A stretch of DNA of 64,000 nucleotides from an uncultured Chryseobacterium sp. (lineage in GTDB: Bacteria > Bacteroidota > Bacteroidia > Flavobacteriales > Weeksellaceae): the NCBI GenBank assembly GCA_913778085.1, contig CAJYXJ010000013.1, positions 186,001 to 250,000 of the forward strand. Reading direction: 5' to 3'. Position numbers and translations under genes: made by a program. The notes under the pieces are model-generated. The model did no database searches. It saw nothing but the letters and a program-made list of their open reading frames with translations, and had not been told where the DNA came from. Positions 1 to 64,000 of the stretch are shown in pieces (within the stretch, counting starts at the first letter, position 1; every line of letters starts with the position of its first letter).

Positions 1-146
1 ACACGAATGGCACGAAGACTTTCACGACTTTCACAATAAATAATCGTGTACACCCGTGAAACCACGCGTATTATTTGTGGTTAGATCTGGCAGAAAAAAC
101 TTCCAGGCTTCAGCCTCCCTCTTCCAGCCCATTAACCTGATTTTAC
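1..146. repeat. Intergenic sequence with dispersed repeat A copy
   Basis: No gene is visible. Positions about 94-135 carry a copy of a dispersed intergenic repeat (cttccag...ctccctcttccagcc) that recurs near 38942-38980 and 39941-39975 in the same orientation, and near 42846-42936 and 51153-51246 in reverse orientation. The first 60 bases are rich in short cacga/ttcac words. Seen directly; function unknown. Confidence 0.6.
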
Positions 147-1334
147 TTAAATCTGCAAATCAGACTTTTTCTTCAGTAGATACGCCAGGCCAAGTCCTAT
201 AAACACCATCCCGGCACTGAAAGGGAAAATATACACCATCCCGTAAACATCCGCCACGCCACCGATAAGAGGTCCGGCAACACCCAGCGAAAGGTCGATA
301 AAAAGTCCGTATCCTGCCAGAGCGGAGCCTTGATTGGAAGCAGGAACGCTTTTAATCGCCACAACGCCCAAAGCCGGAAAGATCAGTGAAAATCCAAGGC
401 CGGTAACGCCGGCTCCGACCAGTGCAATTTCGGGATTTGTTCCGAAAGCAATAATCAGAAGACCAACGGTTTCCACCAGGAGACAGGCAATCGCTACCCT
501 GATTCCTCCGTAGTTTTTGATGACATTGCTGAATACCAGTCTTCCCACTACGAAAAGCCCGCCGAAAACACTCAGGCACAGGGCGCCGTTGTTCCAGTGG
601 AAATAATTGTAGTACAATGTGATAAAAGTCGATATACTGGCAAAACCGAGTCCGCCCAAAGCAAGGCAGGCACCGAAAGGAGCCACTTTTCTCAATACTT
701 TCCAGAAAGACTGGGCTTCCTGGGTATGAGGATTGGTGACATTCTTTTTGGTCCGTGCGTACAGAAATCCTGCAATTCCCATAATGATGGAAAGAATCCC
801 GATGCCATACAGGCTGAAGTCATGCTCAATGATGATGCCTAAAGAAGCACCGATGGCCAAAGCTCCGTAAGAAGCCACGCCGTTGTAGGAAATGATCTTG
901 GCCGTATGTTCTTCACCAACCGACATAATGGCCCAGTTGATAGGACTTGCACCCACCAATCCTTCCGCACAGCCGGTAAGCAGGCGGGTGATGATCAGAA
1001 ATGTCAGGCTGAGATACGGCGAAGCTTTAAAATAATAGGCCATGATCAGGAAAATACCGGTGAGCGAAAAGCCCAGCATGCTGTACAGAACGGCCGGCTT
1101 CGGACCTCTGCTGTCAATTATCTTCCCGGAGTATGCCCTTAGAAAAAAAGTAGAAACATACTGCAGACTGATGACAAGCCCTGCAACGACCAAGCTGAAG
1201 CCCAAACTCTTATTTATGAAAATGGGAAGGACGGACAGTGATAGTCCGATGACAAAATAGCCTAAGAAAGTAAAACAGACATAGGTAAGCAAGGATAAAT
1301 TAACATTCTCCGGCCTCTTCATTACTTTATCCAT
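147..1334 (-). CDS. MFS transporter
   Basis: A 395-residue, strongly hydrophobic protein with about 12 predicted membrane helices, typical in length for the major facilitator superfamily. The N-terminal half carries a helix 2-3 loop with GKIIDSRGPKP, close to the MFS motif A (GxxxDRxGRR), and a helix 4 region with ITRLLTGCAEGL. It would act as a secondary transporter, probably a drug or metabolite exporter, in the inner membrane; the substrate cannot be told. It stands alone, divergent from the CPBP protease gene, with a 334-bp gap between them. The ATG at 1334 gives a short cytoplasmic N-terminus before helix 1. Family confidence is high, substrate unknown. Confidence 0.88.
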   Translation of the reverse strand: MDKVMKRPENVNLSLLTYVCFTFLGYFVIGLSLSVLPIFINKSLGFSLVVAGLVISLQYVSTFFLRAYSGKIIDSRGPKPAVLYSMLGFSLTGIFLIMAYYFKASPYLSLTFLIITRLLTGCAEGLVGASPINWAIMSVGEEHTAKIISYNGVASYGALAIGASLGIIIEHDFSLYGIGILSIIMGIAGFLYARTKKNVTNPHTQEAQSFWKVLRKVAPFGACLALGGLGFASISTFITLYYNYFHWNNGALCLSVFGGLFVVGRLVFSNVIKNYGGIRVAIACLLVETVGLLIIAFGTNPEIALVGAGVTGLGFSLIFPALGVVAIKSVPASNQGSALAGYGLFIDLSLGVAGPLIGGVADVYGMVYIFPFSAGMVFIGLGLAYLLKKKSDLQI

Positions 1335-1668
1335 ATTGAAAAATTAAAAAGCAAAGTTACTTGATACAGAACAGATCCCATGATAATGGCTTATAAAATA
1401 AAGTGAATTTGATCATATTAAAATTATATTCAGTTGGTCGTGTTTTTTTACAGGAAAAGCGAACGGTTTCATTTGATCATCAATACTTTTGATCGTATTC
1501 TGACAAAGGAATTTCCGGCATCCGGTATCTCTAACTGCAGCCTGTTATCAAATTTCTAATTCTGGTTTACATTAAATTATACCAGGTTTTACAGGCAATT
1601 CCTTTGCCGGAATTCTCTTTTCCCATAATTTGATTTATCTTTGTTTGAAATTAAATCATCGATGCTCT
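1335..1668. promoter_or_regulatory. Divergent intergenic region with TTTGATC repeats and TATCTTTG box
   Basis: Gap between the divergent MFS and CPBP genes. Three close copies of a 9-mer are visible on the + strand: tttgatcat at 1408-1416 and 1472-1480, and tttgatcgt at 1488-1496; they could be operator half sites. A flavobacterial -7-like box TATCTTTG lies at 1636-1643, 25 bases before the CPBP ATG. No TTG at the expected -33 spacing was found. Nothing else is recognised. Confidence 0.4.
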
Positions 1669-2496
1669 ATGGAAAATAGATATCCGAAGTATACCTTTAC
1701 ATGGATCGGAGGCCTGGTGCTGCTGGCTGGATTATTCGCCGGAACCATGATTACTTCTTTCTTTAATGTCTTCTGGATGTTTACCTTTAAAGAAAACCTT
1801 CAATACAGGGATTGGTTCTTTATGCTGACCAATGCGGCAGGATTTGTTTCGGCTATTGCCTTCTTTGATTTTTTCATCGTACGCAGGACAACGGGGAAGA
1901 AGCTCAATTTCAATTTTTCACCGACGAACTTCTATACTTATCTTCTCATTTTTCCAATGATGCTCGGGATGATGTTCATTTCGGAATTCATTACCTCACA
2001 GATTCCCACAACAGGACCTTTTTTCGGGAAATATTACGAGTTTTTCACCCAGTTGATGGATAAACTCACCGATGATCCGGTGGTTATGATTATTACAGCT
2101 GTAATCTGTGCCCCGATTTTCGAAGAAATTATTTTCAGGGGGATCATTCAGAAAGGATTGATGAACAAAGGCATGGAGCCCTGGAAAGCCATCATTTCCG
2201 CGTCCGTTATTTTCGGGCTGATCCACGGTAATCCGTGGCAGTTTGTAGGAGCGGTGCTGCTGGGCTGTGTCTTGGGGGTAGTTTATTACAAAACAAAATC
2301 ACTGTTGCTGCCAATGCTGCTTCACGGCTTCAACAATTTATGTTCTACCTTACTGATTACCTATACGAAAAACGAAAGCTTCGCGGATGCTTTTAAAATA
2401 CAGGAATGGATGATACTGGGAATCGGGGTTATCCTTTTTTCTTTATTCTTTTATCTTTTTATGAAAAAGTATAAAGTTCATTATTCTGAAATGTAA
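1669..2496 (+). CDS. CPBP family intramembrane glutamic endopeptidase
   Basis: A 275-residue polytopic membrane protein of the CPBP (CAAX protease/bacteriocin-processing, Abi) family. The three signature motifs are present in order: EExxFR (E152, E153), FxxxHG (H186) and HGxxN (H219). The family cleaves or processes peptides in the membrane; the target here is unknown. An upstream in-frame TTG at 1630 overlaps the -7-like box TATCTTTG at 1636-1643, so the ATG at 1669 is the better start. The gene is monocistronic, followed by rdgB after about 100 bases. Confidence 0.88.
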   Translation: MENRYPKYTFTWIGGLVLLAGLFAGTMITSFFNVFWMFTFKENLQYRDWFFMLTNAAGFVSAIAFFDFFIVRRTTGKKLNFNFSPTNFYTYLLIFPMMLGMMFISEFITSQIPTTGPFFGKYYEFFTQLMDKLTDDPVVMIITAVICAPIFEEIIFRGIIQKGLMNKGMEPWKAIISASVIFGLIHGNPWQFVGAVLLGCVLGVVYYKTKSLLLPMLLHGFNNLCSTLLITYTKNESFADAFKIQEWMILGIGVILFSLFFYLFMKKYKVHYSEM

Positions 2497-2598
2497 ATCT
2501 GGATATTACTGAATTTTCCTGCATATTTCACCGATACTATTTATGTTTCTTATTGAAATTATGGGTGAATTTTGTGTTTAAATAAAATATAAATTAAA

Positions 2599-3186
2599 AT
2601 GAAAACGGAAATGGAACTACTGGTTGCCACACACAACATTCATAAAAAAGAAGAAATCCAGCAGATCCTGGGTGGTGAATTTGTCGTTAAAAGCCTTACG
2701 GATTACAACATTCACGAAGAAATTGTAGAGGACGGCGATTCCTTCAATGCCAATGCGCTGATTAAAGCAAAATACTGCTTTGAAAAAACAGGCATTCCGA
2801 GCCTCGGTGACGACAGTGGCCTGGTGGTAGAGTCCCTGGACGGAAGACCCGGGATCTTTTCCGCACGGTACGCCGGCGACCACGATTTTGCGAAAAATAT
2901 TGAAAAAGTATTAAGCGAAATGGAAGGGATCGAAAACAGGAAAGCTTATTTCATTACCGTTTTGTGCTACTATGATGAAAACGGGGCGCAATATTTCGAT
3001 GGAAGGGTTCACGGCAATCTATTACAAGAAAACAAAGGCTTGAAAGGCTTCGGCTACGACCCGATTTTCGTTCCCGAAGGCTACGGAATGACGTTCGCTG
3101 AAATGGACCCCCAGGATAAAAATAAGATCAGCCACAGAAAACAGGCACTGGATTTGTTTCTAGAGTTTCTTAATGATAAGGGTTAA
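2599..3186 (+). CDS. rdgB: Non-canonical purine NTP pyrophosphatase (RdgB/HAM1)
   Basis: A 195-residue cytosolic house-cleaning enzyme that hydrolyses dITP, ITP and XTP to monophosphates, keeping deaminated purines out of DNA and RNA. Family motifs are all visible: LVATHNIHKKEEI at the N-terminus, GDDSGLVVESLDGRPGIFSA with the metal-binding acidic residues, GFGYDPIF and the C-terminal KISHRKQAL. The length is normal. A second ATG five codons in (2611) would also work; the first was chosen because TATAAATTAAA upstream fits a translation start region. It lies upstream of rnz on the same strand. Confidence 0.93.
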   Translation: MKTEMELLVATHNIHKKEEIQQILGGEFVVKSLTDYNIHEEIVEDGDSFNANALIKAKYCFEKTGIPSLGDDSGLVVESLDGRPGIFSARYAGDHDFAKNIEKVLSEMEGIENRKAYFITVLCYYDENGAQYFDGRVHGNLLQENKGLKGFGYDPIFVPEGYGMTFAEMDPQDKNKISHRKQALDLFLEFLNDKG

Positions 3187-3294
3187 GGCAATAGTATGAG
3201 GTAGTGAATATCCTGATTTAATCTGAGTTCAGCCAGTCTCTCAACTTAATCTGAACCTTAATCCGTACCTTTGTGTATATAATAAACGATCGAT

Positions 3295-4209
3295 TTGAGT
3301 ACTTATTTAACCATATTAGGCTTTAATTCAGCAATTCCAACCATCAATTCTTCCCCGACCGCCCAGTTCTTGGAAATGGAAGAGCGGTCTTTCCTGATTG
3401 ACTGTGGGGAGGGAACCCAGGTACAGCTAAGAAAAGCCAAAGCAAAATTTTCTAAAATCAACCATATTTTCATTTCCCATCTTCACGGAGATCATTGTTT
3501 CGGGCTGCCTGGGCTTATTGCGTCTTTCAGACTTTTGGGAAGAGAAACGCCGCTGCATGTGTATGGCCCACTGGGAATAAAAAAAATGCTGGAAACCATT
3601 TTTACGATTACGGAAACCCACCGTGGTTTTGAAGTTGTATATCATGAGCTGGATAAAAACTACTCGGAAAAAATTTATGAAGACAACAGGGTAGAGGTCT
3701 ATACTATCCCCCTGGATCACCGAATCTACTGCAACGGCTACCTTTTCCGGGAAAAATCGAAAGACCGGCACCTGAACATGAAGGAAATTGCCAAATACAG
3801 TGAAATAGAAACCTGTGATTATCACAACATTAAAGCTGGAAAAGATTTTGTTCTGAGCGATGGGTATGTCCTTAAAAATGAAATTCTGACCATTGATCCT
3901 GCTCCACCAGTGTCTTACGCCTTCTGCAGCGACACGCGGTATCTGGAAAGCGTCATTCCGGTTATTAAGAATGCAACGGTACTGTACCACGAAGCCACCT
4001 TTCTGCACGATCTGAAAGAAATGGCCGATTATACGGGACATACAACTGCCCGCGAAGCTGCGGTCATTGCACAGAAAGCTGGGGTAGGAAAACTTATACT
4101 GGGGCATTTTTCCAATAGGTACGGCGATTTAACGGTGTTTACGGATGAAGCCAGAACGATTTTTCCGAACACTTTTCTGCCTAAAGCATTGGAGCCTGTA
4201 AAAATTTAA
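3295..4209 (+). CDS. rnz: Ribonuclease Z (TTG start)
   Basis: A 304-residue metallo-beta-lactamase-fold endonuclease that trims the 3' trailer of tRNA precursors. The zinc motif HLHGDH (H62, H64, D66, H67) follows the N-terminal NSSPTAQFLE and DCGEGTQ segments typical of bacterial RNase Z, and the later GHTTAREAA segment and a histidine in LGHFS fit the family. The start is TTG at 3295: it gives the conserved N-terminus STYLTILGFNSAIPT, and no ATG precedes the conserved strand. A TACCTTTG box at 3266-3273 lies 21 bases before it. It is followed four bases later by the TIGR02757 gene, a likely operon. Confidence 0.93.
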   Translation: MSTYLTILGFNSAIPTINSSPTAQFLEMEERSFLIDCGEGTQVQLRKAKAKFSKINHIFISHLHGDHCFGLPGLIASFRLLGRETPLHVYGPLGIKKMLETIFTITETHRGFEVVYHELDKNYSEKIYEDNRVEVYTIPLDHRIYCNGYLFREKSKDRHLNMKEIAKYSEIETCDYHNIKAGKDFVLSDGYVLKNEILTIDPAPPVSYAFCSDTRYLESVIPVIKNATVLYHEATFLHDLKEMADYTGHTTAREAAVIAQKAGVGKLILGHFSNRYGDLTVFTDEARTIFPNTFLPKALEPVKI

Positions 4210-4213
4210 AAAA

Positions 4214-4987
4214 ATGATGTTGAAGTTTGAAGAATTAAAAATCTTCTTAGATGAAAAGGCGGATCAGTACAACCATCCGGAATTTATAGGACATGATCCC
4301 ATCCAGATCCCGCACCGTTTTTCCTTACGGCAGGATATTGAGATCGCAGGATTTCTGGCGGCTACCATTTCGTGGGGAAACCGGAAAGCTATTATAAAGT
4401 CGGCGGATAAGATGCTGGATATTATGGGAAACTCGCCTTACGATTTTATCCTGAACCATTCAGAAAAAGATTTGACGGGAATAGAGGATAAAAGTATTCA
4501 CAGAACCTTCAACGGAGAAGATTTTGTCTATTTCATCAGGCAGTTTAAAAGGATTTATACCGAAAATGAAAACTTGGAAGATCTGTTTGCCCTCCAGGAT
4601 GCGGAAACCAATTTCGGTCATGCCATCGAGCGGTTCAGGGCGCGTTTTCTGGGAATTGAAAAGCACAGGAGCCACAAGCACGTAAGTTCGCCTTACAAAA
4701 ATTCTTCCACGAAAAGAATCATCATGTTTCTTCGCTGGATGGTCCGTAAAGATAAGCGCGGAGTGGATTTTGGGATCTGGGAAAAAATCGATCCGAAACA
4801 TTTGTCGATTCCGCTGGATGTACATACGGGGAATATTTCCCGTAGATTAGGACTGATTTTCAGAAAACAGAACGACTGGAAAACTGTGGAAGAACTGGAT
4901 CTAATCATCAGGAAATTTGATGATAAGGATCCTGCAAAGTATGATTTTGCCCTTTTCGGATTGGGAGTGACTAAAGAATTGCTATAA
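4214..4987 (+). CDS. TIGR02757 family protein (DUF2400)
   Basis: A 257-residue protein of the Bacteroidota-typical TIGR02757/DUF2400 family, whose biochemical role is not established. Recognised by DPIQIPHRF near the start, the ATISWGNR segment and the LDVHTGNISRRLGL segment near the C-terminus, and by full family length. It starts four bases after rnz and is followed by a small coiled-coil membrane protein, so the three may be co-transcribed. Second methionine usage (MML) leaves the start ambiguous by one codon. Confidence 0.85.
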   Translation: MMLKFEELKIFLDEKADQYNHPEFIGHDPIQIPHRFSLRQDIEIAGFLAATISWGNRKAIIKSADKMLDIMGNSPYDFILNHSEKDLTGIEDKSIHRTFNGEDFVYFIRQFKRIYTENENLEDLFALQDAETNFGHAIERFRARFLGIEKHRSHKHVSSPYKNSSTKRIIMFLRWMVRKDKRGVDFGIWEKIDPKHLSIPLDVHTGNISRRLGLIFRKQNDWKTVEELDLIIRKFDDKDPAKYDFALFGLGVTKELL

Positions 4988-5001
4988 AAAAACAGAACAC
5001 A

Positions 5002-5532
5002 ATGAAAAAGTACGAAGAAAAAACAGAGGCTTTGGAAAAAATCGCAAACGGCATTACCTGGTGGATCGGATCGATCCCCTCGCTGATTGCGCATACTTTA
5101 TTTTTTGTCATTTCTTTCCTTTTGCCGTTGCTGCATCTGGTGGAATTCGATAAAATGCTGCTGATCCTTACCACCGTAGTTTCGCTTGAAGCCATTTACC
5201 TGGCTATTTTTATCCAGATGTCAGTCAATAAAAGCCATGAGAAAATCGAGGACATCCAGGAAGATATTGAAGACATCCAGGAAGACATTGAGGAAATTAG
5301 CGAAGATATCGAAGAGATCAGCGAAGACATCGAAGAAATTAACGAAGACATTGAAGACATCCAGGAAGATATTGAAGAAATTAATGAAGAAGAGGATGAC
5401 GAAGACCACAGCGAAAGAGCCAAAAATGTAATGCTTAAAAGCAATGTAAGCTCTAATAAAAACGAAATAAAGGCTCTGAAGGATAAAATAGAAGAGCTGC
5501 AGAATATGATTGACGCATTAAAAAAAGAATAG
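5002..5532 (+). CDS. DUF1003-like membrane protein with seven-heptad acidic coiled coil
   Basis: A 176-residue protein. Residues about 23-72 form two hydrophobic helices with the SLEAIYLAIFIQMSVNKSH segment resembling DUF1003 proteins. They are followed by seven near-identical heptads (IEDIQED, IEEISED, IEEINED types, about residues 76-124), a strongly acidic stretch, and a second short helix ending DKIEELQNMIDALKKE. The heptads place Ile at a and d positions, a parallel coiled coil, so the protein probably oligomerises at the membrane. The DNA shows 21-bp imperfect tandem repeats at about 5245-5395. Function unknown. Fourteen bases after the TIGR02757 gene, followed by a terminator. Confidence 0.72.
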   Translation: MKKYEEKTEALEKIANGITWWIGSIPSLIAHTLFFVISFLLPLLHLVEFDKMLLILTTVVSLEAIYLAIFIQMSVNKSHEKIEDIQEDIEDIQEDIEEISEDIEEISEDIEEINEDIEDIQEDIEEINEEEDDEDHSERAKNVMLKSNVSSNKNEIKALKDKIEELQNMIDALKKE

Positions 5533-5560
5533 TTGCGACCCAGATGTTAATAATATATTG

Positions 5561-5590
5561 AAAGACTGATAATTTTGTCAGTCTTTTTCC
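5561..5590 (+). terminator. Rho-independent terminator after coiled-coil gene
   Basis: Nine-base perfect stem aaagactga/tcagtcttt around an 8-base loop, followed by a T run. It closes the rnz-TIGR02757-DUF1003-like group. Confidence 0.8.
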
Positions 5591-5691
5591 GTTTAAACAG
5601 ATAGAATATCTTCTCTTGCTGATTTTTATAGGAATTTAAATTTTTGATAAAAATGAATCGGTTTTTAAGGAAATTTTAATAAAAAAATCAT

Positions 5692-5699
5692 TATTTTTG
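5692..5699 (+). promoter_or_regulatory. TATTTTTG -7-like box, anchor-L gene 1
   Basis: Fits the Bacteroidota TAnnTTTG promoter element. It ends exactly 16 bases before the ATG, as do the equivalent boxes before the next two paralogs. No clear TTG -33 element was found. Confidence 0.5.
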
Positions 5700-5715
5700 A
5701 ACAAACAACATCAAA

Positions 5716-8343
5716 ATGTTAAATTATAGATTAAAAAACTACTATTTTATCTTAGTGTTTCTTACTTTCTCAGTCTCTTTGCTGGGACAGAGAAAGTCGC
5801 CCAAGACTATTGTAACTTCGGCCAACAATAAAGCAGGCGTTTTTATAGATGTGAATGCTGCCGGTTATACCCCTTCTACCTTTACACCGGAACAGCTTGT
5901 GAAAAATATCCTGATCAACGGAGGATCTACCTGTTCGGTTCCAAACGTAACCAATGTAACGGTTACTCCAAATCAGCCCGTTTCCAATAACGACCGGTTC
6001 TGGGGATATTTTCATAAAGGAACTACCAATTTCCCTTTTACGGATGGGATTGTTTTAACAACAGGTTTTGCCAGACAGGCAGGGAACGTTGCATCTGCTG
6101 TAAGCACGGCGGTAGCGGGCGCGGGTCAGGATGATCCGGATCTTTTAGCAGCAGTACCCAATACCAGCACCAATCCTGACGATCATTATAAGGATAATGT
6201 TATGCTGGAATTTGATTTTGTGCCGAATTCCTCACAGGTGAAGTTCAATTATATTTTTGCTTCTGAAGAATATACGGGGTCTTTCCCATGTCAGTATTCT
6301 GATGCGTTTGCATTGCTCATCAAACCTACTGCCGGAGGACCCTACGTAAATGTGGCGGTATTGCCGGGAGGTGCAGGTCCGGTTTCAATGACCAATATTC
6401 ACCCGCTGATTTCAGGATCCGGAGGGTGTGCCGCTATTAATGAAACGTATTTTGCGGGTTATAATTCCACTTCTAATATTGTAACGAATTACGAAGGGCG
6501 AACAATTCCCTTAACAGCCACAGCTACTGTAACGCCCGGTGTTTCTTATCATTTCAAAATGGTTCTTTCCGATTTCAGGGATACCGCTTATGATTCGGCC
6601 GTATTTATCGAGGGAGGTTCTTTCGATATAGGAATACAGCTTGTAGACGGAACCGGAGCCGTATTGCCAAGTACGCTTAACATGTGCGACAATACTCCTC
6701 AGACTTTGGTAGCTCAGGTTTCTAATGCTGCAGGACTTACCTACCAATGGTACAAAGACGGGGTTGCGATTAGTGGGGCAACAAGCGGGACTTACATTGC
6801 AACTGCACCCGGAGTTTATGAAGTAAAAGTAATGGTTCCCGGGAACACTTGTCCGGCTTCCGCAACAGTTACCATTGTCGGTGGTACAAGTCCTGTAGTT
6901 CAGAATGCCACACTCACTGCCTGTTATGCCGCAGGAAATGCTGTTTTTAACCTTACCCAGGCAGAGCCGTATTTAACAACTACAGCAGGCGTAACTTTTA
7001 AGTATTACTTAACGCAGGCAGACGCCGTTGCCGGAAATAATTCTAATATTACCACCCCTACAACCTATTCAAGTGTGGGCGGGCAGACGATTTATGTAAA
7101 TGTAGCAAAAGGGTTCTGTTCAAAAGTAGCTCAGCTTCAGCTCGTAAAAGCTCCGCAGATGACCGCTTCCATTGCCACGCCTCCAAAAGTAACCTGTGCA
7201 GCTCCACAGATTACGCTGGATGCCGGAGCGTCGGTTTATCCGGCAGGATCTACCTTTAACTGGGTGGCTTCTGCAGGCGGAAATATAGTTTCAGGAGCTA
7301 CCACATCAAGTCCGGTCGTTAATAAGGGAGGAACTTATACTTTAACAATTACAAAAGTATATCAGCCGGGTGCAACCTGTACGGCCACTACTTCGGTAAC
7401 CGTAGCTGAAGATCTTGTGAAGCCTGTTGTTACCTTAACCGCACCGAGATATAAAATCTGTCAGGGTGAATCTGTAATACTTACTGCAACAGGCGCACTT
7501 ACTTATGTATGGTCCGGCCTTACAGGAAACGGAAATGTAAAAACAGTTACACCGAATACAACGACGACTTATACGGTAAACGGGATCGCTGCCAATGGCT
7601 GTCAGTCTGCAGCACCTGCAACCGTTACCATAGAAGTAGTGCCTGCTATTGTTTCCAATGTGAAAGGGGGATATATCTGTCAGGGAGATCAAATTACATT
7701 GGATGCCGGAGCCGGCCCGAATTATACTTATCTGTGGAATACAGGAGCAACCACCCAGACAATTTCAGTAGGGACATCGGGAGCGTATACGGTAACCATC
7801 AGTAATGGCGTATGTTCAAAGGTATTTACAGTACAGGTTATCCAGGCAATTATTCCTGAGATTATTAATGTAAATTATAACGAGAACGGAACCATGATCC
7901 TTACAGCCAGTAATCCAAGCAACGGTACGCTTGAATACTCAATCGATAACGGATTGACATGGCAGGGTTCAAATACCTTTAACAACGTTCCGAGAAACAC
8001 GGTGGTTTCTATCAGAGTGAGGGTAAAGAATACCAGCTGTGTAGGTTTCCTTGAATATTTTACCTTTGTTATACAGAACGTCATTACGCCGAACGGAGAT
8101 AATGTAAACGATATTATAGATTTCCGCGGGGTAAACCAGAATAAAGATTTCAAAGCCTCTATCTTCGACCGTTATGGAAAAGAAGTATACAGGGAAAGTA
8201 AATTACAGCCCTACTGGGATGGATATTTCCAGGGCAAACGCCTTAATACCGCTTCATACTGGTATCAGGTAAGCTTTGAAGATCCGGCCAGCAAAAAGCC
8301 TGTGGTAAAGACAGGATGGATTTTATTGAAGAATTTTGAATAA
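5716..8343 (+). CDS. Choice-of-anchor L secreted protein 1, T9SS type B sorting domain
   Basis: An 875-residue secreted protein. A signal peptide (hydrophobic to about residue 23, ending LLGQ) is followed by a choice-of-anchor L domain at about 38-305 (FIDVN, FASEEYTGSFPC, SDAFALL, VAVLPGGAGPVS, YHFKMVLSDF, DSAVFIEGGSFDIG), then Ig/PKD-like beta-sandwich repeats rich in Thr and Val with paired cysteines. The last 85-90 residues (ITPNGDNVND, IFDRYGKEVY, WDGYFQGKRL, ASYWYQV) are the gliding-motility-associated C-terminal domain, the type B signal for the type IX secretion system. Likely a surface or released adhesin; ligand unknown. First of three paralogs, each with its own terminator. Confidence 0.88.
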   Translation: MLNYRLKNYYFILVFLTFSVSLLGQRKSPKTIVTSANNKAGVFIDVNAAGYTPSTFTPEQLVKNILINGGSTCSVPNVTNVTVTPNQPVSNNDRFWGYFHKGTTNFPFTDGIVLTTGFARQAGNVASAVSTAVAGAGQDDPDLLAAVPNTSTNPDDHYKDNVMLEFDFVPNSSQVKFNYIFASEEYTGSFPCQYSDAFALLIKPTAGGPYVNVAVLPGGAGPVSMTNIHPLISGSGGCAAINETYFAGYNSTSNIVTNYEGRTIPLTATATVTPGVSYHFKMVLSDFRDTAYDSAVFIEGGSFDIGIQLVDGTGAVLPSTLNMCDNTPQTLVAQVSNAAGLTYQWYKDGVAISGATSGTYIATAPGVYEVKVMVPGNTCPASATVTIVGGTSPVVQNATLTACYAAGNAVFNLTQAEPYLTTTAGVTFKYYLTQADAVAGNNSNITTPTTYSSVGGQTIYVNVAKGFCSKVAQLQLVKAPQMTASIATPPKVTCAAPQITLDAGASVYPAGSTFNWVASAGGNIVSGATTSSPVVNKGGTYTLTITKVYQPGATCTATTSVTVAEDLVKPVVTLTAPRYKICQGESVILTATGALTYVWSGLTGNGNVKTVTPNTTTTYTVNGIAANGCQSAAPATVTIEVVPAIVSNVKGGYICQGDQITLDAGAGPNYTYLWNTGATTQTISVGTSGAYTVTISNGVCSKVFTVQVIQAIIPEIINVNYNENGTMILTASNPSNGTLEYSIDNGLTWQGSNTFNNVPRNTVVSIRVRVKNTSCVGFLEYFTFVIQNVITPNGDNVNDIIDFRGVNQNKDFKASIFDRYGKEVYRESKLQPYWDGYFQGKRLNTASYWYQVSFEDPASKKPVVKTGWILLKNFE

Positions 8344-8362
8344 TATTCTAATAATATATAAG

Positions 8363-8391
8363 AAAGGTCAACAATTTGTTGGCCTTTTTTT
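8363..8391 (+). terminator. Terminator after anchor-L gene 1
   Basis: Stem aaaggtcaaca/tgttggccttt with one G-T pair and a 6-7 T tail. Confidence 0.82.
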
Positions 8392-8489
8392 CGTTTTGAA
8401 AAGAATGAAAATTAATCTTTTTAAGATAAATTAATTGTATTACCGGCAATGCAATTTGCCCGGAATTGAAATTCAATTAAAAAAAATAG

Positions 8490-8497
8490 TATTTTTG
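8490..8497 (+). promoter_or_regulatory. TATTTTTG -7-like box, anchor-L gene 2
   Basis: Same octamer as upstream of anchor-L gene 1 and at the same 16-base distance from the ATG. Confidence 0.5.
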
Positions 8498-8513
8498 TTT
8501 AAAATAATATAAA

Positions 8514-11500
8514 ATGTTAGATAGGAGGACAAAAAATTTATTTTTGGCTTTGTTTTTAGTTTTTGCAGCAGGCTTCCTTTCTGCCCAGAACAGGGATGGG
8601 AAAGGGATCGTCAGTAAAAAAACTGCGGAAAATATGAAGGCCGGAGCTTTTATTGATGTAAATACCGCCGCATATCCCGAATCCGCATTCAGCATCAGCC
8701 AGCTGGTAAAAGACGTATTGATCAGCGGTGGCTCTACCTGTTCTGCAGCAAATATAAGCAATGTCGCCGTTTCTCCGAATTTAGCAGTAACCAACCAGAA
8801 CAGAAGCTGGGGATATTTCAATAAAGCAACGACCAACTTTCCTTTTGCTAAAGGAATCATCCTTTCAACAGGATATGCCAGAAAAGCAGGAAATGATCTG
8901 CAGGGAACCCTGAGTGATCCTCTGGGATCCGGAGGTGATGCGGATCTCGCAGCCGCATTGGGAGTTCCGAACAGCCAGCTGAACGATGCCACTTATATCG
9001 AATTCGATTTTGTTCCCGCATCTACTAAAGTTACTTTCAGGTATCTGTTTGCATCCAAAGAATATCAGACCAACTTTCCTTGTACGATCAGTGACGGTTT
9101 TGCCCTGTTGCTGAAAAGAGTAGGAGACCCTTATACCAATCTTGCCGTTTTGCCCGGAGGTGCCGGACCGGTAAGTGTTACAAACATTCACCCGGCTACA
9201 CAGTACCAGACGGGTGCACCGTTATCCTGTGGAGCAGCCAATGTTGCTTATTTCGGAGGCTATAATATTCCTCAGGTAGAAACCAATTTCAACGGACGCA
9301 CGGTTCCTTTAACGGCAACAGCTACCGTAATCCCAGGTCAGACTTATCATTTTAAGATGGTTCTGGCAGATTACCAGGATTCCAATTTTGATTCGGCGGT
9401 ATTTCTTGAAGCAGGATCTTTTGATATAGGTGTACAGTTGCTGAATCCGGCAGGAGTGGCGCTTCCTTCATCCATCAATGTCTGTGACAATGCCCCACAG
9501 ACTTTTACGGCTTCAGTTCAGGGAGGGGGGGCCACATACCAGTGGTATCTGGGATCCAATCCGATTCCCGGTGCCAATCAGGCTTCTTACACGGCTACCC
9601 AGCCCGGTACATATAGCGTTCAGGTATTTTTACCGGGAAATACATGCCCTGGAACAGCTTCTATAACCATCGTAGGCGGAACATCGCCCACAGTGCAGAA
9701 TGCCTCGCTTACCGCATGTTATACCCAGGGGAATGCAACATTTAACTTAACCTCGGCCCAAAGTCTGATCAGTACGACGCCGGGAGCTACATTTTCCTAT
9801 TATATAAATCAGTCCGACGCTTTGGCCGGTAACGCAAATACCATTACGACCCCTACTGCTTTTCCAAGCGCAGGACAAACCGTTTATGTTTTGGTGAAAA
9901 ACGGATTCTGTTCAAAGGTTGCCGAGCTGCAACTGATAAAAGCTGCCCAGATTACCGCCACTGTTGCAACTCCGGGAGTTCTTACATGTGCAAATCCGCA
10001 GGTCACGCTTAATGCGTCCGGTTCAACTTATCCTTCCGGAGCTACCTTTAACTGGACAACTACAAACGGGAATATTGTATCGGGAGCAAATACTTTAAAT
10101 CCGGTGGTCAATGCTGCCGGAACATATACTTTAACCATTTCAAATACCTACCAGCCGGGAAATTTAACCTGTACCAATTCGGCAAGTGTAACCGTTACGG
10201 GTGACAGCGCACCGCCTACAACGGGATTAACCGCTTCCAGTACGCAGATCTGTGCGGGCCAGTCTGTAACTTTAACGGCTTCCGGAGGAGTTACGTATAA
10301 TTGGACGGGACTTACAGGAAACGGTGCTACCCAAACCGTATCTCCAACCGCGACAACAACCTATACCGTAAATGCAGTAGGTGCAAACGGCTGTGTGTCA
10401 CAGACCCCGGCAACGATAACCATACAGGTTACCCAACCCATTACCGTAAATAATGCCACTCTGCTTAAATGTTATCAGCAGGGCGGAATTAATTATAATT
10501 TAACCGAAGCCCAGCCTCAGATCACAACGGCTTCAGGCGTTACATTCTCTTATTACCTGAATGTGGCCGATGCCAATGCAGCTAATGCCAATACAATTAC
10601 CAACCCTGCGTCATTTAACAGTGCGGGAGGTCAAACGATATATGTTCTGGTAGTAAACGGCGGATGTAAAAATGTGGTGACCTTACAACTGCAGGCAACG
10701 CCGCAAACGACTTTAACCATTAATCCGGTACAGCAGATTACGTGCACTACCCCTCAGATCACACTTAATGCTTCGGCTTCTGTAATTCCTACGGGATCTT
10801 CCATCGCATGGGCTGCTACCGGTGGTGGAAATATTGTTTCAGGTGGAAATACGCTGACGCCGGTGGTAAATGCAGGAGGTGTGTATACTTTAACAGTAAC
10901 CAATGTCAACCAGCCGGGCAACCTCAGCTGCAGCTATACGGCCAGTGTAACGGTGACACAGAATACGACAGCGCCTGTAGCTACATTAACTTCTACCGCT
11001 GCGCAGATTTGTCCTGGAGAGTCGGTTACATTAACCGCTTCGGGAGGAGTAACTTATAACTGGGGCGGAGGCCTTTCCGGAAATGGAAATACCCAGGTTG
11101 TTTCCCCGGGAACTACAACCACTTATACGGTATTTGCCGTTGGTGCTAATGGCTGTGTTTCCACAAATCCGGCAACTGTTACCGTTACGGTTGGTCCTCC
11201 GGTAGCCGTACTGGCAGCTTCAAAATCTAAGATCTGTGCCGGTGAATCCGTTACTTTAACCGCGACCGGCGGTGTCACTTATGAATGGGTTGGATTGCCG
11301 GGTAACGGAAATACCCAGCTTGTTTCACCCACCGTTACAACAACGTATTCTGTCTATGCATTGGGAGGAAACGGCTGTAAGGTAGCTACACCAACTTCAA
11401 TTACCATAGAAGTGGTGCCGGCTATCGTTTCTGCCTTACAGGACGTATATGCCTGTGCAGGTGACAGCGCCACCCTGGATGCAGGATCAGGACCGAATTA

Positions 11501-12119
11501 TACTTATGTATGGAATACAGGCGCTACCACGCAGACCATTTCCGTAAATACTCCGGGAACTTATTCCGTAACCATCAGCAACGGAACCTGTTCGAAAGTA
11601 TTCTCGGCCCAGCTGATCAATCCGGCATTGCCGCAATTCACAAATGTTACTTACGAAAAGAATATCCTTACGCTGACGGCAACAAATCCTACCAGCGGAA
11701 CGTTAGAGTATTCCATTAACGGGGGAATCAACTGGCAGGTGTCCAATGTTTTTTACAATGTGCTGGATAATACCAATTATACGCTTATGGTAAGGGTAAA
11801 AGATGCTAAATGCAGCACTACACTGTCCTTCTTTACATTTATAGTAACTAATGCCATTACCCCGAATTCTGACGGTAAAAATGATACGGTAGATTTTACC
11901 GGAATAAGCACTTACAATAATTTTGCAGCGTCTATTTTCGACCGGTACGGACAGGAGGTCTTTAAAGCCGGAAAAAATAATACCGTATGGAACGGAATGC
12001 TGAGAGGCAGTCTTGTTCTTCCTACGGCAACGTATTGGTACCGGGTACAATGGGAAAACCCGGCCAGCAAAAAACTGGAGCTTCGCAGCGGATGGATTTT
12101 GCTGAAAAACAGGAATTAA
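8514..12119 (+). CDS. Choice-of-anchor L secreted protein 2 (expanded), T9SS type B sorting domain
   Basis: A 1201-residue paralog of its neighbours and the longest of the three. Order: signal peptide (to about residue 24, ending GFLSAQ), anchor-L domain (about 40-310, FIDVNTAAYPESAF, FASKEYQTNFPC, DSAVFLEAGSFDIG), a series of Ig/PKD-like modules, and the type B T9SS domain (ITPNSDGKND, IFDRYGQEVF, ATYWYRVQW). The extra length comes from repeated modules, seen as recurrent blocks such as VTLTASGGVTYNW and TTTYTVxAVGANGC, and two NLTxAQ...YYxNxxDA modules. The repeats suggest an extended stalk; the ligand is unknown. Flanked by its own promoter-like box and terminator. Confidence 0.88.
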   Translation: MLDRRTKNLFLALFLVFAAGFLSAQNRDGKGIVSKKTAENMKAGAFIDVNTAAYPESAFSISQLVKDVLISGGSTCSAANISNVAVSPNLAVTNQNRSWGYFNKATTNFPFAKGIILSTGYARKAGNDLQGTLSDPLGSGGDADLAAALGVPNSQLNDATYIEFDFVPASTKVTFRYLFASKEYQTNFPCTISDGFALLLKRVGDPYTNLAVLPGGAGPVSVTNIHPATQYQTGAPLSCGAANVAYFGGYNIPQVETNFNGRTVPLTATATVIPGQTYHFKMVLADYQDSNFDSAVFLEAGSFDIGVQLLNPAGVALPSSINVCDNAPQTFTASVQGGGATYQWYLGSNPIPGANQASYTATQPGTYSVQVFLPGNTCPGTASITIVGGTSPTVQNASLTACYTQGNATFNLTSAQSLISTTPGATFSYYINQSDALAGNANTITTPTAFPSAGQTVYVLVKNGFCSKVAELQLIKAAQITATVATPGVLTCANPQVTLNASGSTYPSGATFNWTTTNGNIVSGANTLNPVVNAAGTYTLTISNTYQPGNLTCTNSASVTVTGDSAPPTTGLTASSTQICAGQSVTLTASGGVTYNWTGLTGNGATQTVSPTATTTYTVNAVGANGCVSQTPATITIQVTQPITVNNATLLKCYQQGGINYNLTEAQPQITTASGVTFSYYLNVADANAANANTITNPASFNSAGGQTIYVLVVNGGCKNVVTLQLQATPQTTLTINPVQQITCTTPQITLNASASVIPTGSSIAWAATGGGNIVSGGNTLTPVVNAGGVYTLTVTNVNQPGNLSCSYTASVTVTQNTTAPVATLTSTAAQICPGESVTLTASGGVTYNWGGGLSGNGNTQVVSPGTTTTYTVFAVGANGCVSTNPATVTVTVGPPVAVLAASKSKICAGESVTLTATGGVTYEWVGLPGNGNTQLVSPTVTTTYSVYALGGNGCKVATPTSITIEVVPAIVSALQDVYACAGDSATLDAGSGPNYTYVWNTGATTQTISVNTPGTYSVTISNGTCSKVFSAQLINPALPQFTNVTYEKNILTLTATNPTSGTLEYSINGGINWQVSNVFYNVLDNTNYTLMVRVKDAKCSTTLSFFTFIVTNAITPNSDGKNDTVDFTGISTYNNFAASIFDRYGQEVFKAGKNNTVWNGMLRGSLVLPTATYWYRVQWENPASKKLELRSGWILLKNRN

Positions 12120-12135
12120 AAGATAATTCAATTAG

Positions 12136-12162
12136 AACCTCTCATTTTGAGAGGTTTTTTTA
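12136..12162 (+). terminator. Terminator after anchor-L gene 2
   Basis: Stem aacctctca/tgagaggtt with a short loop and a run of seven T. Confidence 0.85.
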
Positions 12163-12214
12163 TTGTTTATGTATAAAAAAAGATATTATGTGTATGATTT
12201 TTGTAAAAAAAAAT

Positions 12215-12222
12215 TAAATTTG
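12215..12222 (+). promoter_or_regulatory. TAAATTTG -7-like box, anchor-L gene 3
   Basis: Matches TAnnTTTG and again ends 16 bases before the ATG, the same geometry as the two upstream paralogs. Confidence 0.5.
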
Positions 12223-12238
12223 TTAAAACAAAAATATT

Positions 12239-14608
12239 ATGAAGAGATATCTCCTGTTGTTTTCTTTTTTAGCTTCCTCATCGGGTTTACTATATTCACA
12301 GACAACTTTAAACAGAAAGCCCCAGCATGAAAAGGCTTCCGCTTTAACAATGAAGGCCGGTGCTTTTATTGATGTAAATGTCCCGACCTATCCTGCATCA
12401 GCGTATACACCATTGCAGCTGGTAAAGGATGTACTCATTTCTTCAGGTACAAATTCATGTGTTACCCCTAATGTATCTAATGTTCAGGTAAGTCCAAACC
12501 TTCCTGCAACCGATGCCAACAGATCATGGGGATATTTTAACAGAGGAACTACCAGTTTTCCCTTTAAGGATGGAATCGTATTATCTACCGGATATGCTCA
12601 GAAAGCAGGTAATGCTTACATAAGTACCACTTTGGGAGATGATTTACCTACAGGGAGCGATCCTGATCTTGTAGCGGCTACAAGTCCGTCCGTAACCCTT
12701 AATGACGCAGTTGTTTTAGAATTTGATTTTGTTCCGACTTCCAGCCAGGTAAAATTCAATTATCTTTTTGCCTCCGAAGAATACACCGGGTCTTTTCCCT
12801 GCAGCTTCTCGGATGCGTTTGCTTTGTTATTAAAACCTCTGGCAGGTGGGCCTTATGTGAATATGGCTGTGCTGCCGGCACCCGGAACCGGACCGGTAAG
12901 TGTAACCAATATTCACCCACAAAACAGTTTTACGGGAACAGATATGGGATGTGGCGCGCCAAATGTTGCATTTTTTGGAGGATATAATACAACCAATATC
13001 GAGACGAACTTTAATGGTAGAACAGTGCCTTTACAGGCTACAGCTACGGTAGTTCCGGGTCAGGCTTATCATTTCAAAATGGTTTTGGCGGATGCTATCG
13101 ACAGCAGCTATGATTCTGCCGTATTTTTAGACGGTGGATCTTTCAATATCGGTGTAGAGCTGCTTGACCCTTCCGGGGCCACGCTGCCTGAAGAAATTAA
13201 TGTCTGCGACAATACCCCGCAGGTGATCACGGCTTCGGTAAATGATCCTAACATGAATTACCAGTGGTTCTTCAATGGAGTAGCGATCCCGGGTGCAACA
13301 TCTCCTACGATTACCGCTACACAGCCGGGGAATTATGAAATCCAGGTAACTTTCCCGGGAAGTCCTTGTCCGGGAAAAGCAAATATTAAGATCAACGGAG
13401 GGACAACTCCGGCAGCGGTTGATGCCACCTTGCTTCTCTGTGCGACACCGGACGTTACATGGTTCGATTTAACGGATGCTATGCCTTCGATCAGCACAAC
13501 GCCGGGTGCAGTATTCCGTTTCTACGTTAATCAGGCAGATGCCATCGCACAGAATAACAATTACATCTCCGATATCCTTCATTATAACGGCACGGATGGC
13601 CAGACCTTGTACGTGGTCGTTTCGAACGGAGGTTTCTGCAGCAAAACTATAAAATTAAAACTCTTAAAAGAAACCCGGCCTACTGTAAGCCTTGTCGCCT
13701 CAAATCTTAAAGTCTGCCCGGGAGCAACGGTAGACTTTACTGCAAGTGGAGGGGTAACATATGAATGGGCGAATTTCTCCGGAACAGGAAACACCCAGTC
13801 GGCGACGGTTTACAATACAACCACTTTCCAGGTTTATGCGATCGGTGCAAAAGGGTGTAAATCCTTACTGCCGGCTAAAATTACCGTTGAAGTGGTGCCT
13901 GAAATTGTTTCTTCGCTTCGTGATGTAGAAATATGTGCGGGAGATCGCGTTACTCTTGATGCCGGAGACGGGCCGAACTACTCGTATCTTTGGAGTACCG
14001 GCGCCATCACAAGAACCATTGATGTAGACCAGTGGGGCATCTACTCGGTAAAGATCAAAAACGGATTCTGTGAAAGGACGTTCACGGCAAAAGTTATGGC
14101 GGCAGCATCCCCTTATGTGACGAATCTTGATTACAGCAATAATACATTAACGATTTCTGCGGAAATTCCTATGATCAATAATATCCCTCAGACAGCAGAA
14201 TACTCTGTGGATGGCGGTATAACATGGCAGGCGTCCAATGTATTCTCAGGTCTTATCAACAATGCAAATTATAATATCCAGGTAAGAACGGTAGGTACAC
14301 ACTGTGTTGGCGCGTTGGAATTCTTTACCTTCAATATAGCCAATATCATCACACCGAATCAGGATGGTGTAAATGATACATTGGATCTTACCGCTCTGGG
14401 ATCATTCAATAACTTTACAGGATCGATTTATGACCGCTATGGTTCGGAACTGTTCAGATTCTCAAAAGAAACTCCGATCTGGGACGGAACACTTAGAGGG
14501 AAAAGATTGCCGACGGCTACCTACTGGTATAAATTCAACTTCCAGTATCCGAAATCGAAGGCTAATATGAACCACTCCGGTTGGATTCTTCTGAAAAACA
14601 GAGAATAA
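12239..14608 (+). CDS. Choice-of-anchor L secreted protein 3, T9SS type B sorting domain
   Basis: A 789-residue paralog, the shortest of the three. Signal peptide to about residue 20 (LLYSQ), anchor-L domain about 40-310 (FIDVNVPTYPASAY, FASEEYTGSFPC, VSVTNIHP, YHFKMVLAD, DSAVFLDGGSFNIG), fewer Ig/PKD-like modules than its neighbours, and a type B T9SS C-terminal domain (ITPNQDGVND, IYDRYGSELF, ATYWYKFNF). The tail segment WILLKNRE is nearly the same in all three. Presumably exported through the T9SS to the surface; role in adhesion is inferred from the family only. Confidence 0.88.
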   Translation: MKRYLLLFSFLASSSGLLYSQTTLNRKPQHEKASALTMKAGAFIDVNVPTYPASAYTPLQLVKDVLISSGTNSCVTPNVSNVQVSPNLPATDANRSWGYFNRGTTSFPFKDGIVLSTGYAQKAGNAYISTTLGDDLPTGSDPDLVAATSPSVTLNDAVVLEFDFVPTSSQVKFNYLFASEEYTGSFPCSFSDAFALLLKPLAGGPYVNMAVLPAPGTGPVSVTNIHPQNSFTGTDMGCGAPNVAFFGGYNTTNIETNFNGRTVPLQATATVVPGQAYHFKMVLADAIDSSYDSAVFLDGGSFNIGVELLDPSGATLPEEINVCDNTPQVITASVNDPNMNYQWFFNGVAIPGATSPTITATQPGNYEIQVTFPGSPCPGKANIKINGGTTPAAVDATLLLCATPDVTWFDLTDAMPSISTTPGAVFRFYVNQADAIAQNNNYISDILHYNGTDGQTLYVVVSNGGFCSKTIKLKLLKETRPTVSLVASNLKVCPGATVDFTASGGVTYEWANFSGTGNTQSATVYNTTTFQVYAIGAKGCKSLLPAKITVEVVPEIVSSLRDVEICAGDRVTLDAGDGPNYSYLWSTGAITRTIDVDQWGIYSVKIKNGFCERTFTAKVMAAASPYVTNLDYSNNTLTISAEIPMINNIPQTAEYSVDGGITWQASNVFSGLINNANYNIQVRTVGTHCVGALEFFTFNIANIITPNQDGVNDTLDLTALGSFNNFTGSIYDRYGSELFRFSKETPIWDGTLRGKRLPTATYWYKFNFQYPKSKANMNHSGWILLKNRE

Positions 14609-14690
14609 AATAATCAATCAATCGATAATGCAAATCCGTAAAGGCTGTCCTGATGGGCAGTCTTTTTTATGTATGGTTATTAGCAAAAGA

Positions 14691-14730
14691 AGAGGGCTGT
14701 CTTGAAATCCAAGACAGCCCTCTTCTTTTT
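14691..14730. terminator. Strong bidirectional terminator between anchor-L gene 3 and rsmA
   Basis: Perfect 14-bp stem agagggctgtcttg/caagacagccctct (14691-14704 with 14710-14723), 5-base loop, T-rich downstream on the + strand and TTTTGCT on the - strand. It can serve both convergent genes. A weaker hairpin lies at about 14642-14667. Confidence 0.85.
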
Positions 14731-14745
14731 TTAAGGTAATTATTA

Positions 14746-15516
14746 TTACCGGTTATCTTTCCAGAGCCTGGTAAATGCGATAAAGTCTGTTACACTCAGC
14801 TCTTCTGCTCTTTTATCCATAAATTCATGGGTCTTCAGCGCTTCGGGAATATCAAGGATTTTTAAGGCATTGGAAAGCTTTTTCCTTCTTTGGTTAAATC
14901 CGGCTTTCACGATCTGTTTGAAAAGGGTTTCATTTCCGGCCAGGCCTTCCTTTGGATTTCTTGTGATCCGGATGACACCTGACTTTACTTTCGGTGGCGG
15001 ATTGAATACGTTTTCATGAACCGTAAACAGATAAGTCGTATCATAATATGCCTGAATAAGGACGGAAAGAATTCCATAATCTTTTGTTCTAGGAACAGCC
15101 GCCGTCCTTTCAGCCACTTCCTTCTGGAACATGCCGACCATTTCAGGGATCAGCTCATAATGTTCGATGATCTGGAATAAAATCTGCGAAGAAATATTAT
15201 ACGGGAAATTCCCGATGATGGCGATCTGCTCACCGTTGGTAAACTGAAAATCCTGTTTCAGAAAATCACCCACGAAAGTTTCTTCCGTTACCTCTGAATA
15301 ATTATCTTTCAGGTATTCAATTGATTCTTTATCAATTTCCGCAAGGTAAACCTGTTGGTTTTTTTCCAGCAGATATTTTGTGAGGACCCCCATTCCCGGA
15401 CCTACTTCCATAACATTCTGATAGCCTTCAAAACGGAGACCGTCCACGATTTTTCTTGCGATGTTTTCATCTGTCAGAAAGTGCTGACCAAGATGCTTTT
15501 TTGCTTTTACACTCAA
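14746..15516 (-). CDS. rsmA: 16S rRNA (adenine(1518)-N6/adenine(1519)-N6)-dimethyltransferase
   Basis: A 256-residue SAM-dependent enzyme (KsgA family) that dimethylates two adjacent adenines near the 3' end of 16S rRNA during small-subunit maturation. Visible motifs: KKHLGQHFLTDENIARKIV at the N-terminus, the SAM-binding VMEVGPGMGVLT, and the catalytic NFPYNISSQI. The C-terminal helical domain with GFNQRRKKLSNALK is also typical. Normal length. Divergent from ftsX with about 90 bases between them. Confidence 0.95.
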   Translation of the reverse strand: MSVKAKKHLGQHFLTDENIARKIVDGLRFEGYQNVMEVGPGMGVLTKYLLEKNQQVYLAEIDKESIEYLKDNYSEVTEETFVGDFLKQDFQFTNGEQIAIIGNFPYNISSQILFQIIEHYELIPEMVGMFQKEVAERTAAVPRTKDYGILSVLIQAYYDTTYLFTVHENVFNPPPKVKSGVIRITRNPKEGLAGNETLFKQIVKAGFNQRRKKLSNALKILDIPEALKTHEFMDKRAEELSVTDFIAFTRLWKDNR

Positions 15517-15608
15517 TGTTTTTTATGATTTTATTAACAGTGATTTTCTCTTTTTCGTTCCCAAATTTCGGAAGATTTTTTCTATTTTAGCCAAAAATTT
15601 TAATATTA

Positions 15609-16508
15609 ATGGCTAAATCTGTAGATGAGTTTAATAAGAAAAGGCTTAGGTCTAGCAATATTACAGTAGTAATAAGTATTGCCTTAGTGTTATTTTTGTT
15701 GGGATTAATGGGACTTATTCTGATCAATGCCCAGAAATATTCCGATTATATCAAAGAACAGCTGGTGGTAAATGCTTACTTTGATGAAAATTATGATGCA
15801 AAGGATTCTGTAAAAATTGCGAAAATGGAAGCCGAAGTTTTCAAAGAAATTCAGACACTGGCGCCGGTAAAAAAAGCAACTTACATTACGAGGGAGATGG
15901 CTTCCCAGGAAGCTAAAAAAGCAATGGGAATTGATGCGGATGCACTTTTTGAAGAAAATATTTTCCCTTCCTCTGTAGAAATTGCCCTAAAACCGGAATA
16001 TGTAGACCCTGCCAAGATCAATGAAGCCATTAAAGCCATTAAAGCCGTTCCTGGGATTATCGATGTGAAGAACGACAGTACCCTGATGGTGGATGTGTAC
16101 AACAACCTCAGCAGGATTCTTAAGTGGATCTTAGGATTTTCCATCCTGTTTTTAATCTTAGCGGTGGTGCTGATCAACAATTCCATCCGCCTGAAAATAT
16201 TCTCCAAAAGATTTATCATTAAAACCATGCAGCTTGTAGGAGCGAAGAGGAGATTCATCCTGAAGCCTTTTATCATTGAAGCAGTTATTTTAGGAGCCAT
16301 CGGTTCCCTGATCGGGCTTCTGGCATTATTCGGGGTATGGTATTATTTTACAAGCCAGATCGGATCTGCTTTTGTGCAGGATAACAACCAATATTTCTGG
16401 CTGGTACTGCTGGTACTGGGTGTGGGAATTTTCATCACGGTTTTAAGTACGGTAATTGCTACCTGGAGATTCTTAAGATCAAACGTTGACGACTTATATT
16501 ACTCTTAA
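15609..16508 (+). CDS. ftsX: FtsX-like cell-division permease
   Basis: A 299-residue membrane protein with one N-terminal helix (about 18-40), an extracytoplasmic domain, and three C-terminal helices (about 165-190, 215-245, 262-285), the FtsX topology. With FtsE it forms an ABC-like complex that controls peptidoglycan hydrolases at the septum; ftsE is not in this window. The segment NNSIRLKIFSKRFIIKTMQLVGAKRRFI is the conserved cytoplasmic loop, of which GAKRRFI is most typical. It begins an apparent operon: a DUF3098 gene starts two bases after its stop, then uppP and truB. Confidence 0.9.
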   Translation: MAKSVDEFNKKRLRSSNITVVISIALVLFLLGLMGLILINAQKYSDYIKEQLVVNAYFDENYDAKDSVKIAKMEAEVFKEIQTLAPVKKATYITREMASQEAKKAMGIDADALFEENIFPSSVEIALKPEYVDPAKINEAIKAIKAVPGIIDVKNDSTLMVDVYNNLSRILKWILGFSILFLILAVVLINNSIRLKIFSKRFIIKTMQLVGAKRRFILKPFIIEAVILGAIGSLIGLLALFGVWYYFTSQIGSAFVQDNNQYFWLVLLVLGVGIFITVLSTVIATWRFLRSNVDDLYYS

Positions 16509-16510
16509 CA

Positions 16511-16810
16511 ATGAGCAAAAAAACAAATAAATTTTCCGCCGACATCTTCGGAAAAGAAACCGCCGAAGCGCCACAGGAAAACACGTTCTATTTCGGGAAG
16601 CAGAACTTTAAATGGATGCTGATCGGCTTTGCCTGTATCGTAGTGGGTTTCCTTCTGATGATGGGGCCGGATGCCAATACGGTAGACGGAAAGTATGACC
16701 CGAATTCCTGGAATGAAGGGATATTTTCCATCCGCAGGATCCGGATTGCACCATTATTCGTGGTGATCGGGTTTGCGATCGAGGTTTATGCAATTCTGAA
16801 AAAGAAATAA
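16511..16810 (+). CDS. DUF3098 family small membrane protein
   Basis: A 99-residue protein with two predicted helices (about residues 33-52 and 78-96) separated by a polar segment with GPDANTVDGKYDPN and FSIRRI, the typical content of the Bacteroidota DUF3098 family. Function unknown; its fixed place between ftsX and uppP suggests a link to cell envelope growth. Starts two bases after ftsX. Confidence 0.88.
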   Translation: MSKKTNKFSADIFGKETAEAPQENTFYFGKQNFKWMLIGFACIVVGFLLMMGPDANTVDGKYDPNSWNEGIFSIRRIRIAPLFVVIGFAIEVYAILKKK

Positions 16811-16825
16811 ATAAATTTTATTTAG

Positions 16826-16883
16826 AGATTAAGAAACTGGGAAATTTGGCTTACAGTCCGGATTTCTCAGTTTCTTAATCTTT
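16826..16883 (+). terminator. Long hairpin between the DUF3098 gene and uppP
   Basis: Two arms of about 20 bases, agattaagaaactgggaaat and atttctcagtttcttaatct (pairing with one G-T), enclose about 15 bases and are followed by tttt. It could be a terminator or attenuator inside the ftsX-DUF3098-uppP-truB group, or an RNA processing site. Confidence 0.6.
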
Positions 16884-16900
16884 TAATTTTGATATTAATT

Positions 16901-17719
16901 ATGGATTTAATCAAAGCAATCATCATTGCTATCATAGAAGGGCTTACGGAATACCTTCCGATTTCTTCGACGGCTCATATGGGATTTACAGCCAGCTTAA
17001 TGGGGCTTGAAGAGACAGAATTTTTGAAAATGTTTCAGGTTTCTATCCAGTTTGGCGCTATTCTCTCGGTAGTAGTGGCTTACTGGAGGAAATTTTTCGA
17101 TCTCAAAAACCTTCAGTTTTATTTTAAGCTCGCTTTTGCAGTTGTTCCGGCGTTGGTATTGGGATATCTGTTTGATGACAAAATTGAGGCGGTTTTAGGA
17201 AACCAGATTGCCATTTCTTCGGTATTGGTTTTGGGTGGAGTCGTTTTGCTCTTTGCCGACCGGTGGTTTAAAAATCCTACCATAGAAGACGAAAAGGGGA
17301 TTACCATAAAAAAAGCGGTCACGATCGGATTCTGGCAGTGCCTGGCCATGATGCCGGGAACCAGTAGGAGTGCAGCTTCCATTATCGGAGGTATGACCCA
17401 GGGTCTTACGCGGAAGGCGGCGGCGGAATTTTCTTTTTTCCTGGCTGTCCCTACCATGCTTGCCGTAACGGTGTACTCCGTATTCGTAAAAACATGGGGA
17501 AAGGAAACCCCGAATCCGCAGAAAGGCTACGAAATGATCATGGCTTCTCAGGAACACATTACTGTTTTCATAGTAGGGAACATAGTGGCATTTATCGTTG
17601 CCCTGATTGCCATCAAAGCTTTTATCGGATTTTTAAATAAATACGGCTTTAAGCCGTGGGGCTGGTACCGTATTTTTGTAGGAATGGCATTGCTGATTTA
17701 TTTTTATTTCTTTAAATAA
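16901..17719 (+). CDS. uppP: Undecaprenyl-diphosphatase UppP (BacA)
   Basis: A 272-residue integral membrane phosphatase that converts undecaprenyl diphosphate to the monophosphate carrier lipid for peptidoglycan and other polymers; overexpression in the family gives bacitracin tolerance. Both signature segments are present: EGLTEYLPISSTAH near residue 14 and MPGTSRSAASIIGG near residue 150, with about eight hydrophobic helices. The ATG at 16901 was chosen over an upstream in-frame TTG at 16889, because MDLIKAIIIAIIEGLTE is the normal N-terminus. Confidence 0.95.
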   Translation: MDLIKAIIIAIIEGLTEYLPISSTAHMGFTASLMGLEETEFLKMFQVSIQFGAILSVVVAYWRKFFDLKNLQFYFKLAFAVVPALVLGYLFDDKIEAVLGNQIAISSVLVLGGVVLLFADRWFKNPTIEDEKGITIKKAVTIGFWQCLAMMPGTSRSAASIIGGMTQGLTRKAAAEFSFFLAVPTMLAVTVYSVFVKTWGKETPNPQKGYEMIMASQEHITVFIVGNIVAFIVALIAIKAFIGFLNKYGFKPWGWYRIFVGMALLIYFYFFK

Positions 17720-17761
17720 ATTTCCAATTACCCATTACTTATTACTCATTACGCATAAAGC

Positions 17762-18460
17762 ATGACAGCAGAAGATTTACAATCAGGACACGTTTTTTTA
17801 CTTGACAAACCTTTGGATTGGACATCTTTCCAGGCAGTCAATAAAATGAAATACAAACTCAAAAGAGAGTTTGGCCTTCCCAAAAAGTTCAAGATCGGCC
17901 ACGCCGGAACATTGGATCCGCGTGCAACCGGCCTTCTGATCGTCTGCTGTGGAAAATTCACCAAGAAGATCCCGGAAATCCAGGATGCCCCGAAAGAATA
18001 CTGGACGGAAATCAAAATCGGGGTACAGACCGAATCCTATGATACGGAAAAGCCTGAAATTCTTAACCGGGATATTTCGCACATTACCGAAGAACAAGTG
18101 AAAACCGCTCTGGAAAAATTTATAGGAGAGATCGACCAGACGCCGCCTGTTTTTTCAGCGATAAAGATCGATGGTAAAAGAGCATACGATCTGGCCCGTG
18201 CAGGTGCGGAGGTGGAAATGAAATCCCGGAAAACCACCATATTATATATCAGTGATATTAAGATTGATTTTCCTTTGGTAAGCTTTACGGTGGGCTGTTC
18301 CAAAGGGACCTATATCCGGAGCCTTGCCCACGACATCGGGCAGGAGCTGGGCGTCGGTGCATATCTTACCCAATTAAGAAGAACAAAGATCGGCGAATAC
18401 AGTATCGAAAGTGCCACCACCGATTTTCTGGACAATGATTTTAAATTTAATGCCCCATGA
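17762..18460 (+). CDS. truB: tRNA pseudouridine(55) synthase TruB
   Basis: A 232-residue enzyme that makes pseudouridine 55 in the T arm of tRNAs. The catalytic aspartate D52 lies in GHAGTLDPRATGLL; the N-terminal LLDKPLDWTSFQAV and the later GTYIRSLAHDIG are also family landmarks. The short C-terminus without a clear PUA domain is common in Bacteroidota. The stop codon overlaps the next start (ATGA), so truB and the following gene are translationally coupled. Confidence 0.95.
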   Translation: MTAEDLQSGHVFLLDKPLDWTSFQAVNKMKYKLKREFGLPKKFKIGHAGTLDPRATGLLIVCCGKFTKKIPEIQDAPKEYWTEIKIGVQTESYDTEKPEILNRDISHITEEQVKTALEKFIGEIDQTPPVFSAIKIDGKRAYDLARAGAEVEMKSRKTTILYISDIKIDFPLVSFTVGCSKGTYIRSLAHDIGQELGVGAYLTQLRRTKIGEYSIESATTDFLDNDFKFNAP

Positions 18461-19032
18461 AGAAAAAACTGTTTTTAGTACTTGCCATAATTTCTTTTTC
18501 CCGAATTTTTTCACAGGAAGATAAATCCTCAGACCGTACGATGGGATTTTATTTTAATCCTTCTATGCATGTAGGTCTTAAAGTGACTAAGGAGAAGCAG
18601 ATTCCCAATAATACGCAGTACATCCAGCCGGCAGCCACCCGTAAATTTACTTATGGAATTTCGGCAATCGGAGGATATCATTTTTTACCTAACTTCGCGC
18701 TCGGAGGCGGTTTCCGATATAGTTTCCTGGAAAACAACTATCATCTGGTGTACCTGATGATCCAGCCGAAGATTATTTTCACACCGGGTGATAATCCGCT
18801 CTTTATCGAGCTGAATTACGGGAAGCAGCTTAACAACAGTGTGGTCTCAGATTCCGAGCTTTGGGGCGGACGGATCGGGATGCAGGTTTCTTACTCCAAA
18901 AGGCTGAGCCAGGAGGGAGGAATCGTTTTGGAAACCTACAAAACAGGGAATTCCAATCCGCTTTTTATTGGGTTAAGCTATGGCATAACGATTTTCAGCA
19001 ATAAAAATTATACCGGCTACGGAGAAGACTAA
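18457..19032 (+). CDS. Outer-membrane beta-barrel-like protein
   Basis: A 191-residue protein with a signal peptide (about 1-20, ending RIFSQ) and alternating aromatic/glycine strands ([21 protein letters not shown], of which ALGGGFRY is clearest; [11 protein letters not shown] near the end), consistent with a small 8-strand outer-membrane barrel. No specific family or function is recognised. It overlaps truB by four bases (ATGA) and rluF by one base (TAATG), so the three genes form a tight transcription unit. Confidence 0.72.
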
Positions 19033-19754
19033 TGGAAAAGACAAGGATCAATAAATATTTATCGGAAGTAGGATACTGCTCAAGGAGGGCGGCGGATAAA
19101 TTACTGGAAGAGGGAAGAATCACGATCAACGGAAAGGTTCCGGAAATGGGGACCAAGGTTTCAGATGAGGATGTGATCGAGGTAGACGGAAAGCCGATCC
19201 GCGAGCCGGAAGAAGACCATGTGTACATCGCCTTCAACAAACCCGTAGGAATCGTCTGCACCACCGATACCAAGCGTGAACAGAACAACATCATCGATTA
19301 TATCAACCATCCCAAAAGAATTTTCCCGATCGGAAGGCTGGACAAGCCTAGTGAAGGACTGATCCTTTTAACGAGTGACGGCGATATCGTAAATAAGATC
19401 CTCAGATCGAGGAACAACCACGGGAAAGAATACATCGTAAGGGTCGATAAGCCCATTACGCCGAAGTTTCTGGATAAAATGAGGAACGGGGTGCCGATCC
19501 TCGATACGGTCACCAAAAAATGTGAAGTGGAAAAGATCGATGAAATGAATTTCAGGATCGTACTGACGCAAGGGCTGAACCGCCAGATCCGCCGGATGTG
19601 CGAATACCTCGGCTATGAGGTGAAAAAGCTGAAACGGATCAGGGTACTGAATATCAAGCTGGATCTGCCCATCGGAAAGTGGAGGGATCTTACGGATGAA
19701 GAACTTGCCGCTCTGTTAAAACTCGTAGAAGGCTCCAGCAAAACCTTCGATTAA
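19032..19754 (+). CDS. rluF: 23S rRNA pseudouridine synthase, RluF type
   Basis: A 240-residue RsuA/RluB/E/F-family enzyme. An N-terminal S4 RNA-binding domain (about residues 3-60, [17 protein letters not shown]) precedes the catalytic domain with active-site D104 in [34 protein letters not shown] and [16 protein letters not shown] also fit RluF, which modifies U2604 of 23S rRNA in E. coli. Starts one base inside the preceding stop codon (TAATG). Closed by a terminator. Confidence 0.92.
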
Positions 19755-19757
19755 AAA

Positions 19758-19796
19758 ATTGAGATGCTTTGCCGGGGCGCGGCATCTCAATAAAAA
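19758..19796. terminator. Terminator after rluF
   Basis: Perfect 10-bp stem attgagatgc/gcatctcaat (19758-19767 with 19782-19791) around a GC-rich loop, followed by taaaaa. Because the next gene converges, it may act in both directions. Confidence 0.75.
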
Positions 19797-19807
19797 CACA
19801 TAGTGCA

Positions 19808-21106
19808 TCATTTAAGATACAATTTCATTCTGGCTTCGTATTCAGGTTTCACTTTCAGCAGTTTCCAGATTTTCCTTTCGTCTTTTTCGCTCAGCCGGTA
19901 GAATATAATCTTTTCTGCAGAATATTTAAAGTAGGGATGGTTTTTCAGCCATTCTTCCGGAGCATCGTGAAGGGTATATTTCTGTACGGTTGAGGTGTTC
20001 AGCGGGGCAACGGACAGCAATTTCTGCGTAAGTTCCTTATCGATATTGTAGGTTGTGAGGATTTGTTCTTTGTTGACGAAGCCGCCCAGCTTTTTCCGGA
20101 AACCCATCATTGATCCGGCTGCTTTTTCATCAAAGCCGAATTCGATAAGCTGCCTGAAGGTAATTGAATTCAGATCCGTTTTTGAGAAATCGGTTTTTTC
20201 CTGCTGTCTGGTCTCCTGTTTCTGATTAATGATATTGCCGGTGACAGCCGGATTTAACCGGATAAACGGTTTCATCTCCGCAAATTTTTCCGGGGAGATC
20301 ACAAAACATTTCTGAATATTTTCCAAGCTTTTAAAGCTGCCTTTTAGATTCCGGTCGCGGTAATTGATGATGGTCTGCGCCTGTCTTTCTGAAAAACCGA
20401 GAGCTTTCCAACCTTCCGGATCCAGGATATTGGGATCGAACGGGGAATAATTGATCTTATTTTTTCCTGGTCCTGCATTTTTAACTTTGCCGAAAGTGGC
20501 CGGTGTTTTTTCAGGCAGCAGCAGGTAAGGGCTCATTTTCCGGAAATTCTCTTCGTTGATGATGAAGCATTCTTTAAATTTTTCTTTGCTGATGAAACTT
20601 CCGCCCAGGTAGTGCTTATACTTCAGGATGGCTTCGGCCTGTCTTTCACTGAAGCCCATATCCTGCCAGTCGATGGCGGAATAATGGTCGGGATTGAAGC
20701 TTCCGGAAATGGTGATCGCATTCTTTTTACGGTTGCTGAATCGCTTGGATGTTGCTTCTCGGCCATTTTCAGGCAGCAGGATATAAGTCTTAAGGGCAGA
20801 AAATTGATCTGCTGATATGGCAAAGCATTTTTTAAGCTGTTCCTTGGAAATGAATTTCCCGCCAACGATTTTCTTATAGTTGAGGATGGTGGCAACCTGT
20901 TTTTCGGTAAACCCGAGATTCTGCCATTGTTTGGCATCAAGCTCATTCGGATCAAATTCCGTAAGAGTGTTCTCTGCAGGATGTTCCGTAACGAATCTCA
21001 CGGCGGAAAAGTCTTCTTTTCGTTCACCGAAAGACTCCTGAAAAATGAATAATACGATAACCAGCAATGCCATGCCGGATAATCTTTGGTAGTAGCTTTT
21101 TCTCAT
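19808..21106 (-). CDS. Secreted helix-hairpin-helix repeat protein
   Basis: A 432-residue protein with an N-terminal hydrophobic segment (MRKSYYQRLSGMALLVIVL) and about four copies of a ~75-residue ComEA-like helix-hairpin-helix module. Each module reads FDPNxLDxxxWxxLGFSERQAxxIxNYK followed by GGxFxSKExxKKCFxI and xMxPYLxLPE. The HhH fold usually binds DNA non-specifically; here export suggests envelope-associated DNA binding or a structural use, which is inference. An upstream ATG at 21124 is an alternative start adding six residues. Convergent with rluF. Confidence 0.8.
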   Translation of the reverse strand: MRKSYYQRLSGMALLVIVLFIFQESFGERKEDFSAVRFVTEHPAENTLTEFDPNELDAKQWQNLGFTEKQVATILNYKKIVGGKFISKEQLKKCFAISADQFSALKTYILLPENGREATSKRFSNRKKNAITISGSFNPDHYSAIDWQDMGFSERQAEAILKYKHYLGGSFISKEKFKECFIINEENFRKMSPYLLLPEKTPATFGKVKNAGPGKNKINYSPFDPNILDPEGWKALGFSERQAQTIINYRDRNLKGSFKSLENIQKCFVISPEKFAEMKPFIRLNPAVTGNIINQKQETRQQEKTDFSKTDLNSITFRQLIEFGFDEKAAGSMMGFRKKLGGFVNKEQILTTYNIDKELTQKLLSVAPLNTSTVQKYTLHDAPEEWLKNHPYFKYSAEKIIFYRLSEKDERKIWKLLKVKPEYEARMKLYLK

Positions 21107-21260
21107 CGCCGTAAACTTAATCATTTCCTTAAGTATTCGCAATGAGGGTGTTGCAATTGGATTATTTTATGATAGAAGTTTTTGGTTTTGTTTGAAAATA
21201 TAAAGATTAGGAAAGATAAGGGTTGAATTTTTTAACTTTTTTGATATCATTTTCATTAAA

Positions 21261-21288
21261 AAAGCTGTTGGAAGACAACAGCTTTAAG
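21261..21288 (-). terminator. Terminator of the DUF6261-like gene
   Basis: Perfect 10-bp stem aaagctgttg/caacagcttt with a 5-base loop, 20 bases beyond the stop codon of the - strand gene; AAAAA on the + strand gives a T run on the transcript. Confidence 0.75.
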
Positions 21289-21307
21289 ATCATGATGATG
21301 TTTTTTA

Positions 21308-22048
21308 TCAGGATGCGGCAGGATTTTCACCTTTCTCTGAAGGCATTTCCTTTCTGTTGACCAACAATGCATTATACTGATCCGTAAGCGCATTCAGCTG
21401 GTTGATCACTGTGGTATACGGTGACGGCGGGGTTTCCACCAGAAGATGAAGTGCATCGATCCTGTCGCGGAGGGCATAATAGGCGACATTGGTTTCATCC
21501 CTTTTGCTTTTGATGGTATCCGGGTTGGCATCGCCGTATTCCTGGGTGCGGGAGAGGTAGGTGAAGTTGAAGAGATCGTTTGCGGTTTTCATCTCGTTTA
21601 CCCATGCGGAAAGATTGAAGAAAGCAACGGCATCTGCGATTTCAGGCTTATTTTCCCAATCCCGGATGAGATTATCGAGGGTGGAGGTTTCTGCCTGATA
21701 GTTGAGACGGGCGATCCCGCTTCCGTATAAAGCCATATTATCGAGAAGAAGCTGTGCTTTCTGTTTCTTATCCGCTTCATAGTGATAAGACTGCGACAGC
21801 AGAAAATAATAAATTCCGTTGATGGCATTATCTCTTCGTTCGTCCAGAAGCAAAAGCTCCTGAGTCTTGTCACTCGCCAAAGCTTTTTTATAGAGTGCTT
21901 CCAGCTCGGTAATCTTTGTATTGAAAACTGAAAGTTTTGCATCAATCCCTAAGGATGCAGGATTGTTCAGGTTGATGATTCCTGTGAAGTCTTTTACATA
22001 TTGCAGATATTCTGCATTACGAAGTAATCTTAATTCTATTGCATTCAT
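21308..22048 (-). CDS. DUF6261 family protein
   Basis: A 246-residue, largely alpha-helical protein without signal peptide or membrane segments, recognised as like the DUF6261 family of Bacteroidota (start MNAIELRLLRNAEYLQYVKD, then LxLDERRDNAINGI and the C-terminal helical bundle). Function unknown. The ATG at 22048 was chosen; the reading frame stays open upstream through a hairpin repeat (22077-22158) but that stretch encodes repeat-derived residues (CCTPATNFPGK) and not a conserved N-terminus. Same strand as the XRE gene 128 bases upstream. Confidence 0.75.
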   Translation of the reverse strand: MNAIELRLLRNAEYLQYVKDFTGIINLNNPASLGIDAKLSVFNTKITELEALYKKALASDKTQELLLLDERRDNAINGIYYFLLSQSYHYEADKKQKAQLLLDNMALYGSGIARLNYQAETSTLDNLIRDWENKPEIADAVAFFNLSAWVNEMKTANDLFNFTYLSRTQEYGDANPDTIKSKRDETNVAYYALRDRIDALHLLVETPPSPYTTVINQLNALTDQYNALLVNRKEMPSEKGENPAAS

Positions 22049-22076
22049 ATTTTTAAAAATGTTTGTTGTGTTTTTT

Positions 22077-22158
22077 CCGGGAAAGTTTGTCGCAGGGGTG
22101 CAACAGACTTTCCCGGTTACCGGAAAAGTCATTACTAGGGTGCAGCGACCTTTCCTGT
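22077..22158. repeat. Two tandem hairpin repeats upstream of the DUF6261-like gene
   Basis: Unit 22077-22116 has perfect 10-bp arms ccgggaaagt/actttcccgg plus further pairing around a ggggtgc centre; unit about 22119-22158 is a diverged copy (ggaaaag...ctttcct with agggtgcagcgac). They lie between the XRE gene and the DUF6261-like gene on the transcript of both. They could be attenuator, RNA processing site or members of a dispersed palindromic family. Confidence 0.65.
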
Positions 22159-22175
22159 AGGGCAATTTACTGTTT

Positions 22176-22556
22176 TTAGCCCTTAGACTGATTTTTCCAG
22201 AATATGATTTGGTCTTTCAGCTCCTGATTTCTTTCCTGAAGCTCTTTGATACGTGCTTCGTATTGCTCCACAAGCTTTTCAGATATATAATAATTGATAG
22301 TTTCCACTGCATTATTAACGTTCGAATTATCATAAGTATTGTTAAAGTTATGATTACCATCTTTATTTTCTAGTAAATCATAAATGTCAGTTTCATAGAA
22401 TTCAGAAATTTTCAACAGATTATCAAAACCAGGCTTTGTTTGATCGCTTTCCCATTTTCCGTATGCTGTCTGCGAAACATCAAGCTCCATTGCGACTTGT
22501 GTCTGCGATAAATTTTTCCCTGTTCTCAACTCCCTAAGTTTAGTTCCTAAAGACAT
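22176..22556 (-). CDS. XRE-family transcriptional regulator
   Basis: A 126-residue protein: Cro/C1-type helix-turn-helix at about residues 5-60 (GTKLRELRTGKNLSQTQVAM, DVSQTAYGKWESDQ, KPGFDNLLKISEFY), a linker rich in Asn, and a C-terminal coiled coil (about 90-120, EKLVEQYEARIKELQERNQE). It probably dimerises through the coiled coil. It is divergent from the JAMM-like lipoprotein gene, and two 15-bp direct repeats in the shared promoter region (22603-22638) are candidate operators. Target genes are inferred from position only. Confidence 0.85.
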   Translation of the reverse strand: MSLGTKLRELRTGKNLSQTQVAMELDVSQTAYGKWESDQTKPGFDNLLKISEFYETDIYDLLENKDGNHNFNNTYDNSNVNNAVETINYYISEKLVEQYEARIKELQERNQELKDQIIFWKNQSKG

Positions 22557-22602
22557 ATTCTAATAATTTTCAGCTAATTTACTGTTTTTTATATTTCAAA
22601 AT

Positions 22603-22638
22603 TAAAACTTTTGTTGTCGATTTTAAAACTTTAGTTGT
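22603..22638. promoter_or_regulatory. Direct repeat, candidate XRE operator
   Basis: taaaacttttgttgt (22603-22617) and taaaactttagttgt (22624-22638) match at 14 of 15 positions, 21 bases apart start to start, or two helical turns. They lie 47 bases upstream of the XRE ATG in the divergent 222-bp region. Confidence 0.45.
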
Positions 22639-22778
22639 AGGCGGAAGGAGAATAACGTCTTAGTTTTGTTGCTGTTCATATATAGATCGAAAATTTTTTT
22701 TAAATCTTTTCCAACCTTCAGACAAAATCATGCATCTATATAGAAAAAGAATTATATTTAACCTTTAAAAAACAACAA

Positions 22779-24383
22779 ATGACCATGACGAAAAAAATGA
22801 TTTCGTGGCTGTCTATTCTTACAGTCTTTCTGACCTTACTTGGCTCCTGCCACAATGAAGATTTTGCCAAAGGCGAAACAGAACCCCAAAGAAACAATGC
22901 CAATTTCTTTAAACACACCAAAAAAGGAGGTATCAATGCCAAATCGGGGGTAGATTATGTTGCCATTCTGGAAGCTTATAATCGTGAAAAAGATTTCTTG
23001 ACAACAATGCCCGACCAACAGGGAATGCCTATTTGGGATAAAATGCAGATAATGGATGCGGAGAATGCAACAGGTCTTATGATTCCTCTTTCTTATGATA
23101 ATAAATCTATGAGCTCTGTACTTTTCGCCATTGTAGATGACGAAAATACGGTAACGGGAGTAAGGGATTTTGATAACAGATTGCTGGAAAATATTACCTA
23201 CAGTGGAAATGTAGATAAAGCTTTTCGCGAGAAAATGCTCTATACTTTTATGTATATGGATCATAAGACCTTTGGGAATGAAGATTTCACCAACATCCCT
23301 ACAGGATTATTTGATGATCTGAAATATAGTAAAACATATGGAAGAATAAAGATTAAAAATTTTGAAGAACCTCAAAATGCCGTCCTTGGAAATACGGGAA
23401 AAATAATGTGGACACAGATGTGCAGCATGGTCTGGAGTTGTTCTCATCATGGCGAGGGTACATGTGACTACTGTATGCAGCTTTGTCATAAAAAAGTCTG
23501 CGGAGATTTTATGGTTTTTATAGGGAATGATACAGACTATCCTACTCCTTCATCGGGAGGTAGTGAAGGTGGAGGAGGAGCAACACCCTCACCAGATGGT
23601 ATACCTCCAAAAGACGCATGTATCCAAACCGGGATGCCATTCTATAGACTGGCTCCGCAATGTGTGGGGAATGGCGATGGAGATATAACTGATGAAAACT
23701 CTCAGCCTCCTAAAAGCCCGTGCGAAACATTACAGCAGATGATAGAAGACCAGACGGTAAAAAATGCTATTGATGAACTGAAGCCTAAAACCCTCTTAGA
23801 AAAAAAAGAGTTTGCACAGGAGATCAGCCGAGAATTTAATGGAGCAACTTCAACTTATACCTTCAGTACTAATTTAAGAGAAGGAACAGATTATGGGACT
23901 AATGTTTCCACGGGAGGATTTATTAAAGGAAATGCACACAACCATCCTAAAGACGGAGTGAGAATACCCTCTGTAGATGACATCCAATGGCTGAATACCT
24001 GCCAACAGGATGTAACGCCATCTTATGTAGTTACCTATAATATTATTGTCTGTGCCAATCATCTGACTCCGAACGATTACACTACAGCCAACTTATATGC
24101 TATAGCAACAGACGACAGAGATATGCTTAATACAAAAGTACAGGATCTTTTAAACCGACCAGATTTGGTAGGTAAAACAGAAAAAGACAAAAAAGACCTA
24201 ATAATGGCAGAAGATGATTTGTATTATCAAGGACTAAATGATAATCCATCTGCATTAGAAAAGAAATTTTTACAGAAATATGGTAACTTTGGATTATCAC
24301 TCTATAGATTTAATAAAACAACCAACAAATGGATGAAGCTAACTACCGATGGAAATACTATAACCGAAACACCTTGCGAATAA
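22779..24383 (+). CDS. Lipoprotein with Cys/His cluster and JAMM-like motif
   Basis: A 534-residue protein not matched to a named family. A lipoprotein signal (MISWLSILTVFLTLLGSC, lipobox LGSC) places it in the envelope. After an N-terminal domain of about 180 residues comes a dense cluster C215, C221, H223, H224, C229, C232, C236, H237, C241, which looks metal-binding or disulfide-bonded, then a Ser/Gly/Pro linker (about 250-275). In the C-terminal part GNAHNHPKDG...PSVDDI gives H387, H389, S398, D401, close to the JAMM metalloprotease motif HxHPx(n)SxxD, with one more residue between P and PS than RadC-type HNHP motifs. Function is inference only. Divergent from the XRE gene; a small lipoprotein gene follows two bases later. 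Confidence 0.65.
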   Translation: MTMTKKMISWLSILTVFLTLLGSCHNEDFAKGETEPQRNNANFFKHTKKGGINAKSGVDYVAILEAYNREKDFLTTMPDQQGMPIWDKMQIMDAENATGLMIPLSYDNKSMSSVLFAIVDDENTVTGVRDFDNRLLENITYSGNVDKAFREKMLYTFMYMDHKTFGNEDFTNIPTGLFDDLKYSKTYGRIKIKNFEEPQNAVLGNTGKIMWTQMCSMVWSCSHHGEGTCDYCMQLCHKKVCGDFMVFIGNDTDYPTPSSGGSEGGGGATPSPDGIPPKDACIQTGMPFYRLAPQCVGNGDGDITDENSQPPKSPCETLQQMIEDQTVKNAIDELKPKTLLEKKEFAQEISREFNGATSTYTFSTNLREGTDYGTNVSTGGFIKGNAHNHPKDGVRIPSVDDIQWLNTCQQDVTPSYVVTYNIIVCANHLTPNDYTTANLYAIATDDRDMLNTKVQDLLNRPDLVGKTEKDKKDLIMAEDDLYYQGLNDNPSALEKKFLQKYGNFGLSLYRFNKTTNKWMKLTTDGNTITETPCE

Positions 24384-24385
24384 TT

Positions 24386-24964
24386 ATGAAAAAAATACAA
24401 ATACTAACAGTTTTTATGATGCTAATACACAGCTTAGCATCCTGCCAAACAGTTGTTGATCTACACAACAACAACTACCCAATAAATGAACCTGATACTT
24501 ACTACAAAGATATTGGAGATAAATTTAATCCTTACACAGGAACATGGGTTTATGATGATGGTACTTCTTACATCAAAATAGTATTGGTAAAAAAAATAAA
24601 AGCCCCAATTTGGACTCATTATGAGGATTATCTTATAGGAGCATTCCAATATAAAAAAAATGGTGTTGATATTATAAATACGCTTAATTCTCTAAATACC
24701 AATCTAGCAGATGTAAGAGACTATTCTATAAGAGGAAAATTTTTTTCGAGCTCTCCTACATCACCATTTCATCAGTATACATCAGATAATGCAAGAATAA
24801 AATTATCTATTATAGAAAACGGATGTATTAGCCACATGAGTATTAGAACACTGGCACTAAATGGTCAACCAGCCATACAAATTGATAAAAGTAAGCCGTT
24901 TGAACTTTCTCAAGATTGTAATCCTGTAATACCTAATGGATTTTATTATCTGATGAAGCAATAA
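24386..24964 (+). CDS. Small lipoprotein, DUF6705-like
   Basis: A 192-residue protein starting two bases after the preceding stop codon, so the two are probably co-transcribed. MKKIQILTVFMMLIHSLASC is a lipoprotein signal with the lipobox LASC. The mature part begins with an Asn-rich stretch and contains GTWVYDDGTSYIKIVL, resembling DUF6705 proteins of Chryseobacterium. Notably AT-rich with many AAA/ATA codons compared with the surrounding housekeeping genes, which suggests transfer. Longer upstream reading frame (from 24329) would overlap the previous gene and lose the signal peptide. Confidence 0.7.
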   Translation: MKKIQILTVFMMLIHSLASCQTVVDLHNNNYPINEPDTYYKDIGDKFNPYTGTWVYDDGTSYIKIVLVKKIKAPIWTHYEDYLIGAFQYKKNGVDIINTLNSLNTNLADVRDYSIRGKFFSSSPTSPFHQYTSDNARIKLSIIENGCISHMSIRTLALNGQPAIQIDKSKPFELSQDCNPVIPNGFYYLMKQ

Positions 24965-24970
24965 AGTAAA

Positions 24971-25002
24971 AGAGGCTGTCTCAAAAGGACAGCCTCTTTT
25001 TT
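24971..25002. terminator. Terminator after the DUF6705-like gene
   Basis: Perfect 10-bp stem agaggctgtc/gacagcctct, 7-base loop, six T. It resembles the hairpin at 14691-14723 in its core (gaggctgtc / gggctgtc). Convergent with the MerR gene. Confidence 0.85.
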
Positions 25003-25016
25003 ATTCTTCGTTATAG

Positions 25017-25361
25017 TTATTCAGTATCTTTTTCCCCCAAAGAATCCTTCAGTTTCAACAGTTCAGCCTTCACAAATTCCAGTCTGTCGATTAAAGTAAT
25101 GGTTTCCGAGATTTTGCTGTTTGTGGTCAAGGCAATTTTAGCTCCGTCGAGCGTATAACCTTTTTCTTTTACCAGATGATAGATAATCTGGAGATTTTTG
25201 ATGTCTTCCGGAGTGAAATATCGGTTGCCTTTTTTGTTCTTTTTAGGCTTGATGATGGGGAATTCCTGTTCCCAATAACGTATTAATGAAGTGTTTACGT
25301 CAAAAGCTTTTGCCACTTCTCCTATAGAATAATACAGTTTATCGGGTAGATTTATTTTCAT
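25017..25361 (-). CDS. MerR-family transcriptional regulator
   Basis: A 114-residue short MerR-like protein: KLYYSIGEVAKAFDVNTSLI is the winged-helix start, RYWEQEFPIIKPKKNKKGNR and YFTPEDIKNLQII complete the DNA-binding domain, and a short helix with LIDRLEFVKAELLKLKDSL ends it. There is no large effector-binding domain. The ATG at 25361 was preferred to an upstream in-frame one at 25409 because the family starts close to KLYYSIGEVA. Targets unknown. Divergent from the AraC gene. Confidence 0.88.
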   Translation of the reverse strand: MKINLPDKLYYSIGEVAKAFDVNTSLIRYWEQEFPIIKPKKNKKGNRYFTPEDIKNLQIIYHLVKEKGYTLDGAKIALTTNSKISETITLIDRLEFVKAELLKLKDSLGEKDTE

Positions 25362-25524
25362 TTTTAGAATCGTAATTTTCAAAGATAAATATTTTTTAAA
25401 TTTCATCAAAAATTGAAAGCGTAAAAGTTTGATTTTTACTTTGTAAATAGGGCTTAAAAGTCATTTTTCTGTTTAGGAAAAGTATTTTTGTTTTCATTAA
25501 TTTTGGTTTAAAATAAACAGTTTC

Positions 25525-26406
25525 ATGAATTCTATTTCTGTACTTCATATCGATCTTTTTCAAAATGGTAAAAATACCTCGGATTTTTATTTCAGTACGT
25601 TAAAGAATCATTTGATCGTGGGTCATCGTCATCTTGAAAAAGCCCATCGTCACGATTTTTATGCTACAATTCTGTTCACGAAAGGAAGCGGAATTCATGA
25701 GATCGATTTCCAGAAATATGAGGTTTCGGAGGGAAGTTTATTTTTTATGTCTCCGGGGCAGATTCACAGTTGGGAACTTTCGGATGATATTGACGGCTAT
25801 CTTTTCTTCTGTTCGCAGGATTTTTATGAGATACATTATGTAAATCAGAAACTGAGAAGTTTTCCTTTTTTCGGATCAGTCAGTTTTCCTCGAAAATTAC
25901 AATTAAATGAAGCCGAATTAAAGGAAAATATTAATCTGATGTTGGAATTGCAGGAAGAATATCAAGCTCAAAATATGATGAAAAACGGGTTGATCCTTTC
26001 TCTGATGTCTCAGGTTTTTATTCTGTCAACCCGGTATTTTTCGAGGATTTCTGATGGTTCTGAGTCCTCGGAAAGTCTTTCTTATTTCAGGCATTACCAG
26101 GAATTTGAAAGGCTGCTGGAGGAGTATTTTCCAAAAGAGAAATCCATTGCCTTCTATGCTGCTTTACTGGATATTTCGCCGAAACATTTAAACAGGATAA
26201 CCCAGACCGTTGTCCGGAAAACGGCTACCGATGTTATTACGGAAAGGGTGATGCTGGAGGCCAAAAGAATGCTGATCTATCTGGATGAAGGTTTGGGAGA
26301 GATTGCTTTCCGATTAGGCTATGAGGAGTATTCTTATTTTGTGAGGGTCTTCCGGAAAACATCCGGAATGACGCCCACAAAGTTTATGAAAATGTATAAA
26401 TCTTAG
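25525..26406 (+). CDS. AraC-family transcriptional regulator
   Basis: A 293-residue regulator with an N-terminal cupin-like sensing domain (HRHLEKAHRHDFY, MSPGQIHSWEL) and a C-terminal AraC/XylS DNA-binding domain with two helix-turn-helix units (SIAFYAALLDISPKHLNRIT and LGEIAFRLGYEEYSYFVRVF). It responds to an unknown small molecule. Its stop codon is two bases from the stop codon of the convergent ccoG gene, and no hairpin separates them. Confidence 0.9.
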   Translation: MNSISVLHIDLFQNGKNTSDFYFSTLKNHLIVGHRHLEKAHRHDFYATILFTKGSGIHEIDFQKYEVSEGSLFFMSPGQIHSWELSDDIDGYLFFCSQDFYEIHYVNQKLRSFPFFGSVSFPRKLQLNEAELKENINLMLELQEEYQAQNMMKNGLILSLMSQVFILSTRYFSRISDGSESSESLSYFRHYQEFERLLEEYFPKEKSIAFYAALLDISPKHLNRITQTVVRKTATDVITERVMLEAKRMLIYLDEGLGEIAFRLGYEEYSYFVRVFRKTSGMTPTKFMKMYKS

Positions 26407-26408
26407 CT

Positions 26409-27851
26409 TTAAAAAGACAACTGGAAAGGCCCTTCAAAGATGGTATCGAATGAATCTTCCATATTTCCTTTTTCATCAAAAACCCCGATCGTGATATTCT
26501 GTTTTGAAAACCGGATCTCTTTCTCAGGGAATGTGATATTGATATTCCCCTTCAATATCTGATCTCCCTTCAGCACGATTTTATCCGGACCGAAGAAATC
26601 AATTTCCGCATTTTGAGAAGCAATAACTTTTATCGTTACTGTTTTCTGCTTATTTGATTTATTTAAAAGTGTGTATATAAAAGTGTTCGTTATTTTTCCG
26701 TCTTTTACAAAAAAAGTTGATCCGGCAGGTTTAATAAACTTGGCTTCCATAGAGCCCCGGTCATACATCAGAAATCCCATAAATCCTATCAGTAAGGTTA
26801 AAATTACGGCGGTAGCTTTCATCCTTGAAGTAAACCTGAAGGGTTCCTGCTTTTCAATTTCAGCTTCCGTAGCATAGCGGATCAATCCTTTCGGAAGGCC
26901 GACTTTCTCCATTACCTCATCGCAGGCATCGATGCAGGCCGTACAGTTTACGCATTCCAGCTGCTGGCCGTTCCTGATGTCGATTCCTGTAGGGCAAACC
27001 ACCACACATTGCCGGCAATCTATGCAATCTCCTTTACCAAGCGCCTTCCGGTTTTCATTATTTCTCCATTTTGCACGTCCTTTTCCTCTTTTGAAATCGT
27101 AATAAACATTGATGGTCTGTTTGTCGATCAAAACGCCCTGAAGCCTTCCGTAAGGGCATACAAGTGTGCAAACCTGTTCGCGGAGCCAGGCAAAAACAAA
27201 ATAAAACGCTGCTGCAAAACCAGTCATTCCTAAAAATTTCAAAGAATGATCGGCCGGTCCTTCCAGGATGATTTTAAAAACCTCTTCGTAACCGACGATG
27301 TACATAAACATGAAATTGGTAATAGTTACGGACAGCAGTGCAAAGACCGACCATTTGATAGCCCTTTTCCTGATTTTTTCCGAGTTCCATTCCTGCCGGT
27401 CAAGCTTCATCTGCTTATTGCGGTCACCCTCGATCAGGTATTCTATTTTTCTGAAAACACTTTCCATAAAAACGGTTTGCGGACACAGCCAACCGCAGAA
27501 AATTCTTCCGAACACCACGGTAAAAAGCATGACGAAAATAACCGAAGTAACGGCTCCTAAAGCTAAAATAAAAAAGTCCTGCAGGTAAAAAGGCTGTCCG
27601 AAAATGAAAAATTTCCTTTCGATAACATTAAATAACAGAAAAGGATTACCACTGATTTTCATGAAAGGAATCCCGAAAAATAAAGTAAGTAAAAGGTAGC
27701 TGACGTAGTTTCTGTAATTGGTGTATTTTCCTTTCGGTTTCCTAGGATAAACCCATTTCCGTTCCCCGGTTTCGTCCATTGTTCCTACCGAGTTTCTGAA
27801 GTCTGCATATGCGGTTTCCGGAGCCTGAAAATTGTTGGATGGTATGTTCAT
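26409..27851 (-). CDS. ccoG: Cytochrome c oxidase accessory protein CcoG
   Basis: A 480-residue inner-membrane iron-sulfur protein (FixG/RdxA family) needed for cbb3-type oxidase maturation, probably copper handling. It shows an N-terminal cytosolic part, several membrane helices, the redox motif GRIFCGWLCPQTVFME, two ferredoxin-like clusters (CIDCRQCVVVCPTG and CVNCTACIDACD), and a C-terminal Ig-like periplasmic domain (PF11614 type). No ccoNOP genes lie in this window, so it is separated from the oxidase it serves. Confidence 0.93.
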   Translation of the reverse strand: MNIPSNNFQAPETAYADFRNSVGTMDETGERKWVYPRKPKGKYTNYRNYVSYLLLTLFFGIPFMKISGNPFLLFNVIERKFFIFGQPFYLQDFFILALGAVTSVIFVMLFTVVFGRIFCGWLCPQTVFMESVFRKIEYLIEGDRNKQMKLDRQEWNSEKIRKRAIKWSVFALLSVTITNFMFMYIVGYEEVFKIILEGPADHSLKFLGMTGFAAAFYFVFAWLREQVCTLVCPYGRLQGVLIDKQTINVYYDFKRGKGRAKWRNNENRKALGKGDCIDCRQCVVVCPTGIDIRNGQQLECVNCTACIDACDEVMEKVGLPKGLIRYATEAEIEKQEPFRFTSRMKATAVILTLLIGFMGFLMYDRGSMEAKFIKPAGSTFFVKDGKITNTFIYTLLNKSNKQKTVTIKVIASQNAEIDFFGPDKIVLKGDQILKGNINITFPEKEIRFSKQNITIGVFDEKGNMEDSFDTIFEGPFQLSF

Positions 27852-28120
27852 CGTTTTAGAATATATTTGGAATTTTTTTCATGAGAGCTTTAAGGGAGGT
27901 AAGCAAATTCTCATTTTTATTATTGAAGTTGAAAAATATTTCTATAATTTCTTTTCCCTGCAAAGCTCTGAATTAAATAAACCCTCTACTAACAGGATCT
28001 ACTTCTAAAATAGGACAATTCGGACATTGTTAATTATTGATTTAATTGATCAAACTGGGAAAATAAGTTTTGAATCTCCTTCTGCATGTCGTAAATTGTA
28101 CCCATTAAAAATAACGTGGT

Positions 28121-29014
28121 ATGAAAAATGTCCTGAAAACCGGCTGTATTGGTTTGGTTTTAGTATTACTGAACTGCAAATCAGTAAATACACATCGTAT
28201 GTTTTATGAAGACAGAAAGCCGGAAAAAGTTTCGGACCAATTTAAGTTTACGGAAGGACCTGCAGCGGATGAGAAAGGAAACGTCTATTTCACCGATCAG
28301 CCGAATGACAAGATCTATTACTGGGACTGGAAAACCAATAAGATTGTCGAATTTATGGATAAAACCGGAAGGGCCAACGGAACGCATTTCGATAAGGACG
28401 GCAACCTGATTACCTGCTCGGATCATCAGGGTGAAATCTGGAAGATCTCCAAAGACAGGAAAGTGGAAGTGTTGCTGAATCATTTTGAAGGTAAAAGGCT
28501 CAACGGTCCAAATGACCTCTGGAACGATAAATTCGGAGGGATGTATTTCACCGATCCTTTGTATGAAAGGAATTATTGGGTAGACTTCAGGCACGAAACC
28601 CCACATAAAAGTTTATATTACCGCAGTAAAGAAGGGAAGGTTACCAAGATCGAGACCTTTACCCAGCCGAACGGAATTGTTGGGAGCCACAAATTCAGTA
28701 AATTGTATGTCTCGGATATTGATGCCGGAAAGACCTATGTCTATGAAATTTTGGGAGAAGGCAAACTGTCGGAGAAAAAGCTGTTCTGCGAAATGGGCTC
28801 GGACGGTATGACGATGGATAAACACGGAAATGTATACCTGACCGGAGACGGTGTTCATGTTTTTGATAAAGAAGGAAAAAAGATTTACCATATTCCCATT
28901 GAAGAAGACTGGACAGGAAATGTGACTTTCGGAGGAAAAGACAATGATGTGTTATTCATTACGGCCAGTAAGTCCGTCTATACACTACCGACTAAAGTAA
29001 AAGGAGTAAAATAG
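28121..29014 (+). CDS. SMP-30/gluconolactonase-like lipoprotein
   Basis: A 297-residue six-bladed beta-propeller protein. A lipoprotein signal (TGCIGLVLVLLNC, lipobox LLNC) is followed by SMP-30/LRE landmarks: FTEGPAADEKGNVYFTDQPN, LNGPNDLWNDKFGGMYFTDP, TQPNGIVGS and SDGMTMDKHGNVYLT, which carry the metal-binding Glu, Asn and Asp. The family hydrolyses lactones; the natural substrate is unclear. Monocistronic, convergent with the helicase gene. Confidence 0.88.
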   Translation: MKNVLKTGCIGLVLVLLNCKSVNTHRMFYEDRKPEKVSDQFKFTEGPAADEKGNVYFTDQPNDKIYYWDWKTNKIVEFMDKTGRANGTHFDKDGNLITCSDHQGEIWKISKDRKVEVLLNHFEGKRLNGPNDLWNDKFGGMYFTDPLYERNYWVDFRHETPHKSLYYRSKEGKVTKIETFTQPNGIVGSHKFSKLYVSDIDAGKTYVYEILGEGKLSEKKLFCEMGSDGMTMDKHGNVYLTGDGVHVFDKEGKKIYHIPIEEDWTGNVTFGGKDNDVLFITASKSVYTLPTKVKGVK

Positions 29015-29080
29015 GTAAAGGTTTAGGCTAAGGATGAGATTCCTGTTTTTATCATCTTTACCTTAGCCTTAATCTCAGCC

Positions 29081-30388
29081 CTAATAGGCTACTTCCATTT
29101 TCACCTTCTTGCCTTTCAGCTTTTCCTGGGAAAGCTTTTTCAGAAGGGCAATCACTTTATTTCTTGATACTGCAACGTAGGAGGTTGTGTCTTTAACTTC
29201 TATCAAACCGACATCTTCTTTTTGCAATTCTCCTTTTTTCAGGAGATAGCCTACAATATCCACTTTATTCACCTTATCTTTTTTTCCGGCACTGATGTAG
29301 ATGGTCTGGAAAGGTGTTTTTTCCGGAACTTTGGTAAATCCGGTAACACTTTCTTCCGGAGTACCGTTTTTAATGAACGGAAAATTCTCGTCTTCCGTCA
29401 TGATCAGATAGGCAAAACCTTTGGCGTTCATTCTTGCAGTACGGCCGTTACGGTGGATAAAGGCATCCTCTTTTGGAGGCAGCTGGTAGTGAACAATCGA
29501 TTCCACTTCCGGAACATCCAGGCCTCTGGCCGCCAGGTCGGTTGTAATTAAGATCCTCGCTGAATCGTTTCTGAATTTTAAAAGGGCGCGTTCCCTTTCA
29601 TCCTGTTCCATACCGCCGTGGAAGGTTTCTCTATCGATCCCTTTTTGGCGCAGCAGTTCGGATATCCGGTCAACGGCTTCCCGATGGTTGCAGAAAATGA
29701 GGGTTCTTTTGTTTCCGATCTTGCAGATCAGATTAAATAAAGTATCCAGTTTTTCTTCCGATGTCGTCATTACCTTTTTAAACTGAATATCCGGTTTTGA
29801 TTCATTTAGCTTTAAAAAATCGATGGTTTTCTCATTCTGCAGTCCGGTAAATGCCGGGATTTCGTCCATTGCTGTTGCCGAGGTCAAAATTCTTTGCGAA
29901 AGACCTTTCAGGGAATTGGAAATAAATTCCATATCCTCCTGGAAACCCAGCTCTAAAGCTTTGTCAAATTCGTCTAAAATCAATGTCTGAATGGTTTTGG
30001 GATCGAAATTGTTGTTTCTTAAATGATAAACCACTCTTCCCGGTGTTCCGATAAGCACAGCCGGAGCTTCAATCAGGTTGTTGACCTCGATTTTCTTATC
30101 GTGGCCGCCGTAACATACGGAAACTTTAAAATCGGTTCCCATCGCTTTGAAAACCTGCTCGATCTGTAATGCCAGCTCTCTTGCCGGTACCAGAATCAAA
30201 GCCTGGATTCCCGGAGTACTTTTCTTTAAGTTCCGCAAAACGGGAAACAAAAATGCCAGCGTCTTCCCGGACCCGGTAGGAGAGAGCAGCACCACGTCCT
30301 GCTTATTTTCCGTTGTTTTATAGGTAGATTTCTGCATCTGATTCATGTCCTGAATCTGCAGTTTCTGGTAAATCGGTTCTAATTCCAT
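29081..30388 (-). CDS. DEAD-box RNA helicase, DbpA-like
   Basis: A 435-residue ATP-dependent RNA helicase. Landmarks: Q motif MNQMQ, motif I SPTGSGKT (residues 36-43), PARELALQ, TPGR, motif II written DEFD (139-142) where DEAD is usual, SAT, and motif VI HRNGRTARM. The last 75 residues (YISAGKKDKVNKVDIVGYLL, then VSRNKVIALLKKL) are the DbpA C-terminal RNA-binding domain, which in E. coli targets 23S rRNA hairpin 92. Probably acts in large-subunit assembly. The changed motif II keeps the two catalytic acidic residues D-E and the last D. Confidence 0.9.
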   Translation of the reverse strand: MELEPIYQKLQIQDMNQMQKSTYKTTENKQDVVLLSPTGSGKTLAFLFPVLRNLKKSTPGIQALILVPARELALQIEQVFKAMGTDFKVSVCYGGHDKKIEVNNLIEAPAVLIGTPGRVVYHLRNNNFDPKTIQTLILDEFDKALELGFQEDMEFISNSLKGLSQRILTSATAMDEIPAFTGLQNEKTIDFLKLNESKPDIQFKKVMTTSEEKLDTLFNLICKIGNKRTLIFCNHREAVDRISELLRQKGIDRETFHGGMEQDERERALLKFRNDSARILITTDLAARGLDVPEVESIVHYQLPPKEDAFIHRNGRTARMNAKGFAYLIMTEDENFPFIKNGTPEESVTGFTKVPEKTPFQTIYISAGKKDKVNKVDIVGYLLKKGELQKEDVGLIEVKDTTSYVAVSRNKVIALLKKLSQEKLKGKKVKMEVAY

Positions 30389-30554
30389 GGTGCAAAGATA
30401 GTGAATTGACTGTTTGGACCGGAAAGGCTACAAGGTTTTAAGGGTTATGCTGGCGATTGTATTTTGATAAATGACTCTGATGTTTGTTCATGGTCTATAC
30501 ATAAAAATACTGTCGTTCAATATTTTAAAGTTAAAAATTACGTGTTTTCAACTG

Positions 30555-30585
30555 TTGTTTATCTTAAATAAAATCCATATCTTTG
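30555..30585 (+). promoter_or_regulatory. Probable rpsA promoter
   Basis: TTG at 30555-30557 and TATCTTTG at 30578-30585 are 20 bases apart, matching the Bacteroidota TTG-N(about 20)-TAnnTTTG promoter. It leaves a leader of about 110-115 bases before the rpsA ATG; the 30389-30707 gap holds this promoter and leader and nothing else recognised. Confidence 0.65.
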
Positions 30586-30707
30586 CACCCACTTTTGGGG
30601 TAGCCAGGTTTGAAAAGTAAACAACTTATAATTAATTACTTCCGTATTTTTTAACCCACATTTATTCAAACCATTAAAAAAGAAGGAATACAAATTTTAT
30701 TTAGAAA

Positions 30708-32510
30708 ATGTCAAAAGAGACAAATTCAGCAGAGGTTTTATTAAACCAAAACGTAGCACCGGAACAATTTGACTGGGATTCTTTCGAATCAGGTCTTGAT
30801 GCAGATGCGAGAAAAGAAAAAAGCGATCTTGAAGAAATCTACAACGGATCTTTAAACAACCTTGACGATAATGACGTATTGGTTGGAAAAGTTGTAAGAT
30901 TAACTGATAAAGAAGCGATCGTAGACATCAACTTCAAATCCGAAGGTGTTATTTCTCTTAACGAATTCCGTTACAACCAAGGCCTTAAAGTAGGAGACGA
31001 GGTAGAAGTAATGGTAGACCGAAGAGAAGACAAAACCGGACAGTTACAGTTGTCTCACAGAAAAGCAAGAACGCTTAAAGCTTGGGATAAAGTAAACGAA
31101 CTTCACGAAACAGGTGAAATCGTTAACGGTTTTGTTAAGTCTAGAACGAAAGGAGGTATGATCGTAGACGTACACGGAATCGAAGCATTCTTACCAGGTT
31201 CTCAGATCGACGTTAAGCCAATCAAAGATTACGATCAGTTCGTAGGTAAAACTATGGAATTCAAAGTAGTGAAAATCAACCCTGAGTTCAAAAACGTAGT
31301 AGTATCTCACAAAGCATTGATCGAAGCAGATATCGAAGGTCAGAAAAAAGAAATCATCGCTCAGCTTGAAAAAGGTCAGGTTCTTGAAGGTACTGTTAAG
31401 AATATTACTTCTTACGGGGTGTTTATCGACCTTGGAGGGGTAGACGGATTGATCCACATTACAGACCTTTCTTGGTCTAGAGTGAACCACCCGTCTGAAA
31501 TCCTTGAGGACGGACAGACTGTGAAAGTGGTTATCCTTGACTTTGACGATGAGAAAACAAGAATCCAGTTGGGTATGAAGCAATTAGAAGCTCATCCTTG
31601 GGATGCTCTTTCTGCTGACTTAAAAGTTGGAGATAAAGTAAAAGGAAAAGTAGTAGTTCTTGCCGACTATGGTGCATTCGTAGAAATCGCTCCAGGTGTA
31701 GAAGGACTGATCCACGTTTCTGAAATGTCTTGGTCTACACACTTGAGATCTGCAGGTGATTTCGTAAAAGTAGGTGATGAAGTGGAAGCTGAAGTACTTA
31801 CTTTAGACAGAGAAGACAGAAAAATTTCTCTTGGTATCAAGCAATTAAGCAAAGATCCATGGGAAAATATCGAAGCTAAGTATCCTGTAGGATCCAAGCA
31901 TGTAGGAACAGTAAGAAACTTCACGAACTTCGGAGTATTCGTAGAATTGGAAGAAGGAATCGACGGTTTAATCTACATTTCTGATCTTTCTTGGACTAAG
32001 AAAATCAAGCACCCATCTGAATTCTGTGCAGTTGGTGATAAACTAGATGTTGTTGTTCTTGAACTTGACATCCAGGCTAGAAGATTATCTCTAGGTCACA
32101 AGCAATTGACTGACAACCCTTGGGATGCATTCGAAACAAAATATGCTGAAGGAACAATCCACGCTGGTAAAGCGGTAGAAGTACACGATAAAGGTGCTTC
32201 CGTACAGTTTGAAGATGCTGAGGTTGAAGCTTTCTGCCCATCAAGATTATTAGAGAAGGAAGACGGAACTAAAATTAAGAAAGGAGAAGAAGCTGATTTC
32301 AAAGTGATTGAATTCAACAAAGAATTCAAGAGAGTAGTAGTTTCTCACACTGGAATCTTTAGAGACGAAGAGAAGAAAAACATGAGAGAATCTTCTAATA
32401 ACAGATCTAGCAACAATATGTCGTCTTCTTCAAACAATGAAGAAAGATCAACTCTTGGAGATATCGATGCATTGGCAGAACTGAAAAGAAAAATGGAAGA
32501 AGGTAAATAA
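30708..32510 (+). CDS. rpsA: 30S ribosomal protein S1
   Basis: A 600-residue S1 protein with six OB-fold S1 repeats (approximately residues 55-130, 140-205, 222-290, 307-377, 393-463, 478-547), seen as recurring GxVxxxxxxGxFVxLxxGxxGLIHxSDLSW blocks. It binds mRNA and brings it to the ribosome, which matters in Bacteroidota where Shine-Dalgarno sites are weak. The acidic N-terminus and the Ser/Asn-rich tail (about 560-585) are usual. Codon use differs from neighbours (many preferred codons), as expected for a highly expressed gene. Confidence 0.95.
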   Translation: MSKETNSAEVLLNQNVAPEQFDWDSFESGLDADARKEKSDLEEIYNGSLNNLDDNDVLVGKVVRLTDKEAIVDINFKSEGVISLNEFRYNQGLKVGDEVEVMVDRREDKTGQLQLSHRKARTLKAWDKVNELHETGEIVNGFVKSRTKGGMIVDVHGIEAFLPGSQIDVKPIKDYDQFVGKTMEFKVVKINPEFKNVVVSHKALIEADIEGQKKEIIAQLEKGQVLEGTVKNITSYGVFIDLGGVDGLIHITDLSWSRVNHPSEILEDGQTVKVVILDFDDEKTRIQLGMKQLEAHPWDALSADLKVGDKVKGKVVVLADYGAFVEIAPGVEGLIHVSEMSWSTHLRSAGDFVKVGDEVEAEVLTLDREDRKISLGIKQLSKDPWENIEAKYPVGSKHVGTVRNFTNFGVFVELEEGIDGLIYISDLSWTKKIKHPSEFCAVGDKLDVVVLELDIQARRLSLGHKQLTDNPWDAFETKYAEGTIHAGKAVEVHDKGASVQFEDAEVEAFCPSRLLEKEDGTKIKKGEEADFKVIEFNKEFKRVVVSHTGIFRDEEKKNMRESSNNRSSNNMSSSSNNEERSTLGDIDALAELKRKMEEGK

Positions 32511-32532
32511 TCCTTAACCCATTTTGAAATAT

Positions 32533-32562
32533 AAGTCACTCTCTGGAGTGGCTTTTTTTATT
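32533..32562 (+). terminator. Terminator after rpsA
   Basis: Stem aagtcact/ggtgactt type (aagtcactctctggagtggctt, with G-T pair) followed by seven T. Confidence 0.78.
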
Positions 32563-32718
32563 TAACACGGTCTTTATTGCAGAAAATAGCTCAGATTAAA
32601 TAGTTAATTTACAAGAAATAAACAAGTATATATCAAATTAGAATTATCTTTAAATAATTTTAAATAAATTGTTATTTTGTTGTTAATTATTTGTAGATTA
32701 GCGGCTTTATTAGTGTAT

Positions 32719-35313
32719 ATGAAAAAAGTAGCTTTACCCCTTTTATTTGCAGTATCTGCAATCTTTCCTTCCGTTCTTTTCGGACAAGATAACGAGAGAT
32801 TAATTAAAGATTATATTTCTCAAAACAAGATTAAAGAATATAAGAAATCTGATCTTGCTAACTTTATCATTGATAATGTAGATGAATCGCAATCATTAAA
32901 TGGAAATGTTGTAAAATTTCAGCAGACATTTAACGGACTCCCTGTTTATAATGCAGGAGGGACCATGCTTGTAAGAGATAACACAATTATTTATTACAAT
33001 GACACTTTTTTAAAGGATTATAAATCAGCTTCACCAGCTGTAGCTTCAATAAATAAAGCAGCTGCTTTAAATAAAATAGCACAGAATCTACAGAAGCAGC
33101 AGATTGCGAATTATCCTATTCTCAGCTTCACTGATGCAGATACAGCAGATGGAAAATTTGCCAAGCAAAGATTGGTATATGTGGAAGATGCCGAGAACCT
33201 GAAACTGGCTTATGAATTTTCTGTTCCTGAACCGGCTTCTGCAAGTTATTGGAATATCCTTGTAGATGCTTCTAATGGAGAAATTATACGTAAATTGGAT
33301 TTAAATCTTTCCTGTAATTTTCACAGTGATGCCTATTCCCATGATCATTCTCATGCACAAGATCAATTTATTGGTCCTCTCAATAAGACTACACAAACAG
33401 CTGCTTTTTTCTTAGCGCCTGATAATGCTTCTTATAATGTTTTCCCGTTACCAATCGAAGCACCTACTTTTGGTTCAAGATCTGTCGTGAGTAATCCTTG
33501 GATTCTTCAGTCTTCTCCTGAAGGATGGCATTATGATGGTACGACAAGATATACTATTACGAGAGGAAATAATGTGTATGCTTACGAAGATACTGCGGCG
33601 TCAAATGTTGCCGGATATTCTCCTGATGCTGGAGCATCCAGAAATTTCAACTATCCTTTCAGTATTAATGCGGACCAGTTCAGTAATTTAGATGCTTCGA
33701 TTACCAACTTGTTTTACATAAATAATAAAGTCCACGATATCTTTTACAAATTTGGTTTTACGCCGGCTGCTAAAAATTTCCAGAATACAAATTTTGGCTT
33801 AGGAGGTGCCGGAAACGATTATGTACAGGCTGAAGCTCAGGATGGCGGAGGAACGAATAATGCAAACTTTTCTACACCAGCAGACGGATCTAAACCAAGA
33901 ATGCAGATGTATATGTGGAGTACGGTTAACAGGCTATTTTTCTATAATGCGCCTAGCTCAGCTGTTCCGAGACAACCTGCAGCAGGAACTGCTCAATTCG
34001 GTAATCCTTTGGATGCCACAGGAGTAACGGGTAGTCTTAAATTATCCCCGGTATTAGACGCTTGTACTGCTTTACCAGTAGGATCATTAACGGAAAAAAT
34101 CGGTTTGGTTGAGAGAGGTACCTGTAATTTTACCGTTAAAGTTAAAAATGCACAGAATGCAGGCGCAATGGCTGTAATTATTTATAATAACGCAGCTAAT
34201 GGTGATACGATTGGTGGAATGTCGGGAACTGATTCTACAATTACTATTCCATCAGTTCTAATTACTAATACTGAAGGAGAATATATTAAAAGTCAGCTTT
34301 CTGCTAACACAACAGTAAATGTAACATTAAAAGACGATCCGGCAAGCAGTATCACGCCAGATGGAAGCTTTGATAACGGTATCGTAACACATGAATACGG
34401 ACACGGTATTTCTACCCGTCTTACAGGAACGAATGTAGGATGTCTTAGTTCTGCCTCAGATAAAGAGCAGATGGGAGAAGGCTGGTCGGATTTCTTTGCT
34501 TTGATGCTAACAAACAAACCTGGAGATAATGCTTCTGTTCCGAGAGGAATTGGTACTTATGCAGTTGGACAGCCAACAAGCGGCGGAGGTATCAGACCTG
34601 CAAAATATTCTCCTAATTTTGCAGTTAATAACTTCACATACGCATCCACGAATGGGATGGAATATAATAACGGAACGGCTGTCGTTCCGGATGTTCACTC
34701 CATAGGATTTGTATGGGCAACCATGCTTTGGGATCTTCACTGGCAGTATGTTGCTAAATATGGTTACTCTTCAGATGTAACGGCTAATACGACCAATGGA
34801 AGTTCGAGAGTGCTTCAGCTAGTAACGGATGCTTTGAAATTACAGCCTTGTTATCCTACTTTTGTAGAAGGAAGGGATGCTATTCTAGCTGCAGATCAAG
34901 CGACTACGCAAGGAGCGGACCGGTGTATGATCTGGAGAACTTTTGCAAAAAGAGGTCTGGGGGTTAATGCAAGTGCAGGATCCAAAACAAATATCAATGA
35001 TCAGGTTGAAGATTTCTCTGTACCGGCAGGCTGTGCGCTTGCTACGGATGAGGTGAAAACGGTTAAAAGCAATATTTCAATTTACCCGAATCCGGCGAAA
35101 AATGAATTTTTCATTAATTTCCCAAGCAATACACTAGGAAAGGTGAGTGTTGAAATTTATGACATGTCAGGAAAATTAGTATCCTCTGAAGATAAAATCT
35201 CTCCGGATGCTAAGAAAGCTATTTCAACAGACCGATTGATCAATGGAACCTATATGGTAAAAGTAAAAGGAATCGGTATTGATGCCGCTTCAAAAGTTAT
35301 TGTTAGAAAATAA
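32719..35313 (+). CDS. T9SS-secreted M36 family metallopeptidase (fungalysin type)
   Basis: An 864-residue secreted zinc protease. Signal peptide (about 1-20, ending VLFGQ), an FTP-type propeptide (about 25-200), and an M36 catalytic domain with HEYGH (H558, E559, H562) and the third ligand in GEGWSDFFAL. A PA domain is inserted before it (about 440-540, EKIGLVERGTCNFTVKVKNA is partly visible as GLVERGTCNF). The last 80 residues (YPNPAKNEFFINF, IYDMSGKLV, LINGTYMVKVKG) are a T9SS type A sorting signal. The ATG at 32719 was chosen over an upstream TTG at 32677, since MKKVALPLLFAVSAIFPS is a good signal peptide. Confidence 0.92.
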   Translation: MKKVALPLLFAVSAIFPSVLFGQDNERLIKDYISQNKIKEYKKSDLANFIIDNVDESQSLNGNVVKFQQTFNGLPVYNAGGTMLVRDNTIIYYNDTFLKDYKSASPAVASINKAAALNKIAQNLQKQQIANYPILSFTDADTADGKFAKQRLVYVEDAENLKLAYEFSVPEPASASYWNILVDASNGEIIRKLDLNLSCNFHSDAYSHDHSHAQDQFIGPLNKTTQTAAFFLAPDNASYNVFPLPIEAPTFGSRSVVSNPWILQSSPEGWHYDGTTRYTITRGNNVYAYEDTAASNVAGYSPDAGASRNFNYPFSINADQFSNLDASITNLFYINNKVHDIFYKFGFTPAAKNFQNTNFGLGGAGNDYVQAEAQDGGGTNNANFSTPADGSKPRMQMYMWSTVNRLFFYNAPSSAVPRQPAAGTAQFGNPLDATGVTGSLKLSPVLDACTALPVGSLTEKIGLVERGTCNFTVKVKNAQNAGAMAVIIYNNAANGDTIGGMSGTDSTITIPSVLITNTEGEYIKSQLSANTTVNVTLKDDPASSITPDGSFDNGIVTHEYGHGISTRLTGTNVGCLSSASDKEQMGEGWSDFFALMLTNKPGDNASVPRGIGTYAVGQPTSGGGIRPAKYSPNFAVNNFTYASTNGMEYNNGTAVVPDVHSIGFVWATMLWDLHWQYVAKYGYSSDVTANTTNGSSRVLQLVTDALKLQPCYPTFVEGRDAILAADQATTQGADRCMIWRTFAKRGLGVNASAGSKTNINDQVEDFSVPAGCALATDEVKTVKSNISIYPNPAKNEFFINFPSNTLGKVSVEIYDMSGKLVSSEDKISPDAKKAISTDRLINGTYMVKVKGIGIDAASKVIVRK

Positions 35314-35334
35314 TTTGATTATCATAAATTTAGG

Positions 35335-35368
35335 ACCGGCGCGAGCAAAGCTCGCGCCGGTTTTTTTT
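35335..35368 (+). terminator. GC-rich terminator after the M36 protease gene
   Basis: Perfect 12-bp stem accggcgcgagc/gctcgcgccggt with a 3-base loop and eight T. Strikingly GC-rich against the AT-rich surroundings. Confidence 0.9.
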
Positions 35369-35419
35369 ATAGTAACAATTAAGAATAAATTGTACCTTTG
35401 CAGGCTTTAAAAATGAATT

Positions 35420-36397
35420 ATGCAGAAGAAAAATATACTGAAAGGTGTACTGTTTGTAGGAATCGGTGCAAGTATATACGGGATGTTGGCTACGTTTGTG
35501 AAGCTTGCATACCACGAAGGATATACCACATCTGAGGTTACGACATCTCAGTTTGTATTGGGTTTGGTAGGTCTCTTAATCTTGAATTTTGTACAGACCA
35601 TCACCTCTAAAAAAGCTTTGCCGTCACCAACGTCAAAAGAAATAAGAAACCTGATGTTGGCAGGAACTTCATTGGGCTGTACGAGTTTGTTTTATTACAT
35701 TGCTGTTCAGTACATCAATGTGTCCATCGCCATTGTATTGTTGATGCAGTCGGTTTGGTTCAGTGTGGTTGTTGAAAGTGTTGTGTCTAAAAAATGGCCC
35801 AACACAAGAAAAATCATATCAGTAGTAATTGTTTTATTAGGAACGGTTCTAGCCACCAACTTAATCAATGAAAGCCTGGATCTCAATTGGAAAGGAATTT
35901 TATGGGGATTGATGGCGGCAGCTTCCTATACCCTTACGATGTTTACCTCCAATACACTGGCTACTCATTTACCGGTTTTCAGAAAAAGTATTATTATGCT
36001 TTGTGGAGGTTCGGTTATTGTTTTTGGTTTTTTGTTCTTTGCACAGATCGGTCCTCTGCATGTTGAGGGCTTAAAATCGTTTTATCTGAATTTTACTGAA
36101 AATACAGAACACATCCATTCTTTCAATTATTCGATTCTCTGGACTTACGGGTTGATTTTATCATTATTCGGAACCATTATTCCGCCTATTTTGTTCAACA
36201 TCGGATTTCCGAATGCGGGGCTTGGATTGGGAAGTATTGTTTCTTCCCTTGAGCTTCCGGTTTCGGTAACTATGGCTTTTATCTTGTTGGGCGAGAAAGT
36301 CATCTTTATTCAGTGGATCGGAATTGCTCTGATCCTGTTTGCCATTGTTCTGATGAACCTTCCGAAAAAAGAAATCGTAATAAATAAAATACCGTAA
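35420..36397 (+). CDS. EamA family transporter
   Basis: A 325-residue drug/metabolite transporter with ten predicted membrane helices arranged as two EamA repeats; SLELPVSVTMAFILLGEKV is the conserved end of the second repeat. Substrate unknown. A TACCTTTG box lies at 35393-35400, 19 bases upstream of the ATG. Followed by a terminator, then the hydrolase gene. Confidence 0.87.
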   Translation: MQKKNILKGVLFVGIGASIYGMLATFVKLAYHEGYTTSEVTTSQFVLGLVGLLILNFVQTITSKKALPSPTSKEIRNLMLAGTSLGCTSLFYYIAVQYINVSIAIVLLMQSVWFSVVVESVVSKKWPNTRKIISVVIVLLGTVLATNLINESLDLNWKGILWGLMAAASYTLTMFTSNTLATHLPVFRKSIIMLCGGSVIVFGFLFFAQIGPLHVEGLKSFYLNFTENTEHIHSFNYSILWTYGLILSLFGTIIPPILFNIGFPNAGLGLGSIVSSLELPVSVTMAFILLGEKVIFIQWIGIALILFAIVLMNLPKKEIVINKIP

Positions 36398-36417
36398 TCC
36401 GGTAAATTATATGGACA

Positions 36418-36443
36418 AACCGTTTCTTTTGGAACGGTTTTTT
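36418..36443 (+). terminator. Terminator after the EamA gene
   Basis: Stem aaaccgtttc/ggaacggttt with a 4-base loop and T run. Confidence 0.82.
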
Positions 36444-36468
36444 AATTTTAACTATTAAAAATAAATTC

Positions 36469-37461
36469 ATGAAATATTATAAAAATACACTTCTTGTCCT
36501 ATTTTCACTGGTGTCTGGTCTGATGTTTTCACAAATCGAACCTTTGGATGCGGAACTGACAAATTACCGGTATCCTTTTGATGTTCATTTCTTAAGCCTG
36601 GACTCTCAGAATAATCATCTGAAAATGGCTTACATGGATGTAAAGCCCAAAAATGCAAACGGAAAGGCGGTCATGTTGCTTCATGGTAAAAATTTTAATG
36701 GTGCTTATTGGGAGAAAACGGCAACAGACCTTTCTGCAAAGGGATTTCGGGTAATCATTCCGGATCAGATCGGTTTTGGTAAATCATCAAAGCCTCAAAA
36801 CTACCAATTCTCATTTTCACAATTGGCATACAATACAAAGGCTATTCTGGATGAACTGAAAATAAACAGAATCATTGTTTTGGGACATTCGATGGGTGGG
36901 ATGGTAGCAACAAGATTCTCTTTGCTCTATCCTGAAAGAGTGGAGAAATTAATATTGGAAAATCCGATCGGACTGGAAGATTACAAAACTTTTGCATCCT
37001 ATCAGACCATTGATCAGGCGTATCAGTCGGAGCTGAAGAATACGGCAGAATCCTATAAAAATTACCAGCTTAAATTTTATTATGATAATAAATGGAAGGT
37101 GGAATACCAACCGTGGCTCGACCTGATTGCTGGTTGGACCTTACATCCTGATTATCCGAAAGTAGCCTGGGATGCCGCTTTAACTTCAGATATGATTTAC
37201 AACCAGCCGGTTTGCTATGAATTTAAAAATATAAAAGTCCCGACTCTGCTGATCATCGGAACCAGAGACCGGACGGCCATCGGAAAAGACCGTGCGCCCA
37301 AAGAACTGCAGCCGAAAATGGGGCAGTACCAGGAACTCGGGAAAAAGACACAACAGCAGATTGCCGGTTCACAATTGGTAGAACTTGAAAATGTAGGACA
37401 TCTTCCGCATATTGAAGTACATGATCAGTTCTGGAAGGCTTTGTATGGGTTTATAAAATAA
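36469..37461 (+). CDS. Secreted alpha/beta hydrolase
   Basis: A 330-residue protein with a signal peptide (LVLFSLVSGLMFSQ) and an alpha/beta hydrolase fold. The oxyanion segment is MLLHGKNFNG, the nucleophile S141 lies in GHSMGG, the acid is likely in LIIGTRDRTA, and the histidine is in NVGHLPHIE. Probably a periplasmic esterase or lipase-like enzyme; the substrate is unknown. Monocistronic, convergent with rplS. Confidence 0.87.
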   Translation: MKYYKNTLLVLFSLVSGLMFSQIEPLDAELTNYRYPFDVHFLSLDSQNNHLKMAYMDVKPKNANGKAVMLLHGKNFNGAYWEKTATDLSAKGFRVIIPDQIGFGKSSKPQNYQFSFSQLAYNTKAILDELKINRIIVLGHSMGGMVATRFSLLYPERVEKLILENPIGLEDYKTFASYQTIDQAYQSELKNTAESYKNYQLKFYYDNKWKVEYQPWLDLIAGWTLHPDYPKVAWDAALTSDMIYNQPVCYEFKNIKVPTLLIIGTRDRTAIGKDRAPKELQPKMGQYQELGKKTQQQIAGSQLVELENVGHLPHIEVHDQFWKALYGFIK

Positions 37462-37520
37462 ATTCACACATTTAGCCAAAAAGAAAAAATTCACCATTCA
37501 CCATATACATTCACCAAATG

Positions 37521-37554
37521 AAAAGAGACCGCTTAAAAATAAACGGTCTCTTTT
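37521..37554. terminator. Bidirectional terminator between hydrolase gene and rplS
   Basis: Perfect arms aaaagagaccg/cggtctctttt with about 12 bases between; symmetric A/T tracts allow use in both directions. Confidence 0.8.
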
Positions 37555-37573
37555 CGTATAATTGTTGTCTGAA

Positions 37574-37930
37574 TTATTTCTTCTTATAAGCAGCGTCCTT
37601 AATTCTCGCTTTTTTACCTCTAAGGTCTCTGAAGTAGTAGATTCTTGATCTTCTAACTCTACCTCTTCTGTCAACTTCAATTTTCTGAAGAGCAGGCATG
37701 TTGATCGGGAATACTCTTTCTACACCTACATCACCGGACATTTTTCTGATGGTGAAAGTCTTTGTAGAACCTGTACCTCTCAATTGGATAACAGTTCCTT
37801 TGAAGAACTGCGTTCTTGTTTTTTGTCCTTCTTTAATCTCGTAATACACAGTGATCGTATCACCGGCTTTGAATTCTGGGAATTCTTTTTTTGTAATGTA
37901 CTTGTCTTGTACGTACTTTAATAAATCCAT
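37574..37930 (-). CDS. rplS: 50S ribosomal protein L19
   Basis: A 118-residue large-subunit protein at the 30S-50S interface. GDTITVYYEIKEG, TQFFKGTVIQLRG, TFTIRKMSGDVGVERVFPI and RRGRVRRSRIYYFRDLRGKKARIK are canonical. The length is normal. Followed on its strand by the shared terminator at 37521-37554. Not part of a trmD/rpsP cluster here. Confidence 0.96.
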   Translation of the reverse strand: MDLLKYVQDKYITKKEFPEFKAGDTITVYYEIKEGQKTRTQFFKGTVIQLRGTGSTKTFTIRKMSGDVGVERVFPINMPALQKIEVDRRGRVRRSRIYYFRDLRGKKARIKDAAYKKK

Positions 37931-38130
37931 TATTAAATAAATAAAATGTTAAGGCTAAGCAACTTACACGGACTTCGTCAGAGGTTGAATAACAGGTTGC
38001 AAATGTACAAAACATTTTTTGAATTTCCCAAATAATTTATTACTAAATCTTTGGAAAACCAGACAACTTCAATACTTACAAAATATGAAATTAAGAAGAT
38101 AGCTGTTTGTTGCTTTCCGGCAATGAAAAA

Positions 38131-38160
38131 AGCGGGAAAATCCAATTCCTCCCGCTTCTG
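38131..38160 (-). terminator. Terminator of the DoxX-like gene
   Basis: Arms agcggga/tcccgct around about 12 bases, just beyond the stop of the - strand gene, with AAAAA on the + strand giving U-rich RNA. Confidence 0.6.
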
Positions 38161-38174
38161 CTATTTTTGTACTA

Positions 38175-38555
38175 CTACTTTTCGTCTGTCGATTTCAGCG
38201 CCCAGGCAATCAGTGGAGCCTGCATAAACAGCCTGCCGAGCCTTGCATTATCGGTATTCAGTCCGAAGGAATCCCTTCTGTTTTTATATTGAGCAATATT
38301 TCCCGGGAACACCGCTGCAAAAAATCCGGCAACCACTCTTCCCATATTTTTTCTGTATTTCTTAGGCGTTACAATCATCGCTGTTCCCAGCGCAATCTCA
38401 GCATAGCCGGAATAAACAACCGTATCGTCCTTATCCAGCGGTACCCATTCCGGAACCTGCGCCTGAAAGGCTTTTCTTGCAAAGGTAAGGTGTCCGATAC
38501 CGGCCGTGATCAGAAATGCGCCTAACGCAACTCTTGAAATGTCTTTCGTTTCCAT
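38175..38555 (-). CDS. DoxX-like small membrane protein
   Basis: A 126-residue protein with about four hydrophobic helices; ALGAFLITAGIGHLTFARKAF and EWVPLDKDDTVVYSGYAEIALG match the DoxX/SURF4-like family (the GHL...F and P...SG.EI.LG pattern). Function unclear; the family is linked to thiol or oxidative metabolism in other bacteria. The start at 38555 gives METKDISRVALG; a longer frame upstream lacks conservation. Confidence 0.75.
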   Translation of the reverse strand: METKDISRVALGAFLITAGIGHLTFARKAFQAQVPEWVPLDKDDTVVYSGYAEIALGTAMIVTPKKYRKNMGRVVAGFFAAVFPGNIAQYKNRRDSFGLNTDNARLGRLFMQAPLIAWALKSTDEK

Positions 38556-39111
38556 ATAACGTAATTTAATTGGTGTAGCATACCACAACCAAAATTCAGA
38601 CCACGTTTCTATCAGAAGATTACAACCTGGAACAACAGTAAACAGGTTGCAGATTTTTTTCAGGAGCTGTTTCCGGCTCTCCGCTCATACTCCTCGCGCC
38701 AACCTTCTCCGGCGCTTGCCGGCATCAAACCCGTAAACTCCCCAATTCTCCGGCCCCGCTGTGGGGTAACCGCTGCGATCCGGGCTAGGGCAGCAGACTT
38801 TATTTTTACCTCAGGTCTTTATTTGTTATCATAGTAGAGATATGAAGTGCCTTTTTTGGTCATACTACATTTAAAACTTCAATATTTAGAAATCTTTACA
38901 AAATTTTGATTCGTCAGGGTCTATTTTTGATATTGATTAGAAAAAACTTCCAGCCTCCGGCATCCCTCTTCCGGCCTTTTGAATCGATTTCTATTGGTAT
39001 TAACCTTAGCCTGTATCTTCATAAAATCGACCTTCTCCACTAAATGACTTCCCATTCGTCCGTATATGAGAAAAAGTATTAAATTTAGCCAACAGAAAAA
39101 TCGGATAGTTC
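38556..39111. repeat. Gene-free stretch with repeat D and repeat A copies
   Basis: No gene in 556 bases. Positions 38661-38800 hold a GC-rich element (ggagctgtttccggct ... ctgtggggtaaccg ... tccgggctagggcagc) that recurs at 60221-60335. Positions 38919-38980 hold a dispersed repeat A copy (tctatttttga...cttccagcctccggcatccctcttcc). The rest is AT-rich. Confidence 0.75.
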
Positions 39112-39813
39112 ATGATAGACAAAAGAGTAAAAAATGCAAAGGAAGCCATTGAAGGGATTAAAGACGGGATGACATTGATGCTGGGCGGTTTCGGCCTTTG
39201 CGGAATTCCTGAAAATTCAATTAATGCTTTGGTAGAAAGTGATGTAAAAGATCTTACCTGCATTTCAAACAACGCCGGAGTGGATGATTTCGGGCTGGGC
39301 CTCCTGCTCCACAAAAGGCAGATCAAAAAGATGATCTCGTCTTACGTAGGGGAAAATGCCGAGTTCGAACGACAGATGCTTTCCGGAGAACTGGAAGTGG
39401 AGCTGACGCCTCAGGGAACGCTGGCGGAAAAATGCAGGGCGGCACAGGCGGGAATTCCTGCCTTTTATACACCGGCCGGTTTCGGAACCGAAATAGCGAA
39501 AGGAAAGGAAGTAAAAGACTTTAAAGGAAAACCGCACATCCTGGAATTCGCTTATGAAGCCGATTTCGCTATCGTAAAAGCCTGGAAAGGTGACCATGCC
39601 GGAAACCTCGTTTTTAAAGGGTCAGCCAGAAATTTTAATCATCCGATGGCAGGAGCCGGAAAAATTACCATTGCTGAAGTAGAGGAACTGGTTGAGCCGG
39701 GCGAACTGGACCCTAACCAGATCCACATCCCCGGAATCATGATTCAAAGAATTTTCCAGGGTGAAAAATTCGAAAAAAGAATCGAGCAGAGAACTGTAAG
39801 AAAAAGAAATTAA
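39112..39813 (+). CDS. scoA: 3-oxoacid CoA-transferase subunit A
   Basis: A 233-residue alpha subunit that moves CoA from succinyl-CoA to acetoacetate (ketone body or branched-chain degradation). Landmarks: [18 protein letters not shown] with the oxyanion-hole glycines, [32 protein letters not shown] and the [14 protein letters not shown] segment. The catalytic Glu lies in the partner subunit. Subunit B is at 41881, with an oppositely oriented ABC transporter gene between them. Confidence 0.93.
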
Positions 39814-39817
39814 AATA

Positions 39818-39846
39818 AAAACCGTGAACCCTTCACGGTTTTTATT
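39818..39846 (+). terminator. Terminator after scoA
   Basis: Stem aaaccgtgaa/ttcacggttt with a 3-base loop and T run. It means scoA is not co-transcribed with scoB. Confidence 0.85.
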
Positions 39847-39974
39847 TTATTAAAAAAACATCTATTGTATTTTTGGAAAAACGTAGAGTCGCAAATATTT
39901 AAATAAATAATATTATAAGCCGCAATATCCTCAATATCTTAAACTTCCGGCATCCATCACCCATCTTCCAGCCT

Positions 39975-41771
39975 CTAAATTCCCATCGTCTTTCTTTCCC
40001 CGATCTGCTGCCTCCACATCGCGTAATACAGTCCTTTTTCCTCAATAAGGTTCAGGTGCGATCCGGTTTCTACAATCTGTCCGCGTTCCAGAACATAAAT
40101 CCGGTCGGCATGCATAATGGTGCTCAGACGGTGGGCGATCAGGACGGTGATCTGTTCTTTTTCTCTGGAAATCTCTTTAATGGTAGTCGTAATTTCCTCT
40201 TCGGTTATGCTGTCCAGTGCAGAAGTAGCCTCATCGAAGATCAGAAGATGCGGTTTTCGTAGCAAAGCCCGGGCAATGGCAATCCGCTGTTTTTCACCGC
40301 CGCTCAGCTTCAGCCCGCCTTCCCCGATTACCGTTTCGATTCCGTTTTCAGCACGTTCCAGAAGGCCGGTACAGCTGGATTTTTTCAGTGCTGCCTGTAA
40401 GTCTTCTTCAGTAGCCGCCGGGTTGACAAACAGAAGATTCTCCTTAATGGTTCCTGCAAAAAGCTGGGTATCCTGCGTAACGAAGCCGATCTGGTTCCTC
40501 AGTTCATCAAAATCAAACTCTTTTCCATCCACTTGATTATAAAAGATGGAACCTTCCTGGGGCCGGTATAAACCGACAAGCAGCTTCACCAGCGTACTTT
40601 TCCCCGAACCGCTCGGCCCGACAAAAGCAATGGTCTCCCCGTTTTTTACATCAAAAGAAATCGAATTGAGTGCTTTGTACTGTGCCGTCTGGTGCTGGAA
40701 AGAAACCTTCCGGAATTCCAGTTCCTCAATAGACCCGATTTTCTTTGGCGTCAGAGGCTTAGGCTCCACTTCTTTTTTCATTACTCGGTCGAAATTATTA
40801 AGCGAAGCCTGCGCTTCCCGGTAGGAAATAATGATATTCCCGATTTCCTGCATCGGCCCGAAAATAAAGAATCCGTAAAACATCAGCGACAGGTACTGCC
40901 CCGGAGTAACAATATTTTTAAAGATCAGCAACAATAAGGTGAACGTGATCATCTGCTGTAAAAAGTTAACCAGTGTTCCCTGCACAAAGCTCAGGGAGCG
41001 GATGCTCTTTACCTTTCTCAGTTCCAGATTCAGTATTTTGTAGGTATTGTTGTTCAGCCGTTCCACTTCCTGATTGGTTAGGCCTAAACTTTTAACAATC
41101 TCGATATTCCTTAAACTTTCCGTTGTGCTTCCTGCCAGGTCGGTGGTTTCCTTCACGATACTCTTCTGGATGGTTTTGATCCTCCTGCTCAGCAGGTTGG
41201 TGACGACGGCAATGAAAATAATTCCCACCACGTACACCGGCATGATCGACCAGTGCAGGCGGATGGCATATACAGAAACGAAAATGATGCTCACCAGGAT
41301 CCCGAAAAAGATATTGATGAAATTATTAATGAACTTCACCGTATCTTCACGCACCTTCGTCAGGATCGAAAGCGTTTCACCGCTCCGCTGGTCCTCAAAT
41401 TCATGATACGGCAACCTCATGGAGTGTCTCAGACCATCAGTGAAAATTTTTGCTCCGAACTTCTGGATGATCACATTCACCACATAATCCTGGAAGGCCT
41501 TGGCAATACGGCTGATCATCGCCGTTCCGATCAAAAGCCCCAGAAAGTAGAAAACGCCATGGTGGATATCGGTGCCATACAGGTATTCATCCATCGTCCT
41601 GGGAAGGGTTTTCTCCTTATCGAAAAAATTAGGATGGGTCACCAGGCGGTCCAGGATATTTCCGGTAATCGCCGGCGAAAATAATGAAAAAACCTGGTTT
41701 ACAGATGCTAAGAGCAGGGAAATAAAAATCAGGAGACGATAGGGTTTCAGGTAATGCAGTAAAACTTTCAT
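39975..41771 (-). CDS. ABC transporter, fused permease and ATPase (exporter type)
   Basis: A 598-residue half-transporter: an N-terminal six-helix exporter domain (to about 310) and a C-terminal ATPase with Walker A GPSGSGKST (near residue 390), Q-loop FVTQDTQLF, signature LSGGEKQRIAIARALL, Walker B LLIFDEATSALDS and the H-loop in LIAHRLSTI. It resembles MsbA/multidrug exporters and would act as a homodimer in the inner membrane. Substrate unknown. It lies between the two CoA-transferase subunit genes on the opposite strand. Confidence 0.93.
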   Translation of the reverse strand: MKVLLHYLKPYRLLIFISLLLASVNQVFSLFSPAITGNILDRLVTHPNFFDKEKTLPRTMDEYLYGTDIHHGVFYFLGLLIGTAMISRIAKAFQDYVVNVIIQKFGAKIFTDGLRHSMRLPYHEFEDQRSGETLSILTKVREDTVKFINNFINIFFGILVSIIFVSVYAIRLHWSIMPVYVVGIIFIAVVTNLLSRRIKTIQKSIVKETTDLAGSTTESLRNIEIVKSLGLTNQEVERLNNNTYKILNLELRKVKSIRSLSFVQGTLVNFLQQMITFTLLLLIFKNIVTPGQYLSLMFYGFFIFGPMQEIGNIIISYREAQASLNNFDRVMKKEVEPKPLTPKKIGSIEELEFRKVSFQHQTAQYKALNSISFDVKNGETIAFVGPSGSGKSTLVKLLVGLYRPQEGSIFYNQVDGKEFDFDELRNQIGFVTQDTQLFAGTIKENLLFVNPAATEEDLQAALKKSSCTGLLERAENGIETVIGEGGLKLSGGEKQRIAIARALLRKPHLLIFDEATSALDSITEEEITTTIKEISREKEQITVLIAHRLSTIMHADRIYVLERGQIVETGSHLNLIEEKGLYYAMWRQQIGERKTMGI

Positions 41772-41880
41772 AAGATGACAAATTTACAACAAATTGAGTA
41801 CTAAAATTTACCATAGGATAAGAAAGAAAATATTTCGTAATTCTGAAAAAATGGCTAATTTGGCAGGATAAGATTAAGCT

Positions 41881-42534
41881 ATGCTGACTAAAGAACAAAT
41901 TGCACAGAGAATTTCCAGAGAAGTGAAAGACGGATATTATGTAAATCTGGGAATCGGGATCCCGACATTGGTGGCCAATTATGTGCCGGACAATCTTTCC
42001 GTAGAGTTCCAGAGTGAAAACGGGGTGTTGGGAATGGGTCCTTTTCCTTTTGAAGGGGAAGAAGATGCAGACATCATCAATGCAGGAAAACAGACGATCA
42101 CTATTCTCGACGGAGGCTCCTTTTTTGATTCAGCCTTCAGTTTCGGGATGATCCGCGCGCAGAAAGTGGATTTAACCATTCTCGGAGCCATGGAAGTTGC
42201 CGAAAACGGCGATATCGCCAACTGGAAGATTCCGGGAAAGATGGTGAAAGGAATGGGCGGGGCAATGGACCTCGTAGCCTCTGCCGAAAATATTATCGTG
42301 GCGATGATGCACGTGAATAAAGCCGGGGAAAGCAAAATCCTTAAAAAATGTACACTTCCTCTGACGGGCGTAAACTGTGTAAAAAGAGTGGTGACCGAAT
42401 TGGCAGTACTGGATGTTACGCCGGCAGGATTCAGGCTGGTGGAAAGAGCACCTGGCGTTTCCGTAGAACACATCATAAAATCAACGGAAGCCGAGCTGAT
42501 CATTGAAGGCGAAGTACCGGAAATGCAGTTTTAA
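41881..42534 (+). CDS. scoB: 3-oxoacid CoA-transferase subunit B
   Basis: A 217-residue beta subunit. The catalytic Glu lies in FQSENGVLGMGP, preceded by YVNLGIGIPTLVANYV; GGSFFDSAFSFGMIRAQKVDLTILGAMEV and GKMVKGMGGAMDLV are further family landmarks. Works as a heterotetramer with subunit A, encoded about 2 kb away. The subunits are normally adjacent in other bacteria. Confidence 0.94.
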   Translation: MLTKEQIAQRISREVKDGYYVNLGIGIPTLVANYVPDNLSVEFQSENGVLGMGPFPFEGEEDADIINAGKQTITILDGGSFFDSAFSFGMIRAQKVDLTILGAMEVAENGDIANWKIPGKMVKGMGGAMDLVASAENIIVAMMHVNKAGESKILKKCTLPLTGVNCVKRVVTELAVLDVTPAGFRLVERAPGVSVEHIIKSTEAELIIEGEVPEMQF

Positions 42535-43371
42535 AGGGCGTCTGGCTACCGGCTTTTAGCTTTTGGCAAACATAAAAAGAACTAAATAAGTGAAGGCTGC
42601 TTCTTTTGAGGCAGCTTTCTTCATGCTATCTATTTTATATCTGATCAAAAGGTTGATTGGCTGCGGGTTTTTAAGCTTTACTCCTGTCACGTAATATCAT
42701 AAGGTCTTTAAGAAAATGATTGGTCCAATGATGCTTTCGATAAAATAAAAACAAAGAGGTACGTTTCCGTTATGTCATCGATATGAGTAAGTAAGGAATA
42801 CTTAGAACAAGGTCGGCTTTCAGCATTAATAATATAATAATAGCGTGAACTCGAAGAAGAACCGGAGTTAACAGGCTGGAAGAGGGATGCCGGATGCTGG
42901 AAGTCTTTTCTGTCAAAAATAGATCTGGAGGTCTTGATAATCAAACAAATATGTTGTTGTTCTATCAGAGAAAATGCTTATTTAATGCTGAAAAATAGTC
43001 TTATACCAAGGTCTGATTTATATTGTTTTAAAGTCCCGGAAGGACGGCTTACTAAAGGATAGGATAAAATCCTATCAGAAGCGTAAACCGTTTACTCATT
43101 TTACCCGGAGGAATTCTGTTCATAATCCTGACTGAATCAGCCTTAATTTTATTTTGAATTAAGTAAATGCTTGAATATGATATTGATATGACCGAATTCA
43201 CGTTAATAATAGATGCTTCAAGAGAGTTCTCTTGCAGTAATATTCACTAATAATGAAAAAGGATCGTGAAGTTACAGTCTCAGGATCCTTTTTATAATAT
43301 GCTCTGCCTAGTTCTGCAGGAATCCCATTTTCAGGGATCGGAAGCCTAATTTTGGCAGAAAAAGAAGTCTT
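42535..43371. repeat. Long gene-free stretch made of dispersed repeats
   Basis: No convincing gene in 837 bases. It contains a terminator-like hairpin after scoB (42593-42620, aaggctgc/gcagcttt), a reversed repeat A copy (42846-42936), repeat B (43029-43077, cccggaaggacggctt...aggataaaatcctatc) and repeat C (about 43111-43212, gaattctg...aatcctgactgaat...). The same modules recur in the same order at 51119-51655. A perfect hairpin aaaaaggatc/gatccttttt lies at 43256-43293. Confidence 0.7.
43256..43295. terminator. Hairpin upstream of the SnoaL-like gene's 3' end
   Basis: Perfect 10-bp arms aaaaaggatc/gatccttttt around 18 bases, with T/A tracts on both sides. Probably the terminator for the - strand SnoaL-like gene ending at 43372. 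Confidence 0.55.
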
Positions 43372-43749
43372 TTAACTCTTTTTTTCAATAACATACGCTT
43401 TCAAAGCCGCAATCTTTCCGTTTTCAAACCTCCATACGTCACAGTAATCGTAATGATGACCGGTTCCGTTCTTATCTTTCAATGTAATTTCACCGGTTAC
43501 GGCTAAAAAGTCGCCGCTTTCAACAGTCGTGTCGACACTGAATACCGGAGGTTCCCGATAGAATTCTTTCATATAGTTCTTAACTTCTTCCCTGCCGGAA
43601 AGGATCCGTTCGCCAATGAAAATCCACCGGGTATCCTCCGTACAGTAGGCTAAAAAATTTTCATAATCTCCTTTCTTTACAAATTCGTTGGCTTCATGCA
43701 ACAGAGCTGTATGGCTAATTTCTGCCTGGTTTTTTGTTTGATTGTTCAT
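43372..43749 (-). CDS. SnoaL-like (NTF2-fold) protein
   Basis: A 125-residue protein with the NTF2-like cone fold signature: an N-terminal helix (LLHEANEFVKKGDYENFLAY), then CTEDTRWIFIGERILSGREEVKNYM and the strand rich DVWRFENGKIAALKAY. These proteins are hydrolase-, isomerase- or binding-type; the role here is not known. The ATG at 43749 (MNNQTKNQ) fits better than an upstream one. Divergent from the HxlR regulator with 93 bases between. Confidence 0.83.
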   Translation of the reverse strand: MNNQTKNQAEISHTALLHEANEFVKKGDYENFLAYCTEDTRWIFIGERILSGREEVKNYMKEFYREPPVFSVDTTVESGDFLAVTGEITLKDKNGTGHHYDYCDVWRFENGKIAALKAYVIEKKS

Positions 43750-43842
43750 TTGTTTAACTTTTTTATAAAGCAAAAATAGCATGTTCACAGCGAATGACGT
43801 ATATTGGAAGCGAATTGTAAGGTACTATCAAAAAAGGAAGTA

Positions 43843-44205
43843 ATGGGAAAAATCAAAGAGACATCCACCCATTTTGAAAATAAAAGAATACTGGCGGATG
43901 AATGTTCCGAAGTGTATGCGGCAGGAATCATCGGCGGACAATGGTCGCTGGTCATCTGCTCATGGTTAACCAACGGTAAGATGAGGTTTGGGGAACTGAA
44001 AAAGGCCATCCCCAATATTACCGAACGTATGCTGACCATGCAGCTGCGAAAGCTTGAACAGCACAGGATCCTCACAAGAACGGTATATGCAGAAGTACCT
44101 CCGAGAGTGGAGTATGAATTAACCGAAATAGGATATGAACTCAAACCGATTATCTTGCAGATGGAACAATGGGGAGAACGGCATAAGAAGTTAGAGCCAA
44201 AATAG
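43843..44205 (+). CDS. HxlR-family transcriptional regulator
   Basis: A 120-residue winged-helix regulator: a cysteine near residue 20, IIGGQWSLVICSWLTNGKMRFGEL, ITERMLTMQLRKLEQHRIL and VEYELTEIGYELKPI are HxlR landmarks. The start ATG at 43843 is preceded by aaggaag. It probably regulates the divergent SnoaL-like gene, sensing reactive aldehydes, quinones or redox state as in other HxlR proteins; this is inference from position and family. Confidence 0.87.
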   Translation: MGKIKETSTHFENKRILADECSEVYAAGIIGGQWSLVICSWLTNGKMRFGELKKAIPNITERMLTMQLRKLEQHRILTRTVYAEVPPRVEYELTEIGYELKPIILQMEQWGERHKKLEPK

Positions 44206-44350
44206 GAGAGGGTTTTGTATCTGATTGTTTTTTAGATTTAAATAAAACCGGAAATCAAGCCACACACATCAGCAGAGACTTCCATCTATAATTTTCAGTT
44301 CCTTTTTTTGATTTCTGTGGACTTTGGTTTCACGATAAAATAATCATTTT

Positions 44351-44610
44351 AACTAAGGTTGTGCACTTTAATAGATGGAAAAATCCTTTTCGACTTAGGA
44401 AATTGGAGCGTTAAGAAAATAAACCCTGAATCCGTTAAGAAATTCCCTCTGTCCGAAGCGCGAGATAAAATTCGAAACGGAGAACCAGTTATGAATTCGC
44501 GCAAGTTTGGGAATTTTAGGATTCAGGTTTTATTTTTAGCGGAAAGTTCCAAGTCTTGAATTTTTGTTTCTTTTGTTTCAAGACAAAAGAAATCAACGTC
44601 CGTCCTGTGC
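44351..44610. repeat. 254-bp hairpin element, copy 1
   Basis: Nearly identical to 44694-44954 (about six differences, no internal length change, offset 344). It contains a long imperfect inverted repeat, arms about 44408-44463 and 44493-44542 (left gcgttaagaaaataaaccct..., right ...aggttttatttttagcgg), and a second hairpin tttcttttg/caaaagaaa at about 44566-44592. The end ...caacgtccgtcctgtgc is the reverse complement of the last codons and stop of the DUF4197 gene. Confidence 0.85.
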
Positions 44611-44690
44611 TCTGAAGCTCTTCTTTAGAGTACTCATTATCAGTATTAAAATGTATTCCGTATATCGTTTTTCTAAGGTAAATGTTGGAT
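44611..44690 (-). pseudogene. Degenerate remnant resembling the 3' end of the DUF4197 gene
   Basis: Reverse complement of 44592-44640 reads STLKKSFRAQDGR then stop, like the C-terminus TSILKKVFGAQDGR of the adjacent DUF4197 protein; further upstream cggaatac aligns with the gene after a one-base shift. Identity is only about 60 percent, so homology is likely but not certain. It would be a decayed duplicate of the gene's tail. Confidence 0.4.
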
Positions 44691-44693
44691 TTC

Positions 44694-44954
44694 AACTAAA
44701 GGTTGTGCACTTTAATAGATGGGAGAATCCTTTTCGACTTAGGAAATTGGAGCGTTAAGAAAATAAACCCTGAATCCGTTAAGAAATTCCCTCTGTCCGA
44801 AGCGCGAGATAAAACTTGAAACGGAGAACCATTTATGAATTCGCGCAAGTTTGGGAATTTTAGGATTCAGGTTTTATTTTTAGCGGAAAGTTCCAGGTCT
44901 TGAATTTTTGTTTCTTTTGTTTCAAGACAAAAGAAATCAACGTCCGTCCTGTGC
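44694..44954. repeat. 254-bp hairpin element, copy 2
   Basis: Second copy, same orientation, 344 bases downstream of copy 1. Its last 18 bases are the final coding bases and stop codon of the DUF4197 gene on the - strand, so the element lies directly at, and slightly inside, the 3' end of a live gene. Confidence 0.85.
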
Positions 44955-45737
44955 CCCGAAAACTTTCTTCAGAATGCTTGTCGTTCTCATGGCCGGCGTA
45001 TTCCGGATGCCGCTTTCTTTTTCGGCAACCATTTTAAAGACCCCGTTGATGGTTTCCGTGGTTACATACGCATTCAGGTCCGTTGTTACCGATTGTCCGG
45101 TAAAAGTATTGTATTTCGAGATCAGGTTAGACCATACTTTGTCGGCACCTACTTTCCCCAATGATGCTTTTACCTTGGGCTGAAAGGCGGCAAACAGCTG
45201 GCTCTGGGTTTTTCCCTGAAGATAATTGGTAGCTGCATGATCATTTCCCAGCAAGATATTTTTGGCATCGGTAATGGTCATTGAAGTAATGGCACTGGTG
45301 AAAATCGGGGCGGCTTCCGTTACGGCATCTTCCGCAGCGCGGTTCAGCAACTTGACCCCCTGATCAGCCAGGCTCCCCAAACCGACAGAACGTAAAGTGG
45401 CATCAATTTTCCTCAGTTTTTCAGGCATCAGGATTTTTACGGCTTCATTTCTGAAGAATCCGTCGGTGACCCCAAGCTTCTTCACGCCTTCATTAACACC
45501 GAGGCTTAAAGCTTCCTTCAGTCCCGATGAAATCTGCAGGGAGGTAAGGCTTCCCAGATTCACCGAAGTGTTGGAAGAACCTGAAGTTGACGGATAAGGG
45601 CTGGGAGTATTTGTTCTCGGTTGATTTATATCAATACCTGTTTTGTCCTTCACCACCGTTTTAATGGCATCTAATATCTGTGCCTGTGAAGAAACCGAAA
45701 ATAAAAGTCCGCCAATCAGTAATACTGTTTTTCTCAT
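44937..45737 (-). CDS. DUF4197 domain-containing protein
   Basis: A 266-residue periplasmic or outer-membrane-associated protein: signal peptide (LIGGLLFSVSSQAQ), low-complexity Thr/Ser/Pro linker (about 40-60) and a DUF4197 domain (GLKEALSLGVNEGVKKLG, FFRNEAVKILMPEKLRK, AFQPKVKASLGKVGADKVWS, LNAYVTTETINGVFKMVAEKE). The function of the family is unknown. The C-terminal AQDGR and stop codon coincide with the end of the repeat element copy 2. Confidence 0.88.
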   Translation of the reverse strand: MRKTVLLIGGLLFSVSSQAQILDAIKTVVKDKTGIDINQPRTNTPSPYPSTSGSSNTSVNLGSLTSLQISSGLKEALSLGVNEGVKKLGVTDGFFRNEAVKILMPEKLRKIDATLRSVGLGSLADQGVKLLNRAAEDAVTEAAPIFTSAITSMTITDAKNILLGNDHAATNYLQGKTQSQLFAAFQPKVKASLGKVGADKVWSNLISKYNTFTGQSVTTDLNAYVTTETINGVFKMVAEKESGIRNTPAMRTTSILKKVFGAQDGR

Positions 45738-45841
45738 CGTCTATTTTTTTACAAAATTAGATATTTTGAGGTTTAATAAGTTAAAGGACTCCATAAATTT
45801 TCAGAAAAGAAGTATATTCGCTTAAATCTTAAATCCATCAG

Positions 45842-48100
45842 ATGCAGCGTTTTTTACTGGTATGTTCGGTATTGCTTTCAGGCTTATTCTTTGCCCAGAA
45901 CAGATTAAATTTAATTCCTTATCCTCAGAATGTGGAATTGCTAAAAGGAGAATTTATTATTCCCAAAAACTTTAAGCTCGATCAGAATCTTCCCGGGCCG
46001 GAAACCGAATATTTCAAAAAACAAACCCATGATCTGTTGACGTTCGGTACCGGAAAAAAGCAAACGGCTCATTTGGTAAACGTATTGTTTCCACCGCAGT
46101 CCCAAGGAAGATCACAGGAGAATGAACAATATGGCATCGAAATTTCCCCGCGACAGATTATCATTAGCTCCAATACGAAACAGGGATATTTTCTGGCCCT
46201 TCAGACCCTGACTCAGCTCCTGAGACAATATAAGGATTCGGGAAAAATTCCTGCAATGAAGATTGAGGACGAACCGAAATTCGCATGGCGCGGAATGCAC
46301 CTCGATGTCTGCCGCCATTTTTTTACGGTGGATGAGGTGAAGCAATACATCGATTATCTCGCCATGTATAAAATGAATACCTTCCACTGGCATTTAACCG
46401 ATGACCAGGGCTGGAGAATCGAAATCAAAAAATATCCGAAACTGACTCAGGTCGGTTCAAAAAGAAAAGAATCCATGATCGGGGCTTATGTGGATAATAC
46501 CTTCGACGGAAAACCGTACGGACCGTATTTTTATACCCAGAATCAGATCAGGGAAGTTGTAAAATATGCAGCGGATAGGCACATTACCGTCGTTCCGGAA
46601 ATCGAAATGCCTGGGCACGCATTAGCCGCCCTTTCTGCTTATCCCGAGCTGGCCTGTACAAAAGGCCCATTTGAACCGGCAACCAAATGGGGGGTGTTTG
46701 ATGATGTGTTCTGCCCGAAAGAAGAAACCTTTACTTTTCTGGAAAATGTATTGAATGAAGTGATGCAGCTTTTCCCTTCGCAGTACATTCACATCGGAGG
46801 TGATGAATGCCCGAAAACAAGATGGAAGGAATGTGCACACTGTCAGGAACTGATCAGGAAAAATAACCTGAAGGACGAACACGGACTTCAAAGCTACTTT
46901 ATCCATAGAATTGAGAAATACGTCAATTCAAAGGGCAGAAAAATCATCGGCTGGGACGAAATCCTGGAAGGCGGGCTGGCCCCGAATGCAGCCGTTATGA
47001 GCTGGACCGGGATTAAAGGAGGTGTGGAAGCTGCCAAATCCGGGCATTTTGCGGTGATGACACCGGGAGCCTATTGCTATTTCGACCATTACCAGGGTGA
47101 TCCTGCGACGGAACCCAATGCTTTCGGAGGATTTACTCCGTTGGATAAAGTCTATTCCTATCAGCCGGTTCCGGAAGAGTTGAATGCAGAGCAGTCAAAA
47201 TACATTTTAGGTGTTCAGGCCAATCTCTGGACGGAATATATTCTGGATTTCAAACAGGTGCAATATATGATTTTCCCGAGATTGCTTGCCCTTTCCGAAG
47301 TGGCCTGGGGAACCTCAGACCCTAAGAATTACAAGGAATTCGAAGGCCGGGTGATTAATGAGTTCAAAACGCTGGATAAAATGGGGGTGAACTATGCAAA
47401 AAGCATTTACAACGTCAACGGGAAGGTAATTCCTGCCAATAATGGGGTTTCATACGAACTTTCCACCTCACAGAACACGTCAGGAATCAGATACACAACC
47501 GGTGGCACGGAACCCAAGGCAAACTCACCGACCTACAGCAACCCGGTTCCTGTTTTAAAATCCATGACCATCAAATCCGGCTATTTTGAGAACGGACAGC
47601 TGAAAAGCGCGGTTTCTTCGCAGGATTTTACGGTTTCCAAAACCACCGGTAAAAAAATTACTTTGGAAGAACAGCCCAGTGAAAACTATTCGTTCGGAGG
47701 GGCTTTCACCTTGGTCGACGGGATCATCGGAAACCAGCGGCAGCTGGGAAAAACCTGGCTGGGCTTCCAGGGAAATGATGTGGTGGCTACCATCGATTTT
47801 GGGCAGGCAACACCGTTTTCAGAAGTGTATTTCAATACGCTGGACAACAAAGGAAGCTGGATCCATTTCGCCAAATCCGCCCAGGTTTTTGTTTCAGATA
47901 ACGGGACCGATTTCAGAATGATCAGAGAAACCGGAAAGGAGGAAATTATTGCTGTCAAAGGAAAAATCAGGTTGCAGGTCGGAAACCAGAAAGCGAAATA
48001 TTTAAAAATTAAAATAGAAAATGCAGGAATCATTCCTGCCGGAAATCCGGGTGCCGACTCCAAAGCCTGGTTGTTTGTAGACGAAATCGGAGCAAACTGA
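45842..48100 (+). CDS. Beta-N-acetylhexosaminidase, GH20
   Basis: A 752-residue exo-glycosidase that removes terminal GlcNAc or GalNAc from glycans. Signal peptide (LLVCSVLLSGLFFAQ), an N-terminal GH20b domain (about 25-150), the catalytic barrel with RGMHLDVCRHFF, FHWHLTDDQGWRIE and the D321-E322 pair in HIGGDECPK, followed by a chitobiase C-terminal-like domain and an F5/8 type C-like domain (about 620-750, VATIDFGQATPFSEVYFN). Substrate-assisted catalysis uses D-E. Probably periplasmic or surface, part of glycan scavenging with the mannosidase and asparaginase genes downstream. Confidence 0.93.
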   Translation: MQRFLLVCSVLLSGLFFAQNRLNLIPYPQNVELLKGEFIIPKNFKLDQNLPGPETEYFKKQTHDLLTFGTGKKQTAHLVNVLFPPQSQGRSQENEQYGIEISPRQIIISSNTKQGYFLALQTLTQLLRQYKDSGKIPAMKIEDEPKFAWRGMHLDVCRHFFTVDEVKQYIDYLAMYKMNTFHWHLTDDQGWRIEIKKYPKLTQVGSKRKESMIGAYVDNTFDGKPYGPYFYTQNQIREVVKYAADRHITVVPEIEMPGHALAALSAYPELACTKGPFEPATKWGVFDDVFCPKEETFTFLENVLNEVMQLFPSQYIHIGGDECPKTRWKECAHCQELIRKNNLKDEHGLQSYFIHRIEKYVNSKGRKIIGWDEILEGGLAPNAAVMSWTGIKGGVEAAKSGHFAVMTPGAYCYFDHYQGDPATEPNAFGGFTPLDKVYSYQPVPEELNAEQSKYILGVQANLWTEYILDFKQVQYMIFPRLLALSEVAWGTSDPKNYKEFEGRVINEFKTLDKMGVNYAKSIYNVNGKVIPANNGVSYELSTSQNTSGIRYTTGGTEPKANSPTYSNPVPVLKSMTIKSGYFENGQLKSAVSSQDFTVSKTTGKKITLEEQPSENYSFGGAFTLVDGIIGNQRQLGKTWLGFQGNDVVATIDFGQATPFSEVYFNTLDNKGSWIHFAKSAQVFVSDNGTDFRMIRETGKEEIIAVKGKIRLQVGNQKAKYLKIKIENAGIIPAGNPGADSKAWLFVDEIGAN

Positions 48101-48122
48101 AAGTAATAAGATGAGATAAAGT

Positions 48123-48746
48123 ATGGATGATTCGGTTCTTTCTTCAGAGTTCGCTTCTTCACCGGGATTAGTGAAAAGACTCCGCGAAAACGGAATGGTA
48201 AAAACATATCGGGAGGGGAACGTTATTCTTGATGAAAATTCATCCATCCGCTCGATTCCGATTGTGATGAAGGGAATGATGAAAGTAATCCGCACCGAGG
48301 AAGACGGCCGGGAAATCCTGCTTTATTACATCAGGGCGGGCGAAAGCTGCATCATGTCTTTTCTCGGTGGGATGCACAATGAAAAAAGCATCGTAAAAGC
48401 CGAAGTGGAGGAGGATACGGAAATCCTGTTCCTCCCGGTTGATAAAGTTTCCTTGTTTATTAAAGAGTATCCGGAATGGCTGGATTATATTTTCAGGCTG
48501 TACCATAAGCGTTTTGAAGAGCTTTTAGATATTGTCAATGCCATCGCTTTCAAAAAGGTGGATGAAAGGCTGCTGAATCTTTTAATGAAGAAATCTGAAA
48601 TCCTGGAGACGAAAACTTTAATTATTACCCATGAGCAGCTGGCCAATGAACTCGGAACTGCCCGGGTAGTCGTCTCCCGTCTCTTGAAACAGCTTGAAGA
48701 TTCAGGAAAGCTCCGGCTGGGACGGAATAAAATCACTTTATTATAA
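48123..48746 (+). CDS. Crp/Fnr-family transcriptional regulator
   Basis: A 207-residue regulator: N-terminal cyclic-nucleotide-binding-like domain (residues about 20-125, GNVILDENSSIRSIPIVMKG, EILLYYIRAGESCIMSF) and C-terminal Crp-type HTH (THEQLANELGTARVVVSRLL). The cAMP-contacting residues are not obvious. It sits at the head of a sulfur-related gene group and probably controls it: two copies of TGTAACAAAAGTAGCGGT occur upstream of the next two genes at the same distance from promoter-like boxes. Starts 23 bases after the GH20 gene. Confidence 0.9.
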   Translation: MDDSVLSSEFASSPGLVKRLRENGMVKTYREGNVILDENSSIRSIPIVMKGMMKVIRTEEDGREILLYYIRAGESCIMSFLGGMHNEKSIVKAEVEEDTEILFLPVDKVSLFIKEYPEWLDYIFRLYHKRFEELLDIVNAIAFKKVDERLLNLLMKKSEILETKTLIITHEQLANELGTARVVVSRLLKQLEDSGKLRLGRNKITLL

Positions 48747-48758
48747 ATTCCTGCCTTA

Positions 48759-48803
48759 TGTAACAAAAGTAGCGGTACAGCTCTTTCCCTTTCTGCAATT
48801 TTG
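48759..48803 (+). promoter_or_regulatory. Activator site plus CAATTTTG box upstream of the TauE/SafE gene
   Basis: TGTAACAAAAGTAGCGGT at 48759-48776, exactly 19 bases, then CAATTTTG at 48796-48803 (TAnnTTTG-like). The same 18-mer with the same 19-base gap occurs at 49648. Probable binding site of the Crp/Fnr protein. Confidence 0.65.
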
Positions 48804-48823
48804 CAATGTAAAATTTCAGAAAA

Positions 48824-49618
48824 ATGGAAATGTCCGGATATATCGCATCGGTTTTAATAGGGATTTCATTAGGCTTAATCGGCGGCGGCGGAAGCATTCT
48901 TACCGTTCCTGTTCTGGTCTATCTTTTCGGGTTAAATGCACTTGCCGCAACGGAATATTCACTTTTCATCGTCGGGATCAGCAGTCTTGCCGGTTCCGTT
49001 TCCTACCTGAAAAAAGGGTGGGCGAATCTCAGAACAGCTTTTGTTTTCGGGATTCCGTCTGTTATTTCGATTTTTATTACCCGGAATTATATTTTGCCAC
49101 AGATCCCTAATGAGGTATTTTTCGCAGGCAATTTAACAGTGACAAAAGATATTCTATTGCTGTCAATCTTTGCCGCGCTGATGATCCTGGCTTCCTGGAA
49201 AATGATCCGGAAAGCGAAAGAAGATCCGGCTGAAACCGGCAATGATCAGAAATTCGATACGATGATGATCGCCGGGCAAGGTCTGATGGTAGGAATTCTG
49301 ACAGGCCTGGTAGGAGCGGGCGGCGGATTTATGATCATTCCCGCGCTCGTCAATCTCCTTAAAACCCCGATGAAAGTGGCCATCGGAACTTCGCTCATCA
49401 TTATTTCCTTCAATTCGCTTATCGGTTTTTTCTCTACGATGCATCACGCAGCCATGGACTGGAAATTATTGTCCACCATTTCATCAATTGCCGTCTTTGG
49501 AATCATCATCGGATCACAATTATCCAAAAGCATCGACGGGAAGAAACTGAAGCCAGCTTTCGGGTGGTTCACACTGGTGATGGGCATTTACATCATCGTA
49601 CGCGAATTGATCTTCTGA
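48824..49618 (+). CDS. Sulfite exporter TauE/SafE family protein
   Basis: A 264-residue inner-membrane protein of the TSUP family with about eight helices in two repeats (SLGLIGGGGSILTVPVLVYL and GLVGAGGGFMIIPALVNLL). The family moves sulfite, sulfonates or other anions out of, or into, the cell. Placed between the Crp/Fnr gene and an MBL-rhodanese gene, it would export sulfite made during persulfide or thiosulfate handling; this is context inference. Confidence 0.9.
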   Translation: MEMSGYIASVLIGISLGLIGGGGSILTVPVLVYLFGLNALAATEYSLFIVGISSLAGSVSYLKKGWANLRTAFVFGIPSVISIFITRNYILPQIPNEVFFAGNLTVTKDILLLSIFAALMILASWKMIRKAKEDPAETGNDQKFDTMMIAGQGLMVGILTGLVGAGGGFMIIPALVNLLKTPMKVAIGTSLIIISFNSLIGFFSTMHHAAMDWKLLSTISSIAVFGIIIGSQLSKSIDGKKLKPAFGWFTLVMGIYIIVRELIF

Positions 49619-49647
49619 AATGGAAATACGTGCTCCAAAAGATCTTC

Positions 49648-49692
49648 TGTAACAAAAGTAGCGGTGTGGAACATTTCAAATCCGGAAATTTG
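49648..49692 (+). promoter_or_regulatory. Activator site plus GAAATTTG box upstream of the MBL-rhodanese gene
   Basis: TGTAACAAAAGTAGCGGT at 49648-49665, 19 bases, GAAATTTG at 49685-49692, then 40 bases to the ATG. Identical 18-mer and spacing to 48759-48803. Confidence 0.65.
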
Positions 49693-49732
49693 GATCAGAT
49701 AAAAGAATAATTAACATTTAAAAATCATAAAA

Positions 49733-51118
49733 ATGAAAATAGAACAGATTTATACGGGATGTCTCGCCCAAGGAGCCTATTACATCGTATCGAATGGGGA
49801 AGCAGCCATTATCGACCCTTTACGGGAAACTCGGCCGTATCTTGAACGGCTGCAGAAAGACAATATTACGCTAAAGTATATTTTTGAAACGCACTTCCAT
49901 GCCGACTTTGTAAGCGGACATCTTGATTTAAACAAAAAAACGGAAGCTCCGATTGTTTACGGGCCAACCGCAAACCCGGAGTTTGAAGCTATTATTGCAG
50001 AAGACGGTCAGGTTTTCGAAATAGGGAATATTAAATTAAAAGTACTTCACACGCCCGGCCACACCATGGAAAGTTCATGTTTTCTACTGATCGATAAAAA
50101 TGAAAAGGAAACGGCGCTCTTCAGTGGGGATACTTTGTTTTTAGGCGATGTCGGACGTCCGGATCTTGCTCAGAAGGCAACGGATATGACGCAGGAAGAA
50201 CTGGCAGGTTTACTTTATGATAGTTTATACCATAAAATTTTATCTTTGGATGACGATATTACTGTTTATCCGGCGCACGGAGCCGGTTCAGCCTGCGGAA
50301 AAAATATGCAGAAAGAAACAGCGGATTCATTGGGGAATCAGAAAAAAACCAATTATGCGCTCAATCAGAAAAACAAAGAAAGTTTCATCAGAGCGGTTAC
50401 AGACGGGCTCCTGCCTCCTCCGGCTTACTTCGGGATGAATGTGGCTATGAATAAAAAAGGGTACAGCAGTTTCGATGAGGTACTGTCAAACGGTTTACAG
50501 GCACTTTCCCCGGAAGAATTTGAAGCAGCGGCAGAACATTCGGGAGCGCTGATCCTTGATGTGAGAAGCAACGGAGATTTTGCCAAAGGTTTTATCCCGC
50601 AATCCGTCAACATTGGTCTGGACGGTGATTTTGCCCCTTGGGTAGGAGCTTTGATCGTTAACGTACAACAGCCGATTCTTTTGGTTACCGATGAGGGCGA
50701 TGAGGAAGAAACAGTTACCAGGCTGAGCAGGGTAGGGTTCGATCATGTTCTCGGATTTCTAAAAGGTGGTTTCGAGGCTTGGAAGAACAGTGGAAAAGAA
50801 ACCGACTCGGTAGACAGGATTTCAGCACAGCAGTTTAAAGAAAAAATCAAAAATAAAGAAGTAAAGGTCATCGATGTCAGAAAGGAAAGCGAATATAATG
50901 CTCAACATCTAAACAGAGCCGATAATCGGCCTTTGGCCTATCTCAATGAATGGATCCGCACCATTGATCCGGCGGAACATTTTTATCTGTATTGTGCGGG
51001 AGGCTACAGGAGCATGATGGCGGCAAGTATCCTTCAGGCAAGAGGCTACAGGAATTTCACAGAAATTGAAGGCGGTTTCAGTGCCATTGTCCGGACTGAT
51101 GTTCCGGTAAGTAATTAG
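49733..51118 (+). CDS. MBL-fold hydrolase with two rhodanese domains (persulfide dioxygenase-like)
   Basis: A 461-residue fusion. Residues about 1-240 are a metallo-beta-lactamase domain with THFHADFVSGH, HTPGHTMES, SGDTLFLGDVGRPDL and YPAHGAG, the pattern of ETHE1-like persulfide dioxygenases. Two rhodanese domains follow: the first (about 260-355) has LLVTDEGDEE where the catalytic Cys loop should be and looks inactive; the second (about 365-460) has C421 in YCAGGYRS and looks active. It probably oxidises glutathione or protein persulfide to sulfite and handles sulfane sulfur. Preceded by the duplicated activator motif. Confidence 0.92.
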   Translation: MKIEQIYTGCLAQGAYYIVSNGEAAIIDPLRETRPYLERLQKDNITLKYIFETHFHADFVSGHLDLNKKTEAPIVYGPTANPEFEAIIAEDGQVFEIGNIKLKVLHTPGHTMESSCFLLIDKNEKETALFSGDTLFLGDVGRPDLAQKATDMTQEELAGLLYDSLYHKILSLDDDITVYPAHGAGSACGKNMQKETADSLGNQKKTNYALNQKNKESFIRAVTDGLLPPPAYFGMNVAMNKKGYSSFDEVLSNGLQALSPEEFEAAAEHSGALILDVRSNGDFAKGFIPQSVNIGLDGDFAPWVGALIVNVQQPILLVTDEGDEEETVTRLSRVGFDHVLGFLKGGFEAWKNSGKETDSVDRISAQQFKEKIKNKEVKVIDVRKESEYNAQHLNRADNRPLAYLNEWIRTIDPAEHFYLYCAGGYRSMMAASILQARGYRNFTEIEGGFSAIVRTDVPVSN

Positions 51119-51655
51119 GTCTGCCGAAGTAACAGAAACAATAACTAAATTTAATGAACCCGAAGAAGAATCCAAATTAATAGGTTGGAGATGGAAGCTG
51201 GATGCAGGAAGTTTCTTTTGTTAGAAATATAATCCAAGGTCCTGATAACCACACGGAACCTTTTATAGTTCTATTAAAGAGAATTCTATTTAAAATCCTA
51301 ACTTAATAGTCTTCGGTTTATTTTAAGCTGAATAAATAGTTGAATACAAGTTAAACACGTTCAGATTTATTCTGACTTAAAGTTCCGAAGGGACGGCTTT
51401 TTACAGGATAAGATAAAATCCTATCACTTAAACAACAGGTCGGATAACAGATGTTCCTTTTGTAAAAAATACAATTCAAGGCCTTGACGATCAGACAGAA
51501 TTTTATCATTCAGGCAAATAGAATTCTATTAAAATCCTGACTGAATTAACCTTAATCTTAACCTTAATTTTATTCTTAAATTAATTAAAAATCTAAATAC
51601 AAGTTGAATACGCTCGAATTCACATTAAATTTAAACAATCTAAAAATATAAACCC
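51119..51655. repeat. Gene-free stretch made of dispersed repeats A, B and C
   Basis: No gene in 537 bases. It holds a reversed repeat A copy (51153-51246), two repeat C copies (about 51280-51375 and 51518-51640, gaattctatt...aatcct-act-aat...gttgaata) and a repeat B copy (51379-51426, gttccgaagggacggct...aggataagataaaatcctatc). The order resembles 42846-43215. It separates the YeeE/YedE genes from the rest of the sulfur locus. Confidence 0.7.
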
Positions 51656-52219
51656 ATGTTGGAAATTATAAAAGAACCCTGGTCGTGGTATGTTGCGGGC
51701 CCGCTAATCGGCCTTACCGTACCGGCCCTGCTTATTCTGGGAAATAAATCTTTCGGGATCAGTTCCTCATTAAGGCATATCTGTGCAGCCTGTATTCCTG
51801 CAAACCTAAGCTTTTTCAGGTACGACTGGAAAAAAGAAGCCTGGAATCTTTTTTTCGCGTTCGGAATTTTTCTTGGCGGGATCATTGCTTCCCTATTTTT
51901 GATGAACCAGGGAGCTATATCCGTCAATCCTAATCTAAAAGCCGAATTGGCAGCTTACGGAATTACGGATTACAGCCATCTCGTTCCCACACAGCTTATG
52001 AATTTTGCAAGCCTTTTTACACTGAGAGGATTCATTACCATGGTGGTCGGCGGATTTCTGGTAGGTTTCGGGACACGTTATGCAGGAGGATGCACCAGTG
52101 GCCACGCCATCATGGGGCTTTCCAACCTGCAGTGGCCGTCCCTGGTCGCCACCATCTGTTTCATGGCCGGTGGTTTTCTAATGGCTAATCTGATTTTGCC
52201 GCTCATCCTTTCACTCTAA
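51656..52219 (+). CDS. YeeE/YedE half-protein, probable sulfur-compound transporter
   Basis: A 187-residue membrane protein with about five helices and the conserved cysteine segment GTRYAGGCTSGHAIMGLSNL, the signature of YeeE/YedE thiosulfate (TsuA-like) or sulfane-sulfur transporters. It is the first of two half-proteins; the pair equals one full TsuA-like protein. Eleven bases separate it from the second half, so both come from one mRNA. Transport of thiosulfate or persulfide is inferred from the family. Confidence 0.9.
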   Translation: MLEIIKEPWSWYVAGPLIGLTVPALLILGNKSFGISSSLRHICAACIPANLSFFRYDWKKEAWNLFFAFGIFLGGIIASLFLMNQGAISVNPNLKAELAAYGITDYSHLVPTQLMNFASLFTLRGFITMVVGGFLVGFGTRYAGGCTSGHAIMGLSNLQWPSLVATICFMAGGFLMANLILPLILSL

Positions 52220-52229
52220 TTTATTTAAA

Positions 52230-52706
52230 ATGAAAACAACAAAACAGCTTCAGCAGGACAGCAATAGTCGTGAGAACCAGCTTCAGCAAAAATGGTATCA
52301 CCAGCTGAAATACCTGATCACAGGAATTGTATTCGGAATCGTATTTGTAAAGGCAGAGATTATCAGCTGGTTCAGGATCCAGGAAATGTTCCGCCTTCAG
52401 TCTTTCCATATGTACGGAGTTATCGGGAGTGCCGTTCTTACAGGGATGATCTCTGTTTTCCTCATTAAAAAATTCAATATCAAAGCCATCGGCGGAGAAA
52501 AAACAAGCATTGCTCCGAAGAAATTCAGTAAGGGGCAGATCTATGGCGGACTGATTTTCGGATTCGGCTGGGCCATTACCGGAGCCTGCCCCGGACCGCT
52601 GTTTGCCCAGATCGGAACGGGAGCGTTTGCGGTAGCGGTTACTTTGCTCAGTGCAATCTTCGGAACCTGGATCTACGGCTATTTCAGGAAAAAACTTCCT
52701 CATTGA
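52230..52706 (+). CDS. YeeE/YedE second half-protein (DUF6691 type)
   Basis: A 158-residue membrane protein with about four helices and the conserved GWAITGACPGPLFAQIG segment, whose cysteine pairs functionally with that of the first half. Probably forms a complex with the preceding protein. The start at 52230 gives a polar N-terminal region rich in Gln before the first helix. Confidence 0.9.
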   Translation: MKTTKQLQQDSNSRENQLQQKWYHQLKYLITGIVFGIVFVKAEIISWFRIQEMFRLQSFHMYGVIGSAVLTGMISVFLIKKFNIKAIGGEKTSIAPKKFSKGQIYGGLIFGFGWAITGACPGPLFAQIGTGAFAVAVTLLSAIFGTWIYGYFRKKLPH

Positions 52707-52800
52707 TCCAAAAATCATTTACCTGGCGACAGAAAATCTGTCGCTTTTTTTATTTCTTACCAGAAGGAAAATCCTTAATTTGGGGCCAAATAAATCTGAT

Positions 52801-53796
52801 ATGCAAAGTAGGAGGAAATTCCTGAAAAAATCGGCGATCGCTTCAATGGCTCTGGTGGCAAATCCACTGGATGTATTCGCCGGAGATCGGCCTGAAAATA
52901 ATCATGCAACAATCAATAAACCTATTGTCCTTTCCACTTGGGATTTCGGGTTACGAGCCAACGAGGAAGCCTGGAAGACACTGGGTAAAGGAGGAAGGGC
53001 ACTGGATTCTATTGAAAGGGGAGTGCGTTTGGTGGAAGATGATCCTGCGGAAAGAAGCGTTGGCTATGGCGGCCGGCCGGACAGGGACGGAAGGGTAACA
53101 CTGGATGCCTGCATCATGGATGAAAACTACAACATCGGTTCGGTAGCCTGCCTTGAAAATATTAAAAACCCGATTTCGGTAGCCCGGGCGGTCATGGAAA
53201 AAACGCCGCACGTGATGCTGGTGGGCGACGGCGCCTTGCAGTTCGCCGTTTCCCAGGGATTTAAAAAAGAAAATCTGCTCACGCCCGAATCTGAAAAGGA
53301 ATGGAAAGATTGGCTGAAAGACAGCAAATACATGCCGGTCGTCAACATTGAAAACCACGATACCATCGGGATGATTGCCTTGGATGCCCAGGGAAACCTT
53401 TCCGGAGCATGTACCACCAGCGGAATGGCTTTTAAAATGCACGGCAGGGTAGGCGATTCCCCGATTATCGGGGCCGGTTTGTTTGTAGATAATGAAGTAG
53501 GGGCAGCAACAGCTACAGGTCATGGTGAAGAAGTAATCAGAACCGTTGGAACCCATCTGGTGGTGGAACTGATGCGCCAGGGAAAAACACCGCAGCAGGC
53601 CTGCAAGGAAGCCGTAGAACGCATTGTACAGATTACCAAAAGAAGAAATAAGAACCTGAAAGACATCCAGGTCGGCTTCATCGCCCTCAATAAAAAAGGC
53701 GAGTACGGCTCCTACTGCATCCAGGACGGATTCAGCTTTGCCGTACACGACCAGAAAGGAAACCGCCTGGAAAAACCTGGGTTTGCTTTGCGGTAA
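52801..53796 (+). CDS. N4-(beta-N-acetylglucosaminyl)-L-asparaginase (glycosylasparaginase)
   Basis: A 331-residue N-terminal nucleophile hydrolase that splits GlcNAc-Asn, the last step in N-glycan breakdown. A Tat-like signal (SRRKFLKKSAIASMALVANP) exports it folded. The self-cleavage site precedes T188 in NHDTIGMIALD, and GACTTSGMAFKMHGRVGDSPI, GLFVDNEVGAATATGHGEE carry the substrate-binding residues (segments partly quoted). It resembles the Elizabethkingia enzyme studied with PNGase F. The ATG at 52801 was chosen over an upstream frame that would overlap the previous gene. Confidence 0.9.
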   Translation: MQSRRKFLKKSAIASMALVANPLDVFAGDRPENNHATINKPIVLSTWDFGLRANEEAWKTLGKGGRALDSIERGVRLVEDDPAERSVGYGGRPDRDGRVTLDACIMDENYNIGSVACLENIKNPISVARAVMEKTPHVMLVGDGALQFAVSQGFKKENLLTPESEKEWKDWLKDSKYMPVVNIENHDTIGMIALDAQGNLSGACTTSGMAFKMHGRVGDSPIIGAGLFVDNEVGAATATGHGEEVIRTVGTHLVVELMRQGKTPQQACKEAVERIVQITKRRNKNLKDIQVGFIALNKKGEYGSYCIQDGFSFAVHDQKGNRLEKPGFALR

Positions 53797-53808
53797 AAAT
53801 TAAAAGCT

Positions 53809-54348
53809 ATGAAGAATTTATCTATCATTTCTTTGTTTTTAATTTTCAGCTGTCACAATACGGTAAAAGAAAACATTAAATCTGAAGAATTTTCATTAGA
53901 AGATGTACTTGCACAGAATAATGCCGGCGCAGAAGAAGCAAAGAAATGGCTAAAGAAAAGTATTGTCGAGTATTTTAAAGCTGACATTTCTGAACAGGAT
54001 AAAATCATGAAAGATATGACCACTAAAAAGTATTATGAATTTAAAAACGACGCTATAAACGTCGATCTGGATGTAGATGGAAGTCTCACCTTAAAACAAT
54101 TTCAGAAGAAGTGGGAAAACGATTACGATACAAATTTTGCTGGAATAAACACCGGATTTCTTATTTCCACCCAGGATTGGATAAATGTTGAAGTAAGAAA
54201 ATGTGAAGTAGAAACAGCATTGCTTAATGTTTACACCTTCAATGTGATTTTAGCTGATGATGGTTTCAAAGCAAAATACCGCCGGCGCATAAAAGTGATA
54301 AAGGAAGATGATAAATTTCTGATCGACGGAATAATAGAATTAAATTAA
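53809..54348 (+). CDS. Hypothetical lipoprotein
   Basis: A 179-residue protein with a lipoprotein signal (MKNLSIISLFLIFSC, lipobox IFSC). The mature part is charged and begins with a helical segment (EEAKKWLKKSIVEYFKAD), followed by beta-rich sequence ending DDKFLIDGIIELN; this could be an NTF2-like or DUF3828-like fold, not certain. Twelve bases after the asparaginase gene and twelve before cutC, so probably in one operon. Function unknown. Confidence 0.7.
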   Translation: MKNLSIISLFLIFSCHNTVKENIKSEEFSLEDVLAQNNAGAEEAKKWLKKSIVEYFKADISEQDKIMKDMTTKKYYEFKNDAINVDLDVDGSLTLKQFQKKWENDYDTNFAGINTGFLISTQDWINVEVRKCEVETALLNVYTFNVILADDGFKAKYRRRIKVIKEDDKFLIDGIIELN

Positions 54349-54359
54349 ATCAACATCAA

Positions 54360-55022
54360 ATGTCAAAAATAGAAATAGCCTGTTTCAATCCGGAATCCGC
54401 GATCACCGCCTTTGAAAACGGGGCCGACCGGATCGAATTGTGTGACGGATTAAGCGAAGGCGGAACCACCCCGGATTTTGAAACCGTTAAACAGCTGCGT
54501 AAAAAAATAAATATTCCGATGTTTGTGATGATCCGTCCGCGAGGGGGAGATTTTACCTATTCCGATGAGGAATTCGAGCAGATGAAATCCGACCTGACCC
54601 GTTTAAAATCATTAAACGTCGATGGATTCGTTTTCGGGATTTTGGATGAAAACGATGAGGTGAATACCACACAAAATAAAGAACTGGTGGAACTGGCTAA
54701 ACCGCATCCGTGCACTTTCCACCGGGCTTTTGACCGGGCCAAAAACTTGGAACAGTCTCTGGAAAAAGTTATTAGCAGCGGATTCGCCACGATCCTCACT
54801 TCCGGTCAGCAACCCAATGTTTCCAAAGGAAAGGAAAACCTGAAAAAGCTGGTGGAACTGTCTGCCGGAAGAATCGAAATCCTCGTCGGCGGTGGATTGC
54901 GCTCAAGAAATATTGAAGAAATCCGGGATTTTACAAAAGCTGAATATTTCCATTCATCGGCTATCACAGACGGCGGGGCGTTTGCCAGTGCAGAAGAGGT
55001 AGCAGCTTTGAAAAATAAGTAA
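54360..55022 (+). CDS. cutC: Copper homeostasis protein CutC
   Basis: A 220-residue TIM-barrel protein of the CutC family. IEIACFNPESAITAFENGADRIELCDGLSEGGTTP (quoted in parts: GADRIELCDGLSEGG), MFVMIRPRGGDFTYSD, HPCTFHRAFDRAK and RIEILVGGGLRSRNI are characteristic. The proposed copper role is weakly supported in most bacteria; the true reaction is not settled. Slightly shorter than the E. coli protein (248). Confidence 0.92.
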   Translation: MSKIEIACFNPESAITAFENGADRIELCDGLSEGGTTPDFETVKQLRKKINIPMFVMIRPRGGDFTYSDEEFEQMKSDLTRLKSLNVDGFVFGILDENDEVNTTQNKELVELAKPHPCTFHRAFDRAKNLEQSLEKVISSGFATILTSGQQPNVSKGKENLKKLVELSAGRIEILVGGGLRSRNIEEIRDFTKAEYFHSSAITDGGAFASAEEVAALKNK

Positions 55023-55030
55023 GAAATCAA

Positions 55031-55196
55031 TTAAACGCAAAGTTTTATTTGTAAGGCTGCACATTTTAAGCGGTCAAAGCAGGCGGCAAAGCCGCTGATG
55101 AAGCGTACGGATAAGCCGCTGCGCTTCATCAGATCAGCTTGCTGATCCGTTCTTTGCTTCCTTAATTTATATACAGAGAAAATATGCCTTTGCGTT
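55031..55196. repeat. Palindromic element bounded by inverted ends
   Basis: Bounded by ttaaacgcaaag at 55031-55042 and ctttgcgttaa near 55186-55197, with an inner palindrome gctgatgaagcg/cgcttcatcag (55093-55132) and gatcagc/gctgatc. About 165 bases, GC-richer than the surroundings, ending 15 bases before the GxxExxY gene. Confidence 0.6.
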
Positions 55197-55212
55197 AAAT
55201 AAAAACACACAT

Positions 55213-55589
55213 ATGACAGAAAATGAATTATCCTACAAAATTATTGGAGCAGCCCTAGAAGTACACCGGAGTTTAGGAGTTGGTTTGTTAGAGAACACTT
55301 ATGAAATTGCCTTGCTTTATGAATTAAAACAGTTGGGCCTTGACGTGCAACAACAGGTTGCATTACCCTTATATACAAAGATATAATAATCGAAAATGCC
55401 TATAAAATAGATCTTGTCATCGAAGGCAAAGTAATTGTTGAAATAAAATCGGTTTTAGAAATACATCCCATATTTCAGGCTCAATTGTTAACGTATTTGA
55501 AATTAGCCCATATGAAACTCGGACTTTTAATTAATTTTAATACATTACTTATAAAACATGGAATCCATAGGGTCGTAAACAATTTATAA
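55213..55589 (+). pseudogene. GxxExxY protein gene, single frameshift
   Basis: The reading frame from ATG 55213 encodes SYKIIGAALEVHRSLGVG and the family motif GLLENTYEIALLYELK, then stops at 55384-55386. Restoring one missing base near 55369-55375 gives continuous sequence (YKDIIIENAYKIDLVIEGK, VEIKSVLEIHPIFQAQLL, MKLGLLINFN) to a stop at 55587-55589, the normal length of about 125 residues. GxxExxY proteins have a PD-(D/E)XK-like core and unknown function. Its stop overlaps the next start (TAATG). A sequencing error in the homopolymer-free ttatataca tract is possible. Confidence 0.82.
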
Positions 55590-58060
55590 TGAACAAAATT
55601 TTACTTTTTTCTTTTCTTTTTATTCAGCTGCTGATCAACGGCCAGACTTCGGAGCGTTCATTGTCTTCTCAGGATTGGCAGTTTAAAAATACAAAAGATC
55701 TCAAATGGTTGCCGGCTAAAGTTCCGGGGACCGTCCACATGGACCTGATGAACAACAGCATCATTCCCGATCCTTACAAAGACGAAAACGAAAAAAAGGT
55801 GCAATGGGTAGAAAATGAAGACTGGGAGTACCAGACCGCCTTCAATCTTTCTTCACGGGAATGGCAGCATAAAAATATCGATCTGGTTTTTTCCGGACTG
55901 GATACTTCTTCTGAGGTGTATCTGAACGGGAAATTAGTAAAAAGTACAGACAACATGTTCAGGATATGGACCATTCCGGCAAAAATTCATTTAAAACAGG
56001 GCGAAAACATACTTCAGGTAAAATTTAAATCTGCTGTAAACGTGGGGAAAGATTTAGCCAAAAAAGTTCCTTTCATTCTGCCGGAATCACCGAGAAGTTT
56101 AGTAAGAAAGGCACAGTACCAGTTCGGTTGGGACTGGGGCCCGAGGTTGGTGACAGCCGGAATCTGGAAAGAGGTCAGCCTCAGGTTCTGGGATCTGGCT
56201 CAACTGAAAACCGTGAAGATCGAACAGATGAAACTGACACCACAGAAAGCAGAGCTGGCCGTTCATGCAGAGATATTCGCTCAGGAAGCCGGAAAGTATA
56301 AGCTTTCCATCAATAATCAAATTCAGGATCTTGCTTTAAAATCGGGATTAAACACCATTTCGGTGCCATATCAGATCAGGAACCCAAAGTTCTGGCAGCC
56401 GAACGGTTGGGGAAAACCCAATCTGTATGATATTAAAGTTGCCTTGCAGAAAGCGTCAGAAATCATTAACGAAAAAACGGAGCGGATCGGACTGAGAACG
56501 GTAGAGTTAATTCAGGAAAAAGATGACAAAGGGAAGTCATTTTACTTTAAAGTGAACGGTCAGCCGATGTACGCCAAAGGAACCAACTGGATTCCCGGGG
56601 ACAGTTTTTCGCCAAGAATGACCAAAGAAAAATATCGGAAGCTGATCAAAGATTGTAAAGAGGCCAATATGAACATGATTCGTGTATGGGGCGGCGGCAT
56701 TTACGAAGATGATGAATTCTACAAAGCCTGTGATGAGAACGGCATCCTGGTCTGGCAGGATTTCATGTTTGCCGGAAGTTTTTATCCGGCTGATGAAAGT
56801 TTCCGCGAAAATGTGAATGAGGAAGTTAAGGATCAGATCGAAAGGCTGCAGAATCATCCTTCACTGGCTTTATGGTGCGGAAACAACGAAATTGATGAGG
56901 CCATCGTTAATTGGGGCTACCAAAAGCAGTTTAAGTATTCAAAAAACGATTCGCTGCAGGTCTGGAAAGATTACCAAGCGATTTTTCATGAAGTGATCCC
57001 CGAAGCCATCAAAAAATACGCAACGGCTGATAAGCAAATTTACTGGCCCAGTTCTCCGTCCATTGGCTGGGGGCACAAAGAAAGCCTGACGGAAGGCGAT
57101 TCCCACTACTGGGGCGTCTGGTGGGGCGAGCAGCCGTTTGAAATCTTTAACGAAAAAATTCCGCGCTTCGCTTCGGAGTATGGCTTCCAGGGAATGCCGA
57201 CGCTGGAAACCACAAAATCGATGTTTTCGGCAAAGCCGGATTTAAGTTTACAAAATCCTGTGATCAAAGCGCACGAAAAACATTCGAGAGGCTGGGAGAT
57301 TATCGAGAATTATATGAAAAGGGACTATATCGTTCCAAAAGATTTTGTAAAATACAACTACGTCTCCCAACTGCTTCAGGCACGCGGCATGCAGATCGCC
57401 ATTGAAGCCCACCGCCGGGCCAAACCTTACAATATGGGAACCCTGTACTGGCAGCTGAACGATTGCTGGCCGGTCGTTTCCTGGTCATCCATCGATTACC
57501 TGGGCCACTGGAAAGCCCTTCATTACCAGGTGAAAAGAAGTTTTGAAGAGGTGGCCATCTTTGTGGAGGATAAAGAAAAAGCATATGATGTTTACCTTTT
57601 GAATGATACATTAACCGACTTCGATGGAGGTTTACAGGCAGAACTTTTAAGTTTTGATGGACAGCCATTATGGGCGTTGGATGCTGCCGATCACTTACCT
57701 GCCAATTCATCTGGTAAGCGTCTGTCAATAGAAAAATCTGAATTTGATGAATTTGATTTATCCGGATCGGTTTTAAGGATTGCTTTTAACGGGTCTGCGG
57801 GAAAAGCGGAAAAATTGTTTTACTTCAGCCGTCCGAAAGACCTCAAGCTTTCAAGGCCGGCCATTCAGATCAAAAAAATCTCCGCCACTGAAATCGAAAT
57901 TTCCACCGATATCCTGGCAAAAGATGTTTATCTTATGGGAGATGTCCATTTCAGCGACAACTTTTTCGATCTTTTACCCAATACATCCAAAAGGATTATC
58001 TTATCAAAACCCCTTGAAAAAATTGAAGTGATGAGCCTTTGGGATACGATGAATGAATAG
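55589..58060 (+). CDS. Beta-mannosidase, GH2
   Basis: An 823-residue exo-glycosidase removing terminal beta-mannose, as in the N-glycan core. Signal peptide (LLFSFLFIQLLINGQ), an N-terminal GH2 sugar-binding domain (about 35-190), an Ig-like domain, the catalytic barrel with E434 in WCGNNEIDE (acid/base) and E530 in ASEYGFQGMP (nucleophile), and two C-terminal beta domains. The 3' end, encoding IILSKPLEKIEVMSLWDTMN, together with the following terminator, is repeated four more times downstream (58118-58552). With GH20 and glycosylasparaginase it fits N-glycan degradation. Confidence 0.93.
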   Translation: MNKILLFSFLFIQLLINGQTSERSLSSQDWQFKNTKDLKWLPAKVPGTVHMDLMNNSIIPDPYKDENEKKVQWVENEDWEYQTAFNLSSREWQHKNIDLVFSGLDTSSEVYLNGKLVKSTDNMFRIWTIPAKIHLKQGENILQVKFKSAVNVGKDLAKKVPFILPESPRSLVRKAQYQFGWDWGPRLVTAGIWKEVSLRFWDLAQLKTVKIEQMKLTPQKAELAVHAEIFAQEAGKYKLSINNQIQDLALKSGLNTISVPYQIRNPKFWQPNGWGKPNLYDIKVALQKASEIINEKTERIGLRTVELIQEKDDKGKSFYFKVNGQPMYAKGTNWIPGDSFSPRMTKEKYRKLIKDCKEANMNMIRVWGGGIYEDDEFYKACDENGILVWQDFMFAGSFYPADESFRENVNEEVKDQIERLQNHPSLALWCGNNEIDEAIVNWGYQKQFKYSKNDSLQVWKDYQAIFHEVIPEAIKKYATADKQIYWPSSPSIGWGHKESLTEGDSHYWGVWWGEQPFEIFNEKIPRFASEYGFQGMPTLETTKSMFSAKPDLSLQNPVIKAHEKHSRGWEIIENYMKRDYIVPKDFVKYNYVSQLLQARGMQIAIEAHRRAKPYNMGTLYWQLNDCWPVVSWSSIDYLGHWKALHYQVKRSFEEVAIFVEDKEKAYDVYLLNDTLTDFDGGLQAELLSFDGQPLWALDAADHLPANSSGKRLSIEKSEFDEFDLSGSVLRIAFNGSAGKAEKLFYFSRPKDLKLSRPAIQIKKISATEIEISTDILAKDVYLMGDVHFSDNFFDLLPNTSKRIILSKPLEKIEVMSLWDTMNE

Positions 58061-58552
58061 AATTCCGGTAAATTCAAACCTCATAGGTTTCCAACACCTA
58101 TGAGGTTTACACACAACATTATCTTATCAAAATCTCCGGAAAAAATTGAGTCATTAGCCTTTGGGATACGATGAACAAGTAGGATTCCGGTAAATTCAAG
58201 CCTCATAGGTTTCCAAAACCTATGAGGTTTATACACAACATTATCTTATCAAAACCCCTTGAAAAAATTGAAGTGATGAGCCTTTGGGATACGATGAATG
58301 AATAGAATTCCGGTAAATTCAAACCTCATAGGTTTCCAAAAAACCTATGAGGTTTACACACAACATTATCTTATCAAAATCTCCGGAAAAAATTGAGTCA
58401 TTAGCCTTTGGGATACGATGAATGAATAGAATTCCGGTAAATTCAAACCTCATAGGTTTCCAAAACCTATGAGGTTTACACAAAAAATCATCTTATCAAG
58501 GCCTTTGGAAACAATCGAGGTAGTAAGGCTTTGGAATACGATGAATCAATAA
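57995..58552 (+). repeat. Tandem repeat of the beta-mannosidase 3' end plus terminator
   Basis: Five units: 57995-58117 (live gene end), 58118-58239, 58240-58364, 58365-58486 and a shorter, diverged 58487-58552. Each of the first four is 122-125 bp: the last 22 codons of the gene, attccggtaaattcaaacc, and a hairpin. Units 1 and 3 share tctccgga...gagtcattagcc; units 0 and 2 share ccccttga...gaagtgatgagc, so a two-unit block was duplicated. The last unit still encodes an intact variant tail, IILSRPLETIEVVRLWNTMN and stop. Confidence 0.9.
58076..58108 (+). terminator. Hairpin after the beta-mannosidase gene
   Basis: Perfect 13-bp stem aaacctcataggt/acctatgaggttt with a 7-base loop. The same hairpin recurs in each downstream repeat unit (about 58199-58231, 58320-58355, 58445-58478). 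The T run is short, so termination strength is uncertain. Confidence 0.65.
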
Positions 58553-58564
58553 TACAGGCTGTTT

Positions 58565-59167
58565 ATGAAAATAATAAAAAAGATTTCCGATTTCCTGTTT
58601 ATGCTATTTTTCCTGGTATTCATACCTGGAATTGTTATCACATGGACCGATTTTAAAATAAAGACTGAACTGCCGATTAACGATTTTGCCGGATTTGTTG
58701 TTGATAGCCATCAGAATATCTATATAGGCGACAGTTTCTACTCAATCATCCAGAAATATGACAGGACAGGAAACTTTACAGAATCCTTTAAGGTGAAAGG
58801 CACCTCGGGCAAACCTTTTACAATAGGTGTCGATACAAAAGACAACATCATCGTTACGCTGCAGACGGGCAGAGAAGTTGTTATATATCCTCTCTATCGT
58901 GGAGAAACCATTACTGAGAGGTCATACAAAAAAAGGGATCACAACAAATTTTTTATTACCCGCAACCATGAAAAATATGGAAATCTGGGGACCCGCTTTC
59001 CGGCGATTTGGAAATTATCAGGCACAAAAGAAAAAGTAGTGGAGCAAAGTCTTTTCCTCCAGCTGCTCAGTTTTCCGTCGATGATGGGGGTTGTTCTAAC
59101 GGCGGTTTTTCTGAAATTCATCGCATTTATCACAGAAAAATGGAGAAAACTCCGGTCCGAAACGTAG
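58565..59167 (+). CDS. Membrane protein with NHL-like beta-propeller segment
   Basis: A 200-residue protein with an N-terminal helix (about 8-28, FLFMLFFLVFIPGIVITW) and a C-terminal helix (about 165-188). Between them is a domain with NHL-repeat character (GFVVDSHQNIYIGDSFYSII, KYDRTGNFTESF, GVDTKDNIIVTLQ) but only about two blades, too few for a full propeller. Function unknown. Upstream is the repeat array, so it may rely on an internal promoter. Confidence 0.6.
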   Translation: MKIIKKISDFLFMLFFLVFIPGIVITWTDFKIKTELPINDFAGFVVDSHQNIYIGDSFYSIIQKYDRTGNFTESFKVKGTSGKPFTIGVDTKDNIIVTLQTGREVVIYPLYRGETITERSYKKRDHNKFFITRNHEKYGNLGTRFPAIWKLSGTKEKVVEQSLFLQLLSFPSMMGVVLTAVFLKFIAFITEKWRKLRSET

Positions 59168-59210
59168 AGAAATCAATTTCAGCCGTACCTTTGCCGCAGA
59201 TTTCTGAAGT

Positions 59211-60119
59211 ATGGCAAATTTTGTTCTGATTGCAGTGTGCATTATCGCAGGAATGGTGTTCAAGGCAACCAAATCCATCCATCCTGACGCGCACAAAGGC
59301 ATCAATACGTGGATCCTTTATCTGGCACTTCCTGCCGTTTCCTTCAAATACCTTCCGAAGGTGCAGTGGATGGCCGAAATGCTGTTCCCTGTAGTGGCCA
59401 CTTTCCTGATTTCGGTAGCCTGCTTTTTCTTTATGAAAGGGTACAGCCGGTACAAAGGCTATTCCGGGCGTTCACGGAGTACGCTGGAACTGGTTAGCGG
59501 TTACAGCAACACTTCATTCATCGGTTTTCCGCTGGTGGCTGCATTTTATGGGGAGAACCTTTTAAGCATTGCCGTGATCTGCGACCAGACCATGTTCCTG
59601 GCCCTTTCGACGCTGGGCATCATCGCTGCGGTAAAAGGAGGCAGCCGGTCCGGGAGAATAAGTGCACAGTTCATCCTGAAAAGGCTTGTTACCTTTCCGC
59701 CTCTTATCGGGTGTATGGCAGCATTGGTTCTTTCAAGGTTCATCGATTTTTCATCGGCAGAGCCTTTCTTCGACAAACTGGCAGCCACCGTCAGTCCTTT
59801 GGCGCTCTTTTCAGTTGGACTTCAGCTGAAATTCAACGGCTGGAAAAAGCTGATTCCCCAAATGTCCGTTTCCATGCTCTACAAGCTGCTTCTGGCCCCG
59901 GCACTCGTTTTAGGGCTTGCCTTACTGGCCGGCATCAAAGGGGATGTAGCGAAGATCACAGTCTTTGAAGCGGCAATGCCTACCGTTGTTACCTCAAGTA
60001 TCATTGCAGAACAGTTTCGGCTCAATACCAAACTCACCAATTTAACCATCGGTTTCAGCATCATCGTTGGACTTTTCACCTCAGCCATCTGGTACCATTT
60101 AACCGAATTCTTCTTTTAA
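59211..60119 (+). CDS. AEC family transporter
   Basis: A 302-residue membrane protein with about ten helices of the auxin efflux carrier family. GYSNTSFIGFPLVAAFYGE and FEAAMPTVVTSSIIAEQF are the conserved segments of the two halves, with the internal cytosolic loop rich in Gly/Arg/Ser between. Probably an organic-acid or small-molecule exporter; the substrate is unknown. Forty-three bases after the preceding gene on the same strand. Confidence 0.88.
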   Translation: MANFVLIAVCIIAGMVFKATKSIHPDAHKGINTWILYLALPAVSFKYLPKVQWMAEMLFPVVATFLISVACFFFMKGYSRYKGYSGRSRSTLELVSGYSNTSFIGFPLVAAFYGENLLSIAVICDQTMFLALSTLGIIAAVKGGSRSGRISAQFILKRLVTFPPLIGCMAALVLSRFIDFSSAEPFFDKLAATVSPLALFSVGLQLKFNGWKKLIPQMSVSMLYKLLLAPALVLGLALLAGIKGDVAKITVFEAAMPTVVTSSIIAEQFRLNTKLTNLTIGFSIIVGLFTSAIWYHLTEFFF

Positions 60120-60656
60120 TCCAGATATAAACCATTGGTACCCGAAATAAAATTAATCGAGATCAGGCAATTCAAAACCACTCTCCAAACCCTCAAACTC
60201 CCTTACCCTCAACCTTATTCCCCTGATAAGGAGCTTCATCCGGCTATCCACTCTTACTCCTCGCGCGATCGCTGATGCCACCGCCTGCTGTGGGGTAACC
60301 GTTTCTATCCGGGCTAGGGCAGCCTGCCTTTGTTCTGCATTTTGTGTTAAGATTAACGAGTGCATAAAGGAGAACTTGATTAACTGTCTGGATGCTGGAC
60401 GTGTAAAGTCAGTAAAACAATCAAAGGTCTTAATGGATATATAATTCATTAAAATCGGGCTAATACTCATTTGCTGAGTGAAATCGAATATTCGACTGGG
60501 CCAAATGCCCTTGCGACCGAAAAATAAGCGAGTCATTATCCAATAAATTCTTTGCGACCCTGGCGTTTAAAAATAAATTAAGTCCCCTCCATTTACCTTC
60601 CTTAAAAATTGCACTTCTCTCCGGAAAATTTTAATTTTACACTTTAAATATTTCCC
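60120..60656. repeat. Gene-free stretch with repeat D copy
   Basis: No gene is supported in 537 bases. Positions 60221-60335 carry the second copy of the GC-rich element seen at 38661-38800 (ggagcttcatccggct, ctcttactcctcgcgc, ctgtggggtaaccg, tccgggctagggcagc). The flanks are AT-rich and include the upstream region of priA. A 127-codon open frame on the - strand crosses the repeat and is not convincing. Confidence 0.7.
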
Positions 60657-63104
60657 TTGAATTACGCCCAGATAGTTTTGCCGTTGAATGTAAAAGGATC
60701 TTTCACCTATAAGGTTCCTGAAGAAATGCAGTCTGAAATCCAGGTCGGAATGCGGGTGCTTGTTTCCTTCCGGGGAAAGAAAATTTATACCGGAATTGTA
60801 TTTGAGCTGCACGACGAAGTTCCTGAAACCTTCCTCCCGAAAGATGTCATCAGCCTGCTGGATGATCAGCCGATCGTTCCCCAGGAGCAGATCCGGTTCT
60901 GGAACTGGCTGTCCGATTATTATCTTTGCGGGCTGGGTGAAATTTACCGTTTTGCATTCCCTTCTTCCCTGAAGTTGGAAAGCGAAACCTACCTGAAGCT
61001 GAAACCGAACGTCACCGTCGATTTTGAAAACCTGGATGTCAACGAAATGTATCTCATTCAGGCACTGGAAGTGCGCCAGCTGATCAACCTGACCGATATC
61101 GAAGCGTTTATTCCGAAAAAAGACATCATCAAAACCGTCAATTCATTAATTGATTTGCAGTATATTGAAATCGATGAAAAGATTGCGGAAAAATACAAGG
61201 CTAAAGAAATTGCTTATGTAAAGATTAAAGATGAAATCTTACATAACCAGAATCTGACGGAGATTCTTTTAAAATTAAACAAAGCCAAAAAACAGAAGGA
61301 TCTTTTCCTCCATATCCTCGAAAAGCAGACTGAAAATCCGGACCTTCACCTTAAAAAATCAGACCTTTTTGAAGACGGGTATTTCGGAAGTTCCCATTTA
61401 AAGGCCCTGACCAATAAAGATCTGGTGGAGGAGTATTACATGCAGAAAGACCGGCTCGAAAGCTACGAAGGCGACATCGAGGAACTCGAAGAACTTTCCG
61501 AAGCCCAGAAATCCGCAAAATCGGAAATCGATGAGGCCTTTGAAGAAGGGAAGAATGTCCTGCTTCATGGAGTCACTTCATCAGGGAAAACACACCTGTA
61601 TCTGGAGAAAATCGAAGAATGCATCAAGGATGGGAAAAATGTGCTGTTTTTACTTCCTGAAATAGCCCTGACCAAGCAGATTACCCAGCGGCTGGAAAAG
61701 AAATACGGCCGTCAGCTCGGCTTTTACCACCAGAAACTTACCGATTTCGAAAGGGTGGAAGTGTGGCGCCGGATCCGCCAGAACGACATCAAAGTCCTCA
61801 TCGGAACCCGGAATGCTTTGTTTCTGCCGTTTAAAAATTTAGGTCTTATTGTGGTAGATGAGGAACACGATTCTGCTTACCGGCCGAGGGAAGTATCGCC
61901 GTATTTCAATGCAAAAGATGCGGCCCTGGTGCTCGGGAATTTTTACAAAGCCCATGTTATTCTGGGCTCGGCGACGCCTTCTGTAGAAAGTTATTACAAT
62001 GCCCGGAAGGATAAGATGAAATACATTTTCCTGGAAGAACGCTTCGGCAACGTCAGTCTTCCGGAGTACGAAATCATCAACTTCAAGGAAGCCCAGGATT
62101 CCAAAAAAGTATCCGGGAATTTTTCGCTGCACCTGATTGATGAAATAAAAAAAGTACTGGAAGAGCAAAACCAGGCCATCGTTCTGCACAACCGCCGGGG
62201 CTATGCCAATGTGGTGGAATGTGAGACCTGCGGCTATGTGAACTACTGCTCTAACTGCGATGTGGTAATGACCTATCATAAGGCAGCTAACGAAATGAAA
62301 TGCCACTACTGCGGCCAGCGCGCTTCCAAACCGAAGACCTGCCCGAAATGCCACTCCGAAAATCTCAACGAAAGAGGGGTAGGCGTGGAACAGATCCACG
62401 AAGAGGTTTCCAAGTTATTTCCGGACAACGAAGTAGACCGTATGGACGTGGATTCTATGCGAAAAAAGTTCGCTTACGAAAAGCTTTACGAAAAAATCGA
62501 AGACCGGGAAACCGATATTGTCGTCGGGACCCAGATGATCTCCAAAGGACTGGATTTCGATCATATCGAGCTGGTGGCTATTCCGAAAGCGGATTCTTTA
62601 TTATATGTACAGGATTTCCGGGCGGAAGAAAGAGCGTATCAGCTGATTACCCAGGTTTCCGGAAGAGCGGGAAGAGTTTCCGGGAAAGGAAAGATCCTTA
62701 TCCAGACCTTTAATCCAGAACATTCTGTTTTTCAGTTGATTAAAATGCAGAATCCTGCCAGGATTTATAGATATATTCTTACGGAACGCCAGAAATTTCA
62801 TTATCCGCCTTTTACAAAGCTGATCATGATCGGGATTAAACATCGCCGCGAAGACAAAGCCAACCGTGCTTCCCAGTTTTTAGGTTCCATCCTCAGGAAG
62901 TATCTGCCGGAAGACTGTATTTTAGGCCCTGAAAAAGCACAGATTGCCAGGCTGAATAACCTCTATCAGTTCCAGATTATGCTGAAACTTCCCCGCGGAA
63001 AAAAGTATGAAGAATATAAAAAACTTGTTCTCTTAAGCATTAAAGAATTTGAGGAAATCCCTGCTTATCAAAGTATTAAAAAAGACATTTTTGTAGATTT
63101 TTAA
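60657..63104 (+). CDS. priA: Primosomal protein N' (PriA helicase, TTG start)
   Basis: An 815-residue replication-restart helicase that loads the replisome at stalled forks. It has an N-terminal 3' DNA-binding domain (MNYAQIVLPLNVKGSFTYKV), a helicase domain with GVTSSGKTHL (G305-L314; K311), DEEHDSAYRPRE, and the zinc-binding insert (CETCGYVNYCSNCD, CHYCGQR, CPKCH). GTQMISKGLDFDH and SGRAGRVSGKG are later helicase motifs. The start is TTG at 60657; the next ATG lies inside the conserved N-terminal domain. Confidence 0.94.
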   Translation: MNYAQIVLPLNVKGSFTYKVPEEMQSEIQVGMRVLVSFRGKKIYTGIVFELHDEVPETFLPKDVISLLDDQPIVPQEQIRFWNWLSDYYLCGLGEIYRFAFPSSLKLESETYLKLKPNVTVDFENLDVNEMYLIQALEVRQLINLTDIEAFIPKKDIIKTVNSLIDLQYIEIDEKIAEKYKAKEIAYVKIKDEILHNQNLTEILLKLNKAKKQKDLFLHILEKQTENPDLHLKKSDLFEDGYFGSSHLKALTNKDLVEEYYMQKDRLESYEGDIEELEELSEAQKSAKSEIDEAFEEGKNVLLHGVTSSGKTHLYLEKIEECIKDGKNVLFLLPEIALTKQITQRLEKKYGRQLGFYHQKLTDFERVEVWRRIRQNDIKVLIGTRNALFLPFKNLGLIVVDEEHDSAYRPREVSPYFNAKDAALVLGNFYKAHVILGSATPSVESYYNARKDKMKYIFLEERFGNVSLPEYEIINFKEAQDSKKVSGNFSLHLIDEIKKVLEEQNQAIVLHNRRGYANVVECETCGYVNYCSNCDVVMTYHKAANEMKCHYCGQRASKPKTCPKCHSENLNERGVGVEQIHEEVSKLFPDNEVDRMDVDSMRKKFAYEKLYEKIEDRETDIVVGTQMISKGLDFDHIELVAIPKADSLLYVQDFRAEERAYQLITQVSGRAGRVSGKGKILIQTFNPEHSVFQLIKMQNPARIYRYILTERQKFHYPPFTKLIMIGIKHRREDKANRASQFLGSILRKYLPEDCILGPEKAQIARLNNLYQFQIMLKLPRGKKYEEYKKLVLLSIKEFEEIPAYQSIKKDIFVDF

Positions 63105-63170
63105 CATTTTTTAACAAAATTTATAGACTTTTTATAATAGTCTACTGAACTGCCATACAACAATATTTTC

Positions 63171-63178
63171 TACATTTG
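63171..63178 (+). promoter_or_regulatory. TACATTTG -7-like box upstream of dacB
   Basis: Matches TAnnTTTG between the stop of priA and the PBP4 gene, leaving a leader of about 80 bases. No TTG at the -33 position was identified. Confidence 0.4.
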
Positions 63179-63265
63179 GGCGTTGATTATATGTTTGGCG
63201 TTTAACCTTCGATTTAACCCATCGGCAGTTATTCTATCCAAAGTATAGCAAAAATTGAAAGATAG

Positions 63266-64000
63266 ATGGTAAATTTCAGGAAATATATTTCAGGTGTTGC
63301 ATTGATAACCTCAGGGTTTTTCCTTGCACAGTCTACCGTTTCTACAGTACTTTATTCTCAAGCGTACGAAAATCAGAAGAGCAGCTTAAACTTACCTTCA
63401 CCGATCACTTCCATGGTGGAGAAGACGATTTTGTCGGCTAAAGAACTTGTAGATATTAATGTGAACACAATGATGGCCGATCCGGTGCTAAAAAATGCAA
63501 CCTGGGGATTTGTTGTGTACGACCCGAAAACGAAGAAAGTGATCTCTTCGTATAATGAAAATACTCCGCTGGTCCCGGCTTCCACGACTAAACTGCTGAC
63601 GACGGAAACCGCCATGAGCATGCTGGGAGAAAACTACCGCTGGAATACCCAATTGGAATATTCCGGAAATGTGGACGAAAACGGAGTACTGAACGGAAAC
63701 CTCTATATCGTGGGCAGCGGTGATCCTTCGATGGGAACCAATAAAGGAGGCGCATGGGCATACCGCGATATCGTGACAGACTTTAAGGAAGGGCTTTCCC
63801 GTGAAGGCATCAAAAAGGTAAATGGCGATATTATTATCCAGACCGCGCTTTTCAAAGGCACAATTTCGAAGCTTCCGGAAAATGTGGTTTGGTTAGAAAA
63901 TAACAATTACTACTTACCGGCAGGAACCACACGTGAGATCAACCCGGCCAATGAAAAACTGATCGTGAAAAAATCAGCTGCCCTGTCGGCAGACAAAAAA
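63266..64000 (+). CDS. dacB: D-alanyl-D-alanine carboxypeptidase/endopeptidase (PBP4), partial at 3' end
   Basis: The first 245 codons of an open frame that runs off the window. A signal peptide (VALITSGFFLAQS) is followed by the penicillin-binding serine domain: FVVYDPKTKKVISSYNENTP and S106-T-T-K109 (SxxK) in PASTTKLLTTETAM, then GNLYIVGSGDPSMG, all characteristic of class C PBP4. It trims or cross-cleaves peptidoglycan in the periplasm. The SxN and KTG motifs lie beyond the end. The start ATG at 63266 is the first that gives a signal peptide. Confidence 0.9.
   Translation, partial: MVNFRKYISGVALITSGFFLAQSTVSTVLYSQAYENQKSSLNLPSPITSMVEKTILSAKELVDINVNTMMADPVLKNATWGFVVYDPKTKKVISSYNENTPLVPASTTKLLTTETAMSMLGENYRWNTQLEYSGNVDENGVLNGNLYIVGSGDPSMGTNKGGAWAYRDIVTDFKEGLSREGIKKVNGDIIIQTALFKGTISKLPENVVWLENNNYYLPAGTTREINPANEKLIVKKSAALSADKK

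Follow-up and report, generated by a model that had tools for sequence, protein, structure and literature searches.

A repeated gene end and a REP-like hairpin at a beta-mannosidase locus of Chryseobacterium: a probable recombination scar with later local amplification

How did the 3' end of a beta-mannosidase gene, together with the hairpin that follows it, come to stand several times in a row in the genome of an uncultured Chryseobacterium species, and does the repetition act as a genetic switch or record past recombination? We examined this question in a window of 64,000 nucleotides of contig CAJYXJ010000013.1 and in a comparison set of 174 Chryseobacterium genomes, one per species, in which the window genome is G000, Chryseobacterium sp. 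SN22 is G126, and MAGs SP287_2, SP210_3, S9 and SP213 are G155, G158, G136 and G157. The array is probably a recombination scar that was later amplified locally, and it has the look of a by-product of recombination, not of a genetic switch.

The repeated end belongs to a GH2 beta-mannosidase gene on the forward strand (55589..58060) that encodes 823 amino acids with the Pfam domains Glyco_hydro_2_N2, Mannosidase_ig and Ig_mannosidase (residues 756-820); among solved structures, beta-mannosidases such as 2je8 come nearest to it. The C-terminal region of this protein is present in 173 of the 174 genomes. Two genes follow on the same strand. ORF200 (58565..59167) encodes a protein of 200 amino acids that has no Pfam match and only NCBIfam matches far below cut-off, and it is sporadic in the genus, being found in nine of the 174 genomes, in eight of which it lies directly after the GH2 gene. 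The AEC-type transporter gene (59211..60119; PF03547) is conserved in relatives as the right-hand neighbour, with the same gene in this place in 17 of 18 loci compared.

Other parts of this neighborhood also vary. Residues 652-762 of the GH2 protein (about 57540-57875), in the Mannosidase_ig part, fall into two very different classes. The class of the window is common to SN22 and G155 (77-89%), and G158, G048, S9, SP213 and G147 have no match in this part, the rest of their GH2 being 82-89% identical; judged from the sequences, the difference looks like an intragenic domain swap. Between CutC and GH2 (55024-55588) lies one repeat unit of roughly 190 nt with the ends AACGCAAAG..CTTTGCGTT, followed by an apparent broken copy of a gene starting MTENELSYKIIGAA, which we take to be of the GxxExxY type. 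Relatives carry tandem arrays of 166-252 bp units in 2.2-3.7 copies between CutC and GH2, before the MTENELSYKIIGAA gene (L083, L104, L117, L134, L151, L155 and L165). A 177-bp tandem repeat of 2.9 copies, without the array hairpin, is located downstream of AEC in Chryseobacterium aquifrigidense (L124:7585-8090), and elsewhere in the window there is a short 21/42-bp tandem repeat with the unit GACATCCAGGAAGACATTGAA (5251-5390).

The array itself occupies positions 57995-58552 and consists of four units of 122-125 bp, U0 to U3, followed by a half unit, U4. Each full unit comprises the last 21 codons and the stop codon of the GH2 gene and a hairpin segment of 57-59 bp. Tandem Repeats Finder reported a period of 122 in 4.5 copies (score 844) and a period of 247 in 2.3 copies (score 928) for 57995-58551. 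All units are given in the direction of the gene. U0 (57995..58117, 123 bp) contains the gene's own tail of 66 nt and a 57-bp hairpin segment. In U1 (58118..58239, 122 bp) a deletion of 1 nt in the tail has removed the reading frame. U2 (58240..58364, 125 bp) has a tail identical to that of U0, with 0 differences in 66 positions, and a hairpin loop longer by 2 nt; aligned at full length, the two units match at 122 of 123 positions, with a 2-nt indel. U3 (58365..58486, 122 bp) has a tail of the U1 type, sharing the 1-nt deletion and differing at 3 of 65 positions, while its hairpin part differs from that of U0 at 3 of 57 positions and from that of U1 at 5 of 57. U3 is thus a mosaic, indicating that units have exchanged sequence. 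U4, which we also call T' (58487..58552), remains in frame to a TAA codon, directly upstream of ORF200, and translates as IILSRPLETIEVVRLWNTMNQ*.

These comparisons confirm, by Tandem Repeats Finder and by unit alignment, the tandem array of a gene 3' end proposed in a preliminary description of this DNA. They also bear out the duplication of a two-unit block (U0U1 to U2U3), the frame loss in U1 and U3 through their common deletion, and recombination between copies, for which the mosaic structure of U3 and a TTA leucine codon in U0-U3 as in U4 both speak. The proposed alternation of unit types holds for U0 and U2, but for U1 and U3 it holds in the tail and fails in the hairpin part. The tail of U4 is intact and different, as had been claimed, although the sequence written for it was one residue short.

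Four arrangements of the locus were observed across the genomes. In the window genome, G155, G158 and G048, the gene tail is followed by the hairpin, T' and ORF200. In SN22, G147, G119 and G051, ORF200 follows the tail after 4-15 nt, with no hairpin. In S9 and SP213, the tail and hairpin are followed by AEC, without T' or ORF200. In the remaining genomes AEC comes after GH2, and other hairpins may or may not be present. Among 80 named loci, a hairpin with arms of at least 10 lies in the gap after GH2 in 16, and 12 of these have an AGGTT..AACCT core; of the 12, two have ORF200 (L083 and L084), in nine the distance from GH2 to AEC is 78-303 nt, and in one no AEC start was recognized. A TAnnTTTG stretch upstream of AEC was found in 45 of the 80 loci; 26 of the 80 lack a recognized AEC start. 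S9 and SP213 are without this stretch, so their arrangement is at least partly the result of deletion and does not represent a clean ancestor. In L085 and L088, the same promoter-like stretch is missing and the hairpin lies directly before AEC.

U4 had been regarded as the diverged final unit of the array. In a tree of the 66-nt tails, however, a clade of U4 with U0-U3 was rejected (p-AU 0.034). Instead, the T' copies of the window (U4), G048 and G158 form a clade (98/99), as do U0-U3 (81/84); these T' copies are 86-89% identical among themselves and 67-76% identical to the tail of their own genome. The T' of G155 is decayed, being 61-65% identical to all other tails, and in the best tree it stands apart from the other T' copies, although a topology with every T' in one clade was not rejected (p 0.295). 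Unit-length matches number four in the window genome, one each in G158, S9, G155, G048 and SP213, and one, at 72%, in G139; this search scored four first-look candidates per genome and could miss extra copies. More than one such match was found in the window genome only, which argues that the amplification is local. No other hairpin-bearing tandem array was found in 90 sequences scanned, mostly around GH2, and a distant search of a plasmid collection gave no match. Together, the T' clade, the rejected grouping and the match counts indicate two ages: U4 is an old remnant of a second GH2 gene end that three other species also have, and the amplification seen in U0-U3 is local.

Other features of U4 were considered. 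The U4-type core GGAAACAATCGA occurs in one of the 80 relatives' loci, L084, where it is inside the relic copy and outside the gene's own tail. Differences between U4 and U0 are biased to third codon positions (10 of 16, p 0.016), and no such bias was seen against the tails of SN22, S9 or G158 (p 0.17-0.37). As the bias is significant against U0 only, we did not accept it as proof that U4 had diverged while still coding. The leucine codon TTA is present in all five copies in the window and in the T' of G158 and G048, compared to one of 76 scored relatives (4 of the 80 loci are missing from this count). This distribution points to a brief stretch of T' having been copied silently into the tail of the gene itself, with the residues I-L-S unchanged, though it may be one coincidence.

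The hairpins were previously read as the terminator of the gene. They lie at 58076..58108 in U0 (a 13-bp stem with a 7-nt loop), 58198..58230 in U1 (15 pairs), 58321..58355 in U2 (15 pairs, 5-nt loop) and 58445..58477 in U3 (15 pairs, 3-nt loop). All four fold stably, at -18.3 to -20.5 kcal/mol (z -5.7 to -7.0), and for each of them 0 of 200 shuffles folded equally well. Like intrinsic terminators, they are stable and directly follow a stop codon. Unlike intrinsic terminators, their stems are not followed by a T-rich tract on the gene strand: a terminator scan of 57000-60700 found such a tract on the forward strand for none of the four, and the U1 hairpin qualifies on the reverse strand, in a region with eight sites in all versus 3.9 expected. 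The reading as a canonical terminator is therefore unsupported and gives way to that of a dispersed palindrome family. Rfam gave no match over the gathering score in 57500-59000, and two sub-threshold matches (E 0.36 and 0.95) were taken as chance.

Copies of the hairpin are spread through the window genome and the genus. The 15-mer AAACCTCATAGGTTT occurs 18 times in forward and 20 times in reverse orientation in the window genome, compared to 0 for a reversed-pattern control, and the general palindrome ACCTNNNAGGTT..AACCTNNNAGGT has 23 matches there, two of them inside the array. This palindrome was found in 148 of the 174 genomes, with 0 control matches in each, at no more than 40 copies in any genome, a modest number for a REP. 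In most of the matches listed, the inner stem triplets change together on both arms, giving the sub-types CAT/ATG, TAT/ATA, CAC/GTG, AAC/GTT, TCA/TGA and GAC/GTC, some of them imperfect. Based on simple ORF calls for 19 hairpins in 18 regions, 12 hairpins lie between co-directional ORFs, six between convergent ORFs and none between divergent ORFs, and one has no right neighbor. The dispersed copies, paired triplet changes and absence of divergent-ORF sites indicate that the hairpin is a REP-like element located at gene 3' ends.

Measured against the REP elements described in PMC3733652, the array hairpin is likewise a short palindrome (33-35 bp, compared to a REP criterion of 20-40 bp), intergenic and dispersed, and its family also has stem sub-types with complementary changes. 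It differs in having no GTAG or CGTC terminal tag: reading by eye showed none on the array hairpins or on the other copies inspected. It also differs in its relation to Y1-type transposases (PF01797), of which the window genome has seven matches, six of them over cut-off: at the five of these seven loci that were examined, the hairpin was absent within about 1.5 kb, and we rejected a Y1 transposase as the mover of the hairpin. That source already describes clusters in which REPs recur in tandem together with the DNA beside them, so the array is an unusual case near a known phenomenon, the difference from the clusters described there being that the flanking DNA repeated here is the end of a coding gene. 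Among the titles of the literature matches listed, there was no account of the hairpin or the locus. Elsewhere in the window genome (L175-L179), Y1-type transposase genes lie amid other short palindromes, for example AGCCCTGAAGGGGCT-like and CCCGAAGGG-like ones, which are candidate REP systems of a different kind.

We propose that T' would have arisen once, through a join between two forms of the locus, one with ORF200 directly behind GH2 and the other with the hairpin there. The breakpoint would lie immediately past the hairpin in the latter and within the GH2 tail in the former, and a stub of the second gene end would thereby have been carried along before ORF200. The tail and T' would then have formed direct repeats, enabling unequal exchange or slippage in the window lineage, in which the tail and hairpin may have been duplicated, one copy may have lost its frame, the two-unit block may have been duplicated, and copies may have swapped short stretches. 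The resulting array would be mostly neutral.

Recombination at the locus is shown by gene trees that differ across the junction: G147 groups with SP213 in the GH2 tree (100/100) and S9 groups with SP213 in the AEC tree (100/100), with S9 and SP213 absent from the PriA tree and RU37D absent from the AEC tree. Homology-facilitated illegitimate recombination, as described in PMC3240628, combines homologous and non-homologous joins that would leave such a stub of a gene end; in difference from that process, the event at the GH2 locus is deduced from anatomy, and the join is old and common to four species. The non-homologous junction is visible as the boundary between the hairpin and T'. The homologous side is left undecided by the AEC tree, in which neither of two groupings tested was rejected (p 0.318 and 0.472). 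In the tail tree (66 nt), T' does not group with the tails from ORF200 loci that lack the hairpin; this grouping is simply unrejected (p-AU 0.271), and we discarded this tree, being too short, as proof of the donor.

One alternative is that a mobile palindrome was inserted into a GH2-ORF200 locus, copying about 66 bp of the gene tail to its other side, and that amplification followed. Such an insertion would yield tail, hairpin and T' in one step, hairpin-free loci exist in SN22 and G147, and the Y1-type transposase matches of the window genome could point to a source of mobility, although the hairpin is absent at the five loci examined. However, a target duplication of 66 bp would be very long for such mobile palindromes, and in 18 regions at other hairpin copies the flanking direct repeats reach at most 21 nt, with just two short ones detected (21 nt at 81% in L075 and 18 nt at 89% in L076). 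Similarly, among 32 hairpins with a stem of at least 12 bp in 88 sequences, duplicated flanks were seen only at the GH2 loci of the window and of G158, the latter counted twice. Since the other hairpin copies in these two comparisons are without long flanking duplications, we consider duplicative insertion rather unlikely and less probable than a join. Integrative elements are known to duplicate the 3' ends of genes, and T' could also be an attachment-site duplication left by an element that used the gene 3' end and has since been lost, the upstream copy then being borne by the element; this is extremely improbable, given that only the hairpin segment lies between the tail and T' in four species and only ORF200 lies between T' and AEC, with no integrase in either place.

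The unit number, taken from one assembly in 82 contigs, might instead reflect an error of short-read assembly over near-identical units such as U0 and U2. We regard this as highly improbable, because each unit carries distinct changes and the contig is continuous on both sides. It is also most doubtful that the array is a contingency locus in which units recombine and thereby alter the C-terminus or the terminator count, as the preliminary description had envisaged. The repeats are long enough for recombination, U3 is a mosaic, and the TTA codon suggests a silent exchange into the gene tail, but the peptides of U0 and U2 are the same and U1 and U3 are frame-shifted, so most exchanges yield the same end or a broken one. 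In addition, where a species has a single unit, the gene retains one type of tail, and the hairpin is without a U-tract on the gene strand. Neither the window locus nor the comparison of 174 genomes, one for each species, gave any sign of a switching system or of selection for switching.

On the reading as an amplified scar, exchange among the units is a possible but costly source of variation. Predicted from the unit sequences, an exchange between U0 and U2 would leave the protein unaltered, one with U1 or U3 would disrupt the reading frame close to where the Ig_mannosidase domain ends, and one with U4 would delete hairpins and alter a small number of residues. The hairpins may act on the end of the GH2 transcript, by protection or trimming. 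T' may persist through holding the original leader of ORF200, which the end of T' would form, with 12 nt between the U4 stop codon and the ORF200 ATG.

A broader possibility, which we consider unlikely and offer tentatively, is that hairpins at gene 3' ends are recurrent landing points at which foreign versions of a locus join after the hairpin, bringing ORF200 and a stub that seeds amplification. If this were true, the array would document gene gain in readable form, and REP-like hairpins would mark the places where genes are gained. The case tells apart a scar that is old and shared and an amplification that is young and local, and as such it is a small case study and not a new system. The intermediate states preserved in named relatives show a gene end being repeated and carried along during the remodelling of a locus.
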